NCBI RefSeq assembly: GCF_003946445.1 | Contig: NZ_RHOF01000003.1 | Location: 1-64,000, forward strand | DNA length: 64,000 nt | Source of the DNA: Loigolactobacillus jiayinensis | GTDB lineage: Bacteria > Bacillota > Bacilli > Lactobacillales > Lactobacillaceae | Reading direction: 5' to 3' | Shown: piece by piece, positions 1 through 64,000 of the stretch | Layout: each line of letters opens with the position of its first letter | Numbering within the stretch: the first letter of the stretch is position 1 | Made by a program: the position numbers and the translations under genes | Notes under the pieces: generated by a model | Told to the model about the DNA's origin: nothing | What the model saw: only the letters and a program-made list of their open reading frames with translations | The model's database searches: none

Positions 1-50
1 AAACAGACAAAAAACCGGTATTAGTTATTCACCAATACCAGAAAGTGTAG
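1..50 (+). CDS. C-terminal end of an unidentified protein (partial)
   Basis: In frame 3 the sequence is open from the left edge and stops with TAG at 48-50, giving a tail ending VLVIHQYQKV. A good Rho-independent terminator begins 8 bases later, which is why this frame is preferred over frame 2, which stays open to about 113 and would run through the terminator. Too little is present to name a family. The gene body lies outside the window. Confidence 0.35.
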   Translation, partial: TDKKPVLVIHQYQKV

Positions 51-57
51 ACCCAGT

Positions 58-88
58 AGAAGTGGCCTTGGCCGCTTCTTTTTTATTT
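58..88 (+). terminator. Intrinsic terminator of the left-edge gene
   Basis: AGAAGTGGCC pairs with GGCCGCTTCT across a two-base loop and is followed by a T-rich run on the plus strand. It closes a plus-strand unit entering from the left. Confidence 0.75.
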
Positions 89-152
89 GCTTGCTGGCAA
101 ATATAGCCGACGGCACTCTTGCTAATTTGATCTGATACTTATCTGCGCCATT

Positions 153-314
153 TTACTGGATAACCGTGACCTTCCCGTTATTAACGTGCACAGTCGGAAT
201 AACTATACGTTGCTGATACAATTCTTGCAGCCGATAAATGTCTTGCCCAACAACATATAAGTAATGGCCATCATTCGGCGTGGCTCGCTCTAAAAGCACT
301 ATTTTATCTGTCAT
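153..314 (-). CDS. Hypothetical 53-residue protein
   Basis: The ORF starts ATG at 314 and stops TAA at 153-155. It begins MTDKIVLLERATPNDGHYLY and ends GKVTVIQ. A Shine-Dalgarno sequence (AAGGTGG) lies about 7 bases before the ATG, and a complete promoter stands 45-70 bases upstream, so it is probably a real gene. The product is small, soluble and without signal peptide or membrane segment. I do not recognise the family. It lies downstream of gltD on the same strand but is separated from it by the gltD terminator and has its own promoter. Confidence 0.6.
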   Translation of the reverse strand: MTDKIVLLERATPNDGHYLYVVGQDIYRLQELYQQRIVIPTVHVNNGKVTVIQ

Positions 315-358
315 CTGCTGGCCACCTTTCTACACACGAACGTACGTTTGATAGTCAA

Positions 359-396
359 ATTCTATCTTATTTGACTTTTTATTGCAAGCGCTTTTT
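359..396 (-). promoter_or_regulatory. Promoter with overlapping cre-like site for the 53-residue gene
   Basis: On the minus strand TTGCAA (382-387) is followed after 17 bases by TAGAAT (359-364). The region around 383-396 (GCAAGCGCTT core) resembles a catabolite responsive element and overlaps the -35 box, so carbon catabolite control by CcpA is plausible. The cre match is imperfect at one end. Confidence 0.5.
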
Positions 397-403
397 TAAT
401 AAA

Positions 404-455
404 AAAGTACCCCACAATCATTAGACTCTTTGTCTAACAATTATGAAGCACTTCA
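404..455 (-). terminator. Intrinsic terminator of gltBD
   Basis: A long imperfect hairpin with core TTAGAC/GTCTAA and outer arms AAGTGC/GTACTT is followed by a T run on the minus strand. It sits 20-70 bases past the gltD stop. Confidence 0.65.
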
Positions 456-475
456 ATGCGGAATAATGTTTATAT

Positions 476-1912
476 TTATGCCTGTGCGGCAGCAACTGCC
501 GTAATCGATTGGGCAACTGCTTCGGCACATAAGCGACCTTCACGAATCGCCCAAATGACTAAGCTAGGGCCGCGGCGAGCATCACCAGCAACGTAAACTT
601 GATCAACGTTGGTATTATAACCATCGTAAATTTCATGAACGCCAAATTGATCAAACACATCAGTCGCTGCACCAGTAAAGCCTAACGCCAGCAACACAAG
701 ATCAGCCGGCATTTCTTGCTCAGTGCCTGCAATTGGTTGGAACTTAGCTACTTTACTAGTAGTCAAGCTAGTCACTTGGCCAGCCGTGCCATTAAAGGCG
801 GTAGCGGTGGTTTCATATTGTGTGATCACATCACCAAATAATTCCTTTGCCTCAGCTTGACCGTAACCAGACTTGCTGATTCGTGGCCACTCTGGCCATG
901 GATTATCGGTACCCCGTTGTGCGGGTGCGGCGGCAGTGATTTCAAGTTGTTTCACGTCTTTAGCGCCTTGACGAACAGCAGTCGCAATGCAGTCATTACC
1001 GGTATCGCCGCCGCCAATAACAACTATTTTTTTACCAGCTAAGCGTTGGGTTGCTGCAGTACCGTCAGCGACCACTGCTTTAGTAGCAGTGGTTAAGAAA
1101 TCAACCGCAAATTGTACACCAGCCAAGTCACGGCCAGGTGCCTTCAAATCACGTGCTACCCCTGCGCCAATAGTTAAGAGCACTCGGGTAAATTGTTGCT
1201 GTAACTCAGCGGCAGTGACGTCTTTACCAACTGTGGTATTGACGACAAATTTAATACCAACTTCCTTCATCACATTGATTCGCCGCGCAACGATTTTTTT
1301 TGGCAATTTCATGTTAGGAATGCCATACATTGCTAACCCACCAGGACGATCATTACGTTCAAATACAGTCACGCTGTAACCAAGCTGGTTCAAGCGCCAA
1401 GCCGCGGCCAAACCAGCGGGGCCACTACCAACCACCGCAACGGGAATCCCATTACGGCGAACCGGCATGCCACTTGCTTTGACCCAATTATGCTTATACG
1501 CTTGCTCAATAATAAACCGCTCATTGTTCCGAATCGTGATGCCTTGACCATTTAACGCCTCATTACAGGAAACCTCACAAGGTGCAGGGCAGACGTTACC
1601 GGTAAAATCAGGTAACGAATTAGTCAACGTTAAGCGCTCAAAGGCTTTTTTATCTTCGTAACGATAAATCAAGTCATTCCATTCAGGAATTAAATTATCA
1701 TTGGGACAACCACCAACTGCACGGCCACCACCATAGAAGAAGCCTGAGTGACAATGAGGTACACCACAATTCATACAACGAGCAGCTTGCTGCCGCCGTG
1801 CTGCTTCCGGTAGTGTTTCTTCCAGCGCTTTAAAATCGTGCACCCGTTCATAAATTGGGCGATACGGATCGTTCTTGCGGGGGTATTTCATAAAACCAAA
1901 TGGATCAGCCAT
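476..1912 (-). CDS. gltD: Glutamate synthase (NADPH) small subunit
   Basis: 478 residues. This is the FAD/NADPH subunit that passes electrons to GltB, which makes two glutamates from glutamine and 2-oxoglutarate. The N-terminal third carries the Fer4_20-type cysteine clusters (RCMNCGVPHC near residues 45-54; NVCPAPCEVSC near 106-116). A GxGxxG FAD motif (VVGSGPAG) follows near residue 160, and a second Rossmann motif (VVIGGGDTGND) near 300 binds NADPH. Length is normal. It starts 17 bases after the gltB stop with the SD sequence GGAG in the gap, so the two are co-transcribed. Confidence 0.95.
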   Translation of the reverse strand: MADPFGFMKYPRKNDPYRPIYERVHDFKALEETLPEAARRQQAARCMNCGVPHCHSGFFYGGGRAVGGCPNDNLIPEWNDLIYRYEDKKAFERLTLTNSLPDFTGNVCPAPCEVSCNEALNGQGITIRNNERFIIEQAYKHNWVKASGMPVRRNGIPVAVVGSGPAGLAAAWRLNQLGYSVTVFERNDRPGGLAMYGIPNMKLPKKIVARRINVMKEVGIKFVVNTTVGKDVTAAELQQQFTRVLLTIGAGVARDLKAPGRDLAGVQFAVDFLTTATKAVVADGTAATQRLAGKKIVVIGGGDTGNDCIATAVRQGAKDVKQLEITAAAPAQRGTDNPWPEWPRISKSGYGQAEAKELFGDVITQYETTATAFNGTAGQVTSLTTSKVAKFQPIAGTEQEMPADLVLLALGFTGAATDVFDQFGVHEIYDGYNTNVDQVYVAGDARRGPSLVIWAIREGRLCAEAVAQSITAVAAAQA

Positions 1913-1929
1913 ATTGCATTCGCTCCTCT

Positions 1930-4900
1930 CTACACATTCTCGCCGGTAGCAATGGCAAACGCCTTTTCCGCTAATTGTGCCTGCGGCGTGCCTTTGGCGG
2001 CTAAATCGGCCATAATTTCATTCATATGCCGGAAATCTTGCGGATAAACTTTGACGAAATGCTGCTTCTGATTAGTCCAGTCAGCTAAAATTGCTTTGGC
2101 TTTAGTTGATTCAGTATAGTACACGTGCTTCTCTAATAATTGTTTCAAAATATGATCATCGCCAGTTTCGCCTAAACGGAACAGTTCAACCATTTCCAAA
2201 TTGCAATTAGCAGCAAACTTGTTCGCGGGATCATAGACATAAGCAACCCCGCCAGACATCCCAGCACCAAAGTTGCGGCCAGTACTGCCCAGAACGACTA
2301 CTGTGCCGGAAGTCATGTACTCACAACCATGATCACCGATACCTTCAACGACGATATCAGCACCAGAATTACGGACACCAAAGCGTTCACCAGCACGGCC
2401 ATTGAAAAAGGCCTCGCCAGCAGTCGCACCAAAGCAAGCCACGTTACCAACAATCGGTGTTGTGCTATACAGCTTTTGTGCTTTAGCTGGTGCTTGAACG
2501 ATCAAACGACCACCACTTAGCCCTTTGCCGACATAATCGTTAGCCTCACCAATTAATTTTAGTTCCAATCCCTGCGTCATAAAGGCACCAAAGCTTTGAC
2601 CAGCAACACCAGTATATTGATAGCTGATCCGCCCCGCTGGCAACGTTTGATTACCAAAACGTGCAGCAATCCAGCCGCTCATACTACCGCCGACTGTCCG
2701 CATCACATTGTTGATTGGCGCACTAATTTCGGTTGGCTTAGTTTCTTGCAGCGCTTCTGTCGCAAAAGCATCTAATTCTGGCTGCTGTACTGGCGTCGCA
2801 AATGGATCATTCGACTTACGCTCAATGCCGATCGACGTGCTTAAAATTCGACTGAAGTCCAACGACTTAGCCTTACCTTTAGCAATAAACCGTGGCTTTA
2901 ACAATTCCGTATGACCAACCATTTCATCAACCGTCCGGTACCCTAAGGCCGCCATTTGTTCACGTAGATCCTGTGCTAAATAACGCATGCAATTCATCAC
3001 ATGTTCTGGCTTACCAGCAAAGAACTTACGGAGTGCTGGATTCTGCGTAGCAATCCCAGTTGGACAAGTATTCAGACTGCAGACACGCATCATAATACAG
3101 CCAATCGACGCCAGCGTTAACTGGGCAAAACTAAATTCTTCAGCACCTAGCATGATGGCAACCGCGATATCACGGCCAGTCATTAATTTACCATCGGTTT
3201 CTAAGGTCGCCCGTTGCCGTAATCGGTTTAACGCCAAGGTCTGATGAGCTTCAGATAAGCCCATTTCCCATGGTAAACCAGCATCCCGGACAGAGTTACG
3301 TGGTGCTGCGCCAGTCCCACCATCATAGCCGGAAATCACGACTTTATCAGCGCCTGCTTTAACGACGCCGGTGGCAATGGTACCGACACCAGTGCTAGCC
3401 ACTAATTTAACCGTCACTTTAGCATTGGGGTTAACTTGCTTCAAATCGAAAATCAACTGTTTTAGATCTTCAATCGAATAAATATCATGATGCGGTGGCG
3501 GTGAAATCAAACGTACACCAGGCACAGAACCACGAATGGCTGCGACCCAAGGGAAGTTCTTGATCCCCGGCAATTGGCCACCTTCACCAGGTTTAGCCCC
3601 CTGCGCCATTTTGATCTGAATTTCTTCGGCGCTCATCAAATATTCGGTATTAACGCCGAAACGTGCTGACGCCACCTGCTTAATTTTACTGTTTAAATTA
3701 CGGCCGTCAGCTTGGGGCTTAAAGCGATCACGAGCTTCGCCACCTTCACCAGAATTACTTTTAGCGCCTAGTGCGTTCATTGCTTCAGCAATCGTTTCGT
3801 GCGCTTCTTCGGACAAGGAGCCATAACTCATGGCGCCGGACTTGAAACGCTTAACGATAGCGCTAACTGGCTCAACCTCACTTAACGGTACCGCTGGCTT
3901 ATCAGAACTAATCGTCCATAACGAACGCAATGTCGTCGGGCTAGTTAATTCTTCATCACGCATTTCTTTGGCGTATTCCTTGTATAGCTCGTAGTTGCCG
4001 CCACGAACAGCTTGTTGGAACTTGTACAGCGTCATTGGGTTATACAAATGATGCTCACCTTCCGCACGGAACTTAAAGCTACCGCCAGATGGTAATGGAT
4101 CATGCGCTTTAGGCCCATAAGCGTGATCATAACGCGCTAAATATTCCTGTTCGATCTGTTCCAGCGACAAGCCGCCAATACGACTAGCCGTTCCGGTAAA
4201 GTAGCGTTCCACCACAGCAGAAGATAAACCAACTGCTTCAAATAATTGCGCACCCTGGTAACCAGCAATCGTCGAAATCCCCATCCGGCTCATGATCTTG
4301 ATAATGCCTTTTTCACAAGCCTGCCGGAAAGTTTCAACATGATCAGCTAAATCATATGCCCCTAAGGTAGCGTAAGCGCCATAAGGATGGATCGCCGACG
4401 CCCCATAACCAATCAAGGCCGCAAAATGATGCACCTCACAGGCTTCACCAGTATCAACAATGATCGACGCCTGGCCCCGCTTACCTTTGGCCACTAAATA
4501 ATTGTTTAAGCCAGCCACAGCCAATAGTACAGGAATAATTAATTTATCCTCAGTCGCGCCACGATCAGTTAAAATTAAAATTGTCGTTCCATTATCAATA
4601 GCAGCTTCTGCGGCCTGAAAGAGACTATCTAGTGCTTGTTCTAACCGATTTGGCCGTGCTTTTTTATCGTAGCACAATGACACTTCAGTCGATTTGAAAT
4701 CAGGCATGTCTAAGTGCCGAAGTCGTTCATAATCTGTAGAACTAAGCATCGGCGTCGCTAACTTAATTTTCTTAGCATTAGCAGCCGTGTCAGTGGTCAC
4801 ATCAGCGTCACGGCCAATAAATAGTTCAGTGCCAATTACTAATTTCTCTCGAATCGCATCAATTGGCGGATTGGTAACTTGCGCAAACTGTTGTTTAAAG

Positions 4901-6384
4901 TACGTAAACAGCGATTGCGGCCGCTCTGACAATACCGCTAACGGTGAATCGAAGCCCATAGAAATAATCGGTTCTTCACCATTTTTTGCCATTGGGATAA
5001 TGGCTTCACGAATGATATCGTCGGTATAACCATGCCGGCGCCACAACGTCTGTAGCGCTTCTGATGACAGATTTTCAGTGACATCAGCCTGTGGCAAGCT
5101 ATCTAGGGTCAACTGATTGTCCTGCAACCATTGACTATAAGGATATTGTTGGGCGTAATGCGCCTTCAACTCAGCTGTATGGTAGAAACGGCCTTCAGCG
5201 GTATCGACTAAAATCATATCGGCAGGACCGAGAATCCCCTTTTCAGCAATAGCTTCAGGTGCGACATCGACTGTCCCTGCTTCAGAGGCAACAACTAATA
5301 AATTATCTTTGGTCAGAAAATACCGTGATGGTCGTAAGCCATTGCGATCTAAGGCTGCACCAACTTGAATCCCATCGGTGAAGCACAACGCTGCAGGACC
5401 ATCCCATGGGGCCATAAAGCTAGCATTATATTCGTCAAAAGCTCGCTCCGCAGCTGGCAACTGCACTGCATCGCCCCATGCTTCAGGCACCAACATCATC
5501 AGCGCTTGCGGAATATCACGACCATTGCGGTAGAGATATTCGAGACAGTTTTCTAACTTAGCCGAATCAGAATCTTCTTCGTTGTAAACTTCAACGCCAT
5601 GACTAGCCATCCAGTTTTCGGCACCCTTTAACGTATTGATCTCGCCGTTATGAGCCAGAAAACGGAATGGTTGCGCCCGCTCCCAACTAGGAAATGTATT
5701 CGTTGAAAAGCGTGAATGAATCAAGGCAATATTAGTTTGCATGGCGGGATCATGCAAATCAGGATAGAATAAACCAACCTGATAAGCATGTAGCATCCCT
5801 TTGTAACAAATCGTTTGACTAGATAAGCTGGCAATCGCAAATTCATCCGCAGCAAATGTTTTTTCCAAGCGGCGGCGTAATTGGTACAAAGCGTCTTCAA
5901 ACGGACGCCCTGCCGGAATATCATGCGGCCGGTTAATCAATATTTGAGCAAAACCTGGCATAACTCGTTGCGCGGTTGGTCCACAATTTTCATAAACATA
6001 GGGTACGGCGCGGGTTCCCAGCACGTTAAAGCCGGCGTGACCAATTTCAGTTGTAATGGCTGCCAATTCAGCTTCCTTATCGGCTGGTTGTTGTGGCAAA
6101 AAGAACATTCCAACAGCGTAATCACCAGCTGGCGGTAACGTTAAGGACTGTTCCTGCGCATATTGTCGAAAAAAGGTATCTGGCAGCGCCATTAAAATTC
6201 CGGCACCATCGCCAGTATCCGGCTCAGCACCGGTACCGCCACGATGATTCATGCGGGCTAACATGGTCAATGCTTGTTCAACCAGCTGATGGCTACATTC
6301 ACCAGTGACCTTAGTAATAAAGCCCATCCCACAAGCAGCGTGTTCATAACGCGGTTCATAGAGGGTCTGTTCACGATCTATCAT
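1930..6384 (-). CDS. gltB: Glutamate synthase large subunit
   Basis: 1484 residues, full length. Domain order is class II glutamine amidotransferase (residues 18 to about 430), central domain, FMN-binding TIM barrel (about 800-1190) and C-terminal GXGXG beta-helix. The catalytic N-terminal Cys is at position 18 (HAACGMGF), implying removal of a 17-residue propeptide as in other GltB proteins. Cysteines of a 3Fe-4S cluster are visible in SIGCIMMRVCSLNTCPTG. The start is supported by the SD sequence GAGGTGG. It is first in a two-gene operon with gltD and allows ammonia assimilation via glutamine. Confidence 0.96.
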   Translation of the reverse strand: MIDREQTLYEPRYEHAACGMGFITKVTGECSHQLVEQALTMLARMNHRGGTGAEPDTGDGAGILMALPDTFFRQYAQEQSLTLPPAGDYAVGMFFLPQQPADKEAELAAITTEIGHAGFNVLGTRAVPYVYENCGPTAQRVMPGFAQILINRPHDIPAGRPFEDALYQLRRRLEKTFAADEFAIASLSSQTICYKGMLHAYQVGLFYPDLHDPAMQTNIALIHSRFSTNTFPSWERAQPFRFLAHNGEINTLKGAENWMASHGVEVYNEEDSDSAKLENCLEYLYRNGRDIPQALMMLVPEAWGDAVQLPAAERAFDEYNASFMAPWDGPAALCFTDGIQVGAALDRNGLRPSRYFLTKDNLLVVASEAGTVDVAPEAIAEKGILGPADMILVDTAEGRFYHTAELKAHYAQQYPYSQWLQDNQLTLDSLPQADVTENLSSEALQTLWRRHGYTDDIIREAIIPMAKNGEEPIISMGFDSPLAVLSERPQSLFTYFKQQFAQVTNPPIDAIREKLVIGTELFIGRDADVTTDTAANAKKIKLATPMLSSTDYERLRHLDMPDFKSTEVSLCYDKKARPNRLEQALDSLFQAAEAAIDNGTTILILTDRGATEDKLIIPVLLAVAGLNNYLVAKGKRGQASIIVDTGEACEVHHFAALIGYGASAIHPYGAYATLGAYDLADHVETFRQACEKGIIKIMSRMGISTIAGYQGAQLFEAVGLSSAVVERYFTGTASRIGGLSLEQIEQEYLARYDHAYGPKAHDPLPSGGSFKFRAEGEHHLYNPMTLYKFQQAVRGGNYELYKEYAKEMRDEELTSPTTLRSLWTISSDKPAVPLSEVEPVSAIVKRFKSGAMSYGSLSEEAHETIAEAMNALGAKSNSGEGGEARDRFKPQADGRNLNSKIKQVASARFGVNTEYLMSAEEIQIKMAQGAKPGEGGQLPGIKNFPWVAAIRGSVPGVRLISPPPHHDIYSIEDLKQLIFDLKQVNPNAKVTVKLVASTGVGTIATGVVKAGADKVVISGYDGGTGAAPRNSVRDAGLPWEMGLSEAHQTLALNRLRQRATLETDGKLMTGRDIAVAIMLGAEEFSFAQLTLASIGCIMMRVCSLNTCPTGIATQNPALRKFFAGKPEHVMNCMRYLAQDLREQMAALGYRTVDEMVGHTELLKPRFIAKGKAKSLDFSRILSTSIGIERKSNDPFATPVQQPELDAFATEALQETKPTEISAPINNVMRTVGGSMSGWIAARFGNQTLPAGRISYQYTGVAGQSFGAFMTQGLELKLIGEANDYVGKGLSGGRLIVQAPAKAQKLYSTTPIVGNVACFGATAGEAFFNGRAGERFGVRNSGADIVVEGIGDHGCEYMTSGTVVVLGSTGRNFGAGMSGGVAYVYDPANKFAANCNLEMVELFRLGETGDDHILKQLLEKHVYYTESTKAKAILADWTNQKQHFVKVYPQDFRHMNEIMADLAAKGTPQAQLAEKAFAIATGENV

Positions 6385-6435
6385 GAAATCCCACCTCAGA
6401 TTTGATTAAGATTAGAATATTTTAATTTTTATCTC

Positions 6436-6464
6436 ATTTTAGTTGTGCATTTACTAATAATCAA
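6436..6464 (-). promoter_or_regulatory. gltB promoter
   Basis: On the minus strand TTGATT (6459-6464), a 17-base spacer and TAAAAT (6436-6441) lie about 52 bases before the gltB ATG. No T-box or cre was seen between promoter and start. Confidence 0.55.
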
Positions 6465-6540
6465 GTTTTTTCAGAAAAAAGTTTTATCTTTTTCAGGTTG
6501 AATACCGTTTTAAATCACTGATATCAATGAATTAGCGGTA

Positions 6541-6587
6541 AAAATAAAAAAGTCACTAAATGAAAACAGTTCTCATTTAGCGACTTT
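6541..6587 (-). terminator. Strong intrinsic terminator upstream of gltB
   Basis: A stem of 15 positions with one mismatch (6549-6563 with 6573-6587) is followed on the minus strand by a T-rich tail. Because it faces the minus strand and lies upstream of the gltB promoter, it must end a transcript coming from 6590-6930, where there is no gene. Confidence 0.75.
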
Positions 6588-6930
6588 AGCTTGAATTCCT
6601 GCTTTGAAACCCACCCGACCAATTTTTCCTACACTTACTTACTAGCTATTCCGCTATTGCTACCAAGCAACGGCCTAACGTCTTACCTAGTTGTGTCACC
6701 TATCATGTTCAGCAGAATAACGCTAAAACGGATAAAAATGCGTCGAATCACTACTTTACGCTGTCAATTCGACACAAGTAAAATAGATAGCTACCATCAA
6801 CACGTTAGTTGATTCCATCAGGCACCAGCTAGGTTAAGCATCGTTCCACCGTGGCACTTCACCGATTGATTTCAGCGATAATTCCACCAACTGTTAATGG
6901 CTTTCGCCTAGGCCGCTGCCAACTTAGATC
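6588..6930 (-). ncRNA. Candidate structured non-coding transcript between two terminators
   Basis: About 340 bases without a credible ORF lie between the terminator of the small membrane protein gene (6931-6971) and the terminator at 6541-6587, both on the minus strand. Local hairpins can be drawn on the minus strand: GTCGAAT with ATTCGAC, ATCAAC with GTTGAT, and a CCGTTGCT/AGCAATAGCGG helix. I looked for tmRNA, RNase P, SRP, 6S and T-box signatures and found none convincing. No clear promoter was seen, so an RNA gene is an inference. Confidence 0.35.
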
Positions 6931-6971
6931 AAAAAAATAGAGCCGCGACAAAAGTATTTGTCAACGACTCC
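6931..6971 (-). terminator. Terminator of the small membrane protein gene
   Basis: GAGTCG...CGGCTC with an inner TGACAAA/TTTGTCG helix is followed by seven T on the minus strand, directly after the stop codon of the 71-residue ORF. Confidence 0.8.
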
Positions 6972-6976
6972 CTTTT

Positions 6977-7192
6977 TCAAGATTCACTTTGTACAAATTG
7001 TTTAGCGCGAACCAATAAACGCTTAACACGAATGCAAAATTGTAGCACAAACGTTAGTATTGCGCCGCTACCGGTGATAATAAGCTCACCCAGAAAAATA
7101 ATGATTGAAATAAAGCCAGCAAATAATTGTTCCGCCGTTAAATAAATCAGTCCGGCAACGATCAATAAGCCGACAAGCACGAACATTGTCAT
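6977..7192 (-). CDS. Small two-helix membrane protein, unknown function
   Basis: 71 residues from the ATG at 7192 (MTMFVLVGLLIVAGL). This start is chosen because GGGGA lies 9 bases upstream, while the earlier in-frame GTG at 7213 has no SD sequence. Two hydrophobic segments (about residues 3-20 and 26-50) are followed by a basic, cytoplasm-like tail (RVKRLLVRAKQ). A terminator follows at once, supporting a genuine monocistronic gene. The family is not recognised. Confidence 0.55.
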   Translation of the reverse strand: MTMFVLVGLLIVAGLIYLTAEQLFAGFISIIIFLGELIITGSGAILTFVLQFCIRVKRLLVRAKQFVQSES

Positions 7193-7372
7193 GCTGATCC
7201 ATCCCCAATACACAAACTATTTAAGATAATCTGCCTAAACATCACTCCATTTTAACATGTTTTCGGTCGTTAGTATAATTTGTCTGATTCGTGCAACGGT
7301 TTAAATTTTACGCCGCGGCTTATTTTGCTTATAATGAAGCTATCTAAGCCAGTTAGAAAGAAGGTTGCGGAA

Positions 7373-7738
7373 ATGAAACTTTATCAAGCATTAACACAAG
7401 TCACCTTAAATGATGAATTGCCTGGACAAGCTGCGCCCTTTCACATTACCATCGACACAACCGAACCACTGTATCACGATCTGCCTACGTTATATCATTA
7501 TATCGATAGCGTTTTGAAGCCCGGTGCTAACCATAAAGATAACAATCTGAACTACGTCACTGACCACATTTTTATCCTGCAAAATTTTAATTTTAGCGGC
7601 CATGAATTCACGCAAGAACTAACTACCCCAGATGCGCAAGCTACCTTTGCCTATCATTTAGTTAAGGATCTCAACCGGCACGTCACCATCAACTTAGACC
7701 TGCCGAATCAGGAAATCCAGTTACTATTTGCCAAATAA
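7373..7738 (+). CDS. Hypothetical 121-residue protein
   Basis: The start is the ATG at 7373, preceded by AGAAGG about 8 bases upstream; the frame is open further upstream but without a ribosome site. The protein (MKLYQALTQVTLNDEL...) is soluble with no signal peptide, and no catalytic motif is evident. It is monocistronic, with a terminator immediately after the stop. I do not recognise the family. Confidence 0.65.
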   Translation: MKLYQALTQVTLNDELPGQAAPFHITIDTTEPLYHDLPTLYHYIDSVLKPGANHKDNNLNYVTDHIFILQNFNFSGHEFTQELTTPDAQATFAYHLVKDLNRHVTINLDLPNQEIQLLFAK

Positions 7739-7747
7739 TTACCCGTT

Positions 7748-7775
7748 AAGCCACGCTAATTTTCGTGGCTTTTTA
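7748..7775 (+). terminator. Terminator after the 121-residue gene
   Basis: AAGCCACG pairs with CGTGGCTT and is followed by T residues on the plus strand. The hairpin overlaps the 3' end of the convergent antiporter gene. Confidence 0.65.
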
Positions 7776-8937
7776 CTTGGCCTTGAACTTGTATCTGCCG
7801 TGCTGCCGCATGCTTAAGCAGAAATGGCGCAACTAGCGTGGTCAGCACGATCACGATGATCGTCGCCGAGTAGTACTCTGGGGCAATCAGTTTAGCCTCA
7901 TAACCGATTTGGGCGATGATCAGCGCCATCTCTCCACGCGAGATCATCCCTGCACCGACAGTATAACTACTGGCCAAATCAAAGCCAGCTAACCGCGCAC
8001 CAAGGCCACCACCAATTAACTTGGTCAGGGTTGCTACGATCGTCAAAACGATAATAAACCACAGGGCATCACTCATCCCTTTGAAGTTCATTTCCAACCC
8101 AATACTGACAAAGAAAACAGGAATGAAAACCGCATAGCCAATAGGTTCCATATTATGATCGATTTCAGCTTTATATGGCGTTTGGCCCACAGCAATACCG
8201 GCAAAAAAGGACCCAACAACGGCCGATAAACCAATCAAATCCGCCAAATAGGCCATGCTTAGACAGATTACTAACGACATGATCGTTGCGGCCGCACCAA
8301 GCAGAAAACGTTGTGACAAATGCATTAAAAATGGCGCGATCCATTTAACGACGAAATAAATACCAATAAAGTAGAGGATCTGTTCAACAAACCCAATCAA
8401 CAAACTAGGCGTATTACCACCGGTATTTTCTCCGCTTATACTGACAAAAACACTTAAAATGATCACGCTAAGCACATCATCGACCACCGCAGCCGCTAAA
8501 ATCGTGGTGCCTTCCTTACTATCTAATATATTCAATTCGCGTAATACTTCCACAGAGATCGATACCGATGTTGCTGTGAAAATAACACCCATGAATACCG
8601 CCAATAATAACGAAAAGTGGAACCATAAGCTGACTAAAGTCACCAAGCCTAGTGGAAGCACCACACCTACCATTGCCACTAAAATTCCTGGCCGCAAATA
8701 ACGTTTTAACAAGCCGATATCACTTTCCAGGCCAGCCATAAACATTAATAAAATGACCCCAATTTCCGAAAAGTCATGGATGAAGCTGCTGGGTTGGATC
8801 CAACCTAAAATCGCTGGGCCTAAAACGATCCCCACTAATAATTGACCAATGACGGCCGGCACACCCAGTTTGCGGCTAAAATGCCCCGCCAATAACGTGG
8901 TGAGTAAAATTAAACATAAAATTCCTAAAAATGCCAT
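7756..8937 (-). CDS. CPA2-family cation/proton antiporter (NapA/KefB-like membrane domain)
   Basis: 393 residues from the ATG at 8937 (MAFLGILCLILL), preceded by GAGGAG; the frame extends 12 codons upstream without a ribosome site. It shows about 12 hydrophobic segments. The paired aspartates (AAAVVDDVLSV, near residue 155) match the DD motif of electrogenic Na+/H+ antiporters rather than the QD of Kef channels. The conserved segment VFFVSIGLEMNF follows. There is no C-terminal RCK/TrkA domain. Probable role: sodium or potassium export and pH homeostasis. Ion specificity cannot be read from sequence. Confidence 0.85.
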   Translation of the reverse strand: MAFLGILCLILLTTLLAGHFSRKLGVPAVIGQLLVGIVLGPAILGWIQPSSFIHDFSEIGVILLMFMAGLESDIGLLKRYLRPGILVAMVGVVLPLGLVTLVSLWFHFSLLLAVFMGVIFTATSVSISVEVLRELNILDSKEGTTILAAAVVDDVLSVIILSVFVSISGENTGGNTPSLLIGFVEQILYFIGIYFVVKWIAPFLMHLSQRFLLGAAATIMSLVICLSMAYLADLIGLSAVVGSFFAGIAVGQTPYKAEIDHNMEPIGYAVFIPVFFVSIGLEMNFKGMSDALWFIIVLTIVATLTKLIGGGLGARLAGFDLASSYTVGAGMISRGEMALIIAQIGYEAKLIAPEYYSATIIVIVLTTLVAPFLLKHAAARQIQVQGQVKSHEN

Positions 8938-8987
8938 ACGAATTTCGCTCCTCTTCCTAATTGCAACGACCATAAAAACCAGACAAA

Positions 8988-9055
8988 CAAAAAAGCAGAT
9001 ACACCAAGCCAGCCCTCCTCACCCTAGAAGGGACTGTCTTGAAAGCATATCTGCT
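8988..9055 (-). terminator. Large hairpin terminator between the 294-residue gene and the antiporter gene
   Basis: Outer arms AGCAGATA/TATCTGCT enclose a second helix (CAAG.CAG.CCC with GGG.TG.CTTG) and are followed by six T on the minus strand. It is longer than a typical terminator, so it could also act as a leader element of the antiporter gene, whose SD lies about 35 bases downstream. Confidence 0.55.
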
Positions 9056-9072
9056 CCAACCGTCTAAACTAT

Positions 9073-9957
9073 TTAATTTCTACGCCGTTTACGACCAAAT
9101 AAACTGAGTAACAAGCTGATCAGCCCGACACCCATCAAAATATAACTTGGTAGCGCGTAGCTATTTAATACCGCATTGCCAATGGCTGCAGCCGCAGTAC
9201 TAAAGGATTTAGCCGCAATCGCTGCTATTTCAATCACACCAGCTGCTGATACACCAAAGTAAACGATGAAAATCAATATACCACTGATCAACGTGATCCA
9301 ACCAAATTGCTTGGCGAAGCGGAAGACATTGTGATCCAACCACAATAATAACATTAAACAGAGGACCGTGACCACTGTGGCACCCCAAAAGACGCCGGTA
9401 ACAATCTTCTTCACGGTTGTCACTTCTGCAGCAGCTTCAGTGACCTGCGGAACATTTAACTCAGTAGTTAAGCGCGTTTGCAAGGTTTTAGTCACACCAT
9501 TGACGACCGTATTCGCCGCGCCATATTCAGCTAAGACAGAACTTTGTTGGCCAAAGGTACTAGTCAACTTAGTTTTTGCGTGCGCGACAATATGATTCAC
9601 CGAAATTGGTTGACTCGTGCCAGCAATTAAATTACGCACGGTTTGATCAAGATCTTGGCGTGCGGCGGTGGCTGTAACTTGCTGGGTGACCGAGCTGGGC
9701 AAGCCACGATCCGTGATTACATTGGCAAGTTCTGCATTGGCGACCTCAGCTAATTGCTTACCTGCATCGGTTTTATCCAGTTCAGTGACTAAATAATCAG
9801 CGTTAAATACGCGCTGTTTAACAACGCCAGTGCCAACCGCCAGTAGCAAACAGATTGTAGCCAAAATACTCAATAAAACGGTGAGCGCACCATGCCGCTT
9901 TGACGATGTGCTGATCACATTTTGTTGATGCGTCTGGCTTCTACTTGGTAAATTCAT
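9073..9957 (-). CDS. Hypothetical membrane-anchored protein, 294 residues
   Basis: SD AAGGAG precedes the ATG at 9957. A short polar N-terminus is followed by one hydrophobic segment (about 25-45), a long extracytoplasmic-looking Ala/Thr/Val-rich helical region (about 50-185), three more membrane segments (about 188-210, 218-242, 265-286) and a basic tail GRKRRRN. The layout suggests a surface or envelope protein. No family was recognised and the neighbours give no functional clue. Confidence 0.7.
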   Translation of the reverse strand: MNLPSRSQTHQQNVISTSSKRHGALTVLLSILATICLLLAVGTGVVKQRVFNADYLVTELDKTDAGKQLAEVANAELANVITDRGLPSSVTQQVTATAARQDLDQTVRNLIAGTSQPISVNHIVAHAKTKLTSTFGQQSSVLAEYGAANTVVNGVTKTLQTRLTTELNVPQVTEAAAEVTTVKKIVTGVFWGATVVTVLCLMLLLWLDHNVFRFAKQFGWITLISGILIFIVYFGVSAAGVIEIAAIAAKSFSTAAAAIGNAVLNSYALPSYILMGVGLISLLLSLFGRKRRRN

Positions 9958-10099
9958 TCAAAAACTCCTTACTGACATACGCCATCTTTTTTCCAATCCA
10001 ACGATTGCTTCCATATTAGTTTACCACGTTCGCCCAAATTTCTGAAAAAACACGTATAATTAACTATAGCAGATACGCCAAACTTTTAGGAGGTTTCAT

Positions 10100-10753
10100 A
10101 TGCTACAAGCCCTATTTTTTGATTTAGATGGTACGCTAACTGACTCACAGACTGGTATCGTCAACTCAATCAAATATTCGCTAAACAAATTGCAATTACC
10201 TGAATTAGATGCTGCTACTTTGAGGTTATTTATCGGACCGCCATTACTGGCTTCATATCAAAAATATGCCGGACTCAGTGCTGCTGACGCCCAGCTGGCT
10301 TTAACCGCTTATCGCGAATATTACGCTGAGCGTGGCATCTTTGAAAACGCGGTTTATCCAGGCATCCCTGAAGCATTAAGCGAATTACAACAGCATTATC
10401 ATCTGTACATCACGACGTCAAAGCCAGAACTATACGCCCAACAAATCAGTGAGCACTTTGACCTAGGACAATATTTTACCGCTATTTACGGCGCTAGCAT
10501 GGATGAAACGCGCGCTGGTAAAAGTGAAATTATCGCTTATGCCCAACACGAAACTGGACTTAATCAGGCCCACCGGCTAGTGATGGTCGGCGATCGCGAA
10601 AATGACATTAACGGCGCCCACGACCACGGCTTGCAAAGTATCGCCGTCACTTATGGGTTTGGTTCACAAGCTGAGCTGAACGCTGCTGCACCAAGTGCTT
10701 ACGCAGTCGCACCAATTGAGCTCCCGCTGATCGTTAAAACGCTAGATCACTAA
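10100..10753 (+). CDS. HAD-superfamily phosphatase (phosphoglycolate-phosphatase-like)
   Basis: 217 residues, start preceded by AGGAGGT. HAD motif I is FFDLDGT (nucleophile Asp8), motif II lies around ITTSKPE, and motif IV is GDRENDI. A small alpha-helical C1 cap lies between motifs I and II, as in Gph and PpaX enzymes. It should dephosphorylate a small phosphoester; the actual substrate cannot be deduced. Confidence 0.85.
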   Translation: MLQALFFDLDGTLTDSQTGIVNSIKYSLNKLQLPELDAATLRLFIGPPLLASYQKYAGLSAADAQLALTAYREYYAERGIFENAVYPGIPEALSELQQHYHLYITTSKPELYAQQISEHFDLGQYFTAIYGASMDETRAGKSEIIAYAQHETGLNQAHRLVMVGDRENDINGAHDHGLQSIAVTYGFGSQAELNAAAPSAYAVAPIELPLIVKTLDH

Positions 10754-10772
10754 TCTTAGCGCTTTTAACATA
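10733..10772 (+). terminator. Terminator overlapping the end of the HAD gene
   Basis: GTTAAAACGCTA pairs with TAGCGCTTTTAAC across the stop codon. The T run lies within the right arm, so efficiency is uncertain. Confidence 0.4.
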
Positions 10773-10855
10773 TCACGTTATTTTGATTTTACTGAAGCAA
10801 TACGTAAAAAAATAAAGACGTTGTTGGTTCAGCTGGTAGAAAGGATCGTTTTACT

Positions 10856-11212
10856 TTGAACATTAAATTAGAGCGTATTTACACCAAGCCTGCCGATCAT
10901 AGCGGCTACCGGCTCCTAGTCGACCGTTTATGGCCCCGCGGCATTAGCAAAGTTAATGCCGCCTTAGACGACTGGAATAAGGTGATTGCACCAACTAATG
11001 AACTACGTAAATGGTTCAATCACGATGTCGCCAAATATCCTGAGTTTCGTCAACGTTATTTAGCTGAATTGGCAAAAAATCCTGCAACACCGGCTTTTTT
11101 GCAGTTAATTCAACAACAGCCAACTGTCATTTTCTTATTTGGTGCTAAGGATGAACAACATAATCAGGCTGTTGTGCTAAAAGAATACGTGGAACAAAAA
11201 AATAACGCCTAA
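10856..11212 (+). CDS. DUF488 family protein
   Basis: 118 residues starting with TTG at 10856; AAAGGA lies 11 bases upstream and no ATG is available in a sensible place. DUF488 hallmarks are LVDRLWPRGISK near residues 21-32 and KWFNHD near 51-56. Proteins of this family (YeaO-like) are common but biochemically uncharacterised. It converges on a TetR gene, sharing a bidirectional terminator that overlaps both stop codons. Confidence 0.85.
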   Translation: MNIKLERIYTKPADHSGYRLLVDRLWPRGISKVNAALDDWNKVIAPTNELRKWFNHDVAKYPEFRQRYLAELAKNPATPAFLQLIQQQPTVIFLFGAKDEQHNQAVVLKEYVEQKNNA

Positions 11213-11230
11213 TTACAGGCGTTATTTTTC
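11200..11230. terminator. Bidirectional terminator between the DUF488 and tetR genes
   Basis: AAATAACGCC pairs with GGCGTTATTT, with T runs on both strands. It overlaps the ends of both convergent coding sequences. Confidence 0.8.
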
Positions 11231-11857
11231 GATTGCACGAATAATCTGTGCTTCAATAAGTTGTAAATCATGTGCTTCATCAACTGGTATATTCGGCATT
11301 AAGCGTTGCTGGAAAAAATAAGTCATCAGCTGGCCAACGATAGTGCGAATGACGGCACCTAAATCTAGGTCAGCGTGAATACCTGCTTTTTTTAAGGCCG
11401 GTACCACATGCTGCATAAACAGCGGTTGTGATGACTGAATCATTGCGAAAAATTGGTGGTGAACGGTGTCATTCGTCAATAGCTCAGTCAATAGAATAAT
11501 CATGGCATCCGCATTGGCCTTAATGAACTGGTAACGGTCAGATACAATAAAATGAACGATTGTCGGCAGCGTTGCGAACTGATTAATTTTTGGTAAAAAG
11601 TCATCACGGTATTGTGGAATCAAATTCTCAATGATTGGCTGGAGAATCGCTAATAACAAATCCTGTTTTGTTTTAAAATACTTAAAAATCGTTGCTTGAC
11701 TAACAGCAGCTTGCTGCGCAATTTGGGCAGTGGATGTGCTGGCATACCCATGTTGGGCAAACAAGTCTAAACTTGCCAACAAAACCGCTCGTTTTCCTTT
11801 GGGCATGGTTTGATCCTGTACCCACTTACGATAATTATCGAAAATAGTCGTTTGCAT
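11222..11857 (-). CDS. TetR-family transcriptional regulator of the adjacent ABC exporter
   Basis: 211 residues from the ATG at 11857 (MQTTIFDNYRKW), preceded by AAGGG; a GTG two codons earlier has no spacing for that SD. The N-terminal TetR helix-turn-helix spans about residues 20-65 (TSTAQIAQQAAVSQATIFKY). It is the last gene of an ATPase-permease-regulator operon. A perfect palindrome lies between that operon's promoter and its first gene, so it probably represses its own operon and is released by an exported compound. Confidence 0.88.
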   Translation of the reverse strand: MQTTIFDNYRKWVQDQTMPKGKRAVLLASLDLFAQHGYASTSTAQIAQQAAVSQATIFKYFKTKQDLLLAILQPIIENLIPQYRDDFLPKINQFATLPTIVHFIVSDRYQFIKANADAMIILLTELLTNDTVHHQFFAMIQSSQPLFMQHVVPALKKAGIHADLDLGAVIRTIVGQLMTYFFQQRLMPNIPVDEAHDLQLIEAQIIRAIEK

Positions 11858-11896
11858 AATCACCCTTCTTTTTTATAACGTTATCGGGACCAACAA

Positions 11897-13027
11897 CTAA
11901 ACTTTGCGGTAGCGCCGCAATCCGACGATGTTCAAAATAGTTAAACCAATTAGAAATAGGAATAACACGCCAATATCTAGGCCTAAGCTAGTTATAGAAA
12001 CACCGCGGGTAATAATTTGCGTCGTGGCATCGCCCGAGTATTTTAGCGGGATCACAGCAGCAATTTTTTTGACCCAGTCAGCCATGGTATCCAGCGGAAT
12101 AATACCGGAGAAAAAGATTTGCGGAATCACTAACACTGGAATAAACTGCATCATTTGGAATTCCGAATTGGCAAAAGTGGAGACAAGAATTCCAAAAGCC
12201 AGCGCAACCAACGCTAACAGCAGATTGATCACCACCACATTGATCAGACTACCCACAACTTTGATCTTGAGCAACCAAATCGTTACCAGTACAATCAGAA
12301 TCGTTTGAAAAATGGCTAGAATGCCATAACTAAGCATATAGCCAAAAACAATTTCCGACCGCTTGACTGGCGTTGCTAGCAGTCGATTCAGAGTGCCACT
12401 GGTGCGCTCTTTTAACAACGCCATTCCAGAAATTAGGAAAACGAAAAAGAACACGAAAAAGCCCATTAGAATTGGCAATATTTTATCGAAAAAGCCAGTG
12501 TCGCTGTCACCGTAAACATAATGGTTAGTGATTTTTGGCGCAGCTACTTTTGCTGCTGACTGCTGCGGTATTGGTGCATTTGGTAATTGCTGGCGTAACT
12601 TAGCGAGGCTGGCGGTCGTCGCCATTAGCTTGCTTTTAAGCTGGCTCATAGTATTGGTTGCCAGCGCGTTTTTGAACGCCATTTTAACTGCCGTGGTTTT
12701 ACTAGCATCCGTGTTGGCGTACGTCAAACTATAGTTAGCAGTTTTATGCTGAACAATAGCATCTAACCGATTTTGTTTTAACCCTTTTTGCGCTGCTGCT
12801 TTGCTGGTATATTTTTTCACAGTCACATGTTTACTCTGCTCAAGATTTTGTTGCAGCGCTTGGGGCACTGCTACAGTACCGACTGTCACATCAGTCGCCT
12901 GACTAGCGGAAAAAACGAAATTTAGCAAAATTAAAATAAAAATCGGCGCTAGAAACATTAGCGCTAACGTCCGCTTATCACGGAGTAATTCCTTGATCAC
13001 GCGGTTTGCAATCGCCCATGTTCTCAT
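11897..13027 (-). CDS. ABC-2 type transporter permease
   Basis: 376 residues. One N-terminal membrane helix (about 20-40) is followed by a large extracytoplasmic domain (about 45-175) and five to six C-terminal helices (about 180-372), the layout of ABC2_membrane_3 permeases such as YhgE/Ybh-type drug exporters. Its ATG overlaps the stop of the ATPase gene by 4 bases (ATGA), showing translational coupling. It likely forms the membrane half of a drug or lipid exporter. Confidence 0.88.
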   Translation of the reverse strand: MRTWAIANRVIKELLRDKRTLALMFLAPIFILILLNFVFSASQATDVTVGTVAVPQALQQNLEQSKHVTVKKYTSKAAAQKGLKQNRLDAIVQHKTANYSLTYANTDASKTTAVKMAFKNALATNTMSQLKSKLMATTASLAKLRQQLPNAPIPQQSAAKVAAPKITNHYVYGDSDTGFFDKILPILMGFFVFFFVFLISGMALLKERTSGTLNRLLATPVKRSEIVFGYMLSYGILAIFQTILIVLVTIWLLKIKVVGSLINVVVINLLLALVALAFGILVSTFANSEFQMMQFIPVLVIPQIFFSGIIPLDTMADWVKKIAAVIPLKYSGDATTQIITRGVSITSLGLDIGVLFLFLIGLTILNIVGLRRYRKV

Positions 13028-13749
13028 AATTGCACCCCCTCAGCCTTTAAAAAGACGTCTTCAATCGTGGCAACTTGGTATTGTTGTTTAAGCTTTGCTG
13101 GCGTGTCAAAGGCGATCACTTCGCCATCGAGTAATAAGGCCACTTGGTCGGCTAGCTCCGCTTCATCCATCACGTGGGTGGTGATCAAAATGCTACGGCC
13201 TGCATCCCGTAACTTATTTAATTCCCGCCATACTTGGCGCCGCAGTGCTGGATCGATGCCCACGGTTGGTTCGTCTAGTACGATTAGCTGTGGCTGGCCT
13301 AGTAAGGCAATTGCCAACGATAAGCGTCGTTTCATACCACCAGAATAACCACTGACGCGTTTATTTAAATCCGCCGTTAAACCAACAACTTTAGCGACAT
13401 ACGTTATTTCATGCACTATTTCTGACTTGGACAGCCCTTTCATTTTAGCGAAAAAAACTAAATTTTCCTGGCCTGATAAAGTCTCGTATAAAGCATCAGT
13501 TTGTGCCATATAGCCGATCTTGGCTAATAATTGGCGTTGCGGCATCGTTTGACCAAATACTGTTGCAGTCCCGTTATCAGCCTTTTCCATGCCTAATGTT
13601 AACTTTATAATTGTTGACTTCCCCGCCCCAGATGGTCCAATTAAACCCACGATCTGCCCTGGGACAACTGTAAAGTTAATATCCTTTAAAATAGTTTGCG
13701 TTCCAAATTTCTTAACTAAATGCGTTAAATTGATTATCGCAGCTGCCAT
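13024..13749 (-). CDS. ABC transporter ATP-binding protein (drug-export type)
   Basis: 241 residues from the ATG at 13749 (MAAAIINLTHLVKKF), with GGGGGA upstream; the longer frame has no ribosome site. Walker A is GPSGAGKST, the signature is VSGYSGGMKRR, Walker B is LIVLDEPTVGIDP, and the switch His lies in ITTHVMDEAE. It is DrrA-like by length and motifs. First gene of the exporter operon. Confidence 0.92.
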   Translation of the reverse strand: MAAAIINLTHLVKKFGTQTILKDINFTVVPGQIVGLIGPSGAGKSTIIKLTLGMEKADNGTATVFGQTMPQRQLLAKIGYMAQTDALYETLSGQENLVFFAKMKGLSKSEIVHEITYVAKVVGLTADLNKRVSGYSGGMKRRLSLAIALLGQPQLIVLDEPTVGIDPALRRQVWRELNKLRDAGRSILITTHVMDEAELADQVALLLDGEVIAFDTPAKLKQQYQVATIEDVFLKAEGVQL

Positions 13750-13772
13750 AACTTTATCCCCCTTTTTAGAGT

Positions 13773-13786
13773 AGTGATTAATCACT
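13773..13786. promoter_or_regulatory. Palindromic operator of the ABC/TetR operon
   Basis: AGTGATTAATCACT is a perfect 14-bp palindrome between the promoter and the SD of the ATPase gene. Its size and place fit a TetR operator; binding by the operon's own regulator is inferred. Confidence 0.6.
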
Positions 13787-13804
13787 CACCTAACGAATAA
13801 CCCA

Positions 13805-13832
13805 ATTATAGCAGGCAGCTAGTTAATGCCAA
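13805..13832 (-). promoter_or_regulatory. Promoter of the ABC/TetR operon
   Basis: On the minus strand TTGGCA (13827-13832), a 16-base spacer and TATAAT (13805-13810) with the extended -10 TG. Confidence 0.7.
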
Positions 13833-13930
13833 GTACAAAAAAACAAGCTTCTTGTGAAAAATTGTGAACTTTCAATTATTTTTCCTGATTAAATCTAGAG
13901 TTTTATCAAAATTTACCGTATAATTTAGTT

Positions 13931-13944
13931 AGAAAACGTTTTCT
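13931..13944. promoter_or_regulatory. cre site before the SnoaL-like gene
   Basis: AGAAAACGTTTTCT is a perfect palindrome with the CcpA consensus core. It lies just downstream of a TATAAT (13919-13924) and about 28 bases before the ATG, a position expected to repress during growth on preferred sugars. Confidence 0.6.
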
Positions 13945-13971
13945 CATTCAATTCAGAAAGCAGGCTATCTG

Positions 13972-14385
13972 ATGAACAAAGCACAGGCCACCCAGTTTAT
14001 GACGACGTTTTACCGTGATGTCATGAGTCGCTTTGCATTAGACCAACTAGACAACTATCTCACAGTCGATTACACGCAAACCACTAATGGCCACCAGTTT
14101 AATACTGATCAAGTCAAACAGCATTTGGCGAATTTGCACGCTAATTTAGACCGCTTAGTGTTTAGCTACTTTAACGATGTCGTTTTCGATGAAACAACCC
14201 AAACGATCACAGTCGCCTATCAGCTTACCGCCACGCAGCATAATGGCCATCAAGCGCTTGCCGAAGTGATCTCGATTTTCACGTTTGCCGACAACAAACT
14301 CGCTCGTTGTCATGAGCTGATCATTCCGCTAATGCAAGATGATCGCAGTTTTATCGATCTAGCGACCAGAATTACTACTAAATAA
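13972..14385 (+). CDS. SnoaL-like / NTF2-fold protein
   Basis: 137 residues, start ATG at 13972 with AGAAAG upstream. The sequence has the cone-shaped alpha+beta NTF2-like pattern: an N-terminal helix (TQFMTTFYRDV), YLTVDYTQ, and later strands ending in FTFADNKLARCHELI. Proteins of this fold are often isomerases, cyclases or binding proteins; the substrate is unknown. It is a single gene under a strong cre and converges on the activase gene. Confidence 0.65.
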   Translation: MNKAQATQFMTTFYRDVMSRFALDQLDNYLTVDYTQTTNGHQFNTDQVKQHLANLHANLDRLVFSYFNDVVFDETTQTITVAYQLTATQHNGHQALAEVISIFTFADNKLARCHELIIPLMQDDRSFIDLATRITTK

Positions 14386-14398
14386 AAATAATTCAACG

Positions 14399-14451
14399 CA
14401 AATAGCACATAAAAAGCGCCTACACTAGACGCTTTTTATGTGCTATTTCTT
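14399..14451. terminator. Bidirectional terminator between the SnoaL-like and activase genes
   Basis: AAATAGCACATAAAAAGCG pairs with CGCTTTTTATGTGCTATTT over about 19 bp. It serves both converging genes and touches the activase stop codon. Confidence 0.85.
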
Positions 14452-17400
14452 ATACTCGGGAACTAACCGCAGATAACTTTTGTCCGCTATTAACGGAAGT
14501 TGTCACAGTTTGTTGCGTTGCTAAGTTTTTATTGGCCGTAGCTAACATTAACCGAATACGGTTCAACTGGTTAACAATTGAAACACCTGGATCATAGTCG
14601 ATTGGTGCAATGTTGGCTTGTGGATACTGGCGCCGTAATTCTTTTACAACACCTTTGCCGACAACATGGTTAGGCAAGCAGCCGAATGGTTGCATACAGA
14701 TGATATTGTCGACGCCACTTTTGAGCAACTCGATCATTTCACCAGTCAAGAACCAGCCTTCACCAGTTTGATTGCCTAACGACAAAATCTTGCTGGCATC
14801 ATGTGCTAAGCTTTCAATTGCTGCAATACCGTCAAACCGGTTAGAAGCCGTTAAAGCCTTTTGTAATGGCTGTTCACACCATTTGATCAACTTCAAGGCT
14901 GCTTCGGCTAGTAGCTCTGATTTTTTGGCAAAACCAAATTGCTTATAACGATAAATTTGGTTGTACAACGAATAATTCATGAACCCGACGATATCAGGTA
15001 CCACCGCTTCGGCACCTTCTTGTTCCAATAAACGAACAATATTGTTATTGGCAATTGGTGAATATTTAACCAAAATTTCACCGACAAGACCAACTTTTGG
15101 TTTGTTTATTTGTTGCAATGGCACTGTATCAAAGTCTTTAACGATTTGTTGCACGTTATGCTTGAATTCACGGAAACTGCCTTTGATCACACTAGGCTTC
15201 ACTAAATCCAACCATTGATCGTGCATTTTATCGATTTCGCCAGGGTTCTTTTCGTATGGTCGTGTGCGGTAAACCATTCGTTCGAACAAATCACCATACA
15301 AGAAGGCTAAGGCAACTCGCTTAATCAGTGGTAAGGTCAGCTTGAAGCCAGGCGTTTCTTCAACCCCTTGATTACCTAAGGACATGGAAACGACAGGCAC
15401 TTGCGCGAAGCCAGCGTCCTTCAACGCTTTGCGGATCAACGGAATATAGTTAGTCGCACGGCAGCCACCACCAGTTTGCGTCATCATCACCGCCGTGTGG
15501 TCAAGATCATACTTGCCACTTTGCAATGCTTCAAGCATTTGGCCGATAGAAATGATTGCTGGGAAACAAGCGTCATTGTTGACAAATTTCTGTCCTTCAT
15601 CAATGGCATAATGGTCATCAACTGGTAAGTTGACCACGTTGTAGCCAGAAGCTTGCAAGGCAACGTCGACTAACCCTTGTTGATGAATGGGTGACATCAT
15701 TGGCATTAACAACGTAAACTTCTCTTTACGCATATCTTTAGTGAATTGAACTGGCTTATCGTCTTCATGCAATTTTTCAGGCATGATCTGGCGCCGGCGC
15801 CGTTCGGAGACAGCCGCCTTTAGTGACCGTAAACGAATCCGCACTGCACCCATGTTCGTGCCTTCATCAATTTTCAGGCAAGTGTACAGACGATTGTACT
15901 GAGTCATGATTTCTTCGACTTGATCCGTATCAATGGCATCTAGGCCACAACCAAATGAATTCAATTGAACAAATTCCAATTGTGGATCCCGCGCTGCAAC
16001 CCGTGCTGCAGCATACAAACGAGAATGATAAACCCACTGATTAACGACCCGTAAGCCTTTGACATCACCTAAATGTGCAATTGAATCTTCGGTCAAAACA
16101 TGGAAACCTTCAGCAGTGATAATTTGGGCGATCCCATGATTGATTTCTGGATCCAAATGATACGGCCGGCCAGCTAGCACGATACCACGTTCGCCGGTTT
16201 GTTTCAGCATACGTAACGTATCTTCGCCGCGATCCTGAATTTGTTGTTTGAAATGATCCAATTCAGCGTAACCTGCGTCTAATGCAACCTTAACTTCGTC
16301 TTCAGTCACACCAAAATCTTTGAAAGTTTCGTATAAGTTGCGGACAGTTGATTCCGGATCACCTAAGTTCAAGAATGGGTTCCGGTAATCAACTTCGCCA
16401 GCACGGATCTCGTCAACGTTATTACGGATCACATCGGGATATGATTGTACAATTGGACAATTAAAATGGTTCTGTGCATCCTTATTTTCTACACGTTCAT
16501 AGACAATACCTGGATAGAAAATGGTATGAATACCCTTATTGATCAACGCTTGAATGTGGCCATGCACCTGTTTAGCTGGGTAACAAACGGTATCACTAGG
16601 AATCGTTTCGATCCCTGATTCGAACTGTTTCTTGCTCCCTTTTGGTGATAAAACAGCGCGAATACCTAACTTAGTGAAGAACGTCTGCCATAGCGGATAA
16701 TCTTCATACATATTTAAGACCCGCGGAATACCGATGACACCGCGTGCTTCCTTTTTCCGTAATGGCCGGTAGCTGAATAATAACTTGTACTTTTCTTGAA
16801 CTAAATTAACTTTGCCGTTGTCCTTAGGTACTCGTTGTTTCATGCCCCGTGCAGCACCACGTTCACAACGATTACCGGTGACAAAGCGCCGACCATCACT
16901 GCAAATTGTGATCGTTAAGGCACAATTATTTTCGCACAAGCCACAATGCATAAATTCTTTTTTAAAGGTTAGATCATGCATCGCTTGAGTATCTAACAAA
17001 GTGGTTTTGTCGCCAGTTTCATAAGCAGTTTCAGCAATCAAAGCTGCCCCATAAGCGCCCATCAAGCCAGCAATGTTTGGCCGAATGACTTCGCGTCCAG
17101 AGATTTGTTCAAAGGCCCGCAAAACAGCTTCGTTGTAGAATGTGCCACCTTGGCAGACGATATGTTTGCCTAAATCTTCGGCACGGCGCAACTTGATCAC
17201 CTTGAACAATGCGTTTTTGATAACGGACATAGACAACCCAGCGGAAATATCACCGATTGTTGCGCCTTCTTTTTGAACTTGTTTAACTTTTGAGTTCATG
17301 AAGACGGTACAACGGGAACCGAGGTCAGCGGGATGTTGTGCCAACAAAGCAGCTTGCGCAAAGTCTTTAACACTATATTTTAAAGAAGTTGCGAAAGTTT

Positions 17401-18763
17401 CAATAAATGAGCCACAACCAGATGAACAAGCTTCGTTCAACTTGATCGTCGTCAGCGCATTATTTTTAACCGTCATGGCTTTCATATCTTGACCGCCGAT
17501 ATCCAAAATAAAATCAACGTCAGGCTGGAAGAAATGTGCCGCACGATAATGGGCAACTGTTTCAACTTCACCGAGATCAACCTTCAACGCATTTTTAATT
17601 AAATGTTCGCCGTAGCCGGTGACACAAGCCTTGCCAATCGTCACATCAGCTGGTAACTTGCTGTACATATCGGTTAAAATAGTTTCAGTTTTTTCCAGTG
17701 GTGCCCCGTCATTGTTGTCATAATACGTATACAGCAACTTGTGGTCGGTACTCATCAAAGCCACTTTAGTCGTGGTTGAGCCAGCATCGATACCAAGAAA
17801 AGCAACACCATGGTAGCTAGCTAAATCGCGTGTTTCCACTTTGGCTTCAGCGTGGCGTTTGCGGAATTCTTGTAACTCGTCATCGTTTTTAAATAGTGGT
17901 GTCAACGAGCGCGATGGCCGCATCACACGATCATCACCGTGTTCTAAACGATCCAATAACGTCACCAAATTAATGACCGGCTGTTTTTGCGCGTACAATG
18001 CGGCCCCTTTGGCAACGAATAATTGCGGATCACTTGGGAAAACAACATCTTCAGGTGCTAAGTTTAATGTGTCAATAAAGCGAGCACGCAACTGATCCAT
18101 GAAATATAGTGGTCCGCCTAAAAAGGCGACCTTACCTTTAATTTTATGACCAGACGCCAAACCAGCGATTGTCTGATTGACCACCGCTTGAAAAATACTC
18201 GCCGCAATATCGGCTTTGCGCGCACCATCATTGATCAACGGCTGCACATCAGTTTTTGCAAACACACCACAACGTGAAGCGATTGGATAAATTGTTTCAA
18301 AATCCTTAGCCAGTTCATTCAACCCATTTGCATCGGTTTTCAGTAACGTGGCCATTTGATCGATAAATGCACCCGTTCCGCCGGCACAACTACCATTCAT
18401 CCGTTGCTCCAATGACGCACCAAAGAACGTGATCTTGGCATCTTCACCGCCGAGTTCAATACTAACATCGGTTTGTGGAATCAGTGTTTCAACTGTTTTC
18501 GTACAAGCAATTACTTCTTGAACGAACTCCAATTGCAACAAATTAGCCAAACCCATGCCACCAGAACCGGTAATTGTGAAGGCAATCGGCGTTGTTGGCT
18601 TAATTTCCTCGATTGCCTCTTCTAAGATCCGTTTACTCGCTGCTTTTACATCTGAATAATGCCGCTCATAACGGGCAAAAAGTGTCTGCTGAGCCGCATC
18701 CATAATGACCAACTTGACCGTTGTTGAACCAACGTCAATGCCACCATAAAGTTTCTCCGTCAT
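14450..18763 (-). CDS. Acyl-CoA dehydratase activase-like fusion protein (two BadF/BadG ATPase domains plus HgdB-like region)
   Basis: 1437 residues from the ATG at 18763 (MTEKLYGGIDVGSTTVK), preceded by AAAGGGGGA; an upstream in-frame extension has no ribosome site. Two ASKHA ATPase domains carry GGIDVGSTTVKL near residue 6 and FLGIDAGSTTTKVAL near 325. Each holds the cysteine segment that binds the inter-subunit 4Fe-4S cluster (NGSCAGGTG; EACSSGCGS). A DUF2229-type segment follows with CGLCENNCAL, then a C-terminal region with GGGCRATNY. Such proteins act as ATP-driven reductases for 2-hydroxyacyl-CoA dehydratases. No dehydratase is encoded nearby, so the target is unknown. Confidence 0.88.
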   Translation of the reverse strand: MTEKLYGGIDVGSTTVKLVIMDAAQQTLFARYERHYSDVKAASKRILEEAIEEIKPTTPIAFTITGSGGMGLANLLQLEFVQEVIACTKTVETLIPQTDVSIELGGEDAKITFFGASLEQRMNGSCAGGTGAFIDQMATLLKTDANGLNELAKDFETIYPIASRCGVFAKTDVQPLINDGARKADIAASIFQAVVNQTIAGLASGHKIKGKVAFLGGPLYFMDQLRARFIDTLNLAPEDVVFPSDPQLFVAKGAALYAQKQPVINLVTLLDRLEHGDDRVMRPSRSLTPLFKNDDELQEFRKRHAEAKVETRDLASYHGVAFLGIDAGSTTTKVALMSTDHKLLYTYYDNNDGAPLEKTETILTDMYSKLPADVTIGKACVTGYGEHLIKNALKVDLGEVETVAHYRAAHFFQPDVDFILDIGGQDMKAMTVKNNALTTIKLNEACSSGCGSFIETFATSLKYSVKDFAQAALLAQHPADLGSRCTVFMNSKVKQVQKEGATIGDISAGLSMSVIKNALFKVIKLRRAEDLGKHIVCQGGTFYNEAVLRAFEQISGREVIRPNIAGLMGAYGAALIAETAYETGDKTTLLDTQAMHDLTFKKEFMHCGLCENNCALTITICSDGRRFVTGNRCERGAARGMKQRVPKDNGKVNLVQEKYKLLFSYRPLRKKEARGVIGIPRVLNMYEDYPLWQTFFTKLGIRAVLSPKGSKKQFESGIETIPSDTVCYPAKQVHGHIQALINKGIHTIFYPGIVYERVENKDAQNHFNCPIVQSYPDVIRNNVDEIRAGEVDYRNPFLNLGDPESTVRNLYETFKDFGVTEDEVKVALDAGYAELDHFKQQIQDRGEDTLRMLKQTGERGIVLAGRPYHLDPEINHGIAQIITAEGFHVLTEDSIAHLGDVKGLRVVNQWVYHSRLYAAARVAARDPQLEFVQLNSFGCGLDAIDTDQVEEIMTQYNRLYTCLKIDEGTNMGAVRIRLRSLKAAVSERRRRQIMPEKLHEDDKPVQFTKDMRKEKFTLLMPMMSPIHQQGLVDVALQASGYNVVNLPVDDHYAIDEGQKFVNNDACFPAIISIGQMLEALQSGKYDLDHTAVMMTQTGGGCRATNYIPLIRKALKDAGFAQVPVVSMSLGNQGVEETPGFKLTLPLIKRVALAFLYGDLFERMVYRTRPYEKNPGEIDKMHDQWLDLVKPSVIKGSFREFKHNVQQIVKDFDTVPLQQINKPKVGLVGEILVKYSPIANNNIVRLLEQEGAEAVVPDIVGFMNYSLYNQIYRYKQFGFAKKSELLAEAALKLIKWCEQPLQKALTASNRFDGIAAIESLAHDASKILSLGNQTGEGWFLTGEMIELLKSGVDNIICMQPFGCLPNHVVGKGVVKELRRQYPQANIAPIDYDPGVSIVNQLNRIRLMLATANKNLATQQTVTTSVNSGQKLSAVSSRV

Positions 18764-19340
18764 CGCGAAATCCCCCTTTAAAATCAGAGTGTTAAAAAAA
18801 GCGATTTGCTTATGGAACATAACTTAGCTAACAAATAAGAACCACACAGTGGATCGTTTTGCTAGCGTCGTTATGTGGAATAAGCTGCTTTTTTTACACG
18901 TTTATCAGTATGCTAGAACTCACTTCCACACGATTACGGAAGAAGTCACGTCATTCCAACACGTTACACCAGGTTTCCCAAAAACCGTTCAAAAACAGTT
19001 TTTGGTACAAATTAGATAGCAAACATCTGTTGAATATCCAACAGTATGTCTGTTATACTATTCGTGTTTAGTTTACGACTTCACAAAAAAAATTCAATCA
19101 GCAATTTCCATTGATTTGTGTGATAAACAACGGATTAAAATGAATTGTCGTTTAACTTTTTAAAAAGTTTTACCGATTACAAAATACTGCTAACGATTTT
19201 TTTCACAATTGAAAATGGTTCTCAATTAGAGCCTAATCCAATTTATTTACTACGTCATTCCAATTAGAATATCTTATAGTTGATTCGCACTAGACTTGAA
19301 AAAAGTGCCGCTTACCTGTGTCCAAAAAGGAGCAACAAAA
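18764..19340. other. Divergent intergenic region, activase / tetR
   Basis: 577 bases without a credible gene. It holds a plus-strand promoter with an overlapping inverted repeat (19023-19059) about 280 bases before tetR. No clear minus-strand promoter for the activase gene was identified. The rest is AT-rich and unassigned. Confidence 0.5.
19023..19059 (+). promoter_or_regulatory. Inverted repeat overlapping a promoter, possible TetR operator
   Basis: CTGTTG and CAACAG, flanked by ACAT and ATGT, form an inverted repeat at 19023-19049. TTGAAT (19030-19035), 18 bases, TATACT (19054-19059) make a plus-strand promoter overlapping it. Autoregulation of the downstream TetR gene is an inference. 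Confidence 0.4.
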
Positions 19341-19949
19341 ATGGCTAAGAAAGTTGATTTACGTATCCTCCGTACCAAGAAAATGATTTTTTCTGCTTTT
19401 ATGCAATTAGTTGAAGAAGAGGGGTTTGAAGCCGTCACAATCCAGGAAATTGCTGATAAGGCGATGATCAATCGGACAACTTTTTACGCTCATTTTAAGG
19501 ACAAGCAAGACCTTTACGACCAGATTTTTACAACTAGTATGATTCCTTTTTTGAAAATTCTCGATGGCGAAACAATTAACGGTAGTCAAATCAAAATTAA
19601 AACCGTTACGCATTTATTGACTCGTTTATTTACTGAAATCAAAGCCAATCGCCAATTTTACATGTTAGCCTTAGATGGCGCTAACTCCCTACGCCTTTCC
19701 GAATTATTACATGATTTATTGGCCCAGCATTACGCTGATATTTTTGAGCATTTATTGATCACACATAATAAGAAAAAAATCCCCACTGACTTTATTATTT
19801 CCTATATGACATCGATTTTCATTGGTACCGTTAATTGGTGGGTCCACGCCGATAGCGATTTTTCACCAGAACACATGGCTAAATTAGTCATCCAGCTGGT
19901 CGCCAATGGTCATTTGACTGTACTCGGTATTGAAGTGTTAGATGACTAA
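19341..19949 (+). CDS. TetR-family regulator
   Basis: 202 residues from the ATG at 19341 (MAKKVDLRILRTKK), with AAGGAG 8 bases upstream; an earlier start at 19296 has no ribosome site. The HTH lies at about residues 30-55 (TIQEIADKAMINRTTFYAHF). The C-terminal half resembles the effector domain of the DhaS-like TetR group. It is divergent from the activase gene and upstream of a phosphatase gene on the same strand. Its regulon is unknown. Confidence 0.85.
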   Translation: MAKKVDLRILRTKKMIFSAFMQLVEEEGFEAVTIQEIADKAMINRTTFYAHFKDKQDLYDQIFTTSMIPFLKILDGETINGSQIKIKTVTHLLTRLFTEIKANRQFYMLALDGANSLRLSELLHDLLAQHYADIFEHLLITHNKKKIPTDFIISYMTSIFIGTVNWWVHADSDFSPEHMAKLVIQLVANGHLTVLGIEVLDD

Positions 19950-20024
19950 ACAGCTAACCTGCTTTTAACGCCTATTTATGGTATGGTAACAGCATATAAC
20001 TAAATAATGGAAGGATTGGAATGG

Positions 20025-20831
20025 ATGACGACAGAAGTATCTGCTTTACGCGCATTACCGATCACAACTGGTAACAATTTCCGCGAATTAGGCGGCTATC
20101 AAAGTATGAATGGCCAGCACATTAAATATCATAAGGTACTGCGCTCTGGGCGTTTAGCGCCACTTAGTCAACAAGATCTCACCTACCTTGACCAATATGG
20201 TACCCGATTTGATGTTGATTTGCGCTCCGCCGATGAAGTCAAGGAAGCGCCTGATAAAGTACCAGCTAATGCAACTTACAAATACTTACCGGTCTTTAAT
20301 TATGATCAAACGCAAAACTCGTTAACCTTGCAAGAATTAGAAAATGAATATCAAGGCAATCCCAATCATGGCCACGAGCACATGAAATTGGTTTATCACA
20401 ATATGATTGCGGAACCGCACGCCAAACAAAGTTATCATCAATTCTTCGAAATTCTGCTGGCTAACGCTAAAGATGGTGCAGCGACGTTATTTCACTGTAC
20501 TGCCGGTAAGGACCGCACCGGAATGGCCGCCGTTTTCTTTATGGCTGCATTGGGCATTGACCAAGAAACAATAAAAACTGACTATCTGCTGACTAATAAA
20601 ATTGCGGCACCGCATATCAATGCGCGGCTCAACGAATTAAAGGCGCAGCACGCTTCTGCCGACACAATTGCCAACATCCGCTCATTGCATAGTGTTCACG
20701 CAGACTACTTGGCTGCTGCAATGGCCCAAGTTAAGCGTGAATCCGGTGATCTGAACAACTATTTACATGAAGGGTTGCAACTGACCGATCATGACCTTCA
20801 AGAATTACGTAAAATATATTTAACTGATTAG
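20025..20831 (+). CDS. Tyrosine-specific protein phosphatase (IphP/LipA-like)
   Basis: 268 residues from the ATG at 20025 (MTTEVSALRAL), preceded by GGAAGGA. The catalytic P-loop HCTAGKDRTG (nucleophile Cys, Arg) lies near residues 165-174. The upstream ITTGNNFRELGGY segment is typical of the Tyr_phosphatase3 family. Members dephosphorylate tyrosine or phosphoinositide-like substrates; the natural substrate here is unknown. Confidence 0.88.
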   Translation: MTTEVSALRALPITTGNNFRELGGYQSMNGQHIKYHKVLRSGRLAPLSQQDLTYLDQYGTRFDVDLRSADEVKEAPDKVPANATYKYLPVFNYDQTQNSLTLQELENEYQGNPNHGHEHMKLVYHNMIAEPHAKQSYHQFFEILLANAKDGAATLFHCTAGKDRTGMAAVFFMAALGIDQETIKTDYLLTNKIAAPHINARLNELKAQHASADTIANIRSLHSVHADYLAAAMAQVKRESGDLNNYLHEGLQLTDHDLQELRKIYLTD

Positions 20832-20836
20832 AAAAA

Positions 20837-20893
20837 TCGGCTATTGGGTTAATTTCACTAGAAATTGAAATTAGCACAGTAACCGTTTTTTTG
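20837..20893 (+). terminator. Terminator of the phosphatase gene
   Basis: A long imperfect hairpin (TAATTTC/GAAATTA core, CGG/CCG base) is followed by seven T on the plus strand. Confidence 0.65.
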
Positions 20894-20963
20894 TTCTTTA
20901 TCGTTTTTGATCCATTAAATTATGTAGCGTTAAACTAGTTTACCGGTTTTCAAAATTTTGACC

Positions 20964-21137
20964 TTAACAATCCACACTAAAAATAGCTTGCTTGGTCAAG
21001 CGTTCTAAATCCTGCAACTGATGCAAACAAACGCGATAATAACGGCTAGGACTTTCTAACACTAATACATCCAGCGCATTGAATTCACCTAACTCAAGTA
21101 AATACCGCCGTAAACCGATATGACTGAAACTGCGCAT
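20964..21137 (-). CDS. Small orphan protein, 57 residues (paralogue of the one at 39050)
   Basis: The start is the ATG at 21137 (MRSFSHIGLRRYLLEL), with GGTGAGG 8 bases upstream. The paralogue at 39050-39238 has its best-supported start at exactly the same residue. Both share RSFS.IGL, a central hydrophobic strand, ESPSR.Y.VCLH and LQDLERLT, and end near VDC. No signal peptide or membrane helix; probably a small alpha/beta protein with two conserved cysteines. I do not recognise the family. Confidence 0.7.
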   Translation of the reverse strand: MRSFSHIGLRRYLLELGEFNALDVLVLESPSRYYRVCLHQLQDLERLTKQAIFSVDC

Positions 21138-21862
21138 CGAATCAACCTCACCTTCAGCAAATTTTTGGTCATTAAAGCATTTATTGGGTGTCTCTGTGTT
21201 AGTCAGTTGCCTTAACATTAAAAGTAATCGGTTTCAAAAAATAAAGCAATTTTTATGCTTTTTTAAGATAAACGTCGCTGCTTAATTAGACTCACGTTAG
21301 CCAAATGGTTTTATTAGTCGGCAAATAACTGTAGCCTATCGGCATTAAGGCAGCTCAAGCCCAGCCATTTTGTTATCAAAGCACAAACAGCGCTTTCAAT
21401 TAGCATAAGTAATCTTTAGCACAAGTGAGTATATTTCTTGTGCTTTTATTTTGCGCATTTTATGATTACAGCATAAACAAAGCAATATCGTTTCTGTTTA
21501 AGAAATCAGACAAGGAGGTCGCTATCAATAGGTTTTAAACTAACACCTACTTACACACCTAGCCACTACGATATAACTGTTTGACACAGCAAATGGCCAT
21601 TTAGATAATTCTAGCACTAGTTCACCTGACTTTTATTGCACCAAAAGTAAGCTGTGGCACTCACTACAGACAGGACGCGGCAATAATAAAACTGACGTTG
21701 CTATGGTTAAAGGTGTACGCATCGTCAGCAGTTGAGCGCACTTTTTTTCGTTTTTATTGTGATTATTTTAACTAGTATGGCGGCTAATCAATCAGCTTAA
21801 AGTAATTTATTTTTCTATAATTGTGAATTAAAAATTAAGTCAATTTTCAGGAGGTTCGTCCG
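21138..21862. other. Long intergenic region before kdgT
   Basis: About 725 bases with no supported gene. It contains an orphan plus-strand terminator (21418-21451), a perfect Shine-Dalgarno sequence AAGGAGGT at about 21513 with no usable start codon after it, a long T-rich tract near 21742-21760 and a possible -10 (TATAAT 21816-21821) for kdgT. Confidence 0.4.
21418..21451 (+). terminator. Orphan intrinsic terminator
   Basis: AGCACAAG pairs with CTTGTGCT, followed by TTTTATTTT. It faces plus, but no plus-strand gene lies between the phosphatase terminator and this point. Confidence 0.6.
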
Positions 21863-22942
21863 ATGCAAATTAAAAAAAGTATTGAAAAAATCCCCGGCGG
21901 TATGATGGTTGTTCCCCTATTTCTAGGCACCTTAGTCAATACACTCTGGCCTGGCGTTGATAAATTCTACGGCGGCTTCACCGGTAGTTACTTAACCGGA
22001 ACTTCAGTGATCCTGTTTATCTTTTTCTTCTCAGTCGGCACGACGATCAACTTAAAACAAACAAGCTATATTGCTAAAAAAGGACTCTCGCTACTGGTTA
22101 CGAAGGTTCTCGTTGCGGCAACCTTAGGCGTGACGCTAAATGCCTTACTGCCCAAAGGTGGTATTACTTCTGGTTTATTCACCGGCCTATCTGTTTTAGC
22201 CGTGATTGCCGCCTTTAATGAAACTAACGGCGGCTTATACATGGCCTTGATGACCTCGCTAGGGCGTAAAGAAGACGCGGCAGGTTTCCCTTTTATCAGT
22301 ATTGAATCAGGTCCATTTATGACGATGGTCACTCTAGGCGTTGCCGGAATTGCTTCCTTCCCTTGGCAAGCTTTAGTTTCAACCTTGATTCCTTTCGTTA
22401 TTGGTATCAGCCTAGGCTCCTTAGATAATAGCTTCCGTAAAATGTTTGGGCCAGTAGTCCCCGCCTTAGTACCGTTTTTCGCCTTCACACTTGGCTATAG
22501 CTTGAATTTTGGCATGATTATTAGATCTGGCTTCGTCGGCGTATTTATGGGCTTTGCAGTTGTCTTAGTCTCCGGCGCTACCTTGGCCTTTGTCGATCGT
22601 TTCTTCACTAAATCCGATGGTGTCGCCGGTTGGGCCGCTTCCTCCACTGCCGGCGCCGCTGTAGCTGTTCCTTACGCAATTGCTTCAACCAATGGTGATT
22701 TTGCTAGCACTGCTGCCTCGGCCACCGCTATCGTTGCAACCAGCGTATTAGTTTCCTCGATTCTAACGCCAATCGTCACAATGTACTTTGAAAAGCGTGC
22801 ACGCCGCAAAGGTTTACCAATCGTTCCCGCTAAATACCGTCAGCGTTTTGAAACCGATGCAACTGAATCCACTTCAGTCGAAGTTGATCTTAAGGCACCG
22901 CAAGCAGAAACCATCAAACAAGCCGCAACAGTTAAAAAATAA
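21863..22942 (+). CDS. kdgT: 2-keto-3-deoxygluconate permease
   Basis: 359 residues, SD CAGGAGG. It has about ten hydrophobic segments and matches the KdgT family throughout, from the N-terminal IEKIPGGMMVVPLFLG. It imports 2-keto-3-deoxygluconate with protons across the cytoplasmic membrane. The hydrophilic C-terminal tail (about residues 320-359) is typical in position. Followed after 21 bases by a KDG kinase gene, making a transport-plus-kinase operon. Confidence 0.92.
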   Translation: MQIKKSIEKIPGGMMVVPLFLGTLVNTLWPGVDKFYGGFTGSYLTGTSVILFIFFFSVGTTINLKQTSYIAKKGLSLLVTKVLVAATLGVTLNALLPKGGITSGLFTGLSVLAVIAAFNETNGGLYMALMTSLGRKEDAAGFPFISIESGPFMTMVTLGVAGIASFPWQALVSTLIPFVIGISLGSLDNSFRKMFGPVVPALVPFFAFTLGYSLNFGMIIRSGFVGVFMGFAVVLVSGATLAFVDRFFTKSDGVAGWAASSTAGAAVAVPYAIASTNGDFASTAASATAIVATSVLVSSILTPIVTMYFEKRARRKGLPIVPAKYRQRFETDATESTSVEVDLKAPQAETIKQAATVKK

Positions 22943-22963
22943 TAATACCGAGGTGAGCTTATA

Positions 22964-23926
22964 ATGAGTGAATTTTTAACAATTGGCGAACCACTAGTGG
23001 TTTTTGCCGCACAGGAATTAGATACGCCGTTGGCTGACGCAACTCAATTCCACAAATTTTTGGCTGGTGCTGAATTAAATGTGGCCGTAGGTGTTTCACG
23101 GTTAGGTCATTCCAGCCAGTATGTGACTCAAGTCGGTCAGGATCCGTTTGGCGAGTTTATCATTAACGCGATTCAAGCCAATAAAATTGCCACTGATAAT
23201 ATCACGACCACCCCTAAAGCCTGGACAGGTTACCAACTTAAAGAAAAAGTTTCCAGCGGTGATCCGAACACCTTTTATTTCCGCAAAAACTCGGCTGCCG
23301 CACAGTTAACTGCAACCGCAATCGACAATATTGACTTCACTGGAATCAAGCACATTCATTTATCCGGTATTTTCCCAGCACTATCTAGTAGTAGCCGTGC
23401 TGCCTTTCAACGTTTGATCACCAAAGCCCATGAACTGCAGATCACGACCACTTTTGACCCTAATCTGCGGCCAGCCTTGTGGGCTTCGGAAGCTGAAATG
23501 GTGGCGACGATCAACGACTTTGCTGGGCAAGCCGATATTGTGATGCCCGGTATCAATGAAGGGCAAATCTTACTAGGTAGCACTGATCCTAATGTGATCG
23601 CAGATTTCTACCTCGCTAAAGGGGCTAAATTAGTGATCGTCAAGGTTGGCGCTAAGGGTGTCTTCGCCAAAACAAAGACACGCAGTTATTTTGTACCTGG
23701 TTTTAAAGTCGCTAACGTTGTCGACACGGTCGGTGCCGGTGATGGCTTTGCTGTCGGCTTTATCACTGCCCGCCTAGAAGGGCTATCGATTGAAGCCGCG
23801 CTACAACGTGGTAATGCAATTGGCGCTTTGGCCGTACAGCATCCCGGTGATAACGACGGCTACCCAACCGCTGATAAACTGCAACACTTTTTAACCCAGA
23901 GTACCTTAACAAAAGTAGCCGAGTGA
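22964..23926 (+). CDS. kdgK: 2-keto-3-deoxygluconate kinase (PfkB family)
   Basis: 320 residues, SD GAGGTGAG. PfkB-family sugar kinase with the C-terminal signature DTVGAGDGFAVGF (near residue 252), whose Asp is the catalytic base. An N-terminal sugar-binding segment includes GAELNVAVGVSRLG. It phosphorylates KDG to KDPG. Its place directly behind kdgT supports that substrate. It is a different branch from the second KDG kinase at 51311. Confidence 0.88.
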   Translation: MSEFLTIGEPLVVFAAQELDTPLADATQFHKFLAGAELNVAVGVSRLGHSSQYVTQVGQDPFGEFIINAIQANKIATDNITTTPKAWTGYQLKEKVSSGDPNTFYFRKNSAAAQLTATAIDNIDFTGIKHIHLSGIFPALSSSSRAAFQRLITKAHELQITTTFDPNLRPALWASEAEMVATINDFAGQADIVMPGINEGQILLGSTDPNVIADFYLAKGAKLVIVKVGAKGVFAKTKTRSYFVPGFKVANVVDTVGAGDGFAVGFITARLEGLSIEAALQRGNAIGALAVQHPGDNDGYPTADKLQHFLTQSTLTKVAE

Positions 23927-23956
23927 ACGCAGCACTAACTGACTAACAACAATTAA

Positions 23957-24004
23957 AAAAACAAGCGTATGACATAATTTCACTTATGTCACACGCTCGT
24001 TTTT
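23957..24004. terminator. Bidirectional terminator between kdgK and the M20 peptidase gene
   Basis: AGCGTATGACATAA pairs with TTATGTCACACGCT, flanked by A and T runs. Serves both convergent genes. Confidence 0.85.
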
Positions 24005-24006
24005 GA

Positions 24007-25152
24007 TTACCGTAAGAATTGTAAAATCACTTGCTGATAAATCGTAATCGCGGCCAAATAGTCTTTGATTGCCACGTACTCATCAACTTGGTGCCCACTT
24101 TCATTACCAGGACCGAAAATAACTACTGGGAATTTCTGCGCTGCACGAATAAATTCCGACGCATCCGTGGCCCCACCATCACCGACTGCCGCAACCTGAT
24201 GACCTAATGTGTTACTAGCAACTTTGCGGAATAGTTGAACAAATGGTGCTTGCGGATTACCCGGCAACGGACTTTCCGGATAGTGATAGGTTAGTTGTAA
24301 TTCATTTTCCGGCTGTTCATTTAATTGCGCCACTAAGTCTTCGATCTCCGCCATTAAAGGCTGATTGGGGTAAAGTGGTGTTGTTCGAATATTACCGTAC
24401 AAACGCGCCCGCGCGGGAATTGAATTGATCTGCTCCCCACCAGCAATCTGGGTCACATTATGTAATAACGGGCCTAAAACAGGATCAACTTGCGTTTTCG
24501 GCGCCATTAACTCATTTATCGCTGTATTAAAACGAAATAACTGGTCGATTGCATTATTCCCTGCCGTTGGATTAGCGCTGTGCGCAGCCTTACCAGTTGC
24601 CGCTAGCTCATAATCAATCACACCGCGATGCGTGTATTCAACTTGTAACTGGCTCGGTTCAGCGACGATCAACGCATCCAGTTCATCAGCGAAACCTTGG
24701 CGCGTTAGCTGCGCGGCACCATAATTACCGGTTTCCTCACCGACAGTGGCAAATAAGCGAATTGTACCGGCAAAGGAGCGCTTCTGCTTTAACAAGTCTA
24801 ATAGCACGTAAATCAGCGCTGCCAAGCCGCCTTTCATATCACTAGCACCACGGCCGTAAACATTTTCCGTGTCCATTTCACCAGCAAATGGGGGATGTTG
24901 CCACGCGCCAATATCACCAGGTGAAACGACATCTAAATGGCCTGACAAGCCTAGCGTTTTACCCGGTTGATCACCATGGATCGTGATCACTAAATTCGAT
25001 CGCCCCGGCGCATAGTTAACAACAGTTACTTGTGCCGCAGGATATTGGTCAAATTGTAACTTAATATAATCAGCCACTTGGGCTTCATGGTTATTCACCG
25101 ATTTAATTTTCAATAGATCTTGCAGTATGATTAATGCCTTGCGCTTATCCAT
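24007..25152 (-). CDS. M20 family metallopeptidase (ArgE/DapE-type deacylase)
   Basis: 381 residues, SD AGAGG. Metal ligands and catalytic residues appear in order: GHLDVV (His/Asp), GRGASDMKGG (bridging Asp), GEETG (Glu base and ligand) and a late GPGNESGHQVDE (His). A dimerisation domain lies at about residues 175-290. ArgE/DapE enzymes remove acyl groups from amino acids or diaminopimelate; lactic acid bacteria also carry related peptidases, so the exact substrate is open. Confidence 0.85.
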   Translation of the reverse strand: MDKRKALIILQDLLKIKSVNNHEAQVADYIKLQFDQYPAAQVTVVNYAPGRSNLVITIHGDQPGKTLGLSGHLDVVSPGDIGAWQHPPFAGEMDTENVYGRGASDMKGGLAALIYVLLDLLKQKRSFAGTIRLFATVGEETGNYGAAQLTRQGFADELDALIVAEPSQLQVEYTHRGVIDYELAATGKAAHSANPTAGNNAIDQLFRFNTAINELMAPKTQVDPVLGPLLHNVTQIAGGEQINSIPARARLYGNIRTTPLYPNQPLMAEIEDLVAQLNEQPENELQLTYHYPESPLPGNPQAPFVQLFRKVASNTLGHQVAAVGDGGATDASEFIRAAQKFPVVIFGPGNESGHQVDEYVAIKDYLAAITIYQQVILQFLR

Positions 25153-25226
25153 TAACTGGTAACCTCTTTCACCCGATTTTAACCTTAATGATAGCAGAAA
25201 ATCGGGTTAAATGATGGAAATTAAAC

Positions 25227-25271
25227 AAAAAAACAACGCTACCAGTCAAATCAACTGTCAACGTTGCGTTT
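25227..25271 (-). terminator. Terminator after the broken MFS gene
   Basis: An AACGC/GCGTT helix with an inner ACAGT/ACTG pairing and seven T on the minus strand. Confidence 0.55.
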
Positions 25272-25281
25272 TCAAATGCAA

Positions 25282-26673
25282 TTATGCCACATTCTTTTGT
25301 TTCCGTGGTAAGGCAAAAGTCAGAATAAAACCAATTACGGCTAACCCAACTGTTAGCGCAAAACCATAATGCGTGCCGCTGGCGACTTTTACAGCACCAG
25401 TGGCATTACTAGCAGCCTCGCCGGCACCTAGTAAGCTAGTCGCCAAAGCGGTCGCAATGGCGCCAAAAATCTGTTCTAACGTATTCATAATACTACTACC
25501 ATCAGGTGATAACTGTGGTGGCAACGCATTTAATCCGTGGGTTTGTGATGGTGACATTGCCAACGGTGCACCGATCATTAAGATAATGTGCGCACACACA
25601 ACATAGAAATAACTAGAATTAGCATTACTGAAAAATAGCATTCATGCCCCAACAATGCTTACTAAAAAGCCTAGCATTGCCGGCTTCCGTGGGCCGACAC
25701 TATCGTATAGACGACCAGAGATGGATGAAATGAATGCGTTAAATAAACCGCCGGGTAACATCAACATCCCAGTTAGTGCAACTGGTACTACTAACGCTCG
25801 TTGCCAATAAATTGGTAATAAATACATTGACGACATAATGATCATAAAATCAACCATGACTAGGCCAGTCCCTAATGAGAAACCGCCATGAGCAAAAGCC
25901 TTAACATTTAAAATTGGTGCCGGTAACTTTAATTGCCGCCGAACAAAGAAAAATAATGCGACGATGCCGACTAATAAGCTACCTAGAACAATTGTTGAAG
26001 TCCAGCCTTTATTACTAGCTAGACTAATCCCAACAACTACACTGCCAAAACCGAGTGTCGATAAAAGAATCGATAAAATATCAACATGTGGCTTGGTGAT
26101 TGGCACAACGTTTTCAGTAAACTTGATTGCAATGAGCAAAGCAACGACCAAAAATGGAATCATGACCCAGAAAATGTATTGCCAAGATAGCGCACCTAAA
26201 ATTAGACCAGCCACCGTTGGTCCAAGCGCTGGTGCAAACATGATCGTTAAGCCAATCAATCCCATTGCAGAGCCACGTTTATCTAAGGGATAGATTGCTA
26301 GGGCAACGGTGAAAATCAGTGGTAACAAAATACCAGTTCCGATACCTTGAATCAACCGACCAATAAATAAGAACGCAAAAGTCGATGATAAAGCGGCAAT
26401 CAAAGCGCCGACAATAAAATCACATAATGCAAAAATTAATAATTGCCGTGTCGTGAACCAGCGCGTTAGTAAGCCTGACAGTGGTAAAACAATCCCCACC
26501 ATTAATAGATAACCAATCACCAGCCACTGAATCGTACCTGTGGTTACTCCTAATTTAGTCGATAAGGGTGATAGTGCAATATTAAGTGCCGTTTCACTAA
26601 ACATACCAATAAAGCCACCAATGAGTAAACCAGCCATGATCGGCAAACGTTTAGCCTCTGTGAAATTTTTCAT
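25282..26673 (-). pseudogene. DHA2-type MFS multidrug transporter interrupted by an in-frame TGA
   Basis: The frame is one continuous MFS protein of about 463 residues, except for a TGA at 25642-25644 after residue 343. The upstream part contains the first transmembrane bundle and conserved loop motifs (GRLIQGIGTGILLPLIF). The downstream part (25282-25641) contains the usual continuation (MSPSQTHGLNALP, then the last helices). The stop is followed directly by ATG, and GGGG lies 6-9 bases before it, so re-initiation could still make a split protein. Otherwise a recent nonsense mutation or a sequencing error. Confidence 0.8.
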
Positions 26674-26908
26674 ATTGAAAAATTCCCCCTTTTTTTAATG
26701 TTATGTCGTAAATCAAAACTGATTTCCAAACACAAATGATTAGTCTAGCAGAAAAAATAAGTTTTCGTAAGTGAAAATAATAAGAAAAACGCAGCAAATT
26801 CGTTCAACAAACGCTAAATGCTATCCGCCACTTAGCATTGACAGTGCGCTTTTTATTTCCTAAAAATGCAGTTATAAAAATAGTGTGCCACCTGTATTTT
26901 GGTAACCC

Positions 26909-26945
26909 ACAAAAAAACGCGGCGCCATTTAGCGGCTACCGCGTT
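26909..26945 (-). terminator. Terminator of the cvpA-like gene
   Basis: AACGCGG...CCGCGTT with an inner GCC/GGC helix, then seven T on the minus strand. Confidence 0.8.
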
Positions 26946-26956
26946 AGTTATTTAGT

Positions 26957-27547
26957 TCAAATTGCAGCTGTATCAGTGGCGGTTACTTCACCCGATTGAT
27001 CCGACATCGATTCATCAGTGGCGGTTGAAGAACTATCACTATTATCGTTATTTTCATCATTGAATAAGTACTTTTGTAATAGCTGACTAGTCAACACCGG
27101 TGTTTTATCGATGATAACTTGTGCCGCACTTGATTGCGAAATCTGATTTTGTACGGCTGTGTTCGGAATAAAATTCAACACAGTCAACACGATAAATAAA
27201 CCTAAATAATTTAGTACAAAAGCTACTATCGCACCGGCAACACCGTTAACTTGCTTGATCACTGGCAACCAAGTGATCAGCCGTGACCACCGCGCCAACA
27301 TTCGCACAATAAACCACCCCAGCGCGATCATCATCAAAAAGGCAATTGTGTTAGTAACCCCTAAACTGGCTGCCGCACTGCCAGACCACGTGGCTAACCA
27401 AGCGCTCACGTTTGGCGCCGTCAAGCGGGCAAAAATATAAACACCTATATAACCTAGTGTATAAAGTAATTGAATGATCAAACCGCGCTTTAGCCCGCGG
27501 TACACTGCCATAATTAAGATCACCGCAATAATAATGGTAACGATCAT
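26957..27547 (-). CDS. CvpA family membrane protein
   Basis: 196 residues, SD AGGAGAG. Four predicted helices match the CvpA layout, including the opening MIVTIIIAVILIMAVYRGLK and the basic GLKRGLI loop. The C-terminal 35 residues are Ser/Thr/Asp-rich and probably disordered. CvpA was named for colicin V production in E. coli, but its molecular role in Gram-positive bacteria is unclear. Confidence 0.8.
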   Translation of the reverse strand: MIVTIIIAVILIMAVYRGLKRGLIIQLLYTLGYIGVYIFARLTAPNVSAWLATWSGSAAASLGVTNTIAFLMMIALGWFIVRMLARWSRLITWLPVIKQVNGVAGAIVAFVLNYLGLFIVLTVLNFIPNTAVQNQISQSSAAQVIIDKTPVLTSQLLQKYLFNDENNDNSDSSSTATDESMSDQSGEVTATDTAAI

Positions 27548-27781
27548 GTTTAAGCTCTCCTCTTATCCTTCAAACCTGCTAATCTTCAGTCAATAATCTA
27601 ACTTTACCAGACTTAGACCAACTAACCACCGACTTGCGACCGATTTAACGTTTAATTAAAAGGTGTAAGCTACATGACACACTTTAAAAATAACTGTACA
27701 TTCTGTCATTAAGTGCGATAATGTTATCCTATTGATTTTATGATAGTAACATCAATTATCTGACTTATTGCTTGCAAATAC

Positions 27782-27809
27782 TTAATTTGTCAGCTAAACA
27801 TGTTAGAAT
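27782..27809 (+). promoter_or_regulatory. Probable promoter of the CNNM/CBS gene
   Basis: TTAATT (27782-27787), 16 bases, TAGAAT (27804-27809). It would give a leader of about 155 bases. Confidence 0.4.
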
Positions 27810-27827
27810 ATGGTAGTGAGACCTATG

Positions 27828-27938
27828 GCGTAAATTGCTTTACACCAAAATTAGCTTAACCGTTGTCCAGCCTAGCCTGTGCGGAAAATTGATTCATTAG
27901 TTTTATAACTAATTGGTATAAAGCTGCCCTAGCTGGAC
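27828..27938 (+). promoter_or_regulatory. Structured 5' leader of the CNNM/CBS gene
   Basis: A small hairpin (GTAAA/TTTAC) is followed by a closing helix pairing GTCCAGC.TAG (27865-27875) with CTAGCTGGAC (27929-27938). The latter encloses a 7-bp hairpin ATTAGTT/AACTAAT (27896-27913). It does not match the M-box, yybP-ykoY or other riboswitches I know. No terminator or SD-masking stem is obvious. Confidence 0.4.
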
Positions 27939-27970
27939 GCGTTCTAAATTGATTGAAATGAGGAATGATT

Positions 27971-29326
27971 GTGACTGGTAGTCAAATCGCTGTAAATTTG
28001 ATCATTATGTTGATCACCTTTTTGTTTGCGGCGTTTTTCGTGGCTTCTGAATTTGCCCTAGTACAAACTCGGCCAAGCGCACTTGAAGAAGAATTAGAAA
28101 AACGTGGTGGCCAATCGAAAAAGATTAAAACCGCGTTGCACATGGTGCATAATTTAAATGAATATTTATCAACCACCCAAGTTGGGGTCAGTGTTGCCGG
28201 AATCATTTTAGGCTGGATCGGTGAATCCACGGTTGAAACGATTTTAGTCGACGTGTTCAACCTGAGCCATTTAATGAATCCTGCTGCACTACATGCAGTT
28301 GGTGCGGTACTCGGTGTTATTGTCTTAACTTACTTAGAAGTTGTCTTTACCGAAATTGTCCCGAAAAATATTAGTATCGACATGCCACTGCCGACGATGA
28401 TGTTCATCACGACGCCGCTACGCTATTTTCATTTAGTTTTCTATCCTTTCGTCTGGTTGCTTAACACTTCAGCCAGCGGTGTTGTTCGTTTGATTGGTTT
28501 AAAACCAGCTGATGAGGAAAATGAAAACTTTTCGCAGGCCGAAATTCTATCATTATCGCGAAATGCCGTAACTGGCGGACAATTAGAGCGTAATGACTAT
28601 ATTTATATGGAACGCGCCTTTGAAATGAACGATAAAATCGCCAAAGATATCATGGTCGATCGTACGTCGCTAATAGTTGTGGACGTTACCACAACTGTCG
28701 CTGCAACGATCAAAATGTATATTGCCAACGGTTTTAGCCGCTTCCCTGTAGTTGAAGACAACGATAAAGACAAAATCATTGGCTACGTCTACAATTATGA
28801 TTTGATCAAACAAGCTGAAACCAGTGACCAAATTCGGGTCAGCAAATTATTACGTAATATCATCACGGTTCCTGAAACAGCTTCGTTACAAAATGTTCTC
28901 GCACAAATGGTCCAGAAGCGCACACCAATCGTGGTTGTCGTCGATGAATATGGCGGTACCAGTGGGATCGTCACCGACAAAGATATCTATGAAGAACTAT
29001 TCGGTACTGTTAAGGATGAAAATGAGATTCCATCTGAAGAATATGTTGAAAAACAAAGTGACGGTAGCTACCGCGTCAATGGTAAAATTACGCTTTATGA
29101 TTTTGAACGCTACTTTAATGTTAAAAGCCGTGAATTTGACGATTCTGATTTAGTGACACTAACTGGCTACATTATGAAGGATCATCCGGCAGTCAAGCCA
29201 GGTGATGTTTTCACCCTCGCTGATTTCACTTTTACCGTTGGTGCCGTTGAAAACGCCTATATCAGTTGGTTCAAGGTTACACGGACGCTCGCACTACCGC
29301 CAGAATCGACCACAACTGAAAAGTGA
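27971..29326 (+). CDS. CNNM/CBS-domain membrane protein (HlyC/CorC family)
   Basis: 451 residues if the GTG at 27971 is used, which has GAGG 7 bases upstream; the ATG at 27965 touches the SD. The DUF21/CNNM membrane domain spans about residues 1-185, two CBS domains about 210-335 (HGxx-like VDEYGGTSGIVTDKD), and a CorC_HlyC domain about 350-440. Relatives export or regulate Mg2+ and other divalent ions; the old name haemolysin is misleading. Confidence 0.87.
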   Translation: MTGSQIAVNLIIMLITFLFAAFFVASEFALVQTRPSALEEELEKRGGQSKKIKTALHMVHNLNEYLSTTQVGVSVAGIILGWIGESTVETILVDVFNLSHLMNPAALHAVGAVLGVIVLTYLEVVFTEIVPKNISIDMPLPTMMFITTPLRYFHLVFYPFVWLLNTSASGVVRLIGLKPADEENENFSQAEILSLSRNAVTGGQLERNDYIYMERAFEMNDKIAKDIMVDRTSLIVVDVTTTVAATIKMYIANGFSRFPVVEDNDKDKIIGYVYNYDLIKQAETSDQIRVSKLLRNIITVPETASLQNVLAQMVQKRTPIVVVVDEYGGTSGIVTDKDIYEELFGTVKDENEIPSEEYVEKQSDGSYRVNGKITLYDFERYFNVKSREFDDSDLVTLTGYIMKDHPAVKPGDVFTLADFTFTVGAVENAYISWFKVTRTLALPPESTTTEK

Positions 29327-29394
29327 TGTGCCGTAAGAACGGTTAGCTCCTAAACATTAGCTACGCTTGAACTATAATATTCGGCAATAAAAAT

Positions 29395-29503
29395 GAGACT
29401 GCGACATAATTTTAGTTTTTTCTGAAGTTTGGCTGTACGCAACATTAGCACTACAGCCAGCTTTCAGGCAGAACCAGATCACTTATGCCACGGCCTTTTT
29501 TTA
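29395..29503 (+). terminator. Multi-tier terminator of the CNNM gene
   Basis: An inner helix GAAGTTTGGCTGT/ACAGCCAGCTTTC and an outer CATAA/TTATG plus AGACTG/CGGCCT helix are followed by seven T. The CATAA/TTATG arms resemble repeated terminators of lactobacilli. Confidence 0.6.
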
Positions 29504-29563
29504 TATTACGATTAAAAGACATGTAATCTTATGGAAATATTTAAGCTTGTTTTAAGTCATACC

Positions 29564-29645
29564 TGCTATAATTGCTAAGAAATAAGCGGCGCAGGATTTG
29601 AGGAGCGCAGTTGTACTAACGACAATTGTGCGCCTTAATTTTTTA
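29564..29645 (+). promoter_or_regulatory. Extended -10 promoter and attenuator-like hairpin before the LCP gene
   Basis: TGCTATAAT (29564-29572) starts a putative transcript. An intrinsic terminator follows at 29605-29645 (GCGCA.GTTGT with ACAAT.TGCGC, then T run). GAGGAG (29600-29605) precedes TTG-TAC-TAA (29611-29619), a possible two-codon reading frame lying inside the left arm. Either a short RNA or a transcription attenuator for the gene at 29734. Confidence 0.4.
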
Positions 29646-29733
29646 CCATCAGAATGGTGACCACCGCAACAGCTTAGTAACGCACTTTGCTAATAAACTT
29701 ACCTAAATTCGTGAAGTAAGAAGGGATCAATTT

Positions 29734-30894
29734 ATGTTGCACAGAAAAAAAACTAGGCGTTGGCCCAAAATTTTACTTGCCATTGTTGCCGTTATTATAT
29801 TAGTGGGCGGTGGCTTTGCTGGTTATGCCTATTACCAAACTAAAAAAACAGCTGATAACATCTATAAGGCTAGTGATAGCGATAGTAAAGCATCGGCAGT
29901 GGTCAAACAAAAAAAGCCGCTGTCAATTCTTTTACTCGGGATCGATACTGGGGCCGATGGTCGAACGGATAAAGGTCGCTCCGACACGATGATCGTTGCC
30001 ACTATTAATCCAACTACGAAGAAGACCACCTTTGTCAGTATCCCGCGCGATACAATGGCCGAAATGACAGCTGCTGGTGAAACTAGCATTCAAAAAATTA
30101 ATTCAGCCTATGAAATTGGTGGCGCCAAAACTGCTAAGAAAACGGTTAGTAACCTGCTCAACATCCCAATCAACTATTACTTGACCATCAATATGGGTGG
30201 TTTAGCTAAATTAGTCGATGCTGTTGGTGGGGTCACAGTTACCAGCAACCTTACCTTCACTTTTAATAACATTACGATCAAAAAAGGCACGCACCATTTA
30301 AATGGTAAGCAGGCGCTCTCCTTTGCCCGGATGCGTTATGACGATCCTAAAGGCGATTATGGCCGCCAACTACGGCAGCAACAAGTTATCAAAGCAGTCA
30401 CCAAAAAATTATTGTCGCTAAACGGCGTGGCCAACTACCAAAAGATTCTGACTGTCGTACAAAAGAATTTACAAACTGATTTGAGCTTCTCTGATATGAA
30501 GGGCCTAGCTACCAATTACCGTTCCGCAGCTAATACGATGATTTCTGACCAGTTGCAAGGTCAAGATGCGTACATCAATGGCAGTTCTTACCAGATTGCT
30601 TCAACTAAAGAAATCAACCGTGTTTCCAAGAAATTACGGAAACAGTTAAACCTTAGTGCCGAAACCGTCAGCAATAAGGAAACGAAGCTGAATAAAGAAA
30701 ATCCGTACTTTGATGGTATCAATAACACCACGTACACGATTTATGGCTCAGATAGTACCATTGATTATGGTACTGGCACTTATAGCGACGGCAACACTAG
30801 CAGTGAAAGCAGTAGCACGACCGATTACGGTGCTGGTACAACTGATGGCACCCAGAGCAATACTGGTCCAGGCATTCCCAATGGCCAATTTTAA
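29734..30894 (+). CDS. LytR-CpsA-Psr (LCP) family cell-wall ligase
   Basis: 386 residues, SD AGAAGGGA. A short cytoplasmic basic N-terminus and one membrane helix (about 11-32) precede the extracellular LCP domain (about 60-240) with LLLGIDTG, GRSDTMIVATINP, SIPRDT and the Arg-rich segment FARMRYDDPKGDYGRQLRQQ. The C-terminal 60 residues are Gly/Ser/Thr-rich and low complexity. LCP enzymes attach teichoic acid or polysaccharide to peptidoglycan. Confidence 0.93.
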   Translation: MLHRKKTRRWPKILLAIVAVIILVGGGFAGYAYYQTKKTADNIYKASDSDSKASAVVKQKKPLSILLLGIDTGADGRTDKGRSDTMIVATINPTTKKTTFVSIPRDTMAEMTAAGETSIQKINSAYEIGGAKTAKKTVSNLLNIPINYYLTINMGGLAKLVDAVGGVTVTSNLTFTFNNITIKKGTHHLNGKQALSFARMRYDDPKGDYGRQLRQQQVIKAVTKKLLSLNGVANYQKILTVVQKNLQTDLSFSDMKGLATNYRSAANTMISDQLQGQDAYINGSSYQIASTKEINRVSKKLRKQLNLSAETVSNKETKLNKENPYFDGINNTTYTIYGSDSTIDYGTGTYSDGNTSSESSSTTDYGAGTTDGTQSNTGPGIPNGQF

Positions 30895-30903
30895 TGAACT
30901 TTA

Positions 30904-30930
30904 AACACGCTGATCTTGGCGTGTTTTTTG
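30904..30930 (+). terminator. Terminator of the LCP gene
   Basis: AACACGC pairs with GCGTGTT, followed by T residues. Confidence 0.8.
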
Positions 30931-30990
30931 TTCTACTTTACAAATACCCGCAAAATTGCTAGGTTTAATCTAATTAAGGAAGTGGTCACG

Positions 30991-31956
30991 CTGAAATTGA
31001 TCAATTACGGTATTATGGGTGCGGCACAAATTGCGCCCCGCTTTTTGGCGGGTTTACGCGAAACTGGTGAAGCGCAGGTATTAGCAATCGGCACACGTCA
31101 TCTAAGTCGTGCGCAAAGTTTTGCCCAAGCCAACAACATCCCCCGCGCCTACGGTAGTTACGCTGAATTAGTTGCTGATCCTGATTTAGATGTGCTCTAC
31201 ATTCCGCTGTACAACGGCGGCCATTATGCTGGCGCCAAATTAGCGCTTGAACACGGGAAAAGTGTGCTGCTAGAAAAACCATTTACATTGACGTTGGCGC
31301 AAGCTCAGGAATTATTTGCGCTTGCCAAACAGCATCACTGCACGTTAATGGCGGCGCAAAAGGCTGTGTTCTTACCACTAACGCAAAAAATCAAGCAATT
31401 ACTGGATGCTGGTTCAATCGGCGATATTAGCTGGATCGATGCCCAAAGTTATCACCCTGGTGGTACTGATATCGGCTGGTTCAATGATCTAGCGGCCGGC
31501 GGTGGCGCATTTCACGGCAGTGCCGCCTACCCACTGGATTATATTCAATACTTACTTGGCCAACAATTTAGTCATTACAGCGGTGCATGCCAGCCACCGG
31601 CACCAGCAGCTGATTGGCAAAGTGATGTCGTGCTGCAAACCGAACAAGCTATACTCGTTCACTTGTTCATTACCGCCAAAACGCCATTAGCTAGTCGTAT
31701 GATCATTTACGGCACACGTGGCAAAGTCGTCATCCCTGATTATTGGAAATCTGATCACGCCACTCTGTACACTGCTGGGGGAAAAGTCACTGAACTGCAA
31801 GTTACACAAAACAGCGAATTCGCTTTTGAAATTCGCCATTTCAATCAATTATGGCGGCAACAAAAATTAACTAGCCCAATAATGACGCCGGCAATCACCT
31901 GTCACAGCGTCGCTATTATTGCACAATTATATCAGCAGTGGGCAACAAGCGTCTGA
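30991..31956 (+). CDS. Gfo/Idh/MocA family oxidoreductase
   Basis: About 321 residues. The protein begins at KLINYGIMGAAQIAPRF; AAGGA (30976-30980) points to a CTG start at 30991 or TTG at 30997, and the region further upstream is the previous gene's terminator. The N-terminal Rossmann fold is followed by the family motif LLEKPFT (near residue 90) and the alpha/beta substrate domain with the HPGGTDIGWF region. An NAD(P)-dependent dehydrogenase of a sugar or polyol; substrate unknown. Confidence 0.85.
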   Translation: MKLINYGIMGAAQIAPRFLAGLRETGEAQVLAIGTRHLSRAQSFAQANNIPRAYGSYAELVADPDLDVLYIPLYNGGHYAGAKLALEHGKSVLLEKPFTLTLAQAQELFALAKQHHCTLMAAQKAVFLPLTQKIKQLLDAGSIGDISWIDAQSYHPGGTDIGWFNDLAAGGGAFHGSAAYPLDYIQYLLGQQFSHYSGACQPPAPAADWQSDVVLQTEQAILVHLFITAKTPLASRMIIYGTRGKVVIPDYWKSDHATLYTAGGKVTELQVTQNSEFAFEIRHFNQLWRQQKLTSPIMTPAITCHSVAIIAQLYQQWATSV

Positions 31957-31957
31957 T

Positions 31958-31986
31958 TTGTAAAACGCTTACTAAACTGTTATAGT
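31958..31986 (+). promoter_or_regulatory. dps promoter
   Basis: TTGTAA (31958-31963), 17 bases, TATAGT (31981-31986). Confidence 0.6.
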
Positions 31987-32021
31987 ATTATTGTGACCAA
32001 TAATAAGAAGAGGGGTTAATC

Positions 32022-32504
32022 ATGACAACTTACAATTATGACTTTCCAAAATCTAAGGCGCAACTTAATCAACTGATCGCTGATATCAGCCAATTAAAGG
32101 TCAACGTCCAACAAACACACTGGTACATGCGCGGCGAAAACTTCTTCCGTCTGCATCCATTAATGGATGAGTATGGTGACCAGCTTAGTGAACAACTCGA
32201 TCAAATTGCAGAACGCTTAATCGCCCTAAACGGCAGTCCTGTTGCAACAACTCACGAATTCATCGAAAATACTGGTTTACCTGATGAAAAGGTTGAATTC
32301 GACCAATTAACAATGACTGAATTCATGCAACGTTTAGTTAACCAATTCAAGTATTTACGTGATCAATATCAAAAGGGTATTGAAGTCACCGATGCTGAAA
32401 AGGATTTCCCAACCCAAGACATGTTAAATGGTTTCAAAGATGAAACTGATAAGAATATTTGGATGATCAGCGCTTATTTAGGCAAAGCACCATTTGCTGA
32501 CTGA
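32022..32504 (+). CDS. dps: Dps-family ferritin-like protein
   Basis: 160 residues, SD AGAGGGG. The ferroxidase residues are visible: Q.THWYMRG, FFRLHPLMDEY (His and Asp/Glu) near residues 33-54. Forms a dodecameric shell that oxidises and stores iron and shields DNA from peroxide. The N-terminus is short and not strongly basic, so direct DNA binding is uncertain. Its own promoter and terminator make it monocistronic. Confidence 0.9.
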   Translation: MTTYNYDFPKSKAQLNQLIADISQLKVNVQQTHWYMRGENFFRLHPLMDEYGDQLSEQLDQIAERLIALNGSPVATTHEFIENTGLPDEKVEFDQLTMTEFMQRLVNQFKYLRDQYQKGIEVTDAEKDFPTQDMLNGFKDETDKNIWMISAYLGKAPFAD

Positions 32505-32513
32505 TCCAGTTTA

Positions 32514-32541
32514 AAGGCCGCGTGAATTGCGCGCGGCTTTT
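32514..32541 (+). terminator. dps terminator
   Basis: GCCGCG pairs with CGCGGC, then TTTTATG. Confidence 0.7.
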
Positions 32542-32548
32542 ATGTTAC

Positions 32549-32597
32549 CAAAAAATCAGCGCGCTCGACTTTATCTCAAGCGCGCTGATTTTTTATG
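32549..32597. terminator. Bidirectional terminator at the ybaK end
   Basis: AAAAAATCAGCGCGCT pairs with AGCGCGCTGATTTTTT. Ends the minus-strand ybaK-like gene and backs up the dps terminator. Confidence 0.85.
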
Positions 32598-33060
32598 CTG
32601 TTTTGGCAATATCGATCCAGCCTTTAGCCTGCGAATATTGTTCCAACTCTGGTAAACTCAATTCGATGGCACTGTTAGTACTGCCGGCTGCTGGGAAAAC
32701 AGTTTGAAACCGGCGTAATGATTGATCCAAATAAATCGCCACACCTGCTTTAACGGCAAATGGGCAAACACCGCCAACAGGTTGGCCAATCAGCGACTCA
32801 ACCTGTTCGCGCGGTAACATACGCGCCTTAACCTGAAATTGTGCTTTAAATTTGGGATTGGCAATCCGCGCATCCCCGGCCATTACGACCATAACTGGTT
32901 TATCAGCCACCGCAAAGGTCAGCGACTTGGCGATTCGCTCTGGCTGGGTATGTAATGCATGAGCCGCCATAGCCACAGTGGCACTTGATTCAGGTAATTC
33001 AACAATTCGTTGACTAATACCAAATTGTTCAAAATAGTGACGAACATTTTCAACAGACAT
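32593..33060 (-). CDS. YbaK/EbsC family aminoacyl-tRNA deacylase
   Basis: 155 residues. The YbaK fold is recognised from ESSATVAMAAHAL, the invariant Lys in IAKSLTF, and QPVGGVCPF near residue 103. These proteins hydrolyse misacylated tRNA (Cys-tRNAPro for YbaK; others for ProXp). The start ATG at 33060 is preceded by an AAAGG SD. Monocistronic. Confidence 0.88.
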   Translation of the reverse strand: MSVENVRHYFEQFGISQRIVELPESSATVAMAAHALHTQPERIAKSLTFAVADKPVMVVMAGDARIANPKFKAQFQVKARMLPREQVESLIGQPVGGVCPFAVKAGVAIYLDQSLRRFQTVFPAAGSTNSAIELSLPELEQYSQAKGWIDIAKTA

Positions 33061-33129
33061 ATAGCAACACCTTTTCTCATCATTTTCTAATCATTCTACG
33101 TTGTTTAGCCAACACCGTCAAGCATTAAT

Positions 33130-33158
33130 TTGACTTACACAAGAAAACGGTTTATCAT
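33130..33158 (+). promoter_or_regulatory. deoC promoter
   Basis: TTGACT (33130-33135), 17 bases, TATCAT (33153-33158). The operator follows without a gap. Confidence 0.65.
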
Positions 33159-33176
33159 TATATGTAATTACATATA
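33159..33176. promoter_or_regulatory. Palindromic operator at deoC
   Basis: TATATGTAATTACATATA is a perfect 18-bp palindrome placed at the expected transcription start. Its core TATGT-N4-ACATA is the same as in the palindrome before the GntR gene at 34645-34666. Confidence 0.65.
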
Positions 33177-33191
33177 GAAAGAAGCCTGCTT

Positions 33192-33869
33192 ATGTCACCA
33201 CAACAATTAGATCGTTATGCCCGCATGATCGACCACACCAATTTACATGCCGATGCCGCAGCAACAGATATGCAAAAACTCTGTGCCGAAGCCAAACAAT
33301 ATCACTTCAAAATGGTTGCAATCAATCAAGTTCAATCCCAACGTTGCGCGGAATATTTAGCTGATACTGATATTGATGTTGGTGCAGCAATCAGTTTTCC
33401 ACTGGGGCAAACCACAATTGCCGCTAAAGTATTTGAAACTGAGGACGCCATTAAAAATGGCGCAACAGAAATCGACTATGTGCTCAATCAAACCGAAGTT
33501 AAAAACGGCAATTATGACTACATCAAATCTGAAATGACCCAGATGGTTGCTTGCTGTCATCAGCACAACCTCCCCTGCAAAGTGATTTTTGAAAATTGCT
33601 ATCTGACCAAGGATGAAATCAAGCGGCTAGCCTTAATTGCTAAGGCGGTTCAACCGGACTTCATTAAAACGTCAACTGGTTTCGGTACTGGCGGCGCCAC
33701 GCTTGAAGATGTTCGCCTAATGAAACAAACAGTCGGTGATAAGGTCAAGGTTAAGGCAGCTGGGGGCATTCGCGATGCGGACACTTTTTTAGCAATGATC
33801 GACGCCGGCGCCGAGCGAATCGGCACCAGCGCTGGGATCAAAATTATTGAAGCTTTAAAACAGCGTTAA
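33192..33869 (+). CDS. deoC: Deoxyribose-phosphate aldolase
   Basis: 225 residues, SD AGAAAG. Class I TIM-barrel aldolase: IDHTNL near the N-terminus, EIDYVLN, the Schiff-base Lys in [12 protein letters not shown] and the proton-relay Lys in VKAAGGIRD. Splits 2-deoxyribose-5-phosphate into acetaldehyde and glyceraldehyde-3-phosphate. It converges on a GntR regulator and carries a matching operator, so nucleoside or deoxyribose-responsive repression is likely. Confidence 0.95.
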
Positions 33870-33877
33870 CTTGGCTC

Positions 33878-33915
33878 AAAAAAACGTCTTGAATATAGTT
33901 CAAGGCGTTTTTTGG
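33878..33915. terminator. Bidirectional terminator between deoC and gntR
   Basis: AAAAAACG.CTTGAA pairs with TTCAAG.CGTTTTTT. Overlaps the end of the gntR coding sequence. Confidence 0.85.
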
Positions 33916-34628
33916 TCGATATCTAAGCGGAAGTAATTTAAATCACCACGGTACTTCGCAATCGAATATTCAATTGGTTGTTCATCGCGGGTATAACCCT
34001 GAGTGTGAAAATAAAACAGTGGCGCGCCTACTTTAGTATCCAGTAAATCAGCACTAGTTTCATCAGCCACTAAAACTTCTAACTTACGCCGTACGTGCAC
34101 GACAGTGTGATGCAGCCGTGCTAAGCTTGCGTACAAAGACACTTGGCTAAAATCCAGTGGTGCCAATTGTGGCAATAGTGTCTGAGGTAAATAAGTGGTG
34201 ACTAAAACTAGCGGCGTGTGATCCGCATACCGTAAACGCACTAACTTATACACTTTTGCGGCTACCGGTAAGGCTAATTGCTGCCGAACTTCAGCGCTAG
34301 CTGGCTCTGTTTTGAATACCAACACCTTGGTCTGCGGCTGCATCCCCGTTTGATCGATTTCCTGATTATAACTACTGATCACATGGGTAAATGCCTGCTC
34401 AATTTTGGCCCGCTTAACCAGCGTACCGCGGTGTTTACGCTTCTCCAAAAAGCCCTGATCGACCAGCGTTTGAACTGCTTGCCGAATGGTTGGTCGACTA
34501 ACCTGATATTGCTGGGCTAAGTCCACTTCTTTAGGAATCAATTGCTTTTCAGGATAGGTGCCATTTTGGATTTTACGTCGCAGATCAATTGCAATTTGTT
34601 GATGCAGCGGTTGTTTTTTTTCGACCAT
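33900..34628 (-). CDS. GntR/HutC-type regulator (UTRA domain)
   Basis: 242 residues from the ATG at 34628 (MVEKKQPLHQQIAID), with GAGG 8 bases upstream. The winged helix lies at residues 10-70 (VDLAQQYQVSRPTIRQAVQ) and the UTRA effector domain at about 95-235. Downstream of a palindrome it probably binds, and convergent with deoC, which carries the same core. The effector is probably a sugar phosphate, by family. Confidence 0.9.
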   Translation of the reverse strand: MVEKKQPLHQQIAIDLRRKIQNGTYPEKQLIPKEVDLAQQYQVSRPTIRQAVQTLVDQGFLEKRKHRGTLVKRAKIEQAFTHVISSYNQEIDQTGMQPQTKVLVFKTEPASAEVRQQLALPVAAKVYKLVRLRYADHTPLVLVTTYLPQTLLPQLAPLDFSQVSLYASLARLHHTVVHVRRKLEVLVADETSADLLDTKVGAPLFYFHTQGYTRDEQPIEYSIAKYRGDLNYFRLDIDQKTP

Positions 34629-34644
34629 CACGTTCACCTCACGT

Positions 34645-34666
34645 CTATTATGTTAGTACATAATAG
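34645..34666. promoter_or_regulatory. Palindromic operator overlapping the gntR promoter
   Basis: CTATTATGT-TAGT-ACATAATAG is a perfect inverted repeat. On the minus strand TTGCTT, 17 bases, CATAAT form a promoter around it, so binding would block gntR transcription. Confidence 0.65.
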
Positions 34667-34679
34667 AAAAAGCAAGCCT

Positions 34680-34781
34680 TTATTGAGTCACATCGAATTT
34701 GTAGCCAGATAAACCAACAGTGACTAACATTAATAGCATAACCGTAAATATAGCGCTAATTCGGTGTCTTTTACTTATCAT
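34680..34781 (-). CDS. 33-residue membrane peptide
   Basis: ATG at 34781, TAA at 34680-34682, with a strong SD AAGGAG 8 bases upstream and a TATAAT about 45 bases further up. The peptide starts MISKRHRIS, then one hydrophobic segment (AIFTVMLLMLVTVGL) and ends SGYKFDVTQ. It could be a single-pass membrane peptide or a secreted peptide after signal cleavage. It lies just upstream of gntR on the same strand. No family recognised. Confidence 0.5.
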   Translation of the reverse strand: MISKRHRISAIFTVMLLMLVTVGLSGYKFDVTQ

Positions 34782-34888
34782 TCAGTACAACTCCTTCATT
34801 GAATTTAGATTTCATTATAATTATATTAAGAATGTATGAAAAAAGTTTTAAATTCAAGTAAGCTTATATTAATTTCTGAAAAAATCGC

Positions 34889-34924
34889 AAAAAAAATAGC
34901 TAGATCGACTTAGTGACCTAGCTA
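34889..34924 (-). terminator. Terminator of the hydroxyacid dehydrogenase gene
   Basis: AGCTAG pairs with CTAGCT and is followed by eight T on the minus strand. Confidence 0.75.
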
Positions 34925-34937
34925 CCGAAATGATAAA

Positions 34938-35900
34938 TTAAGGATTCACAACAAATTTAGCGGTTTGCCCTTGATCAACTAAAACAACATTATTCGCAAC
35001 GATTGTTCCCATTGCTGCCCGGGCTTCAACCGTTGCGTTCCCAATATGCGGTGTTAAAATCACATTGGTCAATTTTTCTAAACCCGCGGTAATTTTAGGT
35101 TCATGTTCGTAAACATCCAGTGCCGCACCACCAATTTCATGTTGCTGCAACGCTGTGAGCAATGCTGCCTCGTCAACAATTGGCCCGCGCCCAACATTGA
35201 TCAAATAAGCGGTTGACTTCATTTGCTGGAAAACAGAGGCATCAAATTGATGGTGGTTGGCTGCCGTTTGTGGCGCATTAATACTGATAAAGTCGCTACT
35301 AGTCACCAATTCATGCCATTCAACATAAGTCACACCTAAACTGCGCTCTTCAGGGTCCGTTAAGCGATGTGGCTGCCAGTACTGAACGTTCACTGCTAAT
35401 GCGCGTGCTTTACGCGCAACTTCACGGCCAATATTACCAAAACCGACGATACCTAGCGTTTTACCAGCAATTTCATGCCCTAAAAAGTACAGTGGTGCCC
35501 AGCCAGGAAAACCAGTAGTCCGCATTTGCTGGTCGCCTTCAACAATTCGATGGCTTAAAGCTAGCATCAAGCCAACCGTCACTTCCGCCACTGAATTGGT
35601 GGAAACTGCCGGCGTGTTGGTCACTGCAATTCCTTTGGTTCGAGCATAAGCAGCATCAATATTATTAAAACCGGCACCAAAATTAGCAATCAATTTCAAT
35701 TTTGGCGCAGCATCAATAACTTCAGCATCAACCTGAGTCGATAATGGGGTAATCAGAAAATCAATATCACGCACATTAGCTAATAATTCTGCGTGTGAAA
35801 TCAAGCCGTTACCGGCATATATTTGGACGTCAAAATGATGATCAGTTAAAATCTGGGTTGTCGCAGCTGGCAACTTCGCGGATAGAAAAACCTTGCTCAT
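34938..35900 (-). CDS. D-2-hydroxyacid dehydrogenase (glyoxylate/hydroxypyruvate reductase-like)
   Basis: 320 residues from the ATG at 35900 (MSKVFLSAKLPA), SD GGGAGG. NAD-binding motif GIVGFGNIGREVA near residue 146. Catalytic Arg in NVGRGPIVDE, Glu in DVYEHEP and His in LTPHIGNAT are all present. Belongs to the GyaR/phosphoglycerate dehydrogenase-like group that reduces 2-oxoacids; exact substrate unknown. Confidence 0.88.
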   Translation of the reverse strand: MSKVFLSAKLPAATTQILTDHHFDVQIYAGNGLISHAELLANVRDIDFLITPLSTQVDAEVIDAAPKLKLIANFGAGFNNIDAAYARTKGIAVTNTPAVSTNSVAEVTVGLMLALSHRIVEGDQQMRTTGFPGWAPLYFLGHEIAGKTLGIVGFGNIGREVARKARALAVNVQYWQPHRLTDPEERSLGVTYVEWHELVTSSDFISINAPQTAANHHQFDASVFQQMKSTAYLINVGRGPIVDEAALLTALQQHEIGGAALDVYEHEPKITAGLEKLTNVILTPHIGNATVEARAAMGTIVANNVVLVDQGQTAKFVVNP

Positions 35901-35978
35901 AAAAAAGCCTCCCAACTTTATTAAAGCACATCAATTAAGATAGCGATTACATTTTTGAAATATGCATTCACAAGCGTA

Positions 35979-37019
35979 TTATACTTTTCCTTGCGCTAAT
36001 TTACCAGCAATGATTTGCTCACATAAATCAGCATAACTAATGCCAACCGCGGCCGCTTCTTGTGGTAGCAACGAGTGCGGTGTCATGCCTGGCAACGAAT
36101 TACCTTCAATGACATAAATCGTCGTCCCATCCCATAAAAAGTCGATGCGGCCATAGTTAGTCAGTCCTAAGGCTGCCATTGTTTGTAGCGCCATCGCCTG
36201 CATTTGCTGATGAACTGCAGCGGGAATCTGTGGTGGCGTCTGGTAAGTGGCGCCGTTATCCTGATACTTATGTTCATAATCATACCAGCCATCAGCCACT
36301 GTGATCTCAATTGCCGGCAACGCCTGCCCGTTAAGTACTCCAACCGAGAATTCGCGCCCAGCAATATATTCCTCAAGCACCACCTCATTATCAAACTGCC
36401 AAGCTGTGGTCAAGGCCGCTACTAGCGTCTCCTGATCGTACACAATTTCCATCCCAATACTGGACCCACCCTGAGCAGGCTTAACCACTATCGGAAAATT
36501 AAAATCCAGTTTTGGTGTTGCTTGGCCGACTTTAACCGTGGCATAGCGCGCCGTTGTGATTTTATTTTGTAGCAATAGCTGCTTAGCTAGCCGCTTGTTC
36601 ATGGTAACGCCTGACGAAATAAAATCACTACCCGTATAACAAATACCAAACAGATCAAAAGTAGCTTGGACCTTGCCATTCTCGCCAGCTTCACCATGCA
36701 GGCCCAAGAACACAATATCCGCGGCGGTACATATTTCTAATACATTGGGACCAAATAGCCCCTTGGTGGCGTCCGTTCGTAAGGCATCGATGGCGTCATT
36801 AGTAATGATTTCTTCGCTGATCGCATAGTCAGCTGCTGGTGCTGGCCGTTGAAAAACTTCCGCCACTGTATGAACATCGCTTAGCGTGTCACCTAAAAAT
36901 AAATCGATCAACACGGCAGCGTGACCTTTTTCCCGCAGTGCATTGGTGATTTTGGCGCCGGATGACAATGATACGTTGCGTTCTGGGCTACGTCCACCCG
37001 CAAGTACGACAATCTTCAT
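35979..37019 (-). CDS. ddl: D-alanine--D-alanine ligase family protein
   Basis: 346 residues, SD GGAGG. ATP-grasp ligase with GGRSPERNVSL at the N-terminus, HGEAGENGKVQ near 109, VVKPAQGGSSIGM near 178 and the metal/ATP segment EGNSLPGMTPHSLLP near 305. It should join two D-alanines for peptidoglycan precursors. The omega-loop residue is Tyr252 (DYEHKYQD), the form linked to D-Ala-D-Ala rather than the Phe of depsipeptide (D-Ala-D-Lac) ligases known from vancomycin-resistant lactic acid bacteria. Confidence 0.88.
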   Translation of the reverse strand: MKIVVLAGGRSPERNVSLSSGAKITNALREKGHAAVLIDLFLGDTLSDVHTVAEVFQRPAPAADYAISEEIITNDAIDALRTDATKGLFGPNVLEICTAADIVFLGLHGEAGENGKVQATFDLFGICYTGSDFISSGVTMNKRLAKQLLLQNKITTARYATVKVGQATPKLDFNFPIVVKPAQGGSSIGMEIVYDQETLVAALTTAWQFDNEVVLEEYIAGREFSVGVLNGQALPAIEITVADGWYDYEHKYQDNGATYQTPPQIPAAVHQQMQAMALQTMAALGLTNYGRIDFLWDGTTIYVIEGNSLPGMTPHSLLPQEAAAVGISYADLCEQIIAGKLAQGKV

Positions 37020-37226
37020 AAAATAAAATCCTCCGAGTTAGTTTGAACCTAAAGCTTAGCATAGAAGTGCGGCAAAATAAAGATGGAAGCGGTTAAATTT
37101 GCAACTGATGCTTACAACTTTAAATCAAATAACGCTAATTTACGTATATTAATATCTAACAGCCTTGTGAAAAAACGCAGTCGGCAAAAATAATGCACCT
37201 TTAACCACTTGACGTTCAGTTTAAAA

Positions 37227-37263
37227 AGCAAGCGTTTACTATTGACTGATAATCGGTTATATT
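37227..37263 (+). promoter_or_regulatory. Promoter with overlapping cre for the CynX-type transporter
   Basis: TTTACT (37235-37240), 17 bases, TATATT (37258-37263). The cre-like AGCAAGCGTTTACT (37227-37240) covers the -35 box, so CcpA repression is likely. The rest of the 300-base gap back to ddl holds nothing recognisable. Confidence 0.5.
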
Positions 37264-37324
37264 ATTCACATATGCATCAATAATTTTTTTATGTTCTAAA
37301 ATCAGAAAGTGAGTGTGCCAGTTT

Positions 37325-38488
37325 ATGCAAAAGCGTTACCGTTGGCTATTATTAGGCATTATTTCGCTAGGCACCAGTTTACGCATGCCACTGACTGCAA
37401 TTCCGCCAATTCTCGATAATATTCAAAAGAGTTTTCAACTACCAGCTAGTTTGTTAGGTAGTTTAACCACGATTCCACTATTATGTTTCGCTGTTTTGTC
37501 GCCTTTTGTTCCGCGGATCGCCAGTATTTTAGGCAATGAGGTCACTATTTTAATTGCCCTGTTAGTGCTGACTTTAGGTAATTTCACCCGTGTTTTTAGC
37601 ACTAATTTATTACTGATCGGTACTTTGTTCATTGGCATCGCAATTGCCTTTACCAATGTGTTAGTCCCAGCCATTATTACTGATCATTTCCCTGATCGTA
37701 TCGGCCCAATCACTAGCTTATACACATTTTCAATGACCTTATTCAGTGCAATTGGTGCTGGTGCCAGCGCTCCTTTAGCGGTGAAATTCGGCTGGCAAGG
37801 TGTTTTACAAAGTTTAGCTATTTTCACATTATTAATTGCCGTAGCTTGGTTGCCTAACTTGCGCCTAAATCATCGACTATTGCCGCCAGCAATCACTGCG
37901 GGCAAAGCTTCGGTTTGGCGCACGCCAGGGGCTTGGTGGATGACACTAACGATGGGCATTCAATCACTGCTGTTCTACACGATTTTAACTTGGTTACCAA
38001 AAATCATGATCAGTCGTGGTCTACCCCAGACTACTGCTGGTCTAATGTTAGGCTTATTTCAAGTAGCTGCCTTACCTGCGGCTTATTTAGTGCCACGTTA
38101 CACCGCCCGCGTCGACCGTCAACAACGTTTACTTTGGTTAATTGGTTTCCTATTTATTTGTGGCCTAGCTGGCTTATTAATCCCAAGCCACGCCATTTGG
38201 TATCTGACACTGATTTGTATTTTTCTTGGCGTTGCCAGCACTAGCATGTTTGGCCTGTGTATGACACTGTTCAGCCTAAAAGCCACCTCGGCAGCTGAAA
38301 CTGCGGCCATTTCAGGCATGGCACAAGCAATGGGCTATCTATTAGCTGCAGTTGGCCCAGTATCATTTGGCCTAGTTTATGGTTGGCTACATTCATGGAC
38401 CCTATTATTATTAGCGCTGATTTTGTTAACGGTAGTGATGATTGTAGCAGGCTTAGTAGTAGAAGGTAAAAAAACGATTTTTGACTAA
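37325..38488 (+). CDS. MFS transporter, CynX/NimT type
   Basis: 387 residues from the ATG at 37325 (MQKRYRWLLLGI); a GTG four codons earlier is also possible. Twelve hydrophobic segments. The N-terminal pattern SLGTSLRMPLTAIPPIL is characteristic of the cyanate/nitroimidazole (CynX) transporter group. It is followed after 16 bases by a cytidine-deaminase-fold enzyme, suggesting import of a nucleobase-like or related amine compound; this is an inference. Confidence 0.82.
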   Translation: MQKRYRWLLLGIISLGTSLRMPLTAIPPILDNIQKSFQLPASLLGSLTTIPLLCFAVLSPFVPRIASILGNEVTILIALLVLTLGNFTRVFSTNLLLIGTLFIGIAIAFTNVLVPAIITDHFPDRIGPITSLYTFSMTLFSAIGAGASAPLAVKFGWQGVLQSLAIFTLLIAVAWLPNLRLNHRLLPPAITAGKASVWRTPGAWWMTLTMGIQSLLFYTILTWLPKIMISRGLPQTTAGLMLGLFQVAALPAAYLVPRYTARVDRQQRLLWLIGFLFICGLAGLLIPSHAIWYLTLICIFLGVASTSMFGLCMTLFSLKATSAAETAAISGMAQAMGYLLAAVGPVSFGLVYGWLHSWTLLLLALILLTVVMIVAGLVVEGKKTIFD

Positions 38489-38504
38489 AAAGGAGATTTT
38501 ACCA

Positions 38505-38990
38505 ATGATTGATCACGCAACCGATCAAAAACTATTACACCGTACCATCAAAATTTCTCAAGCAGCCCGCGATAGCGGTAATACGCCATTCGGTGCCCTA
38601 CTCGCCGACCAGAATGGCGAAATTTTAATGGAACAAGGTAACATTGAGTTAACCGAACACATTTGTACTGGTCATGCAGAATGCACTCTTGCCGCCCGCG
38701 CCTCCCACAAATACAGCAAAGCCGACCTGTGGCAATATAGCTTATACACCACTGCAGAACCTTGCGTTATGTGTGCTGGTGCGATTTATTGGGCTAATAT
38801 TGGCCGTGTTGTTTACGCCATGGAAGAGCGCCGATTATTGCAGCTTACCGGTAGTAACGACGTGAATCCAACTTTTGATTTGCCAACGCGCGAAATTTAC
38901 CGCCATGGTCAAAAAAATATTACTGTTGTGGGACCGTTTAAAGAGCTAGAAGTGCAAGCCGCCGCAGTCCATCAAGGCTATTGGGACTAA
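38505..38990 (+). CDS. Nucleoside/guanine deaminase-like protein (CDA fold)
   Basis: 161 residues from the ATG at 38505 (MIDHATDQKLLHR), SD AAGGAG. Zinc motifs are complete: GHAECTLA (His ligand and catalytic Glu) near 63 and EPCVMCAGAI (two Cys ligands) near 93. Similar to GuaD/TadA-like deaminases; length fits a free-base or nucleoside deaminase rather than tRNA editing. Forms a two-gene unit with the upstream transporter. Confidence 0.85.
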   Translation: MIDHATDQKLLHRTIKISQAARDSGNTPFGALLADQNGEILMEQGNIELTEHICTGHAECTLAARASHKYSKADLWQYSLYTTAEPCVMCAGAIYWANIGRVVYAMEERRLLQLTGSNDVNPTFDLPTREIYRHGQKNITVVGPFKELEVQAAAVHQGYWD

Positions 38991-39033
38991 AAAACAACCA
39001 GCACTAGTGGCAAGCACTAAGCTGGTTGTTTTG
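38991..39033. terminator. Bidirectional terminator after the deaminase gene
   Basis: AACAACCAGC pairs with GCTGGTTGTT, with T runs both ways. It ends the deaminase gene and the small orphan gene on the other strand. Confidence 0.8.
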
Positions 39034-39049
39034 GCGACCTAATAGCTGG

Positions 39050-39238
39050 TCATTGCTTGATGGCTTGGCAATCGACATTAAAAATTGCCTTAGTTGTCAG
39101 CCGTTCCAAGTCTTGCAACTTATGCAGACAAACTTGATAACTACGACTTGGACTTTCCATAACGATAACTTCAACTTCACTAAAGTTTTCTAAGGTGGCT
39201 AAATAATTTTTTAAGCCAATATAGCTAAAACTACGCAC
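39050..39238 (-). CDS. Small orphan protein, 62 residues (paralogue of the one at 20964)
   Basis: GTG start at 39238, with GGAGGG 8 bases upstream; an earlier ATG has no ribosome site. From this start the protein aligns without gaps to the 57-residue paralogue: RSFSYIGLKNYL, then ESPSRSYQVCLH and LQDLERLT, ending VDC plus five extra residues. Upstream regions of both genes share a TTACTTTT...TTAAGGC stretch. Function unknown. Confidence 0.7.
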   Translation of the reverse strand: MRSFSYIGLKNYLATLENFSEVEVIVMESPSRSYQVCLHKLQDLERLTTKAIFNVDCQAIKQ

Positions 39239-39666
39239 GTACAAGTCCCTCCATTTCAAACCATTGCTCATTTAAGGGCGCGATTAAAGATAACAGCCTT
39301 AAAAAGTAAACCAATTGTTCAACTAAATAATTATCCAATATAATATCATGAAACAAGCTGAACATTTAATTGTAGTATTAAAATACTATTAGCTATAATC
39401 AAAATAAATGCCCTTATATAATAAGGATACCTGATTTTAGGATAATGTGCAATCATTCACAATTGGTAAATCACTTTAACTTAACATTTTTCATTCTTAA
39501 CTTAATTCGATTGCTAACAACTAGACCAATTTTTTAATGAGCCACACTTACTTGTTGCACATTCTTAGTTCTTATGGTCGATTTTATCGTTTATCGTTGT
39601 TTTATTCGCTAAATCAAATCTGGTCTGCTAAGCTGTAGAAAATTAGATTAAGGGGTAAGTAGACCA
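39239..39666. other. AT-rich intergenic region
   Basis: 428 very AT-rich bases between the small orphan gene and the YczE-like gene. I see no gene longer than about 14 codons and no clear promoter or hairpin beyond random AT-rich matches. Confidence 0.4.
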
Positions 39667-40338
39667 TTGATTACAACAGATACGGGGTTGCGCCGGTTAA
39701 CGGCAATAGAAAGTCTGGCTTTTTTCGTTTTTTCAATTCTGTTAAATGCATTTGCTAATGCGCTAACTGTGGCCACAAATTTAGGGAGTGCCATTTGGAC
39801 CGCATCAGCAGCTAATTTGTCGTCGTACACGCACATTGGCTTAGGTGTCATTCTCTTTATTTATGGCTTTGCGGTTATTTTCATCAACGCCATTTTGATT
39901 CGTCAACTTAATTGGCGCCGGGTAGTCGGTAACCTGCTCTACATCTCGCCTTTTAGCTACTTAGTTCAACAATTTACTGCAGTTATGGAAAAAGCTGGCA
40001 TTATGTCGTTGAGCATGCCCACGCGGATCGTCCTTGATATTATCGGTGTGGTGCTGATTGGTGTGGCGGTATCAATTTATCAACGGGTCAATCTTATTCT
40101 GCATCCCAACGATGATCTCAGTTACATTTTGCGTTTCAACTTTTTCAATGGCAAAGCTGCCATCGCGCAATACGTTAGCTATATTCCACCAATTCTAGTT
40201 TTACTAGTTGCTTGGGCATTAAGTGGTAATTTGTTAGCGTTCAATGTTGGTACTGTTATTTCTTTGATTACGCAAGGCCCGGTCACCGGCTGGGCTGATC
40301 AACATATTTTCCACAAATTAAAGCATCGTTTGCACTAA
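39667..40338 (+). CDS. YczE/YyaS-type membrane protein
   Basis: 223 residues from a TTG at 39667, with AAGGGG upstream. Five to six hydrophobic segments. The segment NALTVATNLGSAIWTASA and the conserved NPDD-like HPNDDLSY near residue 155 fit the YczE/YyaS/YitT-related integral membrane family. Molecular function is not established for the family. Confidence 0.7.
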   Translation: MITTDTGLRRLTAIESLAFFVFSILLNAFANALTVATNLGSAIWTASAANLSSYTHIGLGVILFIYGFAVIFINAILIRQLNWRRVVGNLLYISPFSYLVQQFTAVMEKAGIMSLSMPTRIVLDIIGVVLIGVAVSIYQRVNLILHPNDDLSYILRFNFFNGKAAIAQYVSYIPPILVLLVAWALSGNLLAFNVGTVISLITQGPVTGWADQHIFHKLKHRLH

Positions 40339-40340
40339 AA

Positions 40341-40640
40341 AATGCCTGCCTATTATAAAATAGGTTCTTTCCGAAGCTGGGCTATCCTATTAACTCGTAG
40401 GCAGAGTTAGTTTAGTCCCATTCCGGCGCTGGCGTATGGAACGCGTGGCACGTTGGCAAGCTAATTTTCTTTCCAATTAAGCCCAATCGGAAAAGAAAAT
40501 GGATCTTGCCAGCCGCGCATGGTACTAGGCGACCACGGTCACCAAGTACCATCGACACAGCTGATAACGCCAGCGCCTCCATTCCACCTTTGGCAGCGTT
40601 TGAGCATTATTTCGTGAATTAGATTGAACGTTTAGGTGGC
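40341..40640 (+). repeat. Structured element, copy A, in the 3' region of the YczE-like gene
   Basis: A gene-free GC-rich stretch begins 3 bases after the stop codon. GGCGCTGGCGT (about 40425-40435) pairs with ACGCCAGCGCC (about 40567-40577) around nested helices: GGCAAG...CTTGCC with an inner TTTTCTTTCC/GGAAAAGAAAA, and TGGTACT...AGTACCA enclosing GACC/GGTC. It is homologous by eye to copy B on the other strand (40800-41083). Confidence 0.5.
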
Positions 40641-40701
40641 TCAATTAGGGTTAACCGGCAGTTATAGTGATTCGTAGTTTTAAAATAGGTTATATGCACA
40701 T

Positions 40702-40746
40702 AAAAACACCGATAAAACAGTTTTCTGCCTGTTTTATCGGTGTTTT
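40702..40746. terminator. Bidirectional terminator at the centre of the convergent region
   Basis: AAAACACCGATAAAACAG pairs with CTGTTTTATCGGTGTTTT over 18 bp. Copies A and B of the structured element read towards it from both sides. Confidence 0.85.
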
Positions 40747-40799
40747 GTATTCTGATTACCACTAACTTTGCCACTTAAACAAATCAACACTTGAACGTT

Positions 40800-41083
40800 C
40801 AACCGTTGACTGCTGAAATGGAGTCGCCTGCTTTTGTTTTTATTCAGGGAAAATTAGCTCGCCAACGCGCCACTGTCACTCGTTTTTAACAACTAAAGTT
40901 GAAAAGTATCAGGGACTTAGCACTTAACCGCCCAATAGAACGTGCTTCCCGTTGTCGATTGAACTATGGCAAAGATCGCCAAGTTCAAGTCGCACTCGTT
41001 CCGTCCACTGGCGACGTAATGGAAGCTAACTAGCTCAGCTGGCAGACAAAGTTCAGAAAGAACCTGCAGAATAGACGGGCATT
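40800..41083 (-). repeat. Structured element, copy B, in the 3' region of the GH28 gene
   Basis: On the minus strand it starts 7 bases after the GH28 stop with AATGCCCGTCTATT...AGGTTCTTTCTGAA, matching AATGCCTGCCTATT...AGGTTCTTTCCGAA of copy A. TAGTTAG..TCCATTACG..GG.ACGGAACG..TG and CGCGTTGGCGAGCTAATTTTC also match copy A. It is more diverged internally and lacks some of the helices. Confidence 0.45.
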
Positions 41084-41089
41084 TTTCAT

Positions 41090-42385
41090 TTACCGATTAT
41101 CAAATTCATCGTTCACCGCGTTATTCCCCTGCTGCACGTCAACGGTCACATGATCGAATTGTAAATTATCGATGGCTTCAATATGACCAAATTCCTTAGC
41201 GGCAATTTTAACATTACTGAAGGTTATATTGGCCATAGGTTTATCCGGAAAGGCCTTTAAATCAAAAGCGCGCGCCGGTAAACTGTAGTCTTTGGCCAAT
41301 GTAGCAGTAACGTTTTTGACCGTAATATTGCTAACTTTAGTCTTCTTCTGATTTTCTGGAATTTGTTCCGCAACTGCTAGCCAAAAATCAGGAATCTCTT
41401 TTTTGCCGTTAAGCACCTTGCGATTATATTCGTTATGCCAACTCATTAGCCATGAAAATGGGAACTGAACGTTATTCATAGTGAGATTTTCAACGCGAAT
41501 ATTGTCGACAAAACCACCCCGGTCCTGCGATGATTTCATGCGGAAACCGCAATCTGAGTTGTCAAAACTAATATCGTGAATGTAAACGTCACGGACGCCA
41601 GCAGAGACTTCACTGCCGATAACAACGCCGTAACCGGAGTAGATTTGGCAGTGATCGATTTCAATATGCTCGGAAATTTTATTGACGCGCAAGCCATCGC
41701 CATCGCGACCAGACTTGATCACAATACAATCGTCGCCACAAGCTAACTGACAATTATGCACGCGCACATTTGTTGAAGAGTCGATATCAATGCCGTCTGT
41801 GCTAGGACCATAATTTTGGCAAACACGGATGTTATGCACATCGACGTGATCAGAATAAGTGAGCTGTAGATTCCAAAAGCCAGAATACTGCAGTGTGACA
41901 TCACTAACGGCAATTTGTTGTGACTTGTAAACAAGGATTTCCCGTGGTCGTTTGATTTCATAGTCAGCAATCCAGCGGAGGTCATGTTCGTCGTACCATT
42001 TGCGTTTGCCGCTTTTTTTGTCTTCACCCCAATAAAGGTTCCACCAATGCGGACCTTGCCCATCAATAATACCAGGACCAGATATTTTCACGTCGTGACA
42101 TTCCAGTACGTTAAGGATTGCAGCAGGCCATTTCATTTCTACACCGGCCACCCGTGCGTCGATTTCTGGGTAGTCAGCAATGTCTTTACTCCCTAATAAT
42201 TGGGCACCAGATTTAAATTCCAACTGCAGCTCACTTTTCATAAAGATTGAGCCAACCAGATAAATGCCGGCCGGTAAAACAATTTTGTCACCAGCGGTCG
42301 CGGCATCAATTGTTTTTTGAATTGCAATCGTATCAAGAGTAACGCCATCGCCGACCGCACCATGATCTTTAATATTAAGTTCCAT
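41090..42385 (-). CDS. GH28 family glycosidase (polygalacturonase/rhamnogalacturonidase-like), intracellular
   Basis: 431 residues, SD AGGAG. A right-handed beta-helix of family 28 with VGDGVTLDTIAIQ near the N-terminus, GDD at 217-219 and RMKS at 282-285. The first motif reads STDG (usually NTDG) and the third reads GYG at 251-253 where polygalacturonases have GHG. There is no signal peptide, so it should act on imported oligosaccharides. Last gene of the rha unit; exact bond specificity unknown. Confidence 0.85.
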   Translation of the reverse strand: MELNIKDHGAVGDGVTLDTIAIQKTIDAATAGDKIVLPAGIYLVGSIFMKSELQLEFKSGAQLLGSKDIADYPEIDARVAGVEMKWPAAILNVLECHDVKISGPGIIDGQGPHWWNLYWGEDKKSGKRKWYDEHDLRWIADYEIKRPREILVYKSQQIAVSDVTLQYSGFWNLQLTYSDHVDVHNIRVCQNYGPSTDGIDIDSSTNVRVHNCQLACGDDCIVIKSGRDGDGLRVNKISEHIEIDHCQIYSGYGVVIGSEVSAGVRDVYIHDISFDNSDCGFRMKSSQDRGGFVDNIRVENLTMNNVQFPFSWLMSWHNEYNRKVLNGKKEIPDFWLAVAEQIPENQKKTKVSNITVKNVTATLAKDYSLPARAFDLKAFPDKPMANITFSNVKIAAKEFGHIEAIDNLQFDHVTVDVQQGNNAVNDEFDNR

Positions 42386-42406
42386 ACATACATCTCCTTA
42401 GCTGAA

Positions 42407-42420
42407 TGTATCCGTTTTCA
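42407..42420. promoter_or_regulatory. cre site before the GH28 gene
   Basis: TGTATCCGTTTTCA on the plus strand (TGAAAACGGATACA on minus) fits the CcpA consensus. It lies 22 bases before the GH28 start. Confidence 0.5.
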
Positions 42421-42423
42421 TTT

Positions 42424-42476
42424 TAAACACGCACAAAGGGACTGCAAGCAGCTTCCTGCTATTGGTCCCTAATCGT
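42424..42476 (-). promoter_or_regulatory. Intercistronic hairpin between rhaD and the GH28 gene
   Basis: Nested helices AACACG/CGTGTT, AGGGAC/GTCCCT and GCAG/CTGC. No T run follows on the minus strand, so it may be a processing or stability element rather than a full terminator. Confidence 0.5.
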
Positions 42477-42477
42477 G

Positions 42478-43314
42478 TTATGCGTTTACTTTATCTAAAG
42501 CTAAGAAACGTGGATTTGGCACAACGCCAAATGAATTAGCTAAATCGCGTAAATCATCATCAGTGATGCTTTGCAAAATCTTACCGCCTTGGGCTTGGAT
42601 CGTTGTGTAGATCATAGCTGCCTTTTCAACAGTTTCAATCAAACCAAACGTTTCATCCATTGAGTCGCCACAAGCAAAGATACCATGATGTGGCCACATA
42701 ACAACACGGAATTCAGCCATTTTAGCAGCAGTTGCAGCACCGATATCGTTGGTACCAGGTGTCATGTAAGGAATTACGCCTAAGCCTTCAGGGAAGACAA
42801 CTAAGGACTCTGCTTGCATCTTCCATAACAGCTTGCTTAAGCCCTTTTCATCCAATGGTTGGGTAAAGGATAAGCCAATTAAGTTAGTTGGATGACAATG
42901 CATAACAACACGTTGGTTATCGTCTTGCTTTAGGCGTTCAATATGTGTCATCAAATGAGATGGGAATTCACTAGTTGGTTGGCCACCATCATTGAAGCCC
43001 CAATATAGATCAACGCTACGGCCGTCTTTAGCAATGCGAACTAAACCAGCATCACGTTCTGGGTACTTGATAACGTTCTTGAAGTAACGGCCAGTACCAG
43101 TAACTAAGAAGTAATCACCAGCTAATGCTGTCGCATCAAATTCGATTGGAATGTTACGAATAACTTGTTTAACATCATCAAATTGAGCCAAATCTTCAGC
43201 ATCGATCCGCAGACTGACGTTACCACCATTACGTTCGTCCCAGCCATGTCCATACAACCGGTTAGTTAATTCACACATTTTTTCTACATAAACTGAATCA
43301 TTAAAATTTGCCAT
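42478..43314 (-). CDS. rhaD: Rhamnulose-1-phosphate aldolase
   Basis: 278 residues. Class II zinc aldolase of the AraD/RhaD type, with [15 protein letters not shown] (phosphate binding), VMHCHPTNL and MWPHHGIF supplying zinc His ligands. Splits L-rhamnulose-1-phosphate into dihydroxyacetone phosphate and L-lactaldehyde. Final step of the rhamnose route encoded by the upstream genes of the same unit. Confidence 0.95.
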
Positions 43315-43440
43315 TCTTTGTCGACTCCTCTTCTTTGCTTATACCTAAATTTAAAATAAAATCATTCTTGTGTGCTCATATTTGGTTAGATGGTGTCACG
43401 TTAACCATGACGACCACCATTTCAATCATTGTCGCTATTT

Positions 43441-44709
43441 TTAGCCTTCACGCTTGAATTGAACATTCTTTTCATAATCATGAATGTTGTTCAACCAGTC
43501 GTTACCAACTGGTACATTGTTGTCCAAGCAGAACTTGTCCCAAACAGCGCCAAATGGATAAGATTTCAATTCTTCTGTTTCTGCTAAACGTGTGGTGAAA
43601 TCAAAATTGAATTCAGCCTTACGCAATTGATCGATTGGTGCCAACATTGCTTGCAACAAGGCTTTTTGAGTTGCCCGTGCGCCAATAACCCAAGCAGCAA
43701 CCCGGTTGATCGTTGCATCGAAGAAATCAAGCCCAATGTTCGTCTTGCTTAATTCATTATCGCGAACCAATGAACGGGCGATGCGAACTAATGCTTCGTC
43801 AAAGATAACAACATGATCACTATCCCAACGAACTGGACGGGAAACATGCAACATCAAGCCTTTGCCAAATGGTAAGAAGGCTGAGAACTTGTCGGAAACA
43901 TCTTCAGTTGGATGCCAGTGTCCAGCGTCGATCGTCCATAACTTATTGCGGGTCAACGCATAGTTGTTATAGAACAAATGTGACCCAACTGTGTAAGATT
44001 CAATCCCAGTGCCGAATAATTTACCTTCGAAAGCTTCAATTGTGTTTTCTTCTGGTAATTCTTGTTTGATAATTTGGTCCAATGAATCAACTAAGCGTAA
44101 ACGTGGTGTTTCTTTGTCGATTGGATTGTCTTTGAAGCCATCTGGAATCCAGAAGTTGTTAACTGATTGTTGACCTAATTCTTTACCTAAATAGTTAGCA
44201 ATCAAGCGGCTACGTTTGCCATGTTCAATCCAAAAACTACGAACTTCTGGATCAGGACTAGCTAACGTGAAGTTGTTTTTAACCATTGGATGGGAGAAGA
44301 ATGTACCATTCATGTCCAGCCCAACGCCTTCTTGTTTCGCCCAATCAACCCAATACTTGAAGTCTTCTGGTTCGAGTTCATTTAAATCTTTTTTCTTATC
44401 AGTGACGGCATAAATTGCGTGGATCTGCACTTTATGTTGGCCAGGAATCAGTGATAAGGCTTCGTGTAAATCACCAGTTAATTCGTCAGGTGTCCGTGCA
44501 ATCCCAGGATAGTTACCGCTGACCCCAATCCCACCAGTTAATTCTTGGTTGGGGAATAAGAAACCATGAATATCGTCGCCTTGCCAGCAATGAACTGATA
44601 ATTTAATGGCCTTCAATTGTGCCATGACCTTTTCTGTATCAACCCCAATATCAGCGTAACGCTGTTTGGCGATTTCGTAAGCTTTTTCAACATTTTGTAC
44701 ATTTACCAT
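43441..44709 (-). CDS. rhaA: L-rhamnose isomerase
   Basis: 422 residues, SD AAGGAGG. Matches RhaA throughout: HCWQGDDIHGF near residue 40, the metal-ligand segments AGHWHPTED and GLDFFDATINRVAAWVIGARA. Converts L-rhamnose to L-rhamnulose; Mn2+-dependent in the family. A 14-bp inverted repeat closes the untranslated region just before its SD. Confidence 0.96.
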   Translation of the reverse strand: MVNVQNVEKAYEIAKQRYADIGVDTEKVMAQLKAIKLSVHCWQGDDIHGFLFPNQELTGGIGVSGNYPGIARTPDELTGDLHEALSLIPGQHKVQIHAIYAVTDKKKDLNELEPEDFKYWVDWAKQEGVGLDMNGTFFSHPMVKNNFTLASPDPEVRSFWIEHGKRSRLIANYLGKELGQQSVNNFWIPDGFKDNPIDKETPRLRLVDSLDQIIKQELPEENTIEAFEGKLFGTGIESYTVGSHLFYNNYALTRNKLWTIDAGHWHPTEDVSDKFSAFLPFGKGLMLHVSRPVRWDSDHVVIFDEALVRIARSLVRDNELSKTNIGLDFFDATINRVAAWVIGARATQKALLQAMLAPIDQLRKAEFNFDFTTRLAETEELKSYPFGAVWDKFCLDNNVPVGNDWLNNIHDYEKNVQFKREG

Positions 44710-44721
44710 TTATGTGTTCCT

Positions 44722-44813
44722 CCTTAAGCGTGTTTTAAAAGGTGTTCCTAGCCTAAATCAATAAATTAGCTGGGTTGGTGCCTATAAGCAGTTGCCTTCT
44801 AAAACACGTTTCT
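44722..44813 (-). promoter_or_regulatory. Long stem-loop between rhaM and rhaA
   Basis: CGTGTTTTAAAAGG (44722-44735) pairs with CCTTCTAAAACACG (44800-44813) over 14 bp with one wobble, enclosing about 64 bases that hold a GGTG/CACC-type inner helix. It ends a few bases before the rhaA SD. Role inferred: mRNA processing, stability or translation control. Confidence 0.5.
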
Positions 44814-44832
44814 ACTAGTTCAGTTGCCATTA

Positions 44833-45147
44833 TCAATCTAAGTGAAAAACCTCATCCAGATCCACTGTAACAGGGCTTTTATCTGGATTGGTATCCATCA
44901 ACGGTTCCATATACGCCCACCATTTTTTAGCGGCATCCGTTTTAGCAATCGCGTCATATTTCTCAACGTTATCGACTTCTAAGTAAGCGAACAACTGCCC
45001 AGTTTCCCGATTTAGAAAAATCGAATAGTTATGCGCGCCAGCTTCTTTTAATGCTTGACGCATTTCTGGAAATAAGTTGTTGTGGCGCTTTTGGTACTCG
45101 GCGTAGGCGTCGTGGTGCAAATACATAATTTGGCCGATTCGTTTCAA
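44833..45147 (-). CDS. rhaM: L-rhamnose mutarotase
   Basis: 104 residues, the usual length. RhaM signature residues: YLHHDAYAEYQKRHNNLFPE (His, Tyr) and KWWAYMEPLM near 71-80. Interconverts alpha and beta L-rhamnose. Its ATG overlaps the rhaB stop by 4 bases. Confidence 0.95.
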   Translation of the reverse strand: MKRIGQIMYLHHDAYAEYQKRHNNLFPEMRQALKEAGAHNYSIFLNRETGQLFAYLEVDNVEKYDAIAKTDAAKKWWAYMEPLMDTNPDKSPVTVDLDEVFHLD

Positions 45148-46616
45148 ATGGCAACTCCTCGATTCTGCTTTTGTAAGAAGGCTTGATAATTAGCCAAAAC
45201 AGCTTGGTACTTATCAGCTTCTGCGGTGAATTTTTTAATATTAAATGATGACTTGATCAATTGGCGGCCATGTTGAATGTTTTTGACGTCATGATTGGTG
45301 ATCATTTGGACTAAGATATTACCAACTGCCGTAGCTTCACTTGGGCCCGCTAACACGTTAACGTTAGCCAAAGTGCTAGTCATTTGGTTCATTAAGGCAA
45401 CATTAGAACCGCCACCAACAATATTCAGCGTATCGATTGGCTTCCCTAAAATTTGACCAAGCTTTTGCAATTCATTAGCGTAGAACAAGGACAAATTGCT
45501 ATAAATTGCCATCATCACTTGGCTCACCGTTTCCGGCACCACTTGACCAGTTTCACGACAATAATCTTGCAACTCAGTAATCATATTAGCTGGATTTTCA
45601 AAACGTTTGTCATTAACATCAATGAATTGCTGGAAGGGAACTTCTTTAGCGGCCATAGCGGCTAATTCAGCGAAGCTATAGCGATCATTGTATTCATGCT
45701 TAACGCGTTGACAGATCCACAAGCCCATGATGTTTTTCAAGAAGCGGTAGGTCCCGTACGCGCCCCATTCATTGGTATAATTCTCGGCAAATGCGGCCTG
45801 ACCATTTTCTGGTGTATTCAATTCTGCACCTAACAATGACCAAGTACCTGAGCTAAGAAAGGCCCAGTTTTTACCTTCACCTGGTGTGCCAAGCACCGCT
45901 GACGCCGTATCGTGGGTGGCAACAGTAATCACTTCCGTGTTGGGAATGTCGTACTGTAAATGCCACTTATAACGAATGTTGCCTAACACCGTACCGGCTT
46001 CGACCAACCGCGGAAACTGTTCAGCGTGTACATTGACTTCTTTTAGCAAATCTTGGTCAAACAGTCCTTCACGCAAATTCAACATTTGGGTGGTCGATGC
46101 GTTGGTCACTTCAGTAACTGCATTGCCGGTCAACACGTAACCAATATAATCAGGAATCATCATGATTTTATCGGTTTTCGCTAAGGCCGTTTTATCTTCC
46201 TTATACAGTTGGTATAAGGTATTAAAATCAAGGAATTGAATCCCAGTTTTTTCATAAATGTAGTCTTTGGGTAATGCACTGGTTAATTCCGCCACCGCTG
46301 TACTTGTGCGTTTATCGCGGTAACTGATCGGGTCATGAATTTTTTCACCATCCATACCAACTAGCACATAATCGACGGCCCAAGTATCAATGCCAAGTTT
46401 GACGTCATCGATACCCATTTGCTTAACCTTTTCTAAGCCAGTAAAAATTTCTTTCATTAAATGTTCAATATCCCAGCATTCGTGCTGATCTTTTTCGGCA
46501 AAACCGTTCGTGAACCGATGAATTTCCTGTAACACCAGTTTATCTTGCTTTAATTGGCCTAACATTAATCGTCCGCTAGAAGCGCCGATATCGACCGCGA
46601 CATAATTAGTTGCCAT
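45144..46616 (-). CDS. rhaB: Rhamnulokinase
   Basis: 490 residues from the ATG at 46616 (MATNYVAVDIGASSGR), SD GGGGG; the longer frame has no ribosome site. FGGY-family kinase with the N-terminal phosphate-binding DIGASSGRLMLG, LGIDTWAVDYVL and FLSSGTWSLLG. Phosphorylates L-rhamnulose. Coupled to rhaM by overlap. Confidence 0.95.
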   Translation of the reverse strand: MATNYVAVDIGASSGRLMLGQLKQDKLVLQEIHRFTNGFAEKDQHECWDIEHLMKEIFTGLEKVKQMGIDDVKLGIDTWAVDYVLVGMDGEKIHDPISYRDKRTSTAVAELTSALPKDYIYEKTGIQFLDFNTLYQLYKEDKTALAKTDKIMMIPDYIGYVLTGNAVTEVTNASTTQMLNLREGLFDQDLLKEVNVHAEQFPRLVEAGTVLGNIRYKWHLQYDIPNTEVITVATHDTASAVLGTPGEGKNWAFLSSGTWSLLGAELNTPENGQAAFAENYTNEWGAYGTYRFLKNIMGLWICQRVKHEYNDRYSFAELAAMAAKEVPFQQFIDVNDKRFENPANMITELQDYCRETGQVVPETVSQVMMAIYSNLSLFYANELQKLGQILGKPIDTLNIVGGGSNVALMNQMTSTLANVNVLAGPSEATAVGNILVQMITNHDVKNIQHGRQLIKSSFNIKKFTAEADKYQAVLANYQAFLQKQNRGVAI

Positions 46617-46647
46617 GTACACGCCCCCATTTCTATAAATGATTAAA

Positions 46648-47487
46648 TTATTTATATTCTGCCATTGCTTTAAAGCGTTCAATTGAACGCGTAAATTGTT
46701 CTTGTGGCGTTTCGTCTAAAATAACGTATGCCCCCGGCTGGGCCTGATCAATTAATTTAACCGCACCTTGTAAATCAGCAATTCCTTCACCAACTGGCAC
46801 CCCTTGAGGGCGACCATTTTCCATCACGAAATCCTTTAAGTGATAGGCGTAAATCTGATCACCGAACAAATCTAAGGCTTGCTTGATGGTTGCCACAATA
46901 TCAGTGGCTGCAGGTGTGGCTAAGTTGCCAGCATCTAAAATGATTTTTACATTGGGTGACGCCACTTCGTCAAGCATTTGCTTAGTGGTTGTGAGGTCAT
47001 GCAAGGGATGATTGACACCTGGTTCAATGCCGACCAGCACGCCTAATTTTTCAGCTTCAGCCGCCATTGCTTTAATTTGCTTGATTGCTAATGCGACAAC
47101 CTCTGGCTTGTAATTAGCTGGTGTTAAGTTAAAATCAGGATCCACGCTGCCGGTTTCAGTGCCAACCAGCACACCACCAAATGATGTGACGCGCGCTAGA
47201 TAGCGCTTGAACTGAGCCAGCGCTTGGGCACGTTGCTTCTCGTCTGGGTGAATAATATTGACGTAGCAACCTAGTACCGCAATTTGGACACCCTGCTGGG
47301 CAAAATCCCACTTAACTTGATTGGCTAAGCCAAAACTGACGTTGGCACCAGTCTGGGTTGTCTTTTGCAGCGACACTCGTGGTGCGAATTGAATAGAATT
47401 GAATCCGAGTTGTTTTAATTGTTTAGCTAAATTAGGCACATCATCGAATATTTGCACATCATGTGCGCGTAGTCCTAAATTCATCAT
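46648..47487 (-). CDS. Sugar phosphate isomerase/epimerase-like TIM barrel protein
   Basis: 279 residues from the ATG at 47487, SD GGAG 6 bases upstream. Xylose-isomerase-like TIM barrel with VLVGTETG, GVLVGIEPGVNHP, ILDAGNLATP and AYHLKDF supplying the metal-binding Glu/Asp/His set. First gene of the rhamnose unit, 31 bases before rhaB. The position suggests an auxiliary epimerase or isomerase for a sugar released from rhamnogalacturonan; the reaction is unknown. Confidence 0.82.
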   Translation of the reverse strand: MMNLGLRAHDVQIFDDVPNLAKQLKQLGFNSIQFAPRVSLQKTTQTGANVSFGLANQVKWDFAQQGVQIAVLGCYVNIIHPDEKQRAQALAQFKRYLARVTSFGGVLVGTETGSVDPDFNLTPANYKPEVVALAIKQIKAMAAEAEKLGVLVGIEPGVNHPLHDLTTTKQMLDEVASPNVKIILDAGNLATPAATDIVATIKQALDLFGDQIYAYHLKDFVMENGRPQGVPVGEGIADLQGAVKLIDQAQPGAYVILDETPQEQFTRSIERFKAMAEYK

Positions 47488-47553
47488 TAATCGCTCCATT
47501 AATCATTTTTTATTAGTCGGTTACAAAAGACAGCACTAATTTCTCTTGGTTAT

Positions 47554-47608
47554 CAGCAAACGTTTACAGTTATATTAAACCGCATTCATTAACTAATGCG
47601 CAATATGT
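47554..47608 (-). promoter_or_regulatory. Promoter module of the rhamnose unit (with cre)
   Basis: Minus strand: TTGCGC, 18 bases, TTTAAT, followed by TGTAAACGTTTGCT (cre-like, 47555-47568). The 55-base block aligns without gaps to the block before the GH105 gene (50943-50997), including AATGCG in the spacer. Upstream, 47609-47860 holds nothing recognisable. Confidence 0.55.
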
Positions 47609-47860
47609 TTTGTTTCTTAAAACTGTATTTGATTTACAGGTACTTAATTTAAGTGAAACCAAATCAATTGTTTATGGTTATATCTTAATTAGAATAGATG
47701 ATTATGCGCTTTATTTACATCAATCTTAACCTGGACTGGCCACTCAACATTTTCATAAACAAGTTCGAATTTTTAACAAATAGTTAGGTCAAGTTAAATA
47801 ATGAAACAGTTTTATTGTTCACCGATAAACAGGCTTGCTACAATTAAACATTAAACAAAA

Positions 47861-47897
47861 AAGCATGGCTACCGTTAAGTAGTCACGCTTTTTGTCA
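47861..47897 (-). terminator. Terminator of the GH105-transporter unit
   Basis: AAAGC.TG.CTAC pairs with GTAG.CA.GCTTT, followed by six T on the minus strand. Confidence 0.75.
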
Positions 47898-47904
47898 TCT
47901 GCTA

Positions 47905-48159
47905 TTAGCTCAAACGAATATTGTTCAAGCCTTCCGCCAACAATTTCATTGTCAAACTGTCGCCGTTAGCTTCGGCTGCATCAAACTGATGCTTTTCCAT
48001 ATGGTTGAATTTATCAGCCAAATAATAAGCCGTTAGGAAACGAGTCAACACCGCCTTGGATGCTTTTAAATCATCCTTTTCATCAGGACAATAACTATTA
48101 ACAACCGCGTAAGCAAACTTTTCGCAATCTAATTCTACTTCATCATGACTACTAGCCAT
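47905..48159 (-). CDS. Hypothetical 84-residue protein linked to the oligosaccharide transporter
   Basis: SD GGAG 9 bases before the ATG. Acidic, helical-looking, no signal peptide or membrane helix: opens MASSHDEVELDCEKFAYAVV and ends LAEGLNNIRLS. It lies 38 bases downstream of the GPH symporter gene and is closed by a terminator, so it is the last gene of that unit. Family not recognised. Confidence 0.65.
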   Translation of the reverse strand: MASSHDEVELDCEKFAYAVVNSYCPDEKDDLKASKAVLTRFLTAYYLADKFNHMEKHQFDAAEANGDSLTMKLLAEGLNNIRLS

Positions 48160-48197
48160 TTATCTCACTCCAATCTATCTGATATCAATAACTTGAA

Positions 48198-49649
48198 TTA
48201 ATTTTTCTCTAATTCTTCAGCACGACGTTCAGCTAATGAAGCATCAACAGCGTCGATCTTCTTTTTGCTCAATGGGTAGAAGAAAATCAAGGTCAACATG
48301 CCTAAGAACATACAGGCTGCAGGAATCAAGTTACCAATAGCATAGATCCGATTAACAACTTGTGGCGTTTGTACTGCACCACCACTAGTTGAAGAAATAT
48401 AACCAATTGCAGTTAACATGAAACCACCAATGAAACCACCAACGGCTTGGGCAACTTTACGTGCAAATGAGTTAACACCATAAACGGTACCGTCTTCACG
48501 ATAACCAGTTAAATATTGATGATAATCAATAACATCGGTGATAAATGCCCAAACCATCAAGTTAAACATACCTGAACCAATTGTTGCTAAGAACAATAGA
48601 ACCAAGTAAACCCATGGATTAGTTAAATGCAAGAAGTACATGATCAAGTACATTGCGGTCCCAAAAGCCAAGCAGACAATACTGGCTTCTTTTTTACCAA
48701 AAGCTGAAATCAACTTAGTGGCAAATGGGGCTAATACAATAACGGTCCCGTAAGTGAACAGCAAGGCAATGGACAATGCCGTACTGTTTTTGAAGTAATC
48801 AGTGAACAAGTAAGTTGCTAACGTCCCAGACAAGTTTTGGTTGATAACTAAGAAGAAATCAGCGAAAACCAAGGCCATTAAGGCTTTATTAGTAAACAAG
48901 CCTTTAAGTAAATGACCAACAGAAACTTTTTCAGTCTTTTCAACTTGAACCCGTTCAGTCGTCATCTTATAGATAACTAAGTAGCAGGCAAAGGCAATAA
49001 CCGCACACATAATTGAAACCATGAAGAAACGTGAAGCAGAAACGGTCTTTTGGCCATTAGATGCCGTTTGATATACTAACAAAGGAATAACAAAACCTGT
49101 TGTAGCACCACCAATGGCAGAACCAACTGAACGTGAAGTTGATAATGACGCACGATGATCAGGGTTATCACTAATAGCGGATGCCATTGAACCATAAGGA
49201 ATGTTGATACATGAATTCAAGATCCCATAAACTAAATAAGTGATAAAGACATAGATAACCCGACCAGTCATTGACCAATCTTTAACGAATGGTAAGAACA
49301 AAATAACTGTGATCATACAGAATGGATATTTCACCCAACGAATCCAAGGACGAAAACGACCGTTCTTGGTTAATGGGGTAATATCAGCGAGACGACCGAC
49401 AGTAACATCGGCAAAGGCATCAATAAACCGTGCCGTTAAGAACAAGATACCAACTGTTGCACCAGAGATACCTAATGCATTCGTATAATAAATTGTTAAG
49501 AAACTGTTAACCAAACCTAGGATAAAACAGTTCCCTAAATCACCAAAGGCATAACCAACCTTATCCCGCCAATCAAAGGGATGAGCATTGGTTTTGACCA
49601 TTTTCAGACCGGCAGCTGCTTGGGCTGGTGTATCTGTTGAATCTTTCAT
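48198..49649 (-). CDS. GPH-family sugar:cation symporter (probable rhamnogalacturonide transporter)
   Basis: 483 residues, SD AAGGAGAG. Twelve membrane segments with MelB-like motifs: GYAFGDLGNCF near the N-terminus, ARFIDAFADVTVGRLAD (cation-site Asp residues) and WAFITDVIDYHQYLTG. Takes up glycosides with Na+ or H+. Located between GH105 and a small hypothetical gene, so the likely cargo is an unsaturated rhamnogalacturonan disaccharide or oligosaccharide. Confidence 0.88.
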   Translation of the reverse strand: MKDSTDTPAQAAAGLKMVKTNAHPFDWRDKVGYAFGDLGNCFILGLVNSFLTIYYTNALGISGATVGILFLTARFIDAFADVTVGRLADITPLTKNGRFRPWIRWVKYPFCMITVILFLPFVKDWSMTGRVIYVFITYLVYGILNSCINIPYGSMASAISDNPDHRASLSTSRSVGSAIGGATTGFVIPLLVYQTASNGQKTVSASRFFMVSIMCAVIAFACYLVIYKMTTERVQVEKTEKVSVGHLLKGLFTNKALMALVFADFFLVINQNLSGTLATYLFTDYFKNSTALSIALLFTYGTVIVLAPFATKLISAFGKKEASIVCLAFGTAMYLIMYFLHLTNPWVYLVLLFLATIGSGMFNLMVWAFITDVIDYHQYLTGYREDGTVYGVNSFARKVAQAVGGFIGGFMLTAIGYISSTSGGAVQTPQVVNRIYAIGNLIPAACMFLGMLTLIFFYPLSKKKIDAVDASLAERRAEELEKN

Positions 49650-49767
49650 AAGTTCTACTCTCCTTATATTTCATCTTAGTCGTACACGTACAAGTCAAAA
49701 ATCGAAAAATATTATAATGTCAGGTTACCGGCGCCATTACAGCACCACCTGTAGCGTGTATTTCAGA

Positions 49768-50874
49768 TTAATAAAATTCTTTCAAATATTCAATCAAAGC
49801 TAACGTTGCCATTGATTGACCATAAGGCATAATATCAATCGGCACATGCTTGTAGAAATCTCTATCTTTACCCATTGGTGTCCCACCAGAAACATGGGCT
49901 AATCCGCCTTTATCGTCAATATTAGCTAATAAAGCTTTGACAGCTTTCATGGCCATTTCACGATATTCATCACCAACATAGTGTTCATGTACCGCTTTCA
50001 ACGCACCATAAGCAAAACCAGCAGTTGCTGAAGCTTCAACGTAAGAACTTGGATCATCAATCAAAGTATGCCAAAGACCACTATCATCTTGGTATTTCTT
50101 CAAGGCATCAAGTTGATACTTAAAGCTAGTCAGTAAGAACTTCTGGAAGCCATCGTTTTCTGGTAAGTCGAGTAAATCTAAGAATTCAGGAATTACAATA
50201 GTCACCCAAGAATTACCGCGGCCCCAGAAGGCTGCACCAAAGTTATTTTTGTCATTGAAAGTCCAGCCGTGGAACCAAAGGCCAGTGTGACGATCTTGTA
50301 AAAATTGAATGTGTAACAAGAATTGTTCCTTAGCGGTTTCAATGTAATCCTGATTGCCAAAGACTTTACCTAATTTAGTCAAGGTCAAGACACTCATCAT
50401 TAACGTGTCGTCCCACATTTCATTAGGATTCAAATCACCATAAGTGACATGCTGGAAACCACCCAGCTCAGTCCGTGGTAATTCATAATACAACCAGTCT
50501 GCCCATGAATGTAGGTAAGGCAAGTAAGCTTTGTTGCCAGTCTCTTCATACAAGTATGCCAACGTTAACATTTGGACCATTGTGTTAATGTTTTTCTCAA
50601 CTGGCGTCTTGCGGAACAAATGATCGTCGTACCACTTAACGATACGATCAAGAACTTCCTGCTTACGAGTCATCTGGTAATACTTCATCATCCCATATAA
50701 ACCGATACCAGAAGTCCATTCCCAGAAGTCAAAACTCTTGTTATCGATAATGGAACCATCCGCAACTTTAACCGCCGACTTACCTGTCGGATCGCTTAAG
50801 TTAACCAGATTGTGAATTAATAGATCAATTGTACCTGTCAATTCATCTCTTGAGATTGTACCTTCTTTTTGCAC
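49768..50874 (-). CDS. GH105 unsaturated rhamnogalacturonyl hydrolase
   Basis: 368 residues from a GTG at 50874, with GGAGG 7 bases upstream; an ATG six codons earlier overlaps the SD. Alpha6/alpha6 barrel of the YteR/YesR type. The general acid/base Asp is in NEMWDDTLMM and the active-site His in WFHGWTF; WGRGNSW follows. No signal peptide, so cytoplasmic. Removes the unsaturated galacturonate from rhamnogalacturonan lyase products, releasing rhamnose-ended sugars for the rha genes. Confidence 0.92.
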   Translation of the reverse strand: MQKEGTISRDELTGTIDLLIHNLVNLSDPTGKSAVKVADGSIIDNKSFDFWEWTSGIGLYGMMKYYQMTRKQEVLDRIVKWYDDHLFRKTPVEKNINTMVQMLTLAYLYEETGNKAYLPYLHSWADWLYYELPRTELGGFQHVTYGDLNPNEMWDDTLMMSVLTLTKLGKVFGNQDYIETAKEQFLLHIQFLQDRHTGLWFHGWTFNDKNNFGAAFWGRGNSWVTIVIPEFLDLLDLPENDGFQKFLLTSFKYQLDALKKYQDDSGLWHTLIDDPSSYVEASATAGFAYGALKAVHEHYVGDEYREMAMKAVKALLANIDDKGGLAHVSGGTPMGKDRDFYKHVPIDIMPYGQSMATLALIEYLKEFY

Positions 50875-51265
50875 AATGATTCCTCCAAACACAAATAATT
50901 ATAAAAAATAAAGATCATAAATTCCTGTGGTTCTGCGTGAACCGGTAAACGTTTACGAGTACATTAAAACGCATTTGTGTACTTGTACGCAATATACATT
51001 ATTACCGAATTTTGTATCGATTTCACAGATTGCGTAATCGCTTTATATTGAAAAAGCAATGAAACCAGTTGTTACAGCTGAAATAATGTGACAAAGAAAA
51101 AGGTACTTATTTTTTAGTAAAACGTGAAAAGATGATCAAAAAGTTACGCAAATTTTTATTCGACTGACAAATATTCAGGTATTTTTTTGATAGTTACCAT
51201 AATTTAGGTAAATCGATTTAGATTGCATACTGAATATTACATTTTTAAAATTTTAGTAATAAAAA
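50875..51265. other. AT-rich regulatory gap upstream of the GH105 gene
   Basis: No gene. The GH105 promoter module lies at 50943-50997. The stretch 51000-51265 is AT-rich without recognised sites. Confidence 0.45.
50943..50997 (-). promoter_or_regulatory. Promoter module of the GH105 unit (with cre)
   Basis: Minus strand: TTGCGT, 18 bases with AATGCG, TTTAAT, then GTAAACGTTTAC (50945-50956), a near-perfect cre. Same arrangement and spacing as the rha module at 47554-47608. A TGTACTTGTACG repeat lies in the spacer (50978-50989, plus strand). Confidence 0.55.
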
Positions 51266-51303
51266 AAGCCTTGACGGCAAAATAATTGCTGACAAGACTT
51301 ATG
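51266..51303 (-). terminator. Terminator of the second KDG kinase gene
   Basis: An imperfect AAG.CTTG/CAAG.CTT hairpin with seven T on the minus strand. Confidence 0.65.
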
Positions 51304-51310
51304 TTCACGT

Positions 51311-52333
51311 TTAACGACTCATTGCTGAGCCACTACCGCTGGTCATTACGTTGCAAATTTCTGCTTCGTTGACCAAATTAAGATCGCCGCTAATGGTTAA
51401 TTTTAATACACTAGCTGCAATCGCATAGTTGAGCTGTTCTTGTGGTTGGTAGTCATTCAGGAACCCATGCATCAATCCTGCGCCAAAAGCATCCCCTGCC
51501 GCAACGCCTTCAAACACGTGCATCTGATAAACTGGGCTTTCGTAGAACTTGCCGTCACGTAACATCAAGGCCGACCACTGACTATCTTCAACTGAATGAA
51601 TGTTACGCAGCACACTCGCGACAGTGTGACAATTAGGATAGCGCTCTGTGACTTGCTTCATTGCCGCTTCAAAGCTATCTTTCTGTGCGATACCATTACT
51701 CATATCACCGTCAAATGCTTTGATGCCCAGCGTTGATTCAAAGTCTTCATCATGTGCCAAGCAAATATTAACAAACGGCATCACTTTGGCCGCAAAGGCT
51801 TGCGCCGCCTCAGGTGTCCACATTTTACCCCGATAGTTCATATCACAAACCACGGTAATGTTATTTTCCTTACAGTATGCACACGCGTTCAAAACAGCTT
51901 GTTGCAATTCAGCTGAGATTGCTGGTGTCACCCCTGAGAAATAGAAGTAGTCGACGCCCTGCAATAATTTGGCCCAATCAAACTCATCCGCCGTCGCAGT
52001 CGCAAAAGAACTGCCGGCACGATCATACACCACGTTGGTGCCACGAACACTGGCCCCTTTTTCAAAGAAATAAATGCCGATCCGCGGGCCGCCACGTAAC
52101 ACAGCACCTGCATCAACGCCATACTTGCGTAACGTACCAACTGCAGTATCGCCTAACAAGTTAGCTGGTAATTTACTTAAGTAAGCCGCTTGATCACCTT
52201 GCAATGCCAATGATACAGCGACGTTGGCTTCGGCGCCGCCATAAGCTGCCTCAAACGAATTAGTTTGTAAAATCCGACTATTAACTGGTGGCTTCAAACG
52301 CAGCATCATTTCACCAAATGTTAGTAATTTCAC
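51311..52333 (-). CDS. kdgK: 2-keto-3-deoxygluconate kinase, second copy
   Basis: 340 residues from a GTG at 52333 with GAGAGG 9 bases upstream; the ATG at 52342 touches the SD. PfkB family: TFGEMMLRLKPP at the start, AAYGGAEANVAVSLALQG, and the anion-hole signature in the form EGVAAGDAFGAG. Clearly a different subfamily from the kinase at 22964. In this island it phosphorylates KDG made by UxaA. Confidence 0.88.
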   Translation of the reverse strand: MKLLTFGEMMLRLKPPVNSRILQTNSFEAAYGGAEANVAVSLALQGDQAAYLSKLPANLLGDTAVGTLRKYGVDAGAVLRGGPRIGIYFFEKGASVRGTNVVYDRAGSSFATATADEFDWAKLLQGVDYFYFSGVTPAISAELQQAVLNACAYCKENNITVVCDMNYRGKMWTPEAAQAFAAKVMPFVNICLAHDEDFESTLGIKAFDGDMSNGIAQKDSFEAAMKQVTERYPNCHTVASVLRNIHSVEDSQWSALMLRDGKFYESPVYQMHVFEGVAAGDAFGAGLMHGFLNDYQPQEQLNYAIAASVLKLTISGDLNLVNEAEICNVMTSGSGSAMSR

Positions 52334-52442
52334 TTCAAACATCCTCTCTATGTTAGCCTTTTCATATTCATTCTTATCTTAAGCAAAATAACGCAGTAAT
52401 GCTAGTTTTTTAGCAAAATTCTTAGAAACACGGAACGTTGCC

Positions 52443-53666
52443 CTAATTTTTGTCACCGAGTGCCAGTAAATTCTGCCGCATTTGTCGTAAAATCATCGTG
52501 CCAAACTGATATTCTAGTTGACTGCCAATCATGTTAAAGGCCAAAGTCAGTTGTGCCGCGAACGTCCCTGCTGCAACTTGAAACATCGGCGCACGACGGA
52601 ACGAACCAGTCATAATAAAATTGGTGATTGCAGTACCGCTGAATTTCACCCGTTTAGCATCAATCACACCAAAATTGGTATAAGCGATTGGCCGCACATG
52701 ATAGTTAGCCTCGGCGACCTGCTGCAAAGCGACTATCGAATCAGTCTGCGCCCGTTTTAATAGATCCGCCACCGAATCCAAAAATTGGCGGCGGACTTTC
52801 AACGTTTGCATCTGCTGATGAACTTTTTGCACCACTTGGGATAACGGCAGATCACGGGTGTTAGGCAAAGCTAAGTTGTAACGCGCCGTGAAATTAGCGA
52901 TGCGCAGTGCTGGACTTGGTGGGAAGAACTGGCGCATATCTGTCGGACAAGCTAACGTTAGATCAGGTACTCCACTATATTGTTGGATAATTTGACCAAA
53001 GGTGGCCATGAACATATCATTCAATGTGACCTGTTGGCTTTTTGCATACGCGATTAAACGTGCTGTTTCCGCTACACTAAAACGTGTGCTGCCAACCCGA
53101 TACTCGACGTTAGCTTGATCAGCTAATTGCGGTAAAAATAGCGGCTGCCGCGGATGATCATCACCAACTTTTTCTGCAGGCCCACGCTGCGCAATCAGCT
53201 GTTTTAGCGGCGCCGTACTTTGATCATTCCGTTGATCAGCAATTGCCACCGCACCTCGATTATAGCAATCAACTAACAGATACAACAATGCTTTGAAACC
53301 CGCACCATCACTTAAAATATGACTCATAATAATGATTAATCGCTGTCCGCTAGCTTGTGGCTGCAAATATAACTTCAGTTGCGTATCGCGCATAAAGTCT
53401 AACGGTAGCGCATCTGGCTGTGCGGTAGCAGCGACACTATTAACAATACTATCTGGATCAGTTTGCGCCACGACAAAAGCATTTTGCCGCAATTCGTAAT
53501 GGCCAAAAATCTGCGGCACGACTTGGCCAACTAGCTGGACAGCGGACTTTAAGCGGTCGCTATCCAGTGGTTGCGTAAAATCAATTTGACAATGCACGAT
53601 TGGATACATTGTTTTTAACCCAATCGTGTGCAAAATATTTAACGGTTCTCCGGCGTAAGTTTTCAT
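52443..53666 (-). CDS. Condensation-domain-superfamily acyltransferase-like protein
   Basis: 407 residues, SD GAAGG. The fold is that of chloramphenicol-acetyltransferase-like condensation proteins: the catalytic motif SHILSDGAG (HxxxDG, near residue 115) and a late conserved segment near YTNFGVIDA. It stands alone, without carrier protein or adenylation domain, so it is not part of a peptide synthetase here. Possible roles include acyl or acetyl transfer to a sugar or lipid. Lies between the epimerase and kdgK genes. Confidence 0.7.
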   Translation of the reverse strand: MKTYAGEPLNILHTIGLKTMYPIVHCQIDFTQPLDSDRLKSAVQLVGQVVPQIFGHYELRQNAFVVAQTDPDSIVNSVAATAQPDALPLDFMRDTQLKLYLQPQASGQRLIIIMSHILSDGAGFKALLYLLVDCYNRGAVAIADQRNDQSTAPLKQLIAQRGPAEKVGDDHPRQPLFLPQLADQANVEYRVGSTRFSVAETARLIAYAKSQQVTLNDMFMATFGQIIQQYSGVPDLTLACPTDMRQFFPPSPALRIANFTARYNLALPNTRDLPLSQVVQKVHQQMQTLKVRRQFLDSVADLLKRAQTDSIVALQQVAEANYHVRPIAYTNFGVIDAKRVKFSGTAITNFIMTGSFRRAPMFQVAAGTFAAQLTLAFNMIGSQLEYQFGTMILRQMRQNLLALGDKN

Positions 53667-53692
53667 TTAGATTGGCCTTCTTTTTAAATTAA

Positions 53693-53742
53693 CGCAAAAA
53701 ACAGAATAGTAACTGCAAGTTTTTGCAGTCCTTATTCTGCTC
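53693..53742 (-). terminator. Terminator of the uxa unit
   Basis: CAGAATA...ACTGCAA pairs with TTGCAGT...TATTCTG, followed by six T on the minus strand, just after the epimerase gene. Confidence 0.75.
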
Positions 53743-53747
53743 TTTGT

Positions 53748-54629
53748 TTATGATAACGTCATCGCGTAAGTAAATTGCTTTGCTGCTTGTGCGGCAACGA
53801 CTGTGTTCGCTTCTTTAGTCAATAATTCACGCTTAGTGCCAACCACATCTGGTAGTCCAGCAAATGGCTCAACACACAGAAATGGTGCATTAGCGCCTTC
53901 TTTAGTCCACAGCGTCACATAGCGAAAATCATTCAGACTTAATTCAATTGCATGCTGGCTCTTTGGTGAGCTGACCTTAATTGCCGTTAATCCCTTATTT
54001 TCAATAACGATCAAGCCAGCATCAAACAGCTTATGCGTTAGCGAAATAACGTTTTTATTACTACCAGCTAATGGCAAAATTTTCCCTGATCGATAAGGAT
54101 TCGGCGTTTTAACGATTTCAAACTGCTTAATCTGTGCAACTGCTGGACTAAGCGTGACTTGATAATCGCTAAACTGGCCTTCACCAGCAATTGGTAAATT
54201 AAAAGCTGGGTGTGACCCTAACGAAAATGAGAGTTCCTTTTCATCCTTATTTTGTACAACAAAGTTCAACTGCAAACCAGTTGTCGTCAGGGTGAACGTC
54301 ACAATCAACGCAAAATGAAAAGGATAGTATGCATAAGTTTCCTGGTTATCACTTAACGTTAAAACTAATTTAGTCGCTGTTTTAGACACAACTGTGAAAT
54401 CATATTGACTGCTAAAACCATGTTGCGGCATTGAATAAGTTTTGCCTTGATATAGATAAGCATCTTCATTCGAACGACCAATTGCTGGAAAAAGAACAGG
54501 TGCATGTTTCGGCCAAATATCGTTGTTCCAAATATAATCGAAGTGGTCTTGTTTGTTATAAATATGGTTGATCTCAGCACCATGAACATCGATCACAGCT
54601 AAGAACTGCTCATTTTCAAGTTGTTCCAT
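53748..54629 (-). CDS. Aldose 1-epimerase family protein (LacX-like)
   Basis: 293 residues, SD AAAGGTAG. Galactose mutarotase-like beta-sandwich, with the catalytic His in LGSHPAFNLP and Glu in CVEPFAG. The LacX subgroup is recognised by length and the N-terminal HGAEINHIYNK. Probably a mutarotase for the sugar imported by the transporter encoded 27 bases upstream. Confidence 0.85.
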   Translation of the reverse strand: MEQLENEQFLAVIDVHGAEINHIYNKQDHFDYIWNNDIWPKHAPVLFPAIGRSNEDAYLYQGKTYSMPQHGFSSQYDFTVVSKTATKLVLTLSDNQETYAYYPFHFALIVTFTLTTTGLQLNFVVQNKDEKELSFSLGSHPAFNLPIAGEGQFSDYQVTLSPAVAQIKQFEIVKTPNPYRSGKILPLAGSNKNVISLTHKLFDAGLIVIENKGLTAIKVSSPKSQHAIELSLNDFRYVTLWTKEGANAPFLCVEPFAGLPDVVGTKRELLTKEANTVVAAQAAKQFTYAMTLS

Positions 54630-54656
54630 CAGAATATCTACCTTTCTTTTTCATCA

Positions 54657-56135
54657 TTACTTAACATCATTATCGCCAATCTGACCTTTTTCCCATTTAC
54701 CATGGTCTAGATCCGTTGCAATTTTACGATAACGAGTGTCGGATAATTTGTACAATAACCCAACAATAATCATCGCTAAGACCAGCGCAACACCTGGGTA
54801 CAATGTCATCGCACCCTTAATGCCACGTAAAGTATCGGGCGATTGCTGTTTATTGGCCACATACCCAGTAACAGCTAATACACCAGCCGAAACCAAGGCA
54901 GCCAAGGATTGGGCAATTTTACGTGAGAAATTAAAAGCTGCATAAGTAATGGCTTCTTTACGCATCCCAGTATGCCACTCACCATAATCGATCACGTCAG
55001 AAACAAAGGCCCACGTGATCCCATTTGGAATGGCTAAACCGGTGTAACCAATCGTGACAAAAAGAATGAAGGTCCACAAATTGGTTGGTAAAATAAAATT
55101 GATCAAGTTAGCGGACGCACCAACAATAAACCCAGCCATTGCGGTACGCTTTTTACCAAAGTGTTTGGTTAAAAACGGAATCATGAAAACACCAATGATC
55201 GACGTCCCCATCATAATGCCATTAACTAACGGCTGCAAGGCAATATTGCCCAAGTTATATTGACAGAAATAAACCATCATTTGGTTATTCGTATTCATGG
55301 CTGAAATTGTAAATAAAGTCATTAAAATAAGTGCGAATAAAGGACCGTTAGTGAAAATCACTTTAAGATAATCCTTGAACCCTTCTTTTTTAGCATGCGT
55401 ATCACGATGAACTTTAACATTTTCTTTGGTACCTAAATAACAAATGATAAAACTGACAATACCAATTATCGCCATGATCACTGCGGCAACAAAATAGCCT
55501 GTCCGCTCATTGGAAAACATGGTCATGATTGGAATAAAGGCGATCCCGGTAATAAATTGCGCACCAACAGAACCAATCTGCCGTGTGGTCGCCATGGTGC
55601 TGCGATCCTCAACGTTACGACTCATAACCGAGGCCAATGAACCATAGGGATCATTGGTGAAGGAATAGATCAGTCCCCAAGTCATATATGTGCCGTAAGC
55701 CCAAATAATTCGCCCAGTCATTGAGAAATTAGGCATCGTAAAAGTGACGACCGTCATAACCCCTAAAAGAATTGCAGAGATTAACATAACTGGCCGAAAC
55801 TTACCGCGTCTACCAATATGTTTACGATTATCAATAAACGTCCCCGCAATTGGATCCATAAAGGCATCAAATATTTTGGTAAACCCAAAAATACCAGCGA
55901 CCGCACCAGCAGCAATCCCAGCTGCATCGGTGAAGAACTTCGTCAAGTACGCTTGACCTAGATCAAACATAAAGCCATTACCAAAATCGCCGAACCCATA
56001 AGCGATTTTTTGACGCATCGGAATTTGTTTGCTCAAATTATCATCACAAATTTTTTGGCTAATCGTTGGTTGCCGTTGTGATGAACCCGTTGGCTTAATT
56101 GGTATATGTGGTGTTGTTGGCTGTGTATGTTGCAT
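54657..56135 (-). CDS. GPH-family sugar:cation symporter (probable hexuronate/galacturonide transporter)
   Basis: 492 residues from the ATG at 56135 (MQHTQPTTPHIPIKP), SD GGGAGG. A long polar N-terminal extension of about 45 residues precedes twelve membrane segments. Motifs: YGFGDFGNGF, FTKIFDAFMDPIAGTFID and WAFVSDVIDYGEWHTGM. It sits within the uxa unit, so galacturonate or its oligomers are likely substrates. A paralogue lies at 48198. Confidence 0.87.
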   Translation of the reverse strand: MQHTQPTTPHIPIKPTGSSQRQPTISQKICDDNLSKQIPMRQKIAYGFGDFGNGFMFDLGQAYLTKFFTDAAGIAAGAVAGIFGFTKIFDAFMDPIAGTFIDNRKHIGRRGKFRPVMLISAILLGVMTVVTFTMPNFSMTGRIIWAYGTYMTWGLIYSFTNDPYGSLASVMSRNVEDRSTMATTRQIGSVGAQFITGIAFIPIMTMFSNERTGYFVAAVIMAIIGIVSFIICYLGTKENVKVHRDTHAKKEGFKDYLKVIFTNGPLFALILMTLFTISAMNTNNQMMVYFCQYNLGNIALQPLVNGIMMGTSIIGVFMIPFLTKHFGKKRTAMAGFIVGASANLINFILPTNLWTFILFVTIGYTGLAIPNGITWAFVSDVIDYGEWHTGMRKEAITYAAFNFSRKIAQSLAALVSAGVLAVTGYVANKQQSPDTLRGIKGAMTLYPGVALVLAMIIVGLLYKLSDTRYRKIATDLDHGKWEKGQIGDNDVK

Positions 56136-56219
56136 AAAATTGCCTCCCAAACAATTAATCTGTTAAATTATTCACAATTATGATTAAATAAAAGCCGCCT
56201 AAAATAGCTTAATTTTGCG

Positions 56220-56280
56220 TATTTAAATTAGGCTACCAAATAATCATGTTACTGCCATTCAGTAGCCTAATCTAAATAGT
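56220..56280 (-). promoter_or_regulatory. Inverted repeat upstream of the second GPH symporter gene
   Basis: ATTAGGCTAC and GTAGCCTAAT form a 10-bp perfect stem around a 26-base loop between uxaC and the symporter gene. No T run follows, so an mRNA-processing or partial attenuation role is guessed. Confidence 0.45.
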
Positions 56281-56357
56281 TATCCATAACGCTTTTTGCT
56301 CAAAGATTAACAATGAGTGTTATTGCCTATTTCTCGGCGCTTTTATTTAATCCTCAA

Positions 56358-57773
56358 TTAGTACTCAGTTTTCTCAAAGAAGTGGAACCAGTCGTGGGCA
56401 TTATTATACGAAATATCCTCGACCATTTTACCGAGCGTTGCGTCGTCATCTGGTAATTGGCCACGTTGAACCCATTCGCCAAGTAATTCGCACAAAACAC
56501 GACGGAAGTATTCATGGCGTGTCCAAGATAAGAAGCTCCGTGAATCAGTCAGCATACCAACAAAGTTTGGTAGGCAGCTTTCTTGGGCCATAACGGTTAA
56601 TTGTTTGCGCATAAACTCGCGGGTATCGTTAAACCACCAGCCACAGCCTAATTGCAATTTTTGTTTAACGTCTTTTTGGTAGCAGCCCATCATTGTTGCC
56701 ATTGGCATCCAATCATTGGCGTTCAACGAATACAAAATCGTCCGTGGTACGTTATCTTCGTCTTCCATCGACTGGAATAAGTTAGTCAATGGTTCCGCAA
56801 TTGGCCGATCGTTCATGGCATCAAAGCCAGTGTCAGGGCCAACTTTGTTGAACATTGCTGTATTTAAATCACGGAAAGCATGGATATGGAATTGCATTGT
56901 CCAATCACGTTGATGGTATTCGCGCATGAAGGCCTTCAATAAAGCAGTCCGGTATTGCGCAACCTCTTCGTCAGATAATTTCTCCCCAGCCCGTGCTTTG
57001 GCCACAACTTTGTCCAATTCAGCAGCGGTTGCGTCAGCGTAGACCACAATGTCCAAAGCATGGTCAGCTAATTTACAGCCTAAGGAAGCAAAATAGTCCA
57101 AGCGTTGATGTAACGCTGCAACCACGTCCGCGAAGCTGTTAATGGCCACACCAGATACTTCAGCTAGTTTGGCCACATAGTCACCATAGCCAGGCTTAGT
57201 GATATTCAAAATTTTGTCTGGTCGAAAAGCTGGTAAGGTTTTGAAGGCTTTTTCGGATTGCAATAACTTGTGATATTTCAGATCATCGATAGGATCATCT
57301 GTAGTACAAACCACACGCACATTGAACCGTTTGATCAAGTTGCGCCGTTTGAAAGCATCGGTTGCCAACAAGGCATTCGCTTTTTCCCAGATCTCTGGTG
57401 CTGTCTTAGTGGACAAAAGCGTATCAATACCGAAGAAACGTTTCAATTCCAAATGAGTCCATTCATACAGAGGATTGCCAATAGAATGTTCAATGGTGTA
57501 GGCCCAAGCTTTGAATTTGTCGTAAGGATCGCCATCGCCAGTGATCAGCTTTTCAGGAACGCCATTTGCTCGTTCTAGACGCCACTTATAATGATCACCA
57601 TAAGTCCCAGATACCAGCCAAGCTTCAGTTAAATTTTCAAAGTTTTTATTTTCGTAAATTTCTACTGGATTCAAGTGACAGTGATAGTCAATGATTGGCA
57701 TACCTTCTGCGTGTTGATGATAAAGTCGTTTTGCCGTATCGGTGGTCAATAAGAAATCCTTGTCCAAAAACAT
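56358..57773 (-). CDS. uxaC: Glucuronate/galacturonate isomerase
   Basis: 471 residues, SD AGGGGA. Amidohydrolase-like uronate isomerase with IDYHCHLNP near residue 30 and the conserved WGDHYKWR-like TYGDHYKWRLERANG. Converts D-galacturonate to D-tagaturonate (and glucuronate to fructuronate). Part of the lacI-uxaB-uxaA-uxaC-transporter-epimerase unit. Confidence 0.96.
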   Translation of the reverse strand: MFLDKDFLLTTDTAKRLYHQHAEGMPIIDYHCHLNPVEIYENKNFENLTEAWLVSGTYGDHYKWRLERANGVPEKLITGDGDPYDKFKAWAYTIEHSIGNPLYEWTHLELKRFFGIDTLLSTKTAPEIWEKANALLATDAFKRRNLIKRFNVRVVCTTDDPIDDLKYHKLLQSEKAFKTLPAFRPDKILNITKPGYGDYVAKLAEVSGVAINSFADVVAALHQRLDYFASLGCKLADHALDIVVYADATAAELDKVVAKARAGEKLSDEEVAQYRTALLKAFMREYHQRDWTMQFHIHAFRDLNTAMFNKVGPDTGFDAMNDRPIAEPLTNLFQSMEDEDNVPRTILYSLNANDWMPMATMMGCYQKDVKQKLQLGCGWWFNDTREFMRKQLTVMAQESCLPNFVGMLTDSRSFLSWTRHEYFRRVLCELLGEWVQRGQLPDDDATLGKMVEDISYNNAHDWFHFFEKTEY

Positions 57774-57813
57774 GTTTAAGTCCCCTTTTATATTTGTTAA
57801 TTATTGAGCTAGT

Positions 57814-57860
57814 TGTGACATAAAATTAACCGCTTGGATCAGCAGTTAATTTATCACACA
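57814..57860 (-). promoter_or_regulatory. Long stem-loop between uxaA and uxaC
   Basis: TGTGATAAATTAAC.GC pairs with GC.GTTAATTTTA.GTCACA over about 18 bp with small bulges. No T tail. Intercistronic processing or stability element, inferred. Confidence 0.5.
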
Positions 57861-57884
57861 TACCAGCATAAAACGCTTGTGTAA

Positions 57885-59387
57885 TTATTCAGTAACCCCA
57901 GTTTTGAAAATAGCTAAACCGTGAATGCCATACTTTTCGTTATTAGTTTTTTCACCGCTAGCGACATCGATAATATATTGAATGAATTCGTCAGCTAAAT
58001 CAGCCATTGATTTCTCCAACAATTGGCCAGCATCAAAGTCGATCCAGCGTGGCTTTTTGTTCGCAATATAAGAATTAGATGCGACTTTAACAGTAGGTAC
58101 ATAGGTAGCAAATGGCGTCCCACGGCCGGTAGTAAACAAGACCATTTGGCAATCTGCTGAAGCTTCCGCAGAAGAAGACACCAAATCATTGCCTGGTGAT
58201 TGTAATAAAGTTAAGCCGGATTGGCGAATCTTTTCACCATATTGCAACACATCATTAACCGGTGAATGGCCTGATTTTTGCGTACAACCTAACGATTTAT
58301 CTTCCAAAGTCGAAATGCCACCTTCTTTGTTGCCCGGTGAAGGATTTTCGTAAATTGGTTGATGGAAGGATTCAAAATACGCCTTAAAACCATTGATCAA
58401 CTTAACGATTTTTTCAAACGTTGCTTCGTCTTTAGCCCGTGACATCAAAATCGTTTCTGCGCCAAACATTTCTGGCACTTCGCTCAAAACGGTTGAGCCG
58501 CCCTGTGCCGTCACAAAATCGGATAATTGGCCTAACAATGGATTAGCCGTTACGCCGGATAAGCCGTCGGAGCCACCGCATTTCAAGCCAATTTTTAGTT
58601 CACTTAATGGCTGTGGTGTCCGCACATCATCAGCGGCAGCATCGTTTAATTCTTCCAAATAGTCTAGTGCTAAGCCAAGTTCATCATCGACCTCTTGTGA
58701 AATCAAAAACTTCATTCGCTGCGGATCAATACCGCCTTGCGCCTCGATAGCTTTTTCCATGCCATCCATTTGATTATTTTCACAACCAAGGCCAAATATC
58801 AGCACACCACCAGCATTCGGCTGTAAGGCGGCATCAACTAAGATCTTACGAGTTTGCTCAAAATCATCACCAAGCTGTGAGCAGCCATAGGGATGTTTCA
58901 GCAAAATTACATTGTCAAATGAGCCATTATCAGGATGCAACGCTTTAAACTGTTGGACAACGATATCCAACAACGGATTGATACAGCCAACTGTTGGGAT
59001 GATGTACAAATCATTACGAATACCCACCTTGCCATTTGGCCGCTTATAACCCATAAACGTGCGACTGTCTTTTTTATCAGCGTAGACGTTAGGCAACTTT
59101 TGTGGCTGATAAGTGTACGTTAGCTCACCGTCTAAATTTGTTTTCAAGTTTTGCGTGTGCATCCACGCGCCTGCTGCAACTGCCGTTGTTGCATGGCCAA
59201 TCGGAAAGCCATATTTAACCACGTTGTCACCAACGGCAAAAGACTTCAGCGCAATTTTATGCCCACGCTTAACTTCCTCGCGTGTTGTTACGGTGCCTTG
59301 TGGTGTTTTTAATTCAGTGCCTGCTGGAATATCTTGCAACGCAACAGCAACAGTGTCACTAGGATTTAAAATAATGAATTGGTTCAT
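57885..59387 (-). CDS. uxaA: Altronate dehydratase
   Basis: 500 residues. An N-terminal SAF domain (about 1-95) precedes the UxaA family C-terminal region with GVRNDLYIIPTVGC, KHPYGCSQLG and LKCGGSDGLSGVTANP. Dehydrates D-altronate to 2-keto-3-deoxygluconate, iron-dependent in the family. Its ATG shares a base with the uxaB stop (TAATG), so the two are translationally coupled. Confidence 0.96.
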   Translation of the reverse strand: MNQFIILNPSDTVAVALQDIPAGTELKTPQGTVTTREEVKRGHKIALKSFAVGDNVVKYGFPIGHATTAVAAGAWMHTQNLKTNLDGELTYTYQPQKLPNVYADKKDSRTFMGYKRPNGKVGIRNDLYIIPTVGCINPLLDIVVQQFKALHPDNGSFDNVILLKHPYGCSQLGDDFEQTRKILVDAALQPNAGGVLIFGLGCENNQMDGMEKAIEAQGGIDPQRMKFLISQEVDDELGLALDYLEELNDAAADDVRTPQPLSELKIGLKCGGSDGLSGVTANPLLGQLSDFVTAQGGSTVLSEVPEMFGAETILMSRAKDEATFEKIVKLINGFKAYFESFHQPIYENPSPGNKEGGISTLEDKSLGCTQKSGHSPVNDVLQYGEKIRQSGLTLLQSPGNDLVSSSAEASADCQMVLFTTGRGTPFATYVPTVKVASNSYIANKKPRWIDFDAGQLLEKSMADLADEFIQYIIDVASGEKTNNEKYGIHGLAIFKTGVTE

Positions 59388-60820
59388 TAAACTTCGCCTC
59401 CAGCGTTAATATTTTGGACCGCTTGCCGTGCACCAGCTTGATCCAGAACCGTCAAATCACGATTGACCTGCGCTTCCAGTCCAGCGTATTTAGTCAAATC
59501 TTCACCCCAGAAAGCGTCATTTTGTAACGCTAACTGAACATAATCAGTAGCACCTTTAATTTTATCAAAAGCAGCTAAGATTTCTGGCGTATCGCTAGGT
59601 TCAAAGTCAGCCTTACCCGCATAAATTTTCAGATAAGCAGCCAGCGCCAATGTGATCCGTTGCGGCAACTTATTGTTCTTCGCAACATAGCGCTTAAATG
59701 TTGGTAATAGCCGTGCTTGGAATTTAGAAATACTGTTTAACGCAATTGAAGCCAATTCATGATTGACGAATGGGTTTTCGAAACGTTCCTTAACCCCTTC
59801 CGCATAGGTTTCTAATTCTGCTTGTGGCAATTGAACCGTTGGAATAATTTCTTGATACATTTCATCATTAACGAATTTGTAGAAATCTTTATCGTTCATT
59901 ACTTTGCCAACGGTATCGATACCGGCCAACCGAGCAATTGGTGACATCGTTGTATGCGGTCCATTCAACAAGGAAACTTTCCGATTGCGGTAGGGTTGCA
60001 TATCGTCAGTAACGACCACATTGATGCCGGCATCCTTTAATGGTAATAATTGCTTTAACTTCTGGTCACCTTCAATGACAAAGATCAAAAACGGTTCAGC
60101 TTTAACCATCAATGAATCGCGGTAGCCCCATTCTTGTTCCAAATCAGCGGCGCGATCACGGGGATAACCAGGCACGATACGATCAACTAAAGTCGCATAG
60201 AAATCATTTTCTTGGTTGATCCAGTCGATGAAGCCTTGACCTAAATTCCAATCAGCGGCGTACTGCAAGATAATTTTTTTCAAGGTATTACCATTATGAT
60301 TGATCAATTCGCAAGGAATAATTTGGAACCCTTTCTTGCCTAATTTGAAGCGTTCATATAGCAAAGCAGTTAACTTACCAGGATAAGAATTTTGCGGTTG
60401 ATCAGTTAGTTTATCGTTTGCATCGTAACTGATGCCGGCTTCAGTTGTATTAGAGAAAATAAACTGAATATTATCATCCTTGGCTAAGTCCAAATAGCTT
60501 TGAAAATCTTCGTAAGGCCGCACCGTTCCGTTGATTGATTCAACGACTTCATGACTTTGGACCTTTTTGCCAGCTAATTTACCTTCTAGTAAAACGGTGT
60601 ATAAGTCATCTTGTTCGTCCAGCATTTTAGTCATGCCCTTATCGATCGGCTGAACCACCTTAACACCACCGTTGAAGAGTCCTTGATTGTTCATTTGCTG
60701 AATCTGCCAATCGACAAAAGCTCTTAAAAAGTTGCCTTCGCCAAATTGAATGACCTTAGTTGGATATTTAGCCTGTTTACGAAAATTAGCGTTTAAGCGT
60801 TCTAATGTTGCTTCACTCAT
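59387..60820 (-). CDS. uxaB: Tagaturonate reductase (altronate oxidoreductase)
   Basis: 477 residues from the ATG at 60820 (MSEATLERLNANFRK), SD AAGGAG. Mannitol dehydrogenase-like fold with IQFGEGNFLRAFVDW near residue 25 and the C-terminal segment VNHELASIALNSISKF. Reduces D-tagaturonate to D-altronate with NADH. Begins 71 bases after the lacI stop. Confidence 0.95.
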   Translation of the reverse strand: MSEATLERLNANFRKQAKYPTKVIQFGEGNFLRAFVDWQIQQMNNQGLFNGGVKVVQPIDKGMTKMLDEQDDLYTVLLEGKLAGKKVQSHEVVESINGTVRPYEDFQSYLDLAKDDNIQFIFSNTTEAGISYDANDKLTDQPQNSYPGKLTALLYERFKLGKKGFQIIPCELINHNGNTLKKIILQYAADWNLGQGFIDWINQENDFYATLVDRIVPGYPRDRAADLEQEWGYRDSLMVKAEPFLIFVIEGDQKLKQLLPLKDAGINVVVTDDMQPYRNRKVSLLNGPHTTMSPIARLAGIDTVGKVMNDKDFYKFVNDEMYQEIIPTVQLPQAELETYAEGVKERFENPFVNHELASIALNSISKFQARLLPTFKRYVAKNNKLPQRITLALAAYLKIYAGKADFEPSDTPEILAAFDKIKGATDYVQLALQNDAFWGEDLTKYAGLEAQVNRDLTVLDQAGARQAVQNINAGGEV

Positions 60821-60847
60821 AAATAACACTCCTTATATTATTTTTAA

Positions 60848-60861
60848 TGCACACGTTAACA
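60848..60861. promoter_or_regulatory. Candidate LacI/CcpA operator before uxaB
   Basis: TGTTAACGTGTGCA on the minus strand. It shares TGTTAACGT with the site at the lacI promoter (61919-61932), as expected if the adjacent LacI-type regulator binds both. Confidence 0.5.
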
Positions 60862-60891
60862 TTTTTAATTAAAAATAAAACACCACTTAAT

Positions 60892-61899
60892 TTAGTCTGT
60901 GGCATTCAAATTTTTAACCGAATCGCGAATAATTAATTCTGGTGAGACTAGCTTTGTTTCTAACTGATATTCTGGATTATTCATAACTTGATCAAACATC
61001 TGTAACCCAAGTTCGCTTAGCTTATCAATTGGTTTACGAATCGTCGTTAATGCTGGATTAATAAATGCAGCATAGACGGAATCATCAAAACCAATTAAGG
61101 AAATGTCCTCTGGTACGCGGACATTTAGCTCATGACAAGCTTTTAAAGCGCCAATTGCCATATCATCGTTAGCACAGAAAATTAAAGTTGGAAACTCAGG
61201 TAAAAGTAAAATCTGCTTCATTGCCCGATAGCCACTGCTGGCATCATAAGTACCCGGCACAACCGCATCAGACAAGATGTTTAAGTGGTGCTTGTTGACG
61301 CAATCGAGGAAGGCCTTTCGCCGGATCGATGACGATTCAAAACTGTCAATTCCTTCGATCATGCCAAAAGTCTTATGGCCTAAGCGAACAGCGTATTCCA
61401 TTGCTTGATAGGTGCCAGCGTAATCGTCAAAACCGACATTAGCCACATCGTGACGCTGCAATAGTCGATTTAACACAACTAGCGGTAACCCGTTTTTCTT
61501 AACAAAATCGATAAATTCATCATCATTTTGCGATTGACTAACCACAACAACCCCATCTAACCGCGATTTAACAGCAATATTATAATTACTGAGATCGTCG
61601 ATGCCGTTAACCGATAGCATATATTCTTTATCCAAAGCATTATGTAAGCGTGTGATCACTTCGGTTAAAAAACTAGTGGATGTCCCCGTTTGGATACTGG
61701 AGAAGAACAAACCAATCGTATATGTTTTATTATTCACCAATCCACGAGCACTTAAATTAGGCGAGTAGCCTAATTCTGTAGCAATTTTTTGAATTTTCTG
61801 GCGGGTCTTTTCTTTGACCGCCGGATTGCCATTCAACGCACGGGAAACAGTTGTATGTGAAACTCCCGCTATCTTAGCAATTGTTTTAATCGTTGCCAT
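60892..61899 (-). CDS. LacI-family transcriptional regulator of the uxa genes
   Basis: 335 residues. The N-terminal HTH (TIKTIAKIAGVSHTTVSRAL) and hinge are followed by a periplasmic-binding-protein-like effector domain with SRLDGVVVVSQSQ and FCANDDMAIGAL. It lies directly upstream of uxaB on the same strand and has an operator-like site over its own start, so it probably represses itself and the uxa genes until a uronate or KDG-related inducer appears. Confidence 0.9.
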   Translation of the reverse strand: MATIKTIAKIAGVSHTTVSRALNGNPAVKEKTRQKIQKIATELGYSPNLSARGLVNNKTYTIGLFFSSIQTGTSTSFLTEVITRLHNALDKEYMLSVNGIDDLSNYNIAVKSRLDGVVVVSQSQNDDEFIDFVKKNGLPLVVLNRLLQRHDVANVGFDDYAGTYQAMEYAVRLGHKTFGMIEGIDSFESSSIRRKAFLDCVNKHHLNILSDAVVPGTYDASSGYRAMKQILLLPEFPTLIFCANDDMAIGALKACHELNVRVPEDISLIGFDDSVYAAFINPALTTIRKPIDKLSELGLQMFDQVMNNPEYQLETKLVSPELIIRDSVKNLNATD

Positions 61900-61918
61900 C
61901 CATGTATGCCCCTTTATC

Positions 61919-61960
61919 TGTTAACGTTTTCATAATAAGCGCATAATTCGCATTTGTCAA
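61919..61960 (-). promoter_or_regulatory. lacI promoter with downstream operator
   Basis: Minus strand TTGACA (61955-61960), 17 bases, TATTAT (61932-61937): a near-consensus promoter. The spacer holds ATGCG twice. TGTTAACGTTTTCA (plus strand, 61919-61932) overlaps the start region and fits a LacI/CcpA operator. Confidence 0.65.
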
Positions 61961-62261
61961 CAGCTGATTGTGAAATTAAAAGCAAGCTTTTTTTACTGCT
62001 ACAATAAGTTTATTGAATACCCATTCCATTAGGTTTCACGCGCACATTTTACTAAAAACAATTGATATTAGATCTGAGTTTAGTGGTAAAAATACAGAAT
62101 TAGTTGTATCATAAATAAAGATAACCATAAAGCGCTAACAAATTGGTTAAACGCTATTTATATACTAATTTTTTTGTCTATTTATAATTTTGAGCAATAA
62201 AACGTAACAGATTTACAGTGATTACAATATTTTTGAACAATTTTAGGAGGCGCGGTCAGCT
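61961..62261. other. Upstream region of the AraC-type gene
   Basis: About 300 AT-rich bases. GCGCTAAC and ACGCTATT occur as a loose direct repeat near 62132-62160, followed by TATACT (about 62161), a possible promoter for the plus-strand regulator. Nothing else recognised. Confidence 0.35.
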
Positions 62262-63230
62262 GTGAATTCAAATTTAAACGAACTACTTTATCGTGAAACT
62301 GCTGTCGAGCAGGCACAGAAAAATTCACATCAGTTTACTATGGACATCCCAGAAACATCATTGGACGAAACGCGTAATACGCTGCGATTAACCGATAATT
62401 ATTTTTTCGCCAATAAGGAGATCTTCATTAGCAAACATAACCGTTTTGCCCCTTATCCATTACACTCGCATCAATTTTTAGAATTAAATTACGTGTATTC
62501 TGGCTCGTGTCAGCAAACAATTGATGGCGTGCCGACAACCTTACAAACCGGTGATGTCGTCTTATTGGATGTTGGCTCTAAACATTCAATCGATTATCTG
62601 GGCGAAAATGATATCCTAATCAATATTTTATTCCGTACTAAAGACATTCATATTGATCTACTAAATAAGTTAAAGAATTCGCAAAGTGCGCTTTTCAGCT
62701 TTTTACTCAATATCTCCACTGGCGATTTTAATCACCTTAAATCTTTGATTTTCCGCAATACTGGTAAAACAGGTGTTTCCACGGTCATTGAAACGATCAT
62801 GAACGAATACTTTTTCCCCCGCGAATATTCGGATGAGATCATTAGTAGTTATTTACCAATTCTATTTTTGACCTTAACTCGTGATTATAAAAATACGTTG
62901 ATCGACGCCGGCATGGATCAATACTCTGAACCGGTGATTTTCCAAGTCCTAAATGAAATCGATCATCACTACGACACCGTGACTTTGGACTCCGTGGCCA
63001 AAAAATTAAGCTACAACAAAAATTATCTTAGCAACTTGATCAAGGCTAAAACCGGCAACACTTTCACTGAACTACTGAACAAGCAGCGCTTAAGTCGTGC
63101 CCATTTGCTAATTACCTCGACCAAAATTCCTATTTCGCGGATCATTACTGAAGTTGGTTTTTCCAACAAGAACTACTTCTACAAGAAATACAAAGAATCC
63201 TATCAACACTTGCCGACGATTGATCGGTAA
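62262..63230 (+). CDS. AraC-family transcriptional regulator
   Basis: 322 residues from a GTG at 62262 with TAGGAGG upstream. The N-terminal half is a cupin-type sensor (HSHQFLELNYVYSG, residues about 65-130). The C-terminal 100 residues carry the two-HTH AraC domain (LDSVAKKLSYNKNYLSNLIK; ISRIITEVGFSNKNYFYKKYKE). Divergent from lacI and convergent with the transporter gene at the right edge; a candidate activator of the rhamnose and GH105 units. Confidence 0.9.
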   Translation: MNSNLNELLYRETAVEQAQKNSHQFTMDIPETSLDETRNTLRLTDNYFFANKEIFISKHNRFAPYPLHSHQFLELNYVYSGSCQQTIDGVPTTLQTGDVVLLDVGSKHSIDYLGENDILINILFRTKDIHIDLLNKLKNSQSALFSFLLNISTGDFNHLKSLIFRNTGKTGVSTVIETIMNEYFFPREYSDEIISSYLPILFLTLTRDYKNTLIDAGMDQYSEPVIFQVLNEIDHHYDTVTLDSVAKKLSYNKNYLSNLIKAKTGNTFTELLNKQRLSRAHLLITSTKIPISRIITEVGFSNKNYFYKKYKESYQHLPTIDR

Positions 63231-63232
63231 GC

Positions 63233-63276
63233 AAAAAGGACATTGACTTCAAAAGCTGAAGTCAATGTCCTTTTCT
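63233..63276. terminator. Bidirectional terminator between the araC-type and MHS transporter genes
   Basis: AAAAGGACATTGACTTC pairs with GAAGTCAATGTCCTTTT, flanked by A and T runs. Confidence 0.85.
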
Positions 63277-63292
63277 TATTCTTAGTAATTTT

Positions 63293-64000
63293 CTACATTG
63301 CATCATCTAAATCATTCAAATCACGACCTGTCGGATCAGTTGAAAGATATGCGCTTATAAAGGTGAATACAGAAAAGGCAATAATCATAATTGCAATTGG
63401 CCACCAACTACCAGTTGCTGCAGAAACCAAACTAGCTGCAATTAATGGACCAAAACCAGTTGCAATGACACCCGCAATTTCTTTTGCCAATGCCATTAAA
63501 GTCATACGATTTTTTGACCCAAATAATTCGGCCAACATAACATTTTCCAAGGCGAATAAGCCTTGTACACCTACGTTCAGTCCAATAACCATGGCAATAG
63601 TCAATAAAACTGTATTTTTAGTCTGAATCATTAATAACATAGGAATTGCATAGATTACCATTGCACCAGATAAGATCATGTACATTTTACGACGCCCAAT
63701 TTTATCACCTAAATATCCAACTAACGGGATTGTTATGAATGAAACTAACGAGGCGATAATATTTGCATCTGTTGTAACTGTCTTTTGCACACTTAAGAAC
63801 GTGACCATAAATCCAGCCATATAGGTTTGTAAAATACCGCTATTACCAGCTTGCCCAAAACGTAGTCCTAATGCTACTAATAGACTTTTACCACCTTTTC
63901 TAGACTTAGCTGGTACTTTAGTAGCAACTGTTAATTCATTATCGCGCTCTTCTTCAAGAAGTTTTTTCTTCTCTGCCATAACTGGGCTTTCTTTAATAAA
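63293..64000 (-). CDS. MFS transporter, metabolite:H+ symporter (MHS) type, C-terminal half (partial)
   Basis: 235 codons are visible. The ATG at 63979 is internal: the frame continues to the window edge as FIKESPV before it, the usual end of the central loop in MHS proteins. Six hydrophobic segments follow the loop, with GDKIGRRKMY after the second. The cargo is probably an organic acid; given the island, a uronate is possible. The N-terminal half lies beyond the window. Confidence 0.82.
   Translation of the reverse strand, partial: FIKESPVMAEKKKLLEEERDNELTVATKVPAKSRKGGKSLLVALGLRFGQAGNSGILQTYMAGFMVTFLSVQKTVTTDANIIASLVSFITIPLVGYLGDKIGRRKMYMILSGAMVIYAIPMLLMIQTKNTVLLTIAMVIGLNVGVQGLFALENVMLAELFGSKNRMTLMALAKEIAGVIATGFGPLIAASLVSAATGSWWPIAIMIIAFSVFTFISAYLSTDPTGRDLNDLDDAM

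Follow-up and report, generated by a model that had tools for sequence, protein, structure and literature searches.

A small gene-less, very probably mobile element inside a probable terminator hairpin in Loigolactobacillus jiayinensis

The window analysed here, a 64,000-nucleotide stretch of the Loigolactobacillus jiayinensis genome, contains a mirror-image sequence between two convergent genes. This sequence is a small gene-less element, very probably a mobile one, which lies within a terminator hairpin and brings a hairpin of its own; modular copies of it number in the dozens in this group of lactic acid bacteria. We term it E0. Its ends, targets and internal organisation suggest that E0 is probably a non-autonomous, ISL3-type, terminator-targeting element with a BOX-like modular build.

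Extent of the element and its copies

The gap at 40341-41083 had been described in an earlier sequence-only reading, whose coordinates and quoted motifs were found to be correct on re-reading the sequence. The left neighbour gene has its stop at 40338 and the convergent right neighbour ends at 41090. The latter is a GH28 gene (PF00295), as had been proposed, whereas the name 'YczE-like' given to the former is not backed by any Pfam match. The description of the gap as free of open reading frames holds from 60 aa upwards, but a list starting at 50 aa shows two, of 56 and 51 aa. A repeat search returned inverted pairs at 40338-40354/41070-41086 (17 nt, 88%), 40362-40375/41052-41065 (14 nt, 93%), 40445-40469/40849-40873 (25 nt, 92%) and, centrally, 40703-40720/40729-40746 (18 nt, 100%).

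The two halves of the gap, arms A and B, resemble each other beyond chance. With the terminator halves and the central palindrome left out, local alignment of arm A with the reverse complement of arm B scored 21, a value reached by none of 500 dinucleotide shuffles (10.3 +/- 1.3, maximum 15). When the 124-nt M cassette (see below) was cut from B, the score was 32 (shuffles 9.9 +/- 1.3, maximum 16) and the alignment extended from the gene ends to GCTAATTTTC. That two intergenic halves look alike by accident is a practically negligible explanation: the shuffles, the other genomic copies and the covarying hairpins all speak against it, and no supporting point was left after testing. Two parts of the earlier description had to be recast. 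The outermost match, AAAAATGCC.G.CTATT, most plausibly represents the terminator stem belonging to the host genes rather than part of the repeat. Moreover, instead of being separate copies that meet at a shared terminator, A and B are the arms of a single transposon-like element with nested modules.

The entire element spans 40363-41064 (702 bp, no strand assigned), its ends having been placed by a terminal-repeat profile, and is bounded by the inverted ends GGTTCTTTC..GAAAGAACC. The left terminal repeat region (40363-40424, + strand; GGTTCTTTCCGAAGCTGGG...CCCATTCC) closes with 8 bp (40417-40424) that form the first direct repeat around module E1A. The right end region (40995-41064, - strand) holds the remainder of module E1B and the right terminal repeat, GGTTCTTTCTGAACTTTGTCTG on the - strand. 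In the end profiles, the left and right consensus have their first 23 nt, GGTTCTTTCTGAAGTTTGGCTGT, in common. These profiles were derived from copies chosen beforehand by a typed end sequence, and part of the similarity between the ends therefore arises by selection.

E0 is a dispersed repeat family in Loigolactobacillus. Arm A has 34 matches in its own genome and arm B has 70. The middle region (40578-40828, no strand assigned), which includes the central hairpin, served as the copy-search query; among the best 25 candidates per genome it was found in at least 13 places in its own genome and in 25 or more in that of a sister species (G003), where end motifs outside these core places indicate further copies. 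Two of the 8 genus genomes thus carry it, and it was not detected in the other 29 genomes searched. The window itself contains a second, minimal copy of 62 bp (29414-29475, + strand), consisting of the two ends only and lying inside a GACTGCGACATAA-type hairpin; its rejoined site folds with z -4.3, and its duplication scored 0/8 by the scripted rule, with none clear. The idea of a dispersed structured repeat is supported: copies are many, helices covary and the alignment lies far above shuffles; neither a lack of further copies, nor a lack of covariation, nor shuffle-level similarity was observed.

Several traits are those of a miniature inverted-repeat transposable element (MITE). There is no transposase gene, the longest open reading frame in 40363-41064 being 56 aa (list from 50 aa); terminal inverted repeats are present, as seen in profiles from preselected copies; copies are dispersed at differing sites; and there is a target site duplication of 8 bp, though it is unclear in the window copy. 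We class E0 as MITE-like and new in detail, and as a candidate member of the ISL3 family. An orthologous empty site for the window copy was not obtained: in G003, the closest relative of the left gene is separated from the edge of an E0 copy by several hundred bases.

Insertion sites

E0 appears to split the stem of a host intrinsic terminator, the left arm of which lies at 40338-40354 (AAAAATGCCTGCCTATT, + strand) and pairs with the right arm at 41070-41086 (AATAGACGGGCATTTTT, + strand). When rejoined, the two arms fold at -24.8 kcal/mol (z -4.5). The flanks outside E0 differ between copies, and many pair mutually to give hairpins with A/T tracts when rejoined. In one copy (L012), for instance, the element interrupts the host hairpin GTGTGACCAGCAAA/TTTGCTGGTCACAC and is flanked on each side by CTCTAAAT; the corresponding sequences are AATTTTAC in L018 and AAATAAAA in L009.

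Both ends could be placed in 26 of 38 copies (10 of 13 in the own genome, 16 of 25 in G003) and the other 12 were dropped. The best 8-mer identity between left and right flanks averaged 5.42 for own pairs and 3.76 for foreign pairs, one base of slack per side being allowed equally to both, and 0 of 20000 permutations gave this result (n=26). Seven or eight of the 8 bases matched in 9 of 26 sites (8 of 26 without slack), while fewer than seven matched in the remaining 17, including the window copy with 5/8. Such duplications mark insertion.

E0 prefers terminator-like hairpins. The complementarity of own left and right flanks was equalled by only 7 of 20000 permutations, in a test made conservative by the recurrence of a GACTGCGACATAA hairpin, copies of which form several of the targets. 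By eye, the element sits in a hairpin loop in 14 of 26 sites, in the A/T tract of an intact hairpin in 3 and at no clear terminator in 9. Rejoined sites fell below z -3 in 12 of 26 cases (14 lay above; mean z -3.09), compared with 3 of 52 nearby controls (mean -0.62; Fisher p 5e-5). These controls were positions 120-380 nt away and included genic DNA, as did the random flank positions used for ISL3 elements below; part of the fold excess may therefore only mirror a preference for gene 3' ends, the controls not being confined to intergenic DNA. By a simple ORF rule, the flanking genes are convergent at 16 sites, tandem at 10 and divergent at none (n=26). Terminators represent a safe landing place at which genes are left unbroken.

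The copies of the own genome and those of G003 fit separate insertions. Between the 10 own and 16 G003 placed copies, only one pair (L018/L051) has a neighbouring gene in common, and relative to that gene the element is oppositely oriented in the two genomes. On the other side of this pair, the shared gene is adjacent in L051 and about 1.5 kb off in L018. The remaining cross-matches are short copies of the recurring hairpin or, for the window, a related gene away from the element edge.

Central hairpin, modules and cassettes

At the centre of E0 lies a perfect 18-bp hairpin (40703-40746, no strand assigned). In an alignment of 34 sequences, 96.8% of its cells are paired and double-sided changes affect 7 pairs and 40 cells, compared with 4.8 and 11.0 in shuffles and at most 2 and 3 in slid structures; 'further pair types' show no excess (14 vs 15.9 in shuffles). 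It had been put forward as an 18-bp bidirectional terminator. The perfect, covarying stem upholds the structural part of this proposal, but the stem is closed by only 4 T and a consensus terminator scan of 40250-41200 made zero calls; the hairpin is therefore presumed to terminate transcription both ways. The covariation anticipated for the proposed helices was found here and in the X cassette described below.

Each arm carries a module closed by a G+C-rich helix. E1A (40425-40577, + strand) has the closing helix GGCGCTGGCGT (40425-40435)/ACGCCAGCGCC (40567-40577) around its cassettes and is followed by the second 8-bp direct repeat at 40578-40585. The nested helices that the sequence-only reading had drawn for copy A, closed by this same pair, are borne out by folding (MFE -74.1, z -6.7, 0 of 200 shuffles as low). 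E1B (40823-41015, - strand), a partly deleted E1A homologue in the right arm, lies between GAAATGGA (40815-40822) and GTAATGGA (41016-41023) and is closed by GTCGCCAGTGG/CCACTGGCGAC. In the window this module carries one M insert and its fold is unremarkable (z -0.87); fuller forms occur in L012 and L017, and a module-free form in L014. The direct repeats around the modules read TCCATTCC and, in B, GGAATGGA, and are identical at 7 of 8 positions in the window.

Some arms have a single repeat and no module (L018 left, L014 right, L206 right). In another arm (L134), just GGCGCC stands between both 8-bp repeats, resembling a footprint of module loss. Because of the module-free arms and this remnant, it is possible that E1 is an independent transposon with 8-bp direct repeats and the closing helix as its ends; deletion between short direct repeats would give the same picture. 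Matches to E1A occur in 5 of the 8 genus genomes; in three species they stand at 81-87% although the E0 middle is not found there at E 1e-4. In loci of L. backii, L. iwatensis and L. binensis (L191-L210), the E1 and X modules are kept, while the middle and, by eye, the outer ends differ.

The X cassette (40448-40562, + strand) is a structured domain of three helices in two stem-loops. Across 67 sequences, 97.9% of the cells in its 31 pairs are paired. Double-sided changes were observed in 15 pairs (shuffles 11.5; slid structures no more than 5) and in 245 cells (shuffles 83; slid structures no more than 45), a covariation that largely separates A-type from B-type lineages and so reflects fewer independent events than cells. 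As with the central hairpin, 'further pair types' show no excess (27 vs 28.5 in shuffles).

The M cassette (40871-40994, - strand; CGACTTG...GACAGTG on the - strand) is missing at the same place in L011 and L012 and is present in triple tandem in L009. Within modules, the cassette orders X, M-X, X-M, M-X-M, M, M-M and three tandem M were observed, X being roughly 115-120 nt long and M roughly 123 nt (124 nt in the window). M mostly follows TG and ends in AGTG, with the exceptions of L010 and a lone copy at L017:1664-1783. It is present in 6 of 8 genus genomes and in 0 of 33 others searched; the named genomes with its motif are those of L. zhaoyuanensis, L. backii, L. binensis and L. iwatensis. 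In the own genome, M also occurs in at least two other repeat contexts (L023-L026, L028-L030), followed in one by TCTTATGGC-CACGTTT and in another by CTTTTTCAACCACGTTT. Single motif matches in two unrelated MAGs (L102, L115) were taken as chance on inspection, and the exact motif had 0 matches in viral contigs. A plasmid search returned solely M-like matches of 122 nt in 6 records (E 0.06), and an M profile confirmed the two that were examined (L130 and L131). In these, from L. backii and Levilactobacillus brevis plasmids, the M-like element (3003-3116) lies just upstream of a CinA-family gene. An assignment of M to the IS200/IS605 type was considered and rejected: the Y1 transposase domain PF01797 has 0 matches in the own draft genome at E 0.001, and 2 of 8 genus genomes match.

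The proposed ISL3 link, rival explanations and related systems

We sought a transposase that might mobilise E0. The ISL3-family transposase domain PF01610 occurs in each of the 8 genus genomes, with many fragmentary matches. Near-complete genus copies (in G004) have the ends GGCTCTTTGTCAAATCC (GGCTCTTTGTCAAA..) and GGTTCTATAC. By hand count, the E0 end GGTTCTTTCTGAA agrees with the ISL3 end GGCTCTTTGTCAAA at 10 of 13 terminal bases, no ISL3 copy being identical, and E0 shares the 8-bp duplication of the ISL3 family. Perfect 8-bp ISL3 duplications were observed at a terminator loop (TATAAATA, L183), inside a terminator hairpin (GATTTTAC, L174) and at a terminator T tract (ACCATTTT, L164); the other G004 copies have no matching flank pair. 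Across Lactobacillaceae ISL3 loci, ends and duplication were recovered in 17 of 61, the other 44 having no such pair. Rejoined sites lay below z -3 in 8 of these 17 and above it in 9, compared with 1 of 34 random flank sites below; when L183, L174 and L164 are set aside, 5 of 14 remain below -3. ISL3 elements thus favour terminators without requiring them, a preference at most.

No ISL3 gene with the exact ends of E0 (GGTTCTTTCTGAAGTTTGGCTG) was found; the own assembly consists of 127 contigs, and multi-copy insertion sequences may be missing from it. The own genome holds two PF01610 fragments of one gene, with ends unlike those of E0 (L076, L034, G000:C116). That gene is split by a transposase-like gene with HTH_38 and rve domains, which we take to be IS30-like. 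From the likeness of ends, duplications and targets, we infer that an ISL3 transposase moves E0.

Other families, such as IS256, IS66 and IS1595, also make 8-bp duplications. E0 could accordingly be the same kind of mobile element moved by one of these, its ISL3-like ends and targets being convergent; a matching ISL3 element was not found, and the module relatives in other species have other outer ends (by eye), so that vehicles may change. The resemblance of the E0 ends, and of part of its targets, to resident ISL3 elements makes this account unlikely. In a further alternative, E0 would be a functional 3'UTR or small structured RNA (an sRNA, a decoy or a protein-binding RNA) under selection, with X and the 23-nt GGCGCTGGCGTATGGAACGCGTG as active parts and copy number as a by-product. 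The sequence-only reading had named a 3'UTR RNA element as one option beside a dispersed repeat; the latter was upheld, while an RNA function is neither shown nor required by the data. Such a function would suit the pairing of X (97.9% of cells, 15 doubly changed pairs in 67 sequences) and the 81-87% retention of E1A in three species where the E0 middle is not found at E 1e-4. It sits poorly with cassettes that vary in presence and order, with arms that lack the module altogether, with flanking duplications that mark insertion, and with the single own/G003 pair beside the same gene (L018/L051), which is in opposite orientation and has a different gene on its other side. Furthermore, Rfam searches gave no family for E0 at gathering scores in the window, and nothing near one in a lax search of the region. 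We consider an RNA under selection very unlikely to be the explanation. Elsewhere in the window, at 9013-9061 on the - strand, the Rfam Na+ riboswitch (RF03071, DUF1646) scores above its gathering score.

Under the preferred reading of E0 as a terminator-targeting mobile element, a non-autonomous, MITE-like E0 would be inserted in trans by an ISL3-type DDE transposase. The target would be the loop of a bidirectional intrinsic terminator between two convergent genes, and about 8 bp on that loop would be duplicated. The central palindromic hairpin would presumably then take over bidirectional termination, and with this replacement insertion would be nearly neutral, so that E0 could accumulate at gene 3' ends. 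The arms are long imperfect terminal repeats, each with an E1 module closed by its G+C-rich helix, inside which X and M occur in variable numbers and arrangements, much like boxB in BOX elements. A bolder version is possible, if doubtful: the ISL3-type system may recognise the terminator hairpin itself, whether extruded, single-stranded or transcribed, and cut 8 bp centred on the loop, E0 being a MITE adapted to this by a replacement bidirectional terminator and by shuffling structured cassettes, of which M is common to other repeat contexts and to plasmids of another genus.

If true, a loop-aimed element that supplies a hairpin of its own would account for the harmless accumulation of repeats at gene 3' ends. 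It would also provide a natural example of insertion that is guided by structure yet uses staggered cuts, whereas blunt cuts are reported for IS1272, and the targeting of ISL3 elements would become testable. The shuffled cassettes with their covariation illustrate how modular repeats of the BOX-like kind can assemble.

In Enterococcus faecium, the available text of one report describes an rRNA terminator that was interrupted near its midpoint by an insertion, which duplicated 8 bp and had an ISL3 element at one of its ends (PMC11702846). In the text available of a MITE review, ISL3 does not occur (PMC10969869), and neither there nor in the corresponding text of a large survey of insertion sequences is ISL3 terminator targeting described (PMC10969869, PMC9208149). 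Among literature titles and abstract openings, mostly from outside subscription journals, none announces ISL3 insertion into terminator loops or the E0 repeat. This silence is weak evidence for novelty.

E0 resembles the ISL3 family in ends that begin GG(T/C)TCT, in 8-bp duplications and in the terminator targets of several ISL3 copies; it differs in being gene-less, in having ends equal to those of no ISL3 copy examined and in its structured cassettes. IS1272/TnSha1, of the IS1182 family, targets hairpins, several of them shown to be terminators, and like E0 does so without a primary sequence consensus, according to the accessible part of its description (PMC4923244). The same part describes IS1272 as cutting blunt in the stem, deleting part of the hairpin and making no duplication (PMC4923244), whereas in the case of E0 both hairpin arms are retained and the loop region gains a duplication of about 8 bp. 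REP-targeting insertion sequences also aim at dispersed palindromes, as stated in the available text of PMC1525189; the targets of E0, unlike REP sequences, are terminator-like hairpins, several of the recurring GACTGCGACATAA type.

The nearest kind of element is represented by BOX, RUP and SPRITE of Streptococcus pneumoniae, which are short intergenic modular repeats like E0, as portrayed in the sections available of PMC3049150. According to these sections, BOX (boxA-boxB-boxC) is built from modules, the middle box varying in copy number, BOX and RUP have terminal repeats and duplications, all three insert into one another, and SPRITE is terminator-like and enriched at gene 3' ends (PMC3049150). 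Compared by description rather than by sequence alignment, E0 differs from BOX in lying inside host terminator hairpins with an 8-bp duplication. It also belongs to another genus and, unlike BOX, is two-armed, with a closing helix and cassettes in each arm and a palindrome at its centre.
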